This document shows positions 1 through 22,336 of a DNA stretch of 22,336 bases, piece by piece (the first letter of the stretch is position 1; every line of letters starts with the position of its first letter). The notes beneath the pieces are model-generated. The model had not been told where the DNA came from, did not search any database, and saw nothing but the letters and a program-made list of their open reading frames with translations. Source of the DNA: a virus; the IMG/VR virus record IMGVR_UViG_3300050821_003736, positions 1-22,336 of that record; one strand, given 5' to 3'. Both the position numbers and the translations under genes were made by a program.

Positions 1-78
1 TGGGCCGCCGCAGCTCACCTGCTTGTTGAGCCTGAAGTCGCGTATGAGTCCGGCCAGCGCTAGCGTTGATCCGAACAT
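1..78 (-). CDS. Hypothetical protein, 5' part only (leftward)
   Basis: An open reading frame starts with ATG at 78 and runs leftward off the window, so only 26 residues are visible, beginning MFGSTLALAGLIRDFRLNKQ. It follows the stop of the upstream leftward gene by three bases (TGA-GCC-ATG) and has a purine-rich AGAGGATG about ten bases before the start, inside the upstream gene. This is typical of a translationally coupled pair. The N-terminus has a short hydrophobic run. Too little is visible to assign a function. Confidence 0.6.
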   Translation of the reverse strand, partial: MFGSTLALAGLIRDFRLNKQVSCGGP

Positions 79-81
79 GGC

Positions 82-327
82 TCACATCCTCTTGAATGCG
101 TCGCGGAAGAAGTCGAGCGAGCGCGTGCGCTCGCGCAGCTCCGGCACCTCGTGCATCGCACGGAACAGCGGCGCGAACAGCCCTAGGAAGTTGGGGATGT
201 ACTGGGCCTCATCCAGCAGCCCGCGTACGGCCTGCGCCTGCTCTTGCGTCATGCGCAGCGTAACGTAGGCAATCGGGTCGGGGATGGGTTCGGGCGGCGC
301 GCGCTCAACGGTAACGATGCAGTTCAT
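82..327 (-). CDS. Hypothetical 81-aa phage protein (leftward)
   Basis: The product is MNCIVTVERAPPEPIPDP... ending ...FFRDAFKRM. A good Shine-Dalgarno sequence (GAGGTGA, five bases upstream of the ATG at 327) supports this start. The middle (TLRMTQEQAQAVRGLLDEAQ) looks like an amphipathic helix, with a second helical stretch near the C-terminus. No catalytic motif or family is recognised. With the partial gene after it, this is the only leftward transcription unit in the window. It diverges from the structural operon, which suggests that it belongs to another transcription class. An overlapping ORF on the opposite strand is a shadow. Confidence 0.7.
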   Translation of the reverse strand: MNCIVTVERAPPEPIPDPIAYVTLRMTQEQAQAVRGLLDEAQYIPNFLGLFAPLFRAMHEVPELRERTRSLDFFRDAFKRM

Positions 328-435
328 GGCTCACCTCGGTGACAGAGAGTGGTCGCCCTCATGGTTAGGGTGATCACAGCGCGCGACCGATGTCAAGCGG
401 CCCGTACCGGCCGCCTACCGGCCACGACGGCTAAA

Positions 436-450
436 TGAGAATCATTCTCA
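436..450. promoter_or_regulatory. Perfect 7-1-7 palindrome resembling a Fur box
   Basis: The sequence TGAGAATCATTCTCA is a perfect palindrome around a central C. Against the 7-1-7 Fur-box form TGATAATNATTATCA it differs at one position in each arm. It lies between the AT-rich promoter-like patch and the start of the leftward genes. It could be an operator for host Fur, for a phage repressor, or a chance palindrome. The match is visible; binding is not established. Confidence 0.45.
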
Positions 451-496
451 ATGACGGTGATGGTGAGCGCGTCCCTTAAGTGTGACCCCTGGGGGT

Positions 497-525
497 ATTA
501 TATACTTACTAATAGTAGGGGTATA
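497..525 (-). promoter_or_regulatory. Possible leftward sigma70-type promoter
   Basis: On the minus strand a perfect TATAAT (complement of 497-502) is preceded, 17 bases upstream, by TATACC (complement of 520-525), which matches only three of six positions of the -35 consensus. It points at the leftward genes at 1-327. The small palindrome TACTAATAGTA (507-517) falls between the two elements, where an operator could act. The patch is clearly richer in AT than its surroundings. The weak -35 keeps confidence low. Confidence 0.35.
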
Positions 526-728
526 CCTCACCGGCCGTCGGCCCCACCATCACCGCCACTACGTCTACGACGACCAGGACGGGCCTCGACGCCTTGGGGC
601 AGGTCCTCGGGCGCTGCATCTCGCGCACCACTTCTCGGGGGTCGTGCCGCCTCTCGCCGTGCCTGATCGCAGCCCAAGGACGCGACTTGTCTAAATGCGA
701 CACGCTTATCTGTTTGCGACATAGCCTC

Positions 729-752
729 TGACAGACGCGCCCCCGTCTGTCA
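729..752. repeat. 9-bp perfect inverted repeat, 6-base loop
   Basis: TGACAGACG (729-737) and CGTCTGTCA (744-752) are exact reverse complements around the loop CGCCCC. No T-run follows on either side, so it is not an ordinary intrinsic terminator. An operator or a structured RNA are both possible. It follows two direct copies of TGCGACA at 696-702 and 715-721. Confidence 0.5.
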
Positions 753-1114
753 CGCCCAAGTCTTTGATATCGCTCACGAATACCCGCTCCTAGGGCCGGC
801 TCCTTGGGGTGTATCCCCGGGCTCCGACATACGACATAATGCTCAAAACCCCCTGCGCGATAGGCGCGAGCCGGGCCCCTCACGGTCGGCGCCGCCGCGG
901 GGAAAACCGTTATTACGACCCCCTCCCCTCCCCAGGAATGGTGATGACGCCACAATATTTTCACCCCCTCTGCCCGAACCCCCTCGCAGATGCCCAAAGT
1001 ACGGTGAGAACATCTTACATAAGGCTTCCACCCGTGACCGGCTACCCGATCCCTGTTCCCCCGGAAATCGCCCGCGACCTCCGAGAAACGCCCGCGGCCC
1101 CTAAGGACCCGCCC

Positions 1115-1133
1115 TCGGGGCCTCGTGCCCCGA
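1115..1133 (+). repeat. GC-rich hairpin upstream of the first rightward gene
   Basis: TCGGGGC (1115-1121) pairs perfectly with GCCCCGA (1127-1133) around the loop CTCGT. It ends about 40 bases before the ATG at 1175 and has no T-run. It may be a leader hairpin or mRNA 5' structure. No direct evidence of function is visible. Confidence 0.4.
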
Positions 1134-1174
1134 ACCCACGCCGGGTACCGCTGCCGCTCGGCGGTGAGTGCCTG

Positions 1175-1360
1175 ATGTACTCGCGCGAGAACCTGACCCA
1201 ATTGTTCGGGTGCTCCCACGGGGAGCTTGGCCGGCTGCTGTCCAGGAAGATGGCGCCCCTGCCGATCCGCATCGACGGCCAGATCCTGTGGTTTTGTGAC
1301 GAGTCCTTGGGCGCCCAAGCCCAGGTGCAGCGCGCGGTCGAGCGCTGGAGGAAACGCTGA
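1175..1360 (+). CDS. Small helix-turn-helix DNA-binding protein
   Basis: The 61-residue product begins MYSRENLTQLFGCSHGELGR and ends VERWRKR. The order helix, turn, helix, basic/hydrophobic strand (PLPIRIDGQILWF), C-terminal helix resembles the small excisionase/MerR-type winged HTH proteins common in phages. The frame is open further upstream, but GGTGAG about eight bases before the ATG at 1175 favours this start, and the upstream translation is Pro/Arg-rich and unlike protein. It is the first gene of the rightward cluster, and its stop overlaps the next start. A regulatory or packaging-accessory role is possible. The HTH assignment is by inspection. Confidence 0.65.
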   Translation: MYSRENLTQLFGCSHGELGRLLSRKMAPLPIRIDGQILWFCDESLGAQAQVQRAVERWRKR

Positions 1361-1596
1361 TGGCCCGCTGGAAGATCGAGCCCACCGGGCTCGACGTGCG
1401 CGAGCACGACTACTCCGCCGGCTTCGACTGCATCAACCTCGACTACGAGCGCTCGGTGCACGTGACCGTCACCCAAACCATCGGGCACCCGGCCTCGGAC
1501 CTGGTCAACGCGCTGTGCGCGGTGGCGAAGCTATTGGTGAAGGTCTCGAAGTCCGACGACGAGCTGCCGCCCGACCCGCCGCCCCGCCTTAATTAG
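1360..1596 (+). CDS. Hypothetical 78-aa protein
   Basis: The product begins MARWKIEPTGLDVREHDYSA and ends with a Pro/Asp-rich tail (DDELPPDPPPRLN). The start is well set: GGAGGAAA lies eight bases upstream and the ATG overlaps the previous stop as TGATG. A beta-rich N-terminal half (VHVTVTQTIGH) is followed by a helix (DLVNALCAVAKLLVKVSK). No known family or catalytic motif is recognised. It belongs to a run of small, tightly packed genes at the head of the rightward unit. Confidence 0.65.
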   Translation: MARWKIEPTGLDVREHDYSAGFDCINLDYERSVHVTVTQTIGHPASDLVNALCAVAKLLVKVSKSDDELPPDPPPRLN

Positions 1597-1608
1597 AGAA
1601 AGCCCACT

Positions 1609-1758
1609 ATGCCTATGACCAAGAAGGGCTCTAAGATCATGAGCCACATGCAAAAAGAGTACGGCGCGAAGAAGGCGAAGAAGGTGTTCTACGCCTCCGC
1701 CAACAAGGGCACGATAAAGGGCGTCCACGGCAAGGGCAAGAAGCTGCCCGCCCAATGA
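1609..1758 (+). CDS. Conserved small basic phage protein (49 aa)
   Basis: The product starts MPMTKKGSKIMSHMQKEYG and continues with AKKVFYASANKGTIKGVHGK before ending KKLPAQ. The pattern of lysines around a YG...K.VFYAS..NKG.I core is one I recognise from short uncharacterised phage proteins; this recognition comes from memory of the pattern, not a search. The ribosome site is weak (AGAGAAAG), and a second ATG two codons in is an alternative start. It is strongly basic and probably binds nucleic acid or another head component. The function is unknown. The next gene overlaps its stop. Confidence 0.6.
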   Translation: MPMTKKGSKIMSHMQKEYGAKKAKKVFYASANKGTIKGVHGKGKKLPAQ

Positions 1759-1874
1759 ACCGCCTGATGTACGCCGCCGCGCCGGTCCGCCCCCGGCGGT
1801 GGCTCTACGTGTGGCTCGCGCTGCGCAACCGCCGCTACCTGAACGCCGCACGCCTGCTGCTCGGGGCGGTATGA
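1755..1874 (+). CDS. Hypothetical 39-aa Arg/Leu-rich peptide
   Basis: This small ORF is linked by ATGA overlaps on both sides: its ATG overlaps the previous stop, and its own TGA overlaps the next ATG. The product begins MNRLMYAAAPVRPRRWLYVW and continues as an amphipathic Arg/Leu/Ala helix. The aromatic, arginine-rich centre could associate with membranes or nucleic acid. No family is recognised. The double overlap is the main evidence that it is translated. Confidence 0.5.
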   Translation: MNRLMYAAAPVRPRRWLYVWLALRNRRYLNAARLLLGAV

Positions 1875-2158
1875 GTCAGACCTACTTCAAGACGGTCATG
1901 CTCGGGCTCGACGACTTGGGCGCGGCTATCTTATTGAACCGCAACGACCTGTGCATCTCGGCGGCGTGCGGGCTCGTGCGCTCGGGGCGGGACGCCGCGC
2001 TGCAACTGCACGCGTGGCAACGATTTTTTCTCAAGGTAGTGGGCGCCTCGCTCGACTACTTCTTACCGGCGCACTGTGAGGGCAGCGTCGGCGGCGACAT
2101 CAACCGCGCGAACTCAACGCTCGCGCTACTACAGGAACCTCACGATGGCAATCGGTAA
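1871..2158 (+). CDS. Conserved hypothetical phage protein (95 aa)
   Basis: The product begins MSQTYFKTVMLGLDDLGAAI and contains NRNDLCISAACGLVRSGRDA, then a helical region around HAWQRFFLKVVGASLDYF and the tail NSTLALLQEPHDGNR. The longer upstream frame is rejected because the ATG at 1871 overlaps the previous stop and has GGGGCGG just upstream. Three cysteines and a regular helix pattern suggest a compact soluble domain. I recognise no function. It ends 14 bases inside the next gene. Confidence 0.65.
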   Translation: MSQTYFKTVMLGLDDLGAAILLNRNDLCISAACGLVRSGRDAALQLHAWQRFFLKVVGASLDYFLPAHCEGSVGGDINRANSTLALLQEPHDGNR

Positions 2159-2681
2159 CCTCGGCGCCGCCCCCGGCGCGCAGCCCGCCTCCGGCCCCAC
2201 CAACCCCGGCGGCGCCCCGATCTGGCTGAACACCGGCCCCGCCGCGGGCTCCGCCCCCGTCGGTCAGGCCGGCAACCCCGCGCCCGCCGGCTCGGTCACA
2301 TTCTTCAATTCGAGCTTCGAGTCGCTGATGGCGGCCGTGAGTCGCGGCGAGATCTCGCTGAACCAGGTGTACGCGGTAGCGGGCCTCGGCGGCGTCGGCA
2401 ACGCGAACGGTAACCCGACCCTGATGCAGGCCATCTCACAGGGCGTGCCCCAGAACGGGACCAACGGGATCGGCGTCGTGTCAGGCCCAGGGATTGGCGC
2501 CGGCAACGGCGGCGTCGCCGCGGCACAGATCTCCGGCGCCGGCGGCCTCGGCGCTGCGACGTCCAACGCCTCGGGCAACAGCACCACCAACTTCGGCGGC
2601 GCGCAGCTCGCGGACCCGAAGCAGATGGCGAACGCGGCCGCGGTCGTGCTCGCCTCGCCTGCACAGTACGGCGGGCAGTAA
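2145..2681 (+). CDS. Gly/Ala/Asn/Pro-rich putative structural protein (paralogue A1)
   Basis: The 178-residue product starts at the ATG at 2145, preceded by CAGGAACC, rather than at the upstream in-frame start. Residues 1-50 are Pro/Gly/Ala-rich and probably disordered. A short ordered block at 60-78 (SLMAAVSRGEI...QVYAV) is followed by a long Gly/Asn/Ala-rich region. The block at 60-70 resembles residues 83-93 of the protein at 4916-5356 (SLMAQMSRGQV), so the two look paralogous. There are no catalytic motifs. Composition and place in a late operon suggest a virion or appendage protein. This is an inference. Confidence 0.6.
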   Translation: MAIGNLGAAPGAQPASGPTNPGGAPIWLNTGPAAGSAPVGQAGNPAPAGSVTFFNSSFESLMAAVSRGEISLNQVYAVAGLGGVGNANGNPTLMQAISQGVPQNGTNGIGVVSGPGIGAGNGGVAAAQISGAGGLGAATSNASGNSTTNFGGAQLADPKQMANAAAVVLASPAQYGGQ

Positions 2682-2813
2682 ATGAACCCGACCAGAGTGC
2701 CGCCGTGGACCCCAGCTCGTGCCGGAACTGGCGGCAGGCTGAAGCCGAACAATGATCCGGGGCCGCAGCCCCCGCCCGCGCAGCCGATGGTTCCATTAAA
2801 GTCCCCGTTCTGA
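2682..2813 (+). CDS. Short Pro-rich protein, 43 aa, possibly truncated
   Basis: The ATG at 2682 directly follows the TAA of the previous gene. The product begins MNPTRVPPWTPARAGTGGRL and ends PMVPLKSPF. It is dominated by proline and has no recognisable fold. GC content falls near its 3' end, close to the HNH gene that follows, so it may be a small intact gene or the remnant of a longer one cut by that insertion. The next gene after the HNH (3396-3857) looks like a separate full-length protein, which argues slightly against a split gene. Confidence 0.45.
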   Translation: MNPTRVPPWTPARAGTGGRLKPNNDPGPQPPPAQPMVPLKSPF

Positions 2814-2850
2814 TATAGTGCCATTGATCCTGACTGGTGAGGAGTAGGTT

Positions 2851-3429
2851 ATGGCAAATCGTTACGGCCCCAAGCGCACGCCGGAAGAGAAAGCGGCAGC
2901 TCATCGAGCCGCCAACCTGAAGTGGCGTTTGGCGCATCCGGAAAGGGCGCGCGAAAAATCACGGGCAGGACACGCCAAGTTTCGAGACAGAGAGCGCACT
3001 CAAGCGCGGGCGTGGCGCGCGGCGCACCCTGAACGAGTGCGCGAGAAAAACATCGAGTGGCGAGTCAAACACCCCGAATACGACGCGGCGTGGTGGCGCG
3101 CGCACCCAGAAAAACGTGTCGCTAAGACGGCGAGACGCCGCGCAGCAAAATACGCGCAACGCTGCAGCTGTTGTAGCGGCGCTCAGATTGAAGCGGTGTA
3201 TGCCGCACGTCGTGGTGGGGAAGTTGATCACATCGTCCCGTTGGTACTTGGCGGTCATCACTGCGTAAAAAATCTGCAGGCGTTGACTTACAGGGATCAT
3301 CGAGAAAAGACCAAGCAAGACCAGCGGGCCATCGCAGAAGCGAAACGCCGGTCGAAGCTACTACGCGGTTGGCCCGCACCTGACGGAGAACTCCCATTAC
3401 TGTTTTCAAATCGACTGATGGCCTTGTAG
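2851..3429 (+). CDS. HNH homing-type endonuclease (type C)
   Basis: The 192-residue protein has a basic N-terminal half with repeated blocks of the form W(R)xxHPExxxxK (residues 25-90). A Cys cluster follows (C105, C107, C108), then an HNH core: EVDHIVPL with D126-H127, and the Asn of VKNLQALT at N141. A strong GAGGAG lies seven bases before the ATG. HNH enzymes of this kind nick or cut DNA and can copy their own gene into empty alleles. The DNA is visibly less GC-rich than its neighbours, as expected for an acquired gene. Its last 34 bases overlap the likely start of the next structural gene. There is no room around it for a group I intron. Confidence 0.85.
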   Translation: MANRYGPKRTPEEKAAAHRAANLKWRLAHPERAREKSRAGHAKFRDRERTQARAWRAAHPERVREKNIEWRVKHPEYDAAWWRAHPEKRVAKTARRRAAKYAQRCSCCSGAQIEAVYAARRGGEVDHIVPLVLGGHHCVKNLQALTYRDHREKTKQDQRAIAEAKRRSKLLRGWPAPDGELPLLFSNRLMAL

Positions 3430-3857
3430 TAGGCCAACCAATTTCTCCATTTTTTGGGGCGCAGAACGGCGTCCAGGGCGCGGGCGCCGTGACGATCCCG
3501 TCCCCGAACTCGTCCGCGAACAGCGGACCGCAGACCCCCACGATTGCCTCCGTAGCGAACGGTTCGCTGCCGGCGAACGCGTACATCACGACCGTCAACG
3601 GCATCAACGTCGGCCCGCTTGACAATTGCTCCGTCGCGGAGCTGCTGTCGAACGGTAACGGCGTCACCTCCATGCGCGGCACCGCGCCGCCTCCGGCGGG
3701 CGGCGTCAACGACCAGGTCTTCGCCGGCAACGAGTCCGCGGTCGCGATGCAGCAGAACGGACCGACCCCGGTCAACACTGAGGCCCAGCCGCTGGGCCCG
3801 GTCAGCGCCGCGGTCCTTACCTCGAACATGACCCCCGCCGGTAGCTTCAGCGGATGA
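3396..3857 (+). CDS. Gly/Asn/Pro-rich putative structural protein with apparent ATT start (paralogue B1)
   Basis: The frame is open from 3384 to 3857 with no ATG before residue 98 of this model. I place the start at ATT 3396 because GGAG lies seven bases upstream and the resulting 153-residue protein (TVFKSTDGLVVGQPISPFF...) matches the 154-residue gene at 4448 in length, in GQPI near the N-terminus and in ANAYIT at 60-65 versus 64-69. The alternative is GTG at 3489, which would remove the N-terminal similarity. The HNH gene overlaps its first 34 bases, so the start codon may have been altered by that insertion. The function is probably that of a virion component, by analogy with its neighbours. 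Confidence 0.5.
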   Translation: MTVFKSTDGLVVGQPISPFFGAQNGVQGAGAVTIPSPNSSANSGPQTPTIASVANGSLPANAYITTVNGINVGPLDNCSVAELLSNGNGVTSMRGTAPPPAGGVNDQVFAGNESAVAMQQNGPTPVNTEAQPLGPVSAAVLTSNMTPAGSFSG

Positions 3858-4066
3858 GCGACTTCGGCGTAACCGCCGAGCCCATCGGCAACTCACGCGT
3901 CCGCAAGGGCGCGCTCGCGCCGAAGAAGCGCGCCGGCATCGGCGCGCAACCACTCGATGGGACTACTAAGCGGAAGTCACACCTCCTTGGTAGTTTTAGA
4001 CATACTACCGAGAGCATGGGACAGCCGGCCGCGACTCCGCTTCTGAAAACGCGTAAACACGGCTGA
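3854..4066 (+). CDS. Hypothetical 70-aa basic protein
   Basis: The ATG overlaps the previous stop (ATGA at 3854) and the stop overlaps the next start (TGATG at 4064-4068). The product begins MSDFGVTAEPIGNSRVRKGA and ends TPLLKTRKHG. It is rich in Lys/Arg/Gly and probably flexible. The second half, close to the HNH gene, is richer in AT than the first, so its C-terminus may have been changed when that gene arrived. No family is recognised. Confidence 0.5.
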   Translation: MSDFGVTAEPIGNSRVRKGALAPKKRAGIGAQPLDGTTKRKSHLLGSFRHTTESMGQPAATPLLKTRKHG

Positions 4067-4446
4067 TGCCGTACAAAGACCATACATCCGACGCGGCGAA
4101 AGCATCCAAACGCGCGGCGGATCAGAAGTGGATTCTCGCGAACCCAGAAAAAGTTCGCGCAAAGAACCAAAGGCGTAAGAATTGGCGCCGCGCGAATCCA
4201 GAAAAAGAGAGCGCGAGTAGACGTAGAGCGTTACGGCAGCCGGAACCAACACGCCCCGAACCAACTCATTGCGAGTGCTGCGGGCGGTTACGTTCAGCGA
4301 AGAAAGCATTGTATTTGGATCACGATCACGTCACTGGACAGTTTCGTGGTTGGCTCTGCCATCAATGCAACACAGGTATCGGTATGCTCGGTGACGGGGC
4401 CGCCGGTTTGAAATGTGCGACAGATTATCTGAACAGAGTGTTTTAA
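4066..4446 (+). CDS. HNH endonuclease, endonuclease VII-like (type A)
   Basis: The 126-residue protein has a basic leader with ANPEKVRAKN and RRANPEKESA blocks, the linker PEPTRPEPT, a zinc-site pair C69xxC72 and C98xxC101, and the core ALYLDHDHVTGQFRGWLC with D85-H86-D87-H88. This is the signature of phage recombination endonuclease VII-type HNH proteins (zinc-bound beta-beta-alpha nuclease). As a free-standing gene in a structural operon it is best read as a homing endonuclease. It starts inside the stop of the previous gene and ends one base before the next ATG, where it leaves that gene without an obvious ribosome site. Confidence 0.88.
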   Translation: MPYKDHTSDAAKASKRAADQKWILANPEKVRAKNQRRKNWRRANPEKESASRRRALRQPEPTRPEPTHCECCGRLRSAKKALYLDHDHVTGQFRGWLCHQCNTGIGMLGDGAAGLKCATDYLNRVF

Positions 4447-4447
4447 A

Positions 4448-4912
4448 ATGACCATCGCCAACCAGGTCCAGGCATCGCCCGGCCTCTACGTGAACACGCC
4501 CGGCCAGCCGATCACCAACAACGTCGCGCTGCCGCAGCAGGTCGGTATGCTTCCGCCTGCGGGTAACCTCCAGGGCGGCGGGTGCCTGCTCGGCGCGCTG
4601 TCGAACAGCGGCGCGAACGGCGCCCCGGCGCTGGCCGCGAACGCCTACATCACGAACGAGGGCGTGGGCAACAACCTCACCATCGCGGTCGCTCTCTCGA
4701 CGGGCACCGACGGCGGGAACCAGCCGAACGCCGGGAACGGCGTCCCGTTCGGGTCCGGCTCGGGCGGCGGCAACGGCGCCGCGCAGGGCGCGGGCGGAAA
4801 CAACATGAACAGCGCCCAGGGCGCGGTCGGCGACGTCGCGCTCGGCGCGCAGGCCACTCCACAGAGCATCGTCTTCGAGGGCGGCGCCGCGACCCCTCAC
4901 TACGCGGGCTAA
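4448..4912 (+). CDS. Gly/Asn-rich putative structural protein (paralogue B2)
   Basis: The 154-residue product begins MTIANQVQASPGLYVNTPGQ, has ANAYIT at 64-69, and becomes very Gly/Asn/Ala-rich from residue 85 onwards. It resembles the protein at 3396-3857 in length, in the GQPI motif and in the ANAYIT block. Upstream sequence is the 3' end of an HNH gene, with no good Shine-Dalgarno site, so translation may depend on coupling to the HNH gene that stops one base earlier. A fibre, decoration or other virion role is plausible from composition, but no family is recognised. Confidence 0.6.
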   Translation: MTIANQVQASPGLYVNTPGQPITNNVALPQQVGMLPPAGNLQGGGCLLGALSNSGANGAPALAANAYITNEGVGNNLTIAVALSTGTDGGNQPNAGNGVPFGSGSGGGNGAAQGAGGNNMNSAQGAVGDVALGAQATPQSIVFEGGAATPHYAG

Positions 4913-4915
4913 CCC

Positions 4916-5356
4916 ATGACCAACCTCTATCCGAACCCGAACATTGGCACCGAGGCCCCGCAGAGCGGCGCGCCCGGCGCGGCCCCGGTCGGTACGACCA
5001 TGCAGGGCAACCCGCAGGCGTCGCAGTACCAGCCGTGCGGCGTCTACCCGCCGGTGCCACAGAACCCGGTGCAGCAGCTGACGCACACGCAGATCTCCAG
5101 CGGCCAGATCCCGGCGCAGCTGCACCCGAACACGGTGGTCCTGGCGCAGCCGGGAACTGACTCGCTGATGGCGCAGATGTCGCGCGGTCAGGTGATCATG
5201 GCCGACTCTACCTACGGCCAGGGCGGCTTCATCCCGCAGAACGGCGGCGCGAGCCCACAGGTACCGTCACCCGGCGCGAACATTACCCAGCCGGTGCTCG
5301 CCCGCGTTGCGAGCGGCGTCACTGTCCCGGTTCCCCCGGTCTACACAGGAAACTGA
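4916..5356 (+). CDS. Pro/Gln/Gly-rich putative structural protein (paralogue A2)
   Basis: The 146-residue product begins MTNLYPNPNIGTEAPQSGAP. The first 60 residues are Pro/Gln/Asn-rich. The block DSLMAQMSRGQVIMADSTYG (82-101) resembles residues 59-70 of the 2145-2681 protein. The C-terminus is beta-rich (VLARVASGVTVPVPPVYTGN). The gene begins three bases after the previous stop and has only a weak ribosome site. The pattern of paralogues (A1, B1, B2, A2) suggests duplication within this cluster. The function is unknown and a virion role is inferred. Confidence 0.6.
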   Translation: MTNLYPNPNIGTEAPQSGAPGAAPVGTTMQGNPQASQYQPCGVYPPVPQNPVQQLTHTQISSGQIPAQLHPNTVVLAQPGTDSLMAQMSRGQVIMADSTYGQGGFIPQNGGASPQVPSPGANITQPVLARVASGVTVPVPPVYTGN

Positions 5357-5357
5357 A

Positions 5358-5588
5358 ATGAAGATGCTCGCCCTGTTCCTGATCGCGCTCGTTGCGAGTG
5401 CGTCCTGCGCCCCGGCCGCGAAGCCTGCCGCGGTCTTCGGTGTCGCTCGTACCCCGGACGGCGAGTACGTCCTAGGGAACAAGCCATACCTGACGGTCGA
5501 GGACTGTCGCAAGTCGGCCGCGAAGTTTGTGGCCGCCGCCGGCGCGGAAGGCTTCAAGCTCGGGTGCGCATCGATTGAGTTGGAGTAG
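5358..5588 (+). CDS. Small exported protein, possible lipoprotein (76 aa)
   Basis: The product begins MKMLALFLIALVASASCAPA, a classic signal peptide with a short basic end, a hydrophobic core and small residues before C17. The residue at -3 is Ser, not Leu or Val, so lipid attachment is less certain than export. The mature part has two more cysteines (VEDCRKSAAK and LGCASIE), which may form a disulphide in the periplasm. AGGAAA about six bases upstream fixes the ATG at 5358. A periplasmic or envelope role fits. A spanin or superinfection-exclusion function is possible but has no specific support. Confidence 0.65.
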   Translation: MKMLALFLIALVASASCAPAAKPAAVFGVARTPDGEYVLGNKPYLTVEDCRKSAAKFVAAAGAEGFKLGCASIELE

Positions 5589-5600
5589 TCGAGCCAGCTA

Positions 5601-7178
5601 ATGGCCCTGACCTGGACCCTGCAGACGCCGCCCGCGGCCAATACGTTTGTGCTTCCGGCCGCGGACACGAACGGCAACGTGCTCATGGTTGGCGCCAGCA
5701 ATACCGCCTATCGGAGCACCAACGGGGGTGTATCTTTTAGTAGTATCGCCAACGTGGGCGGGGCAAACAACTCCGGGTGTGCCTTCGGGAACGGTATATT
5801 TCTATTATCGAACAACAGCACCATATACCGGTCCACGGACGGCGGCACGACCTTCAATCAGGCCACAACGTCGCCTACTTTTCCGGGGGCGTCTCCGCCG
5901 AATTTTGCGTACAGCCCTTCTTTGGGCATGTGGATGGCGATAGCGAACGGCGGGTCTAACACCGTCTTGTTCGCGACCTCCACCGACAACGGCGTCAATT
6001 GGAGCGTGGGCACCAGCGTACCGGGCACTACCTTTATGGCTGGCGCCTTTCCGAGGAAGCTCATCTGGGATGGGACGTGGTTTCTGTTTGCGGCGCGCGA
6101 CTCATCGAACAACGTGAACCTGAACAAATCGACCAACGGCAGCACGTGGACGCAAACTCTTGACGGTACGATTTTCGATAATCCCGGCGGCGACATCGTT
6201 GCCGTCACCTACAACGCCAATTTGGGCGAGTACGTGTTCGGGTACCAGAATGGCCCGTACATCAAGCGGGGAACCTCGCTTGGCTCCTTGACGGCCGTCA
6301 ACTTGAGTGCGGTGACCACCGGCTGCAGCGCAACCAACGACGTAGCGTCGTCACCTCTTGGTCAGGAGTGGGTGCTGTCGGGATTCAACAACAGCAACGG
6401 CAACGGGTCACAGATTTCTACCGCCGCGATCCAAGGCGGCTCCAGCGGCTGGGCTCGGGATTCGTCGCCCCTCGCCGCTGGCGGAGGCTCGTACCTATAC
6501 GGCCTCGTGTACGACTCGTTTCACGGCGTGTTCATCGGGGTGGGCACGAACAACGGCGGCGGCGGCGTCGTCACGGCGCCGTTTACGGACTCTCCCACTA
6601 TCGCCATCAGCCCGACCACCGCAACCGTGCCGCTCGGCGGAACGCAACTCTTTGTGGCTTCGACCACGCTGCCGGTGGGCGAGTCGGTCATATGGTCCGT
6701 GAACGGGATCGTAGACGGCAACAACACGCTCGGCGATGTTGTAAACGGCACCAACAAACTCGGTCAGGTGGTGGATGGGTACTATGTTGCCCCGCGGTCG
6801 AAGGCGTCTACTCTGACGACCGTCACGATCACCGCCACCCGGCAGGACATTCCGACGCTGAAGGCCAGCGCGGTTATCACGATCTCCGGTTTCGCGGACG
6901 TGTTTCCGCCCGTGGTCACCCCGCCGCAGAACGTCACGGCCCCGGCCGGCGTCGGTGGAGATAAGTGGGGGGCGAACGGCGGCGGCATCACGCCCGTCGG
7001 CGTAAGCAAGCCCCTCGCCGCGACGCTCTCCAATGGCGAGCGCGCAAGCAACTACCGCCCTGTTCCGTTGACCATCGCGCCGGGGCCTGGGTCAGTGGAT
7101 GAGCAGGCCTCGGACGGGGCGCTGGGCATGGGCGTGCAAGATAGTTTGATAGGGTTCGGCGGCAGCAACCAAGGGTGA
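5601..7178 (+). CDS. Asp-box beta-propeller plus Ig-like domain protein (virion appendage or adhesin)
   Basis: In this 525-residue protein the N-terminal part carries repeated Asp-box motifs of the sialidase/BNR type: STNGGVSF (39-46), STDGGTTF (78-85), STDNGVNW (127-134) and STNGSTW (177-183). Repeating hydrophobic strands to about 325 fit a beta-propeller. Residues 331-429 (ISPTTATVPLGGTQLF ... ITISG) resemble a bacterial Ig-like (BIG2-type) domain. The C-terminal 90 residues are Gly/Pro-rich. There is no signal peptide and no sialidase catalytic set is recognised, so binding of a surface glycan or structural display is more likely than catalysis. Its place in the late operon suggests a tail or capsid appendage. 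The ribosome site is weak. Confidence 0.65.
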   Translation: MALTWTLQTPPAANTFVLPAADTNGNVLMVGASNTAYRSTNGGVSFSSIANVGGANNSGCAFGNGIFLLSNNSTIYRSTDGGTTFNQATTSPTFPGASPPNFAYSPSLGMWMAIANGGSNTVLFATSTDNGVNWSVGTSVPGTTFMAGAFPRKLIWDGTWFLFAARDSSNNVNLNKSTNGSTWTQTLDGTIFDNPGGDIVAVTYNANLGEYVFGYQNGPYIKRGTSLGSLTAVNLSAVTTGCSATNDVASSPLGQEWVLSGFNNSNGNGSQISTAAIQGGSSGWARDSSPLAAGGGSYLYGLVYDSFHGVFIGVGTNNGGGGVVTAPFTDSPTIAISPTTATVPLGGTQLFVASTTLPVGESVIWSVNGIVDGNNTLGDVVNGTNKLGQVVDGYYVAPRSKASTLTTVTITATRQDIPTLKASAVITISGFADVFPPVVTPPQNVTAPAGVGGDKWGANGGGITPVGVSKPLAATLSNGERASNYRPVPLTIAPGPGSVDEQASDGALGMGVQDSLIGFGGSNQG

Positions 7179-7183
7179 GACCA

Positions 7184-7441
7184 ATGGACAACTGGAACAA
7201 ACAGCGCGGCGGCGCCTTCAAGGTGAACGGCTTCGTCACGCTCGCGCTCCTGGCGGCGGCGGTGACGAGCGCGATCTACGGCTACTACGAGCACAGCCAC
7301 CGCGTGATCGAGCTGCACATAGCGCTGCCGACCACCAAGATCAGCGTCAAGACGCCGGACGACGAGTACGTCACGCACACTTACCCGCCGGAGCGCGAAG
7401 TGTGCACCAGCTTCGACACGATCTGCTGGATCAGAATTTAA
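7184..7441 (+). CDS. Small single-pass membrane protein (85 aa)
   Basis: A strong AGGGTGAG lies five bases upstream of the ATG at 7184, which is preferred over the GTG at 7175. After a basic N-terminus (MDNWNKQRGGAFKVN) comes one membrane segment (FVTLALLAAAVTSAIYGYY, about 20-38), then an about 45-residue extra-cytoplasmic tail with two cysteines near the end (VCTSFDTICWIRI). The topology resembles small phage inner-membrane proteins, but the tail lacks the coiled coil of Rz-type spanins. The function is unknown. Confidence 0.65.
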   Translation: MDNWNKQRGGAFKVNGFVTLALLAAAVTSAIYGYYEHSHRVIELHIALPTTKISVKTPDDEYVTHTYPPEREVCTSFDTICWIRI

Positions 7442-7529
7442 GTTTACGCGGTTCATGAATAGTGAACAGCGATAATCCGTTCGCGCCACTAGGCGGGGCG
7501 GGGCTCCAGCCCATAAAGAGGAAACTACA

Positions 7530-8012
7530 ATGGGTACACTTGGCGTCTTCCGAGACGAGTTCTATAACGCGATTCACATCCTGCCCGCCGCGCAGTCGGG
7601 CGCTGGCCCAACGGCGACCGGTGTCGTGCCCGCTGCCCTGTTGGCCGGCGCGCTTGATTGTGCGCTGTCACTCGGCGGCACAACGCAGACGTTCACGACC
7701 GACACGGCCGTCAACATCATCGCGGTTCTCAGTTCCGCTATCCAAACGGCCTACAAAGCCAACGTTGGCGGGTTCGCTTCTTCTTTGGCTGGCAGCCCTC
7801 CGTTCGCCATCCCGAACCTGTTCAATATGTCGTGGGTAGTGGACTTCAACCTCGGCAACGTGACCACGAGCGCCATCTTCGCAGGCGGCACCGGGGTAAC
7901 GATGGCCGCGCTGGCTGGACTTACACAGACGGCGGTAGTTGCGGTAAACACCGCACGATACGTTGTGACTGTCACCAGTCCGACGACTCTGACATTCACC
8001 CGCGTGCAGTAA
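7530..8012 (+). CDS. Putative virion structural protein (160 aa)
   Basis: An excellent AGAGGAAA precedes the ATG at 7530. The product begins MGTLGVFRDEFYNAIHILPA and is rich in Ala/Thr/Val, with alternating beta-like strands throughout, ending TVTSPTTLTFTRVQ. This resembles small beta-rich phage virion proteins, but no specific family is recognised. It follows an 88-base gap (7442-7529) that contains a short inverted repeat (GTTCA/TGAAC near 7450) and a G-rich patch. The good ribosome site and the gap suggest that it begins a new cluster or transcript segment. Confidence 0.6.
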   Translation: MGTLGVFRDEFYNAIHILPAAQSGAGPTATGVVPAALLAGALDCALSLGGTTQTFTTDTAVNIIAVLSSAIQTAYKANVGGFASSLAGSPPFAIPNLFNMSWVVDFNLGNVTTSAIFAGGTGVTMAALAGLTQTAVVAVNTARYVVTVTSPTTLTFTRVQ

Positions 8013-8038
8013 GCCGCGACCCAACAGAGGAACATCAC

Positions 8039-8287
8039 ATGAGCAAAGGTATGAACGAACGCGCCAACGAGAGTGGCGAGAAATTCCTGAAGGGTCGGCG
8101 TGCCGGCGTTGAGGGAACACACGGCGGCGCGCGCAAGGGCGTAGCCGAGAAGACCCTCCTCCCGCACTCGGACGTCAACGATAGCGGCGGAGAGTCAGAA
8201 CTGAACCGCGCTGCGCGCGCCATCTATCAGGATGCCGTGCACAATCGTGGCGACAAAGACGGGGACAAGGCTCTTACAGAGCGGTAA
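8039..8287 (+). CDS. Small charged hydrophilic protein (82 aa)
   Basis: AGAGGAAC lies seven bases before the ATG at 8039. The product starts MSKGMNERANESGEKFLKGR and contains EGTHGGARKGVAEKTLLPHS and RAARAIYQDAVHN. It is very polar, rich in Lys/Arg/Glu/Gly, lacks hydrophobic segments and is probably largely disordered. It is the first of four consecutive or near-consecutive small charged genes (8039-9549). A DNA- or capsid-associated role is plausible but not shown by any motif. Confidence 0.6.
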   Translation: MSKGMNERANESGEKFLKGRRAGVEGTHGGARKGVAEKTLLPHSDVNDSGGESELNRAARAIYQDAVHNRGDKDGDKALTER

Positions 8288-8293
8288 CCGGCG

Positions 8294-8506
8294 ATGGGCA
8301 TGGCATTCCGTCAAAAGAACGCTAAAGCCCTTCGTATGGGTGCATCCAAGCGCGCGCTCGACGGCGGACACTCCGTCCGTCGAGCGGTCGCGATTGGGCA
8401 CTCCATTGAAGACAGCATGAAACCAACCACGCACAAGTCCGCCTCTGCCCTCGATCACTCGAAGGTGGGGAAGTGGACCCGCGCAGAGCGTAAGGAATAC
8501 CGATGA
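8294..8506 (+). CDS. Small basic His/Lys/Arg-rich protein (70 aa)
   Basis: The product begins MGMAFRQKNAKALRMGASKR and ends VGKWTRAERKEYR. An ATG two codons in (8300) is an alternative start, since the ribosome site is weak. Its stop overlaps the ATG of the next gene (ATGA at 8503). The high positive charge and histidine content match its neighbours. No known domain is recognised. Confidence 0.55.
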   Translation: MGMAFRQKNAKALRMGASKRALDGGHSVRRAVAIGHSIEDSMKPTTHKSASALDHSKVGKWTRAERKEYR

Positions 8507-8829
8507 TCGGCGACGCATCAGCCCGCGGCAAACGTGGGAACACAACGAAGCACGGCCCAGAGTACAAGAAGAAAAACTCTGAGGGCCGCAGCTACAAGCA
8601 CGTCCCTGACAGCAAGGGCAAGAACGACACGGACAGCGGCGGCGACTCGCTGACGCGCAAGACGGCACGGGCCATGCACAGCGCCGGCCCGCTGCAGAAA
8701 AGCACCCGGCACCACATGCACGACAAGCAGGCTCCTCACAAGCAGAAGGAGCGCAAAGAGACCAAGCACATTGACCAGGGCGACATCATCAACGAGTGGT
8801 GCCGCGGCCAACGAGGGAACTACCGATGA
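8503..8829 (+). CDS. Small basic Lys/His-rich protein (108 aa)
   Basis: AAGGAA lies six bases upstream, and the ATG overlaps the previous stop. The product begins MIGDASARGKRGNTTKHGPE and is composed mainly of Lys, His, Arg, Gly and Ser, including HHMHDKQAPHKQKERKETKH. The sequence looks disordered and nucleic-acid binding. It ends INEWCRGQRGNYR and overlaps the next ATG. The function is unknown. Confidence 0.6.
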   Translation: MIGDASARGKRGNTTKHGPEYKKKNSEGRSYKHVPDSKGKNDTDSGGDSLTRKTARAMHSAGPLQKSTRHHMHDKQAPHKQKERKETKHIDQGDIINEWCRGQRGNYR

Positions 8830-9185
8830 GTCTCGACGTCACATGGCACCCGATCACCGAATCCTACGCGGTCGGTAACGCGGCGGCCCAGAACATCCCC
8901 GGCGCGGCTCAGCGAGGCGTGACGACGTTCCGCATCCGCAACATCGCCCCATCGAACGCCTCCGTGGCGTACATCGCATGGGGACAGAGCGCTACGGCCG
9001 TCTTAGCCGCAGGCGCCGTAGCGCCGACGCTCACCGCCTCGTCTATGAACACGATGGGCATCGCCGGCAACGTAACAGTCACCGTCGAGCTGCCCGCCAA
9101 CTCGTTCTTCATCTCCAGCGTGGCGTGGGTTGCCGCGACCACCGGATTTGAGATCACGGGCGGCATCGGCGGCTCAGGAGCGTAA
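8826..9185 (+). CDS. Beta-rich putative virion protein (119 aa)
   Basis: The ATG at 8826 overlaps the previous stop and has GAGGGA upstream, so the longer upstream frame is not used. The product begins MSLDVTWHPITESYAVGNAA. Strand-like segments (TTFRIRNIAPSNASVAYIAW, NVTVTVELPANSFFISSVAW) suggest a small beta-sandwich. It sits between basic proteins and another beta-rich gene in the late operon. A decoration or minor structural role is inferred; no family is identified. Confidence 0.6.
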   Translation: MSLDVTWHPITESYAVGNAAAQNIPGAAQRGVTTFRIRNIAPSNASVAYIAWGQSATAVLAAGAVAPTLTASSMNTMGIAGNVTVTVELPANSFFISSVAWVAATTGFEITGGIGGSGA

Positions 9186-9186
9186 C

Positions 9187-9549
9187 GTGACAGCAATCGC
9201 ACCAATGCTCGGCGCCATCATGGGCGTCAGCCACGAGCCCAAGGGCCAGGACAAGAAACGGGCCGCCAAGCCGAAGACCAGCAAGCTGAACAAGCGCGGC
9301 GGCCACAGCGTCACGCGCGGAGAGAAGTCCGCGACCGCGCACGGGCAGCAGCACGGCGAGCTGGCGTCCTACAGGGCGCCGACGCAGCACACGCTGATGA
9401 AGGAGAGCGCCAAGGGCGCGATGCGCAACGCGACGGATGATTGGGTGCGTGGACGCATCAGCACCGGCGAGCACCTCGCCATCCACGACCGCGCGAAGCA
9501 CGTCCTCTCCGGCAAGCGCCCGCACGAATACCGCAGCAAGGGGCGGTAA
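9187..9549 (+). CDS. Basic His/Lys-rich phage protein with GTG start (120 aa)
   Basis: AGGAGCG lies four bases before GTG 9187, which sets the start; an upstream in-frame ATG has no ribosome site and would overlap the previous gene. The first 80 residues are Lys/Arg/His-rich and probably disordered. The C-terminal 45 residues are more ordered (DDWVRGRISTGEHLAIHDRA...KRPHEYRSKGR) and form a likely helical module. It belongs to the small basic cluster. The function is unknown. Confidence 0.6.
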   Translation: MTAIAPMLGAIMGVSHEPKGQDKKRAAKPKTSKLNKRGGHSVTRGEKSATAHGQQHGELASYRAPTQHTLMKESAKGAMRNATDDWVRGRISTGEHLAIHDRAKHVLSGKRPHEYRSKGR

Positions 9550-10008
9550 GTGGGCCTGATAATCGGGAATCGCGCGCTGCAGGGCGGCCCGATGGCGCCC
9601 TACTCGCAGTCGCCGAACGACACGACGTGGCAGGGCGTAGACCAGTACCTGCCCATCGTGTTCCTCGACCGCACGCGCACGCCGGTGGTGCCCTCCTCGA
9701 TACAGGTCGAGCTGGACGACATCACGAACGCGCAGGTCATGGCCGGCCCCAGTACGCTGGTCTCCACCGGCGCCAATACCGGCAACTTCATCTACCCGGC
9801 GTTCACGTCGGGAGGCGCCGGCGCGCCATGGGTCTTGCAGATCGCCGGCGCAGCCATGACCATGACGTACCCGTATGAGGGCTCGCAGATCTGCCAGCTG
9901 AAGTTCGTATGGACCGGCAACGACTCGGTGACGGGGAACCCGTTCACGGAGGTCGCGAACTACATCTTTGAGCTGGTCGGTAGCCCGACCGTGAGCGGCA
10001 CACTTTAA
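9550..10008 (+). CDS. Beta-rich putative virion protein (152 aa)
   Basis: GTG at 9550 directly follows the previous TAA and has AAGGGG nine bases upstream; ATG at 9592 with AGGGCGG is a reasonable alternative. The product has a Pro/Gly-rich opening, then beta-type segments (YLPIVFLDRTRTPVVPSSIQ, NYIFELVGSPTVSGTL). The pattern suggests a beta-sandwich domain of the kind seen in phage head or tail accessory proteins. No family is recognised. It is the last protein gene before the tRNA. Confidence 0.6.
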   Translation: MGLIIGNRALQGGPMAPYSQSPNDTTWQGVDQYLPIVFLDRTRTPVVPSSIQVELDDITNAQVMAGPSTLVSTGANTGNFIYPAFTSGGAGAPWVLQIAGAAMTMTYPYEGSQICQLKFVWTGNDSVTGNPFTEVANYIFELVGSPTVSGTL

Positions 10009-10011
10009 TTC

Positions 10012-10087
10012 TGGCCTGTAGCTCAGCTGGTAGAGCGGCACGCTGTTAACGTGCGGGTCCCTGGTTCGAGTCCAGGCGGGCCAGCCA
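10012..10087 (+). tRNA. tRNA-Asn (anticodon GTT)
   Basis: This is a full 76-base cloverleaf. The acceptor stem TGGCCTG/CGGGCCA contains one T-G pair, the D stem is GCTC/GAGC, and the anticodon stem GCACG/CGTGC carries loop CTGTTAA with anticodon GTT. The T stem is CCTGG/CCAGG with loop TTCGAGT. Discriminator G73 and an encoded CCA follow. It lies in the same direction as the structural genes, between two of them, only four bases after the previous stop, so it is probably excised from the operon transcript. It may supplement Asn decoding; neighbouring proteins are Asn-rich, but that link is inference. Confidence 0.95.
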
Positions 10088-10120
10088 TACACAATTTTTC
10101 GGAAGAGTGAGGCTTTCGAC

Positions 10121-10426
10121 ATGACGATTGAGTTCACACAGATCCCCATTAATGACATGGTCGTTGTGGAGATGATTCAAGAGCACGCCGCTAAGGGAAG
10201 AATTAAATTACCTGAGTGGCAAAAATATTTGCGCGGAATAGTTATCGCCGCCGGACCCGGCCGCGCTCTATATACAGGCGAGCGCGGGCCGATGCAATGT
10301 AAGGTGGGCGATGAAGTTTCGTTTGCTCCAACCGCCGGCATGGATATAGAATTTGGTCGCGTCGGAGCTAGTATTCGTATGATGCGGGACGGAGATGTTG
10401 ATTGTGTATGGGAGTCTGAAGCATGA
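10121..10426 (+). CDS. GroES-like co-chaperonin (first copy)
   Basis: The 101-residue length fits the cpn10 family. The product begins MTIEFTQIPINDMVVVEMIQ. The pattern GIVIAAGPGRALYTGERGPM, then CKVGDEVSFAP, then SIRMMRDGDVDCVWE follows the order of GroES: strand, GxG turn, extended loop, VGD strand, C-terminal strand. The mobile loop that would contact GroEL is probably at about residues 21-34 (EHAAKGRIKLPEWQ). Such phage proteins can replace host GroES and adapt GroEL to head-protein folding. The gene is visibly richer in AT than the terminase genes. Its stop overlaps the HNH gene that follows (ATGA). Confidence 0.75.
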   Translation: MTIEFTQIPINDMVVVEMIQEHAAKGRIKLPEWQKYLRGIVIAAGPGRALYTGERGPMQCKVGDEVSFAPTAGMDIEFGRVGASIRMMRDGDVDCVWESEA

Positions 10427-10743
10427 CTTCCCCACAGCTTCGTTACTACAGAAAAAACAGGGCTAAAATAAACGCGGCCAAACGCACGCCGGAATGGCGG
10501 GCTAGGAATAATGTCTATAAACGAAAATGGCGCGGGTACCCGGAACCGACTCACCCGTACCCCACGGCATGTGAAATTTGCGGTCAGGCAACGCAAAAAG
10601 CCCTGCATTTAGATCACGATCATATAACGGGCGCGTTTCGCGGTTGGCTCTGTGGCCCTTGCAATTTAGGGATCGGAAGTTTTAGAGACAACTCGGACTT
10701 GCTTGTGTCGGCGGCGCGGTACATTCGCGGGAGTCAGCTATGA
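10423..10743 (+). CDS. HNH endonuclease, endonuclease VII-like (type A)
   Basis: The 106-residue protein has a basic leader, the linker YPEPTHPYPT, zinc-site cysteines C50xxC53 and C77xxC80, and the core LHLDHDHITGAFRGWLC with D64-H65-D66-H67. It has the same architecture as the proteins at 4066 and 13598. GGGAG about eight bases upstream supports the ATG, which overlaps the previous stop. Its own stop overlaps the start of the second GroES-like gene. It therefore sits precisely between two related co-chaperonin genes. AT content is higher than in the genes downstream. A homing role is inferred from family and setting. Confidence 0.87.
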   Translation: MTSPQLRYYRKNRAKINAAKRTPEWRARNNVYKRKWRGYPEPTHPYPTACEICGQATQKALHLDHDHITGAFRGWLCGPCNLGIGSFRDNSDLLVSAARYIRGSQL

Positions 10744-11309
10744 GCGTCGCCCTCACGCCCCAGCTGCTTGAGTGCGCCGCGCGGACCAGGGTTCTGCGCG
10801 ACCGCGTCCTCGTGAAGCTGATCCCGTACGTGCACCCCGTGCTCGCGACCCCAGGGATCACCATCCAGAAAGGGGTCGTGATCGCCCCCGGCTACGGTCG
10901 CCGCGAGCGCCGCAAGGTAGAGTTCCGCCAAGGGATGAGCGAGGGCCAGGAGATCCGCTCCCCCGACGGGAAAGCGTTCAAGTTCGGCGCGACGCGTTCG
11001 AGCGGGAAGACGCTCTACTTCGAGGACGGACCGGAGACCGGCCGCATCCTGCCGCTGCAGGTGAAGACCGGAGATGTGATCGAGTTCGGCTTCCGCAACG
11101 TTGAGATCGTGGACTTCGACCGGCTCGCGGACTTCTATCACCTGCAGCTCGGGTCGTTGGTTTTCATCTGGCACGAGTCGATCTACTCCATCGACCCGGA
11201 AGATGACATGGAAAAGATCGCGAGCGCCGCGCTGCTCTTTCAGAAGAGCGCCGGCCATGACCGCCACGGCAACTTTATGAGCGGCGCAGAGGACTGGCAT
11301 CGCGCATGA
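10740..11309 (+). CDS. GroES-like co-chaperonin-related protein (second copy, extended)
   Basis: At 189 residues it is about twice GroES length. TRVLRDRVLVKLIPYV near residue 15 matches the opening strand of cpn10, and residues around 39-51 (GITIQKGVVIAPG) match the GIV...xxG strand. A long insertion (about 52-100, basic and Gly/Ser-rich) precedes LQVKTGDVIEFGFRNVEIVD and the closing SLVFIWHESIYSID. The C-terminal tail is unique. CGGGAG eight bases upstream supports the ATG. It is either a divergent co-chaperonin or a cpn10-fold protein with a different use. The pairing with the gene at 10121 is unusual. Confidence 0.6.
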   Translation: MSVALTPQLLECAARTRVLRDRVLVKLIPYVHPVLATPGITIQKGVVIAPGYGRRERRKVEFRQGMSEGQEIRSPDGKAFKFGATRSSGKTLYFEDGPETGRILPLQVKTGDVIEFGFRNVEIVDFDRLADFYHLQLGSLVFIWHESIYSIDPEDDMEKIASAALLFQKSAGHDRHGNFMSGAEDWHRA

Positions 11310-12148
11310 CGAAACCACGAAGCGGTAAGACCGCGTTTGCGCTGAGCGTGTGCGCCAGCGTGAAGGACAGCAAGCCGGACCTGTACAACGCGGTCCCGAC
11401 GCGCGCCGTTTCGTACGAGGAGGCGGTCTCCCACGGCTGGCCACACTTCTACGACGGCAAAAACGAGTGCTCGCAGGGCCACGTCGCCGCCCGGTACGTG
11501 TCAAACAAGGCCCGCTGCATCGATTGCGCGCGAATTGCCGACGGAAAGCTGCCGCTGTACACGAAACGGTCGAACGAGGACCTGATTTCGTCCGCGGTGA
11601 CCTCGCAAACGTACACCGACCCCCTCATCAACACTAATTTTAAGTGGGACGATGAGAAATTTCGCGTTTTTGGTGTCGCGTACGTCAATTCCGGCAGCGT
11701 TGAGAAGGCCCTGAGCCTCGTCGGCGCGACGCCGAACGATCTGATCACTGAATTACGCCGCGACGCGCAGCGACAGGCCCAGTACGAGGCCATCCGGCGC
11801 GACGTGGACCAAGTTTTCTTGTGGAAGGCCGAAGCAAGTGCCTCCACCGGCTCCGACCGCGCCATGTTGGCGCACGCCGGCGCTATTTCGCCCGACCGAT
11901 TCGGTTCGCGCACCAAGCAGGGCTTGGATACGCCGCCGTACGTGAACCCGGACAAGGCTTGTGCAGAACTTACCCAACTGCTATCAACAGCTCGCAGATC
12001 GCTTACTCAGAGAACAGCACTTGGATCAACTGGGGACGCTGGTGCAAGAGTGGAAAACACTCAGCCCGTCGAACCAAACCCAGCAGATCCAAAAGTGGAA
12101 GCACCTGTTCTACTGGGACAGCCACTCGACCATAGCGACTTGGTTTAG
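11306..12148 (+). CDS. Probable small terminase subunit with zinc-finger-like motif
   Basis: The gene lies directly upstream of the large terminase, the usual place for the DNA-recognition subunit, and overlaps the previous stop (ATGA). Residues 49-74 contain C55xxxH59 and C71xxC74 (KNECSQGHVAARYVSNKARC), a zinc-binding pattern that also occurs in the HNH protein at 21682. Residues 125-165 (VAYVNSGSVEKALSLVGATP) look like a helix-turn-helix as found in small terminases, followed by helices and DRFGSRTKQG. The Pro-rich C-terminal 60 residues overlap the start of the next gene by 188 bases. The terminase role is inferred mainly from order and the HTH; the zinc motif is not typical of the family. 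Confidence 0.55.
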   Translation: MTKPRSGKTAFALSVCASVKDSKPDLYNAVPTRAVSYEEAVSHGWPHFYDGKNECSQGHVAARYVSNKARCIDCARIADGKLPLYTKRSNEDLISSAVTSQTYTDPLINTNFKWDDEKFRVFGVAYVNSGSVEKALSLVGATPNDLITELRRDAQRQAQYEAIRRDVDQVFLWKAEASASTGSDRAMLAHAGAISPDRFGSRTKQGLDTPPYVNPDKACAELTQLLSTARRSLTQRTALGSTGDAGARVENTQPVEPNPADPKVEAPVLLGQPLDHSDLV

Positions 12149-12842
12149 CACGCCAGCCATTCGGGCGAAGTACCCGAAGCAGATGGCGCACTTCAAGGAC
12201 GGTGCGAGGTACGACGAGCGCGGGCTGTTCGGGGGCAACCGTACCGGCAAGACCCACTGCGGCGCGTACGAGGACACACTGCACCTGACGGGCCTGTACC
12301 CTGAGTGGTGGGAGGGCCGACGCTTCGACAGTCCCGTGGACTGGTGGGTCGCCACCGACACCGCGAAGAACACGCGCGACATCCTGCAGGAAAAGTTCTG
12401 CGGGAAGCCGGGCGTGCCGGCGCTCCTGGGCACCGGGATGGTGCCCATTGACCTCTTCGAGCGGGACCCGACCACCAAGCACGGCGTCGCGGACGCGTTC
12501 GAGTCGATCTTCGTGATCCACCACACCAACGGGGTCCAAGACGGAACCTCGACGCTTCAGTTCAAGTCCTACGACCAAGGACGCCAATCGTTCCAGGGAA
12601 CCCGGCAAGACGGAATCCACCTGGACGAGGAGCCGAAGTTGGAGATCTACACGGAGTGCTCGCTGCGTTTGATGGCGACCGGCGGCGAGGGCGACAAGAA
12701 CGGGTCACTGATTTTAACCGAGACGCCGCTGCTGGGCGTGTCGGAGCTGATGCTGATGTTCATGCCGGACCTGGCACCCTCGCCAGGGAACCCACTGCAG
12801 GACTTCGAGGTGGGGAGCGAGGAGATTGCAATCGATGAGTGA
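11961..12842 (+). CDS. Large terminase, ATPase part (split gene, N-terminal ORF)
   Basis: The 293-residue ORF begins with GTG 11961 and carries the packaging ATPase. Walker A is GGNRTGKT (91-98), Walker B with catalytic acid is GIHLDEEP (218-225, D222-E223), and a coupling segment is LILTETPLLG (250-259). It ends at TGA 12840-12842 just where the linker to the nuclease domain would begin. Large terminases normally have both domains in one chain of about 450-550 residues. The next ORF continues in the +1 frame with the nuclease. Either the phage makes two subunits, or a ribosomal frameshift or sequence error joins them. The first 188 bases overlap the small-terminase gene in another frame; no alternative start keeps enough of the N-terminal region. 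Confidence 0.85.
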   Translation: MQNLPNCYQQLADRLLREQHLDQLGTLVQEWKTLSPSNQTQQIQKWKHLFYWDSHSTIATWFSTPAIRAKYPKQMAHFKDGARYDERGLFGGNRTGKTHCGAYEDTLHLTGLYPEWWEGRRFDSPVDWWVATDTAKNTRDILQEKFCGKPGVPALLGTGMVPIDLFERDPTTKHGVADAFESIFVIHHTNGVQDGTSTLQFKSYDQGRQSFQGTRQDGIHLDEEPKLEIYTECSLRLMATGGEGDKNGSLILTETPLLGVSELMLMFMPDLAPSPGNPLQDFEVGSEEIAIDE

Positions 12843-13605
12843 CGAGATTCGCGAAGACCTTAGCCGCACCTCTCGCCTCCTCGACATGGACGACGTGCCG
12901 CACCTGTCGGACGCCGAGAAGCGGAAGATCCTGCGCGGTACCCCGGCCTACCAGCTCCAGGCGCGCAAGTCTGGGCTCCCCGGCCACGGCGTCGGCGCGA
13001 TCTACCCGATCCCGCTCGCCAACATGTTGGTGGACCCGTTCCTGATCCCCGGCCATTGGCCGGTGTGCGCCGCCATGGACCCAGGCTGGAACTGCACCGC
13101 GGTCGCGTGGTTCGCGTGGAACATGGACAAAGGCGGCGCGGTGATCTTTGACGAGTACTACATCGGGCAGCAGCACCCCGCCGTGCACGCCGCCGCGATC
13201 CGCGCTCGCGGGCACTGGATACCGATTGTGATCGACCCGGCCGCGCAGAAGGCGCGCGGCCACGACGGCGAGCGCCTGCTCGACGTCTACCGCGACCTCG
13301 GCCTGAACGTCATGGAGGCAGACAACACTGTCGTCTCCGGCATCATCGAGACGTGGAACTGGCTCTCGACCTCGCAGCTCAAGGTGTTCCGCACCTGCGT
13401 GAACTGGCAGAAAGAGGTGGGCCTGTACCGGCGCGACGAGAAGGGCGAGATCATCAAACGCAATGATCATCTTATGGATTGCACAAGGTACGGTGTTATG
13501 AGCGGCCGGTCGGTGGCTATTGTTCCGCCCGCGAGCGCAGGAGGTTTGCCATGGTTTACTTGGACCCCCGACCTAGCAACCCATGGAGGCGTTTGGAGTG
13601 GCTAA
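12835..13605 (+). CDS. Large terminase, nuclease part (split gene, C-terminal ORF)
   Basis: The ATG at 12835 overlaps the upstream stop by eight bases (ATGAGTGA), with AGGAG about 11 bases upstream; a TTG at 12826 is another possible start. The 256-residue product carries MDDVPHLSDAEKRK (18-31), typical of terminase sequence just before the nuclease. The RNase H-like nuclease acids lie in AAMDPGWN (D82), VIDPAA (D134) and NDHLMDCTRYG (D211/D215). It would cut the DNA concatemer at each packaging event. The last residues after about 225 are Pro/Gly/Trp-rich and run into the next HNH gene, so the C-terminus may have been modified. Confidence 0.83.
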   Translation: MSDEIREDLSRTSRLLDMDDVPHLSDAEKRKILRGTPAYQLQARKSGLPGHGVGAIYPIPLANMLVDPFLIPGHWPVCAAMDPGWNCTAVAWFAWNMDKGGAVIFDEYYIGQQHPAVHAAAIRARGHWIPIVIDPAAQKARGHDGERLLDVYRDLGLNVMEADNTVVSGIIETWNWLSTSQLKVFRTCVNWQKEVGLYRRDEKGEIIKRNDHLMDCTRYGVMSGRSVAIVPPASAGGLPWFTWTPDLATHGGVWSG

Positions 13606-13972
13606 GCGTACTAGGAAGCCGCTGACGCCCGCGCAGCGACAATTACAGCTAGCGGCACAGAAGAGATGGCGCGATAAAAATCGCGATAAGATCAGCGCGT
13701 ACGAGAAGCGACGCGCGGCCGAGATCCTCGGATACTACAAACTCCGGTCTCGCACCCGGAAGAGACTACCGACCCCGACACGCCCGGAACCCGCACTCTG
13801 CGAGTGTTGTGGGCGACCGCCAAACGGGCGGGGCGCCCTACATCTGGATCACGATCATATTCTCGGAACGTTTCGGGGATGGCTTTGCGCCAGCTGCAAT
13901 ATGGGGATCGGGAATTTAGGTGACAGCCTCATCGGCATCCAACGTGCCGCAGCCTATTTACAAAGAGGGTGA
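13598..13972 (+). CDS. HNH endonuclease, endonuclease VII-like (type A)
   Basis: GTG 13598 is preferred over ATG 13583 because GGAGG lies eight bases before it and nothing lies before the ATG. The 124-residue product has a basic leader, the linker PTPTRPEP, zinc cysteines C68xxC71 and C97xxC100, and core LHLDHDHILGTFRGWLC with D84-H85-D86-H87. It overlaps the last eight bases of the terminase nuclease ORF and covers the first 53 bases of the next gene. Terminase genes are frequent targets of homing elements, so this site is plausible. The function is inferred from family membership. Confidence 0.87.
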   Translation: MAKRTRKPLTPAQRQLQLAAQKRWRDKNRDKISAYEKRRAAEILGYYKLRSRTRKRLPTPTRPEPALCECCGRPPNGRGALHLDHDHILGTFRGWLCASCNMGIGNLGDSLIGIQRAAAYLQRG

Positions 13973-14183
13973 GCCCGAGGCGGAGGGGCTGAGCCCGGCC
14001 GCTATCGACTACGAGTTCAGGTACCGCGGACAGATACTGTTCGTGGACACCGACAACCGGCTGAAAGTTTTCGGATGGGAGTCCAAACGTGTAGGACTCC
14101 CTGAGCTATTGACCGGCAAAGAGGACCAGATGAAACGATTTCTAATCGCCCGCGCGCTGCGCGGCACTACAACCGGAGGGTGA
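13920..14183 (+). CDS. Hypothetical 87-aa protein, start inside HNH gene
   Basis: The frame is open only from GTG 13920, immediately after an in-frame TAG, and there is no other good start before residue 70. The product begins MTASSASNVPQPIYKEGEPE. It has an acidic Pro-rich leader, then beta-type residues (YEFRYRGQILFVDTDNRLKV) and a helix near the end. Its first 53 bases are shared with the 3' end of the HNH gene, so this may be a gene whose original 5' end was replaced. The ribosome site is weak (GGGA). No family is recognised. Confidence 0.5.
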   Translation: MTASSASNVPQPIYKEGEPEAEGLSPAAIDYEFRYRGQILFVDTDNRLKVFGWESKRVGLPELLTGKEDQMKRFLIARALRGTTTGG

Positions 14184-14187
14184 GACC

Positions 14188-14685
14188 TTGAGTATTCAAC
14201 TACGCCTGACACATGAAGAGGGCCTGCGCCTCCGTCAGCAGACCGCGCACAAGATCGAGCGCACCAACAGCGACGGCAGCGGGTTCCCGTTGTCCGGCAC
14301 CGACTGGCGCTTCGACAAGTACCAGGACTCGACCGGCAAGACCTTCGAGGAAGTGCCACAGGACACGGACATGCGCCGCGTCGGCCCCGACGGCAAGCAC
14401 GAGAAGCTGGGCACGTACACGATCCATGTGACCTCCAACATGCGCAACCTCGTGGTCGAGCGCAAGGGCAAGGTCGCGCCGTTCAACTTCAAGAACCCCG
14501 CGATCCGCAACCAGATGCGCGTACGGTACCAGGAGCTGAAGCTCACCGGCCGCAAGACCAAGGACGGCAAAGAGATCCACGAGTGGAAGGACAGCGGGCA
14601 GCCCATCTACGTTCCGCCGAACACCTTCGGCGGCGTCTCGATTGGTGACGGCGTACGGGCGATATTGGACGAATGTCCGACATAG
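14188..14685 (+). CDS. Hypothetical protein with TTG start (165 aa)
   Basis: GGAGGGTGAG lies three to ten bases before TTG 14188, a clear ribosome site that sets this rare start. The product begins MSIQLRLTHEEGLRLRQQTA and mixes charged and beta-type segments (YTIHVTSNMRNLVVERKGKV). It ends GVRAILDECPT, overlapping the next ATG by 13 bases. No signal, membrane segment or catalytic motif is visible. It lies between terminase and portal, where some phages keep head-assembly accessory genes. Confidence 0.6.
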   Translation: MSIQLRLTHEEGLRLRQQTAHKIERTNSDGSGFPLSGTDWRFDKYQDSTGKTFEEVPQDTDMRRVGPDGKHEKLGTYTIHVTSNMRNLVVERKGKVAPFNFKNPAIRNQMRVRYQELKLTGRKTKDGKEIHEWKDSGQPIYVPPNTFGGVSIGDGVRAILDECPT

Positions 14686-15137
14686 AACGTCGCGCCGCGG
14701 ACGCGGCCCGCATCCATGCCTACTATCTTCGGGTAAAAGATACGCCGGAAGAGAAAGAGCGCCGTCGTCAAAAGGCGGCGCGGGAGCGGGCGGCTAATCG
14801 CGAGTTGTGTAACGAGCGCACCCGCGCTTGGCGCGCCAAGAACCCTAATCGCGGTTCGGAATATAGGCGTGCCAATTTAGGGCGGTACGCCGCTCACGCC
14901 ATGAAACGATACGCCGGATTAAAAACCGCGACGCCAGCATGGAGTGAGAACGTTTGTATTCTGGCGCTATATAACATAGCCGCCTCTCTCCGCGCATCAG
15001 GGGCGGACGTGCAGGTGGATCACGTCGTGCCGTTAAAGGGGAAGAACGTGTCAGGTTTGCATGTACGAAGTAATTTGCGAATCATCCCCAGCTCAGAGAA
15101 TCAACGCAAAAATAATCGGTTCGAGGTCGCGGCATGA
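14673..15137 (+). CDS. HNH endonuclease (type B)
   Basis: The 154-residue protein has a long Arg/Lys/Ala-rich helical leader with RAWRAKNPNRGSEYRRANLG (51-70). The core is VQVDHVVPLKGKNVSGLHV with D116-H117, then SNLRIIPSSENQRKNNRF with N134 and N143. This differs from the DHDH type and is close to the protein at 21682. It starts inside the previous gene and its stop overlaps the portal ATG (ATGA), so the portal ribosome site GAGG lies within it. AT content is higher than in the portal gene. It is most likely a free-standing homing endonuclease. Confidence 0.85.
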   Translation: MSDIERRAADAARIHAYYLRVKDTPEEKERRRQKAARERAANRELCNERTRAWRAKNPNRGSEYRRANLGRYAAHAMKRYAGLKTATPAWSENVCILALYNIAASLRASGADVQVDHVVPLKGKNVSGLHVRSNLRIIPSSENQRKNNRFEVAA

Positions 15138-17620
15138 GTTCGAACGCTTCCGACAATTGGGACCTGATCAGTTTGGTGCCCGGCGACACCGGGCCCCTCC
15201 CCAATCACCCAGGGTTCGAGATTGAGGATGAAGGCGCGCTCATGTCGCGCATTCGGAACTTCTACGATGAGGGTGCGGGCGCGTGGGAAGAGAACCGCCG
15301 CATGCACTCCGAAGACCTGAACTTCATCTACAACAGCGAGGCGATGGGTCAGTGGGACCCGGTCGTCCTCCAGAACCGTCGCGGCAAGCCCTGCTACACG
15401 TTCAACCGGTGCATCGGGCCGGTGAACATCGTTGTGGCCGACATGCGCCAGACGCGCCCGAACGGCAAGGTGCGCCCGGCCAGCGACGGCGCCAGCGAGC
15501 CCGTCGCCGACATCTTCGGCGGCCTGTGCCGCTCGATTGAGCAAGCCTCTCGCGCGGACCAGATCTACAAGGAGCAGTACAAGTTCGCGGTGGCCGGCGG
15601 CTTCGGCGCGTGGCGCATCATGCCCACGTACATGGCCGACGACGGCGACGGCGCCTTCGATCAGGTGATCCGCCTCATCAACATCGCGAACCCGCAGACG
15701 GTCGTGTGGGATCCGCAGTGCGCGGACGCCTGCGCCGGCGACGCCAACCGCTGCGTCATCGCGGAACGCATCTCTGACGAGGTGTACCAGGCGATCTACA
15801 AGGACGAGAACGGCGTCAGCTTCACGATGTCGCGCGACAGCTACGGCTGGTTCACCGACAAGGAAGTTCGCGTAGCGGAGTACTTCGAGCGCGTGCCGCG
15901 CGAGAAGAAGATCTGCCAGATGACCGACGGAACGGTCCGCGACTACGACTCGGAGATGAGGGCCAACGAGGCCCACTTCGAGGAGCACGGAATAACCGCC
16001 GCCGAGCACGGCGTGGTCCGCATCGCCAAGTACAAGGACGGCCGCAAGAAGATCCGCCCGACCATCAAGTGGCAGGTCATGTGGTGCAAGGTGGACGGCT
16101 CGAACGTCCTCGAAGGCCCGTACTACTACGACTGGAAGCGCATCCCCGTGGTCCGCTGCCCCGGCCGCTACATCAACATCGAGGGCCGGAAGAAGTTCCA
16201 GGGCCTCATCCGTCACGCGAAGGACCCCCAGCGCAGCTACAACAGCCGCGCATCGGACATGATCGAGCGAAGCGCTCTCATCCCGAAGGCCCCGTACCTC
16301 GTGACACAGACAATGATCAAGGGCTTCGAGTCGGAGTGGAACCAAGCCAACGTCCAGTCCCGTCCGTACTTGCCCTACAACCCGGACCCGAAGGCCGAAG
16401 GCTCGAACGGCATGCCGCACCGGATGGATCCCATCGACCTGCCGCAGGGCGCCATCGCGCTCGCGCAGATGTCGATTGAGGACATCAAGGCCACCATCGG
16501 CATGTTCGACGCCTCGGTCGGCAACGCGGACGAGATGAACCGCGTCTCCGGCAAGGCGCTCGTGCAGCACAACAAGCGCTCGGACTTGGGCAGCTTCGAG
16601 TTTGTCGATGGCTACCAGTCAGCCCTGCAGCTGACGTGGGAGATGTTCATCGACATGATCCCGACCGTCATGGACTCCGAGCGCGTCGAGCGCATCATCG
16701 GCCACGACGGCGTGGAGAAGATGGTCACCGTCAACGGCGCGCAGGACGGCACCGAGGACCTGATCAACGACCTGAGCAAGGGCTCGTACGACGTCCAGGT
16801 GAACATCGGCTCCAGCTACCAGTCCGCGCGCCAAGAGGCGCTGGACGTTCTGATCGGCTTCGCCGAGGCGATGCCGGAGTCCGCGGCGGTCATCGCTGAC
16901 CTGATCGCGAAGAACATCGACACCCCGGACGCGCAGGAAATGGTGCGCCGGCTGCGCAAGCCGCTCATCTCTCAGGGCCTCGTCCAACCGACCGACCAGG
17001 AGAAGCAGGAGGGCGCCGGGCAGCCGACACCAGCGCAGCAGGCCCAGCAGGCCATGCAGCAGCTGGAGCAGCAGATTATGAAGGGCAAGGCGGACAAGAT
17101 GACCGCGGACGCCACCATCGCGCAGTCGAAGGCCCAGTCGAGTCCGGCGGAGCAAGAGAAGCTGAAGCTCGGCAACATGAAGTTGGCGAGCGAGGTCCAC
17201 GACAACGCACTCGGCCACGCCGGTATCCCCGATCAGGGCGAGCAGGCGTCCGCTCAGCTCGAACTGCAGCACCAGGGTAACCTGAACCAGCAGGAGCTAC
17301 AGCACAACGAGGCCACGCACCGCCAGGGGCTCACGCACGAGCACGGCGAGCACATCGCCGGCGTCCTGAAGGGCCGCTCGGAGCATGAGGCCGACGTGGG
17401 CCGTGACTTCAGCGAGCACGCGAAGGAAGAGCAGCGCCTGCAAGAGAAGCACGCCCGTGAAGAGGCCCGCAAGCACGAGGCCCATCGGGCCGAGATGACG
17501 CGTATGGCCGAGAAGCACGACGCGGAGCTGGCGCACGCCGGCAAACTGAATGACGCTAAGGTCGCCGCCGCGAAGGCGATGGCCAAGGCAAAACCGAAGG
17601 CAGCCAAAAAGGCCGCCTGA
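15134..17620 (+). CDS. P22-like portal protein
   Basis: In this 828-residue protein the N-terminal 480 residues show the P22 gp1-type portal pattern: a charged opening (RIRNFYDEGAGAWEENRRMH), RRGKPCYTFNRCIGPVNIVV, VADMRQTRPNGKVRP, and GGFGAWRIMP. In the capsid, twelve copies form the ring through which DNA is pumped and to which the tail attaches. Residues from about 620 onwards are Gln/Glu/His/Ala-rich with heptad-like regularity, ending in a Lys/Ala-rich tail (KAMAKAKPKAAKKAA). This fits an extended helical barrel as in P22, though this one is unusually rich in histidine. P22 portal is 725 residues, so it is longer. Its ATG overlaps the HNH stop. Confidence 0.92.
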   Translation: MSSNASDNWDLISLVPGDTGPLPNHPGFEIEDEGALMSRIRNFYDEGAGAWEENRRMHSEDLNFIYNSEAMGQWDPVVLQNRRGKPCYTFNRCIGPVNIVVADMRQTRPNGKVRPASDGASEPVADIFGGLCRSIEQASRADQIYKEQYKFAVAGGFGAWRIMPTYMADDGDGAFDQVIRLINIANPQTVVWDPQCADACAGDANRCVIAERISDEVYQAIYKDENGVSFTMSRDSYGWFTDKEVRVAEYFERVPREKKICQMTDGTVRDYDSEMRANEAHFEEHGITAAEHGVVRIAKYKDGRKKIRPTIKWQVMWCKVDGSNVLEGPYYYDWKRIPVVRCPGRYINIEGRKKFQGLIRHAKDPQRSYNSRASDMIERSALIPKAPYLVTQTMIKGFESEWNQANVQSRPYLPYNPDPKAEGSNGMPHRMDPIDLPQGAIALAQMSIEDIKATIGMFDASVGNADEMNRVSGKALVQHNKRSDLGSFEFVDGYQSALQLTWEMFIDMIPTVMDSERVERIIGHDGVEKMVTVNGAQDGTEDLINDLSKGSYDVQVNIGSSYQSARQEALDVLIGFAEAMPESAAVIADLIAKNIDTPDAQEMVRRLRKPLISQGLVQPTDQEKQEGAGQPTPAQQAQQAMQQLEQQIMKGKADKMTADATIAQSKAQSSPAEQEKLKLGNMKLASEVHDNALGHAGIPDQGEQASAQLELQHQGNLNQQELQHNEATHRQGLTHEHGEHIAGVLKGRSEHEADVGRDFSEHAKEEQRLQEKHAREEARKHEAHRAEMTRMAEKHDAELAHAGKLNDAKVAAAKAMAKAKPKAAKKAA

Positions 17621-17679
17621 TTACAGTCTGGTGAGACCCGCCTCGCGGCAGCGCATGCCGTGTACTTTGGAGATTGATC

Positions 17680-18906
17680 ATGGCCTTTACACGCGACGAC
17701 CTGGCTGCGTACGAGAAGCAGCCGGCTAAAGTTATTTCTGACAAGGTGTCTCCGTTCCGCGGAGCCACTCCCGCCAAAGCCGCTGACGCCGCAGCAGTCG
17801 CTGCAGTCGCCTCCGGCAACGTAGATGCAACTCCTGGCGGCGCGCCCCGCGCGCAGGCCCAGGCCGCCCCCGCCGACGACTCCCCTGTCGTTGACGAGGA
17901 CGGTTCTCTCGGCGACCCGACCGTTTCGGGTGAGGGGACTTCGGACGAAACGTCGGACTCGTCCACCGACCTCGTCGGTCACGGCGATGACGCTGACCCG
18001 AACGCGGACCTGACTGGTGACGCCCCCACAGAGGGTGGGGACGAGCCGGCACCCGCGAAAGGATCAGCCCGTGAGCGCATTGTCGAGCTGAACGACAATC
18101 TTGAAGGTACTAAGATATTTGCCCGGTCGATGCAGGAGACCGCCAAGACCCTCGCAGAGCAGAACGCGATCCTTCGCGCTCAGCTTGGCGGGGCAGTCCC
18201 GGCGGCCGCTGTACCGGCTCCTCGCGTTGAGAACGAAGCCCTTGGTCCCATGCCTGACATGAGCGACGAGGACGTGCAGTTCGACAACGACAAGTATCGC
18301 GAGAAGATGGCGAAGTGGTCGAAAGCAAACGCTCGCGCGGAAGCGCGCGCGATGTTCCAAGAAATGACCGGTGCTACTCAGGCCCAACAGCTCGTCACGG
18401 AAGTGCACGCGAAGGTTGAGGCGTACAAACAGGAGCACCCGGAGTTCGAGGAAATCGTGACCAACAACCAGACGCTTAAAGCTAACCAGCTGGCGGCGGT
18501 TGCTGGACTTCGTGTTGCCAAGTCCCCCTACACCGCTGAGATCCTGATGCACTTCGGAAACGACGTCCCGTACGCTGTCCGCGTCGCGAAGATGTCACCC
18601 GATGAGCAGTTGATGGAGATCGGCGAAATTGTAGCGGGGATCAAGGCCGCGAAGAAAGCAGCTGGGACCAACGGCGCCAATCCCGTACCTCGGAATGGTC
18701 AGACGACTCGGCAGACGGGCGCGCAGCCCGCCAGGAAGTCCATCACCAACGCCCCGCCCCCGCCTCGGCCGACACCGGCCGCAGGGCGACCGGCTTCGCG
18801 CGACGTCCTCGATCCTAACATATCGATGGACGACTTCGTGCGACAGCACAGGTCGGGACGACAAGCAGACCGCGTCGCGAATCGAAAGCAGCGCGGGCTG
18901 AAATAA
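17680..18906 (+). CDS. Scaffolding-like protein
   Basis: The 408-residue product lies between portal and coat, the position of the P22 scaffolding gene. GGAGA six bases upstream sets the ATG at 17680. Residues about 60-125 are Asp/Glu/Pro/Ser-rich and disordered. The middle is helical (ARERIVELNDNLEGTKIFAR, TEVHAKVEAYKQEHPEFEEI), followed by LMHFGNDVPYAVRVAKMSPD, which I know from phage scaffold proteins. A Pro-rich linker leads to a basic C-terminus (DDFVRQHRSGRQADRVANRK), as expected for a coat-binding scaffold helix. It would direct procapsid assembly and leave or be degraded on packaging. The assignment rests on order, composition and C-terminal character. Confidence 0.75.
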   Translation: MAFTRDDLAAYEKQPAKVISDKVSPFRGATPAKAADAAAVAAVASGNVDATPGGAPRAQAQAAPADDSPVVDEDGSLGDPTVSGEGTSDETSDSSTDLVGHGDDADPNADLTGDAPTEGGDEPAPAKGSARERIVELNDNLEGTKIFARSMQETAKTLAEQNAILRAQLGGAVPAAAVPAPRVENEALGPMPDMSDEDVQFDNDKYREKMAKWSKANARAEARAMFQEMTGATQAQQLVTEVHAKVEAYKQEHPEFEEIVTNNQTLKANQLAAVAGLRVAKSPYTAEILMHFGNDVPYAVRVAKMSPDEQLMEIGEIVAGIKAAKKAAGTNGANPVPRNGQTTRQTGAQPARKSITNAPPPPRPTPAAGRPASRDVLDPNISMDDFVRQHRSGRQADRVANRKQRGLK

Positions 18907-18923
18907 CAACTCGGAAGGGTTAA

Positions 18924-20207
18924 ATGGCTAATTCACTCATCACGGCCCAGTGGGTCGCTCGTAAGGCGCTGGTACTACTCCACGCCAAGAGCAACTTCAC
19001 AGGTCGTACCAACCGCGACTACCAGAGCTTACTGCCGGGCCCGATCAACGGGGTCATCCTTGGCCAGCAGCTCTCTATTCGTCTGCCGTTCCAGTACACT
19101 CTGCGTACCGGACCTCAGATGAACGCGCAGAACAGCGTCCAGCGTTTCGCGACGTTGCTGGTCAACCAGCAGCTCGGAGTTGACATCAACTTCACGTCGG
19201 TCGAGCGCGCGATGCTCCTGAACAACTTCGAAGAGCAGGTTCTCGAACCTGCCATGGCTCGTTTGGCCGCTGGCGTGGAAAACTTCACCGCCGGTCAGGT
19301 CAACAACGTGCCGAAGTTCACGGGCGCGTTTTCTACCACAGCTACTTACGACCAGCTGCTGCAGAATGAGCAGTACCTGACGGAAGCGCTGGCGCCGGAA
19401 GATGATCGGCGTACGTTCACTGCGACCCCGCAAACTTCACGGTACTTCGTGAAGGACAACAAGGGTCTGTTCCAGCCTGAGAGCACGATTTCCGACCAGT
19501 GGTTGGAAGGCGTAATCTCCGATAAGGCCGCTGGCTACGTCTGCTTCCGTAACACGAAGCTCCCGACGCACGTCATCGGAACTTTCGCTGCGACCTCTAA
19601 CCCGTCCGTCAACGGCGCGGGTCAGTCTAACCCCGGCGCTGGTAACGCGTTCGTTTCCACGTTCTCCCTGACCGTCACCGGCTTCGCCGGCGGCGACGTG
19701 GTGAACGCGGGCGACGTGATCAGCATCGCGGGCGTCAACGAGGTTGATCCTGAGACGAAGGCGTCCCTGGGTCGGCCGAAGCAGTTCGTGGTCACCTCGA
19801 CCACCGCTGCTGGTCCTACCACTCTGTCAATCGCCCCCGGCATCATCACCGGCGGCGCATACCAGAACGTGGACAACGTGCCGGCTAACGGCGCCTTGAT
19901 TCAGATCTTCGGTGTTTCTGGCGCGGCGGCCTCCAGCCCTCTCGCCAGCATCAGCGGCGCTCTGATCAAGCAGTCCCTGGGCTGGTATCGCGATGCCATC
20001 GTGTTCGCGAATCCTCCGATGCTCGACCTGTCGCCCCTCGTCAAGATGACGGCGGCAGAGGCGTTCGAGGGTTACAACATGCGCTTCGCGCAGCAGTGGG
20101 ATCCGTCTAACGACGTGCTCCCGGCTCGTCTCGACTCGATTGTCGGCGCGGTGCTAGCTTATCCTGAGCTGGCCGTGCGGAACATCGAAGTCGCGTCGGC
20201 GTCCTAA
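18924..20207 (+). CDS. P22-like major coat protein
   Basis: GGAAGGG precedes the ATG. The 427-residue length equals that typical of P22 coat proteins (430). The N-terminal part (WVARKALVLLHAKSNFTGRT, GQQLSIRLPFQY, VDINFTSVERAMLLNNFEEQ) fits the HK97-fold P22 coat. Residues about 220-330 hold the inserted domain, including GDVISIAGVNEVDPETKASL and FVVTSTTAAG. The C-terminus returns to the core fold (KMTAAEAFEGYNMRFAQQWD, ending AVRNIEVASAS). Several hundred copies would form the icosahedral shell. Confidence 0.93.
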   Translation: MANSLITAQWVARKALVLLHAKSNFTGRTNRDYQSLLPGPINGVILGQQLSIRLPFQYTLRTGPQMNAQNSVQRFATLLVNQQLGVDINFTSVERAMLLNNFEEQVLEPAMARLAAGVENFTAGQVNNVPKFTGAFSTTATYDQLLQNEQYLTEALAPEDDRRTFTATPQTSRYFVKDNKGLFQPESTISDQWLEGVISDKAAGYVCFRNTKLPTHVIGTFAATSNPSVNGAGQSNPGAGNAFVSTFSLTVTGFAGGDVVNAGDVISIAGVNEVDPETKASLGRPKQFVVTSTTAAGPTTLSIAPGIITGGAYQNVDNVPANGALIQIFGVSGAAASSPLASISGALIKQSLGWYRDAIVFANPPMLDLSPLVKMTAAEAFEGYNMRFAQQWDPSNDVLPARLDSIVGAVLAYPELAVRNIEVASAS

Positions 20208-20230
20208 TCTGAAACCATAGGAGAAAACAT

Positions 20231-20656
20231 ATGGCTAACATTCAGGTTGGATACGGTCACGGCGACGTCGTTGGCGTCCCGTTTGACTTCTACGCCGGTG
20301 CGACTGGCGTGGTTACCGGTGCAACGTACACCATGCAGACGGGTCAGTTGGTTCTGTTCCCCGCGGCCGCCGTAACTGGCGTCGTGGTGAACCTCCCGCT
20401 GAACCCGGTCGATGGCTGTTGCGCTGAAATCAGCAACGTCGGCTTGGTTGCCAGCACCGTGACCCTCACGGTGAACCCGAACACGGGTGACGCGATTGCG
20501 GTTGGCGGCCTCGGCATTGTAACCTCTATTGTGCCTGTCGCTACCGTAAACGGCGGCAGCGCGAGCAACACCGTCAAGTACAAGTACTCGTTGAACGGCT
20601 TCCAGCCGGCCTCGGGTGCCGCGGTCAACCCGCGTACTTGGGTGCGTGTACAGTAA
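20231..20656 (+). CDS. Decoration-like beta-rich head protein (141 aa)
   Basis: AGGAGAAAA lies directly upstream, the best ribosome site in this region and a sign of high expression. The product begins MANIQVGYGHGDVVGVPFDF and is beta-rich with Gly/Val/Asn repeats (TVTLTVNPNTGDAIAVGGLG). The strand-turn pattern, size and place just after the coat gene fit a capsid decoration or head-fibre protein. An intrinsic terminator follows, so coat and this protein end a transcript. No particular family is recognised. Confidence 0.65.
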   Translation: MANIQVGYGHGDVVGVPFDFYAGATGVVTGATYTMQTGQLVLFPAAAVTGVVVNLPLNPVDGCCAEISNVGLVASTVTLTVNPNTGDAIAVGGLGIVTSIVPVATVNGGSASNTVKYKYSLNGFQPASGAAVNPRTWVRVQ

Positions 20657-20673
20657 GAGGAAACTTTGACTTA

Positions 20674-20708
20674 GGGGCGGCCTTAATCGGCCGCCCCACT
20701 TTTCTTGT
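20674..20708 (+). terminator. Strong Rho-independent terminator
   Basis: GGGGCGGCC (20674-20682) pairs perfectly with GGCCGCCCC (20689-20697) around the loop TTAATC and is followed by ACTTTTCTT. This is a standard intrinsic terminator. It lies 17 bases after the stop of the decoration-like gene and would end the coat/decoration transcript, possibly partially, allowing reduced read-through into the genes after it. Confidence 0.9.
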
Positions 20709-20725
20709 ACCTAAAGGATAGAAAA

Positions 20726-21088
20726 TTGAGCATCTTAAACCAAACCACGTTCGCGACTTTAGTAACCAACACCAACACCGCAGGAAATCCTCCCGCGGGC
20801 GCTCCATCAGTTGTTCAAGCCTCAGATATAGCAATCGTAACGCTTGTTTATGGCCCTAACGCGGCGCCGGGCCTCGCTGCCGTCGTGTTACCAGCCTGGG
20901 TGGCGCCCGGCAATGAACTTGAACTGCTCGGCGATTACACTAACCCCCAGACTATCTCTTTCTACCCCGCATCCGGCGATACGGTCGCAAATGCTACAGG
21001 GGTAGGCGGTAATGTTGGTCCGGGCGGCGTAAGAGTTTTGAAGAAAATGACCTCTACCGATTGGCGCGTCATTTCTTCTGTGGGATAA
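20726..21088 (+). CDS. Putative virion-associated protein with TTG start (120 aa)
   Basis: TTG 20726 has AAAGGAT six bases upstream and is preferred to the TTG at 20705, which falls in the terminator T-run. The product begins MSILNQTTFATLVTNTNTAG and continues through beta-type segments (AIVTLVYGPNAAPGLAAVVL, GVRVLKKMTSTDWRVISSVG). The codon use and AT content differ from the coat genes, which may reflect recent transfer. A structural role is suggested by position and composition only. A promoter after the terminator has not been found by eye. Confidence 0.6.
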   Translation: MSILNQTTFATLVTNTNTAGNPPAGAPSVVQASDIAIVTLVYGPNAAPGLAAVVLPAWVAPGNELELLGDYTNPQTISFYPASGDTVANATGVGGNVGPGGVRVLKKMTSTDWRVISSVG

Positions 21089-21241
21089 AAAGCGCTCCCG
21101 CCCTCACCCGGAGAGCGCATTGCGTGAACGCCAGCGTTTTAATGGCGTGACTTTGATGGTGTTCAGAGTAAACCATCACCTAATTTATCTCGCGGGGATG
21201 ATATCCGACCGCGAATGGATGAAATCCATAGAGGAACGCTA
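21089..21241 (+). other. Hairpin-rich leader before the gp4-like gene
   Basis: This 153-base gap contains successive perfect or near-perfect stem-loops. GCGCTCCCG pairs with CGGAGAGCGC with one bulge (21091-21119). ACGCCA pairs with TGGCGT (21128-21133 and 21143-21148). TGATGG pairs with CCATCA (about 21153-21178). TCGCGGGGAT pairs with ATCC and CCGCGA across a two-base bulge (21190-21214). ATGGAT pairs with ATCCAT (21215-21229). None has a good T-run. The last hairpin ends just before the ribosome site AGAGGAAC (21230-21237). The element could be an RNA processing site, a leader or part of a packaging signal. The function is unknown. Confidence 0.5.
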
Positions 21242-21685
21242 GTGGCACCTACCAGTCAGACCAACCAGCAGATCATCACTGAGCCGTTCATCAAGCTCGG
21301 GCTCGTCGCCGAAGGACACCAGCCGTCCGCGACGCAAAGCGCCCAGGGACTTACGATCCTGAACGACAACATGCTCACGCAGATGATGGACGGCTGGCGG
21401 GACATCGGCTGGTACCCACAGACCACCGCGAACCTCACCACGCCCGCGCCCCTGCAGGACTCGGACGTTGCCGACATCAAGCTCGCGCTCGCGGCGTGGA
21501 TCGCTCCGCATTACGGGAAGACCGTCGATCCGCCGACGAGCCCGGCCGACAAGTCCTCCCTCGGCGCTCAGGTCGAGGCCGCCTTCACGCGGCTCGACAA
21601 GCGCTATCTCCGTCGCACGGAGGCTGACCTTGGTGAGCTGTCGCGCCCCCAGGGAGGGCCCTGGGGTGGGCCGAACTGGCTATGA
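21242..21685 (+). CDS. P22 gp4-like head-completion (tail accessory) protein
   Basis: GTG 21242 is preferred over ATG 21215 because GAGG lies seven bases upstream and the ATG is inside a hairpin. The 147-residue product has QQIITEPFIKLGLVAEGHQP, then TQSAQGLTILNDNMLTQMMD and a helix-turn pattern ADIKLALAAWIAPHYG. These match the helical gp4-type adaptor family that binds the portal after packaging. It would seal the filled head and recruit the gp10-like protein. Its stop overlaps the HNH gene (ATGA). P22 gp4 is 166 residues, close in size. Confidence 0.78.
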   Translation: MAPTSQTNQQIITEPFIKLGLVAEGHQPSATQSAQGLTILNDNMLTQMMDGWRDIGWYPQTTANLTTPAPLQDSDVADIKLALAAWIAPHYGKTVDPPTSPADKSSLGAQVEAAFTRLDKRYLRRTEADLGELSRPQGGPWGGPNWL

Positions 21686-22161
21686 TATTGATTTCATTGA
21701 AGTTTTCTGGAAAACCCTGCAAGCGGGGGCACGACGGAACCAGATGGAAATCGAACGGCGACTGCGTCGAGTGCGGGTACGCGCGTCGTCGCGCGCACCC
21801 GGAGTATGATCGTACCGCGGACGCGAAACGCCGCGGCACCGAGAAGCGTCGGGCGCAGAAGCGCGCGGCAGAGAACGCGCGCCGCAAACTTCCGCACGCC
21901 CAAGCCGCGCGCGCCGCCGAGCGCATGAAACGCATCGCCGACCAGAGGCAGCGCACTCCGGCCTGGGCCGACCACGAAAAGATCCGAGCCTTCTACCGGC
22001 TCGCGGCCGCGTTCAGTAAGCTGTACGTGCCGCATCACGTAGATCACATTGTGCCACTGAACGGAGAGCACGTTTCCGGTATTCACGTGGAGCACAACCT
22101 GCGGGTCATCCCGGCTTCGGATAACTTGCGCAAGGGCGCGGGGTTCTTGGAGGCGGCGTAG
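21682..22161 (+). CDS. HNH endonuclease (type B) with zinc-finger-like N-terminus
   Basis: The 159-residue protein begins with a zinc motif, C13xxxH17 and C28xxC31 (SGKPCKRGHDGTRWKSNGDC), matching the motif in the small-terminase gene at 11306. A long Arg/Lys/Ala-rich helix follows, then the core HVDHIVPLNGEHVSGIHV with D121-H122, and HNLRVIPASDNLRKGAGF with N139. The core is close to the protein at 14673. The ATG overlaps the gp4-like stop and the TAG overlaps the next GTG (TAGTG). It sits exactly between two head-completion genes. A homing role is inferred from family and setting. Confidence 0.86.
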   Translation: MILISLKFSGKPCKRGHDGTRWKSNGDCVECGYARRRAHPEYDRTADAKRRGTEKRRAQKRAAENARRKLPHAQAARAAERMKRIADQRQRTPAWADHEKIRAFYRLAAAFSKLYVPHHVDHIVPLNGEHVSGIHVEHNLRVIPASDNLRKGAGFLEAA

Positions 22162-22336
22162 TGGCTGCACAAACCAAAAACCTCCCCCTGCCCCTTGCCT
22201 CGTACCAGCTACAGGATCTTCGCGCCAGCGCGAAGCGTCTCGTTGGGTGCTACCCGGAGCCTGTGCCGCCGGACGGCCAGTCCGACGTCATGGACCCGAA
22301 CGCGGCCAGCGCGCCGGTAACGCTGCGGCGGTGGCC
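22161..22336 (+). CDS. P22 gp10-like packaged-DNA stabilisation protein, 5' part
   Basis: GTG 22161 overlaps the HNH TAG and has GGAGG seven bases upstream, within the HNH gene. The visible 58 residues begin MAAQTKNLPLPLASYQLQDL and contain RASAKRLVGCYPEPVPPDG, followed by a segment ending VTLRRW. The pattern of an RLVxCYPE motif near the N-terminus is typical of gp10-type DNA-stabilisation proteins, which close the portal channel with gp4 and attach the tail. The rest of the gene lies outside the window. Gene order (coat, gp4, gp10) agrees with this assignment. Confidence 0.72.
   Translation, partial: MAAQTKNLPLPLASYQLQDLRASAKRLVGCYPEPVPPDGQSDVMDPNAASAPVTLRRW

What the first reader, a model, noticed from the sequence alone, without database searches (positions are those of the whole stretch)
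12780..12900. Large terminase split into ATPase and nuclease ORFs with an ATGAGTGA overlap
Walker A and B motifs end in ORF 11961-12842, and the nuclease acids lie in ORF 12835-13605, in the +1 frame. The second ORF has its own ATG and an AGGAG upstream inside the first. A genuine two-subunit motor, a programmed +1 frameshift and a sequence error are all possible. The natural-looking ribosome site favours two proteins.
Basis: partly seen in the sequence, partly recalled or inferred. Interest (0 to 1): 0.7.

Follow-up and report, generated by a model that had tools for sequence, protein, structure and literature searches.

The report
Viral DNA-packaging motor in two genes
In this virus of bacteria the large motor protein that packs DNA into the virus shell is made as two separate proteins, an engine and a DNA cutter, and dozens of related viruses share the split, some with a selfish endonuclease gene sitting exactly at the break.

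Summary
ORF 11961-12842 is a Terminase_6N ATPase; ORF 12835-13605 is a P22-type terminase nuclease (best solved match 4dkw), in the +1 frame with an ATGAGTGA overlap. Of 105 distinct related loci that hold both parts, 91 are split and 14 fused. Among 57 distinct insert-free junctions the nuclease lies in all three frames relative to the ATPase ORF (37/15/5), at offsets from -34 to +55, so neither a sequencing error nor a programmed frameshift explains it. Shine-Dalgarno matches of 5 or more bases precede 30/57 nuclease starts against 1.5% of internal start codons. Both ORFs are under purifying selection. Long contigs and one circular genome show no second terminase of these families. At the junction 14 loci carry an insert; in 13 it encodes a free-standing endonuclease (Endo VII, HNH or GIY-YIG type). 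The inserts come and go between near-identical phages. No intron was found and there is no room for a split intein. A single origin of the split is rejected (AU p 4e-10; 4e-5 with fused L206 allowed inside). This is a 'genes-in-pieces' TerL; that a homing endonuclease caused the fission is inferred, not shown.

The parts
11961..12842 (+). Terminase ATPase subunit (TerL-N), 293 aa, GTG start; Walker A 12231-12254, Walker B 12615-12635, motif III 12714-12737, acidic C-terminal tail
   Evidence: PF03237 E 1.1e-9; phrog_31467 E 5e-45, phrog_2; alignment of 21 homologues
12835..13605 (+). Terminase nuclease subunit (TerL-C), 256 aa, own ATG; acidic motifs at 13075-13089, 13228-13245, 13462-13479; conserved C-terminal ...VWSG arm
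   Evidence: PF17289, just under cutoff; phrog_5653 E 1e-21; 4dkw E 4e-28; AF2 model, top hit P22 terminase nuclease
12835..12842 (+). ATGAGTGA start/stop overlap, suggesting translational coupling
   Evidence: 25 of 57 distinct insert-free junctions have exactly this offset
12820..12824 (+). AGGAG ribosome-binding site for the nuclease ORF, inside the codons of the ATPase acidic tail, 10-nt spacer
   Evidence: SD enrichment over relatives
11306..12148 (+). Upstream ORF in the small-terminase position, overlapping the ATPase ORF by 188 nt; overlap length conserved in close relatives
   Evidence: overlap about 184 aligned nt in L002, L003, L009, L121, L125, L127; identity as TerS is by position only
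13583..13972 (+). Endonuclease VII-type gene directly after the nuclease ORF; absent at this place in the nearest relatives L002 and L003
   Evidence: (PF02945 E 1e-15)
14188..14685 (+). Conserved ORF of unknown function between nuclease and portal in all split relatives checked
14673..15137 (+). HNH-like endonuclease gene between ORF 14188-14685 and the portal; matched at the same place in L005 (70% identity), not in L002 or L003
   Evidence: no HNH Pfam hit
15134..17620 (+). P22-type portal protein
   Evidence: PF16510 E 4e-146

Best explanation
The large terminase of this P22-like phage is permanently encoded as two separate, probably translationally coupled cistrons: an ATPase protein and an RNase H-fold nuclease protein. 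They are inferred to assemble non-covalently into the working packaging motor. The break lies in the flexible linker between the two domains, so each product is a complete domain. The junction is a favoured landing place of free-standing homing-type endonuclease genes, which enter and leave it repeatedly. The most likely origin is insertion of such a gene into the linker of an ancestral fused terL; when the endonuclease gene is lost, the ATPase stop codon and the nuclease start codon and ribosome site remain, leaving directly adjacent or overlapping genes as in this window. Shown by sequence: a conserved split, variable frame, ribosome sites, purifying selection, endonuclease presence and absence, no second terminase of these families in the records searched, more than one origin. 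Inferred: assembly in trans, packaging function, and the endonuclease as the cause of the fission.
For: 91 of 105 distinct loci with both parts are split, 14 of them with a large insert. Over 57 distinct insert-free junctions the frame of the nuclease relative to the ATPase ORF is +1 in 37, +2 in 15, 0 in 5, and start offsets run from -34 to +55. SD matches of 5 or more bases at 30/57 nuclease starts versus 31/2008 internal start codons. dN/dS for window/L003 is 0.15 (ATPase) and 0.16 (nuclease); for window/L002 0.12 and 0.21. Inserts: Endo VII (PF02945 E 1e-13 to 4e-15), HNH/Endo VII-like PHROGs (phrog_1035 E about 1e-17), T5orf172 GIY-YIG in L210 (E 6e-5), and an HNH remnant in circular MW202785 (phrog_99 E 5e-5). 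L012 and L014, identical around the junction, differ by deletion of most of the HNH gene; L063/L053 likewise. On the tree the insert label needs 12 changes, 11 of them forced by starred branches. The split as one clade is rejected: AU p 4e-10 with all fused rows outside, 4e-5 with the fused L206 allowed inside. Rfam finds no intron. Split records searched, including contigs of 40-61 kb and circular MW202785, hold one ATPase part and one nuclease part only. The C-terminal arm is conserved; in phage D6E the corresponding arm reaches the ATPase active site (PMC5727402), so docking in trans is plausible.
Against: No proteomic, biochemical or packaging data. Nearly all loci are metagenome contigs, and assembly errors cannot be excluded for any single one. 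The endonuclease genes could be later colonists of a junction already split by ordinary mutation; in the large clade the extant inserts sit at a boundary that is already split. The ATPase structure model was poor (pLDDT 51), so the cut could not be mapped on a fold, and no complex was modelled. The SD control does not correct for the GAG-rich acidic tail.
Confidence: 0.82

Rival explanations
1. Programmed +1 (or -2) ribosomal frameshifting joins the two ORFs into one TerL.
For: The two ORFs overlap by a few bases in the +1 frame in the window and in many relatives.
Against: Relative frame varies (37/15/5 over +1/+2/0), five distinct junctions are in the same frame behind a stop codon, offsets reach +55, and 14 loci have about 450-1320 nt between the parts. 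The second ORF has its own start and SD.
Confidence: 0.03
2. Sequencing or assembly error breaks one intact terL.
For: Window and relatives are metagenome assemblies; a one-base indel would look like this.
Against: The nearest relatives (L002, L003, about 80% aa identity) have the same 7-base offset; dozens of independent contigs are split, at many offsets and with inserted genes; each nuclease has a start and usually an SD.
Confidence: 0.01
3. The gene was split by ordinary mutation (new stop plus internal start in the linker), and homing endonuclease genes colonised the new cistron boundary later. (Rival only on the origin of the split, not on the two-protein reading.)
For: Endonuclease genes in these phages also sit at other cistron boundaries (nuclease/ORF 14188, ORF 14188/portal), and in the large clade each insert-bearing locus has insert-free split sisters.
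Against: In the second, independent split group three of the four members carry an insert or an endonuclease remnant at the junction (one of these inserts, L208, has no recognised domain), as expected if insertion made the split; precedents nrdA/mobE and topoisomerase/mobA (PMC2988022).
Confidence: 0.4
4. The halves are rejoined after transcription or translation (group I/II intron splicing or split-intein trans-splicing), as known for other terL genes.
For: terL introns in ICP1 (PMC10448857) and Jug phages (PMC12363816); two inteins in cyanophage Mic1 TerL (PMC7156551).
Against: In the window the ORFs overlap by 8 nt, leaving no room for an intron or for intein halves; only 16 residues precede the conserved DMDDVPHL of the nuclease. 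No Rfam intron in the window or 14 related loci.
Confidence: 0.01
5. The split terminase is a decaying gene and another terminase does the packaging.
For: The window is a fragment of unknown completeness.
Against: dN/dS of both parts is far below 1; all catalytic motifs are kept; split records, including long contigs and one circular genome, hold no other match to phrog_2, Terminase_6N or the nuclease profile.
Confidence: 0.03

Closest known systems
Phage P22/Sf6-type large terminase (gp2; Terminase_6N + Terminase_6C), e.g. P22 nuclease domain 4dkw and D6E TerL 5oe8
   Same: Same ATPase and nuclease families, same order TerS-position ORF, TerL, portal; P22-type portal and coat protein in the window
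   Different: P22 and D6E TerL are single polypeptides with a linker; here two proteins
Genes-in-pieces created by homing endonucleases: Aeromonas phage Aeh1 nrdA (mobE), T4 topoisomerase (mobA), phage 25 DNA polymerase 43A/43B (PMC2988022, citing Friedrich 2007)
   Same: An essential phage enzyme divided into two polypeptides with a free-standing endonuclease gene at the break
   Different: Different enzyme (packaging motor); family-wide, with endonucleases of several classes and repeated loss; activity of the pieces not tested here
Intron-interrupted terL in ICP1 (PMC10448857) and Jug phages (PMC12363816); intein-bearing Mic1 TerL (PMC7156551)
   Same: terL as a target of mobile elements
   Different: Those are rejoined by splicing; here no intron or intein is present and the proteins stay separate
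GenBank MW202785 (Podoviridae sp. ct2G2228), two adjacent CDS both named 'large terminase protein'
   Same: An already deposited circular genome with the same kind of split, belonging to the independent second split group
   Different: HNH remnant between the parts
PHROG families phrog_31467 (ATPase part only, function unknown) and phrog_5653 (nuclease part only)
   Same: Existing protein families that match one part each
   Different: Not linked to each other as one split enzyme in the library

Membership tests
P22-type large terminase (TerL) | ATPase domain with Walker A, Walker B plus catalytic acid, and motif III | tested here: met
   PF03237 E 1.1e-9; GGNRTGKT, IHLDEEP, LTETPLLG largely invariant in 21 homologues
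P22-type large terminase (TerL) | RNase H-fold nuclease with three acidic positions | tested here: met
   4dkw E 4e-28, Foldseek rank 1; D82, D134, D211/D215 invariant; PF17289 itself is 1.2 bits under its cutoff
P22-type large terminase (TerL) | Both domains in one polypeptide | tested here: not met
   Two ORFs in different frames here; split in 91 of 105 loci
P22-type large terminase (TerL) | Gene next to the portal in the packaging module | tested here: met
P22-type large terminase (TerL) | ATP-driven DNA packaging and headful cutting | not testable with these tools
   Needs biochemistry
Genes-in-pieces by homing endonuclease | Enzyme divided into two complementary ORFs, fused in relatives | tested here: met
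Genes-in-pieces by homing endonuclease | Free-standing endonuclease gene at the break | tested here: met
   Met for the family (13 loci with Endo VII, HNH or GIY-YIG inserts, one remnant); not present between the parts in the window itself, where an Endo VII gene follows the nuclease
Genes-in-pieces by homing endonuclease | The endonuclease cuts the uninserted allele and moves | not testable with these tools
   Presence/absence between near-identical phages only
Genes-in-pieces by homing endonuclease | The pieces assemble into an active enzyme | not testable with these tools
   Conserved C-terminal arm and low dN/dS are indirect support only
Programmed ribosomal frameshift | Conserved shift frame and overlap with no independent start for the second ORF | tested here: not met
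   Frames 37/15/5; SD and start codon present
Spliced terL (intron or split intein) | Recognisable intron or intein halves at the junction | tested here: not met
   8-nt overlap, no Rfam intron; intein models were not run on the junction, the argument is lack of space

The most novel reading that the evidence does not exclude
A widespread lineage of P22-like phages uses a two-protein packaging motor in which the nuclease is not covalently tethered to the ATPase, so that the nuclease can join, leave or be present in different copy number from the ATPase ring; the fission arose independently at least twice through homing endonucleases, and may have been reversed once (L206).
Probability: 0.35. 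Interest if true: 0.8.

Novelty: new variant of a known kind. Interest (0 to 1): 0.6.

Why it matters
Models of viral DNA packaging (T4, Sf6, D6E) involve movement between ATPase and nuclease domains joined by a linker. A natural motor in which that link is cut in most members of a family offers a direct test of whether the covalent link is needed for translocation, and of how cutting is timed. It also shows an essential gene, often used as a phylogenetic marker, being repeatedly opened by selfish endonucleases. Annotation tools that look for one full-length TerL will miss or half-call it: PHROGs keeps the ATPase part as 'unknown function'.

Tried and rejected
Sequence error: rejected by conservation in relatives. 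Programmed frameshift: rejected by variable frame and inserted genes. Intron splicing: Rfam search of the window and 14 related loci gave tRNAs only. Split intein: no room at the junction; no intein model was run. Second terminase in the same record: not found with phrog_2, Terminase_6N or the nuclease profile. ATPase structure prediction gave pLDDT 51 and was not used; the ATPase profile found no PDB relative by sequence. Re-fusion in L206: the tree places it inside the split clade, but the AU test does not reject a split clade without it (p 0.34), so left open. The 1.3 kb insert of L208 had no Pfam or PHROG match in the two ORFs tested. Literature: the searches of the open-access library found no description of a TerL kept as two polypeptides; many subscription papers are not held. 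From memory only, actinophage annotation lists contain separate 'large subunit, ATPase domain' and 'nuclease domain' names, so split TerLs may be known informally; one search for this found nothing.

Full report
Observation. The window is one linear IMG/VR record of 22,336 bases. ORF 11961-12842 (GTG start, 293 aa) matches Terminase_6N (E 1.1e-9) and carries Walker A, Walker B and motif III. ORF 12835-13605 (ATG start, 256 aa) matches terminase nuclease PHROGs (E 1e-21) and, as a family profile, the solved P22 terminase nuclease domain 4dkw (E 4e-28). Its AlphaFold2 model (mean pLDDT 77) has that domain as first Foldseek match. The ORFs overlap by ATGAGTGA, the second in the +1 frame, with AGGAG ten bases before its ATG. 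Portal and coat protein downstream are of P22 type.

The split is conserved. Searches of viral contigs with each part returned about 80 distinct loci holding both parts; a profile search reached more distant ones. Of 105 distinct loci holding both parts, 77 are split, 14 are split with a large insert, and 14 are fused. The two nearest relatives, L002 and L003 (78-84% amino-acid identity), have the same 7-base offset between start and stop. Elsewhere the junction varies. Over 57 distinct insert-free junctions the offset runs from -34 to +55 and the relative frame is +1 in 37, +2 in 15 and 0 behind a stop codon in 5. A programmed shift would need a conserved frame, and a sequencing error would not be shared, so both are set aside.

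Both ORFs look translated and selected. Shine-Dalgarno matches of at least five bases lie 4-12 nt before 30 of 57 nuclease starts, against 31 of 2008 internal start codons; with at least four bases, 46 of 57 against 11%. Part of this could come from the GAG-rich codons of the acidic tail, which the control does not correct for. dN/dS is 0.15 and 0.16 (window/L003) and 0.12 and 0.21 (window/L002) for ATPase and nuclease. In the split records searched, including contigs of 40-61 kb and the circular 40 kb genome MW202785, there is one ATPase match and one nuclease match and no other terminase of these families. Completeness of the contigs is not stated, and terminases of other families were not searched for.

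Endonuclease genes at the junction. Thirteen of the fourteen inserts encode an endonuclease-like protein: Endonuclease VII type (for example L005, L028, L047, L061, L080, L128, L159), an HNH or Endo VII-like type with weak Pfam but clear PHROG matches (L012, L033, L041, L063, L150), and a T5orf172 GIY-YIG type (L210). Not every insert was scanned with a profile: L028, L047, L063, L150 and L159 were read as ORFs and assigned by evident similarity to scanned ones, and L041 by the like size and place of its insert and its near-identity to L033. L208 has 1.3 kb without a known domain. MW202785, whose two parts are both annotated 'large terminase protein', has between them a 46-aa ORF matching a C-terminal stretch of an HNH family (phrog_99, E 5e-5). 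L012 and L014, from different metagenomes and identical around the junction, differ by loss of most of the HNH gene in L014, with both of its ends left; L063 and L053 show the same. On the tree the insert label needs 12 changes for 12 rows, 11 of them forced by starred branches. This is the pattern of elements that come and go. In the L005 type of junction the endonuclease gene starts at the ATPase stop and ends at the nuclease start, so the three cistrons are chained.

The gene neighbourhood is otherwise steady: ORF 10740-type, small-terminase-position ORF, ATPase, nuclease, ORF 14188-type, portal. Endonuclease genes also sit at the nuclease/14188 and 14188/portal boundaries in some phages, among them the window (13583-13972 and 14673-15137), but not in L002 or L003. 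This keeps open the rival that endonucleases colonise any cistron boundary, including one that was split by ordinary mutation.

Evolution. In trees of the joined parts the fused forms are basal, and the split forms make a large clade with the window and a separate small group (L145, L208, L209, with or beside L210). Holding all split rows together is rejected (AU p 4e-10; p 4e-5 if the fused L206 is let in), so the split arose more than once under this model; long branches are a caution. L206, fused, falls within the large split clade, which would mean a re-fusion, but a split clade without it is not rejected (p 0.34). In the small group three of four members carry an insert or an endonuclease remnant, which is the best support for the endonuclease as the cause of the fission. 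I put that at roughly 55-60%.

How it would work. Fused relatives have a variable linker of roughly 15-30 residues between motif III plus the following helix and the TWDD-type start of the nuclease; the cut lies in that linker, so each product is a whole domain. The nuclease C-terminus (PWFxWxP...VWSG) is conserved in the large split clade and its fused sisters. [quoted passage not shown] From this I infer that the pieces dock in trans; no tool here could test a complex.

Known or new. Enzymes in pieces through homing endonucleases are known for T4-like nrdA, topoisomerase and DNA polymerase, with activity shown for some (PMC2988022). Homing endonuclease genes near terminase genes, a spliced terL in ICP1 (PMC10448857) and in Jug phages (PMC12363816), and inteins in TerL (PMC7156551) are known. 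I found no description in the open library of a TerL kept as two proteins through a phage family, though the library lacks most subscription papers and at least one split entry already exists unremarked in GenBank. I rate it a new variant of a known kind.

Noticed in passing
window 2851-3429, 4066-4446, 10423-10743, 13583-13972, 14673-15137, 21682-22161: Six small endonuclease-type genes in 22 kb (three with Endo VII Pfam hits, the others HNH or HNH-like, one without an HNH Pfam hit); several lie at cistron boundaries, and those at 13583 and 14673 are absent from the closest relatives at the same place.
   Followed up: partly
window 11306-12148 with 11961-12842: The ORF in the small-terminase position overlaps the ATPase ORF by 188 nt; the aligned overlap is about 184 nt in L002, L003, L009, L121, L125 and L127, an unusually long and steady gene overlap.
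   Followed up: partly
window 11411-11540 (N-terminal part of ORF 11306-12148): The small-terminase-position ORF has near its N-terminus a CxxGH...RY...CxxC stretch like the N-termini of the endonuclease genes in the inserts and matches small PHROGs 1081 and 23777; possibly a zinc ribbon shared with an endonuclease gene.
   Followed up: no
L206 2251-3729 (same in L207): A fused terL lying inside the split clade in the tree, whose linker reads ...SGSKVAIMVSWEDVPHL like the MSKVAVMVSWEDVPHL start of split nucleases; possible re-fusion, not proven.
   Followed up: partly
L208 1713-2932: A 1.3 kb insert between the terminase parts with no Pfam or PHROG match in the two ORFs tested.
   Followed up: partly
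window 10012-10087: tRNA-Asn (GTT) gene within the structural region.
   Followed up: no
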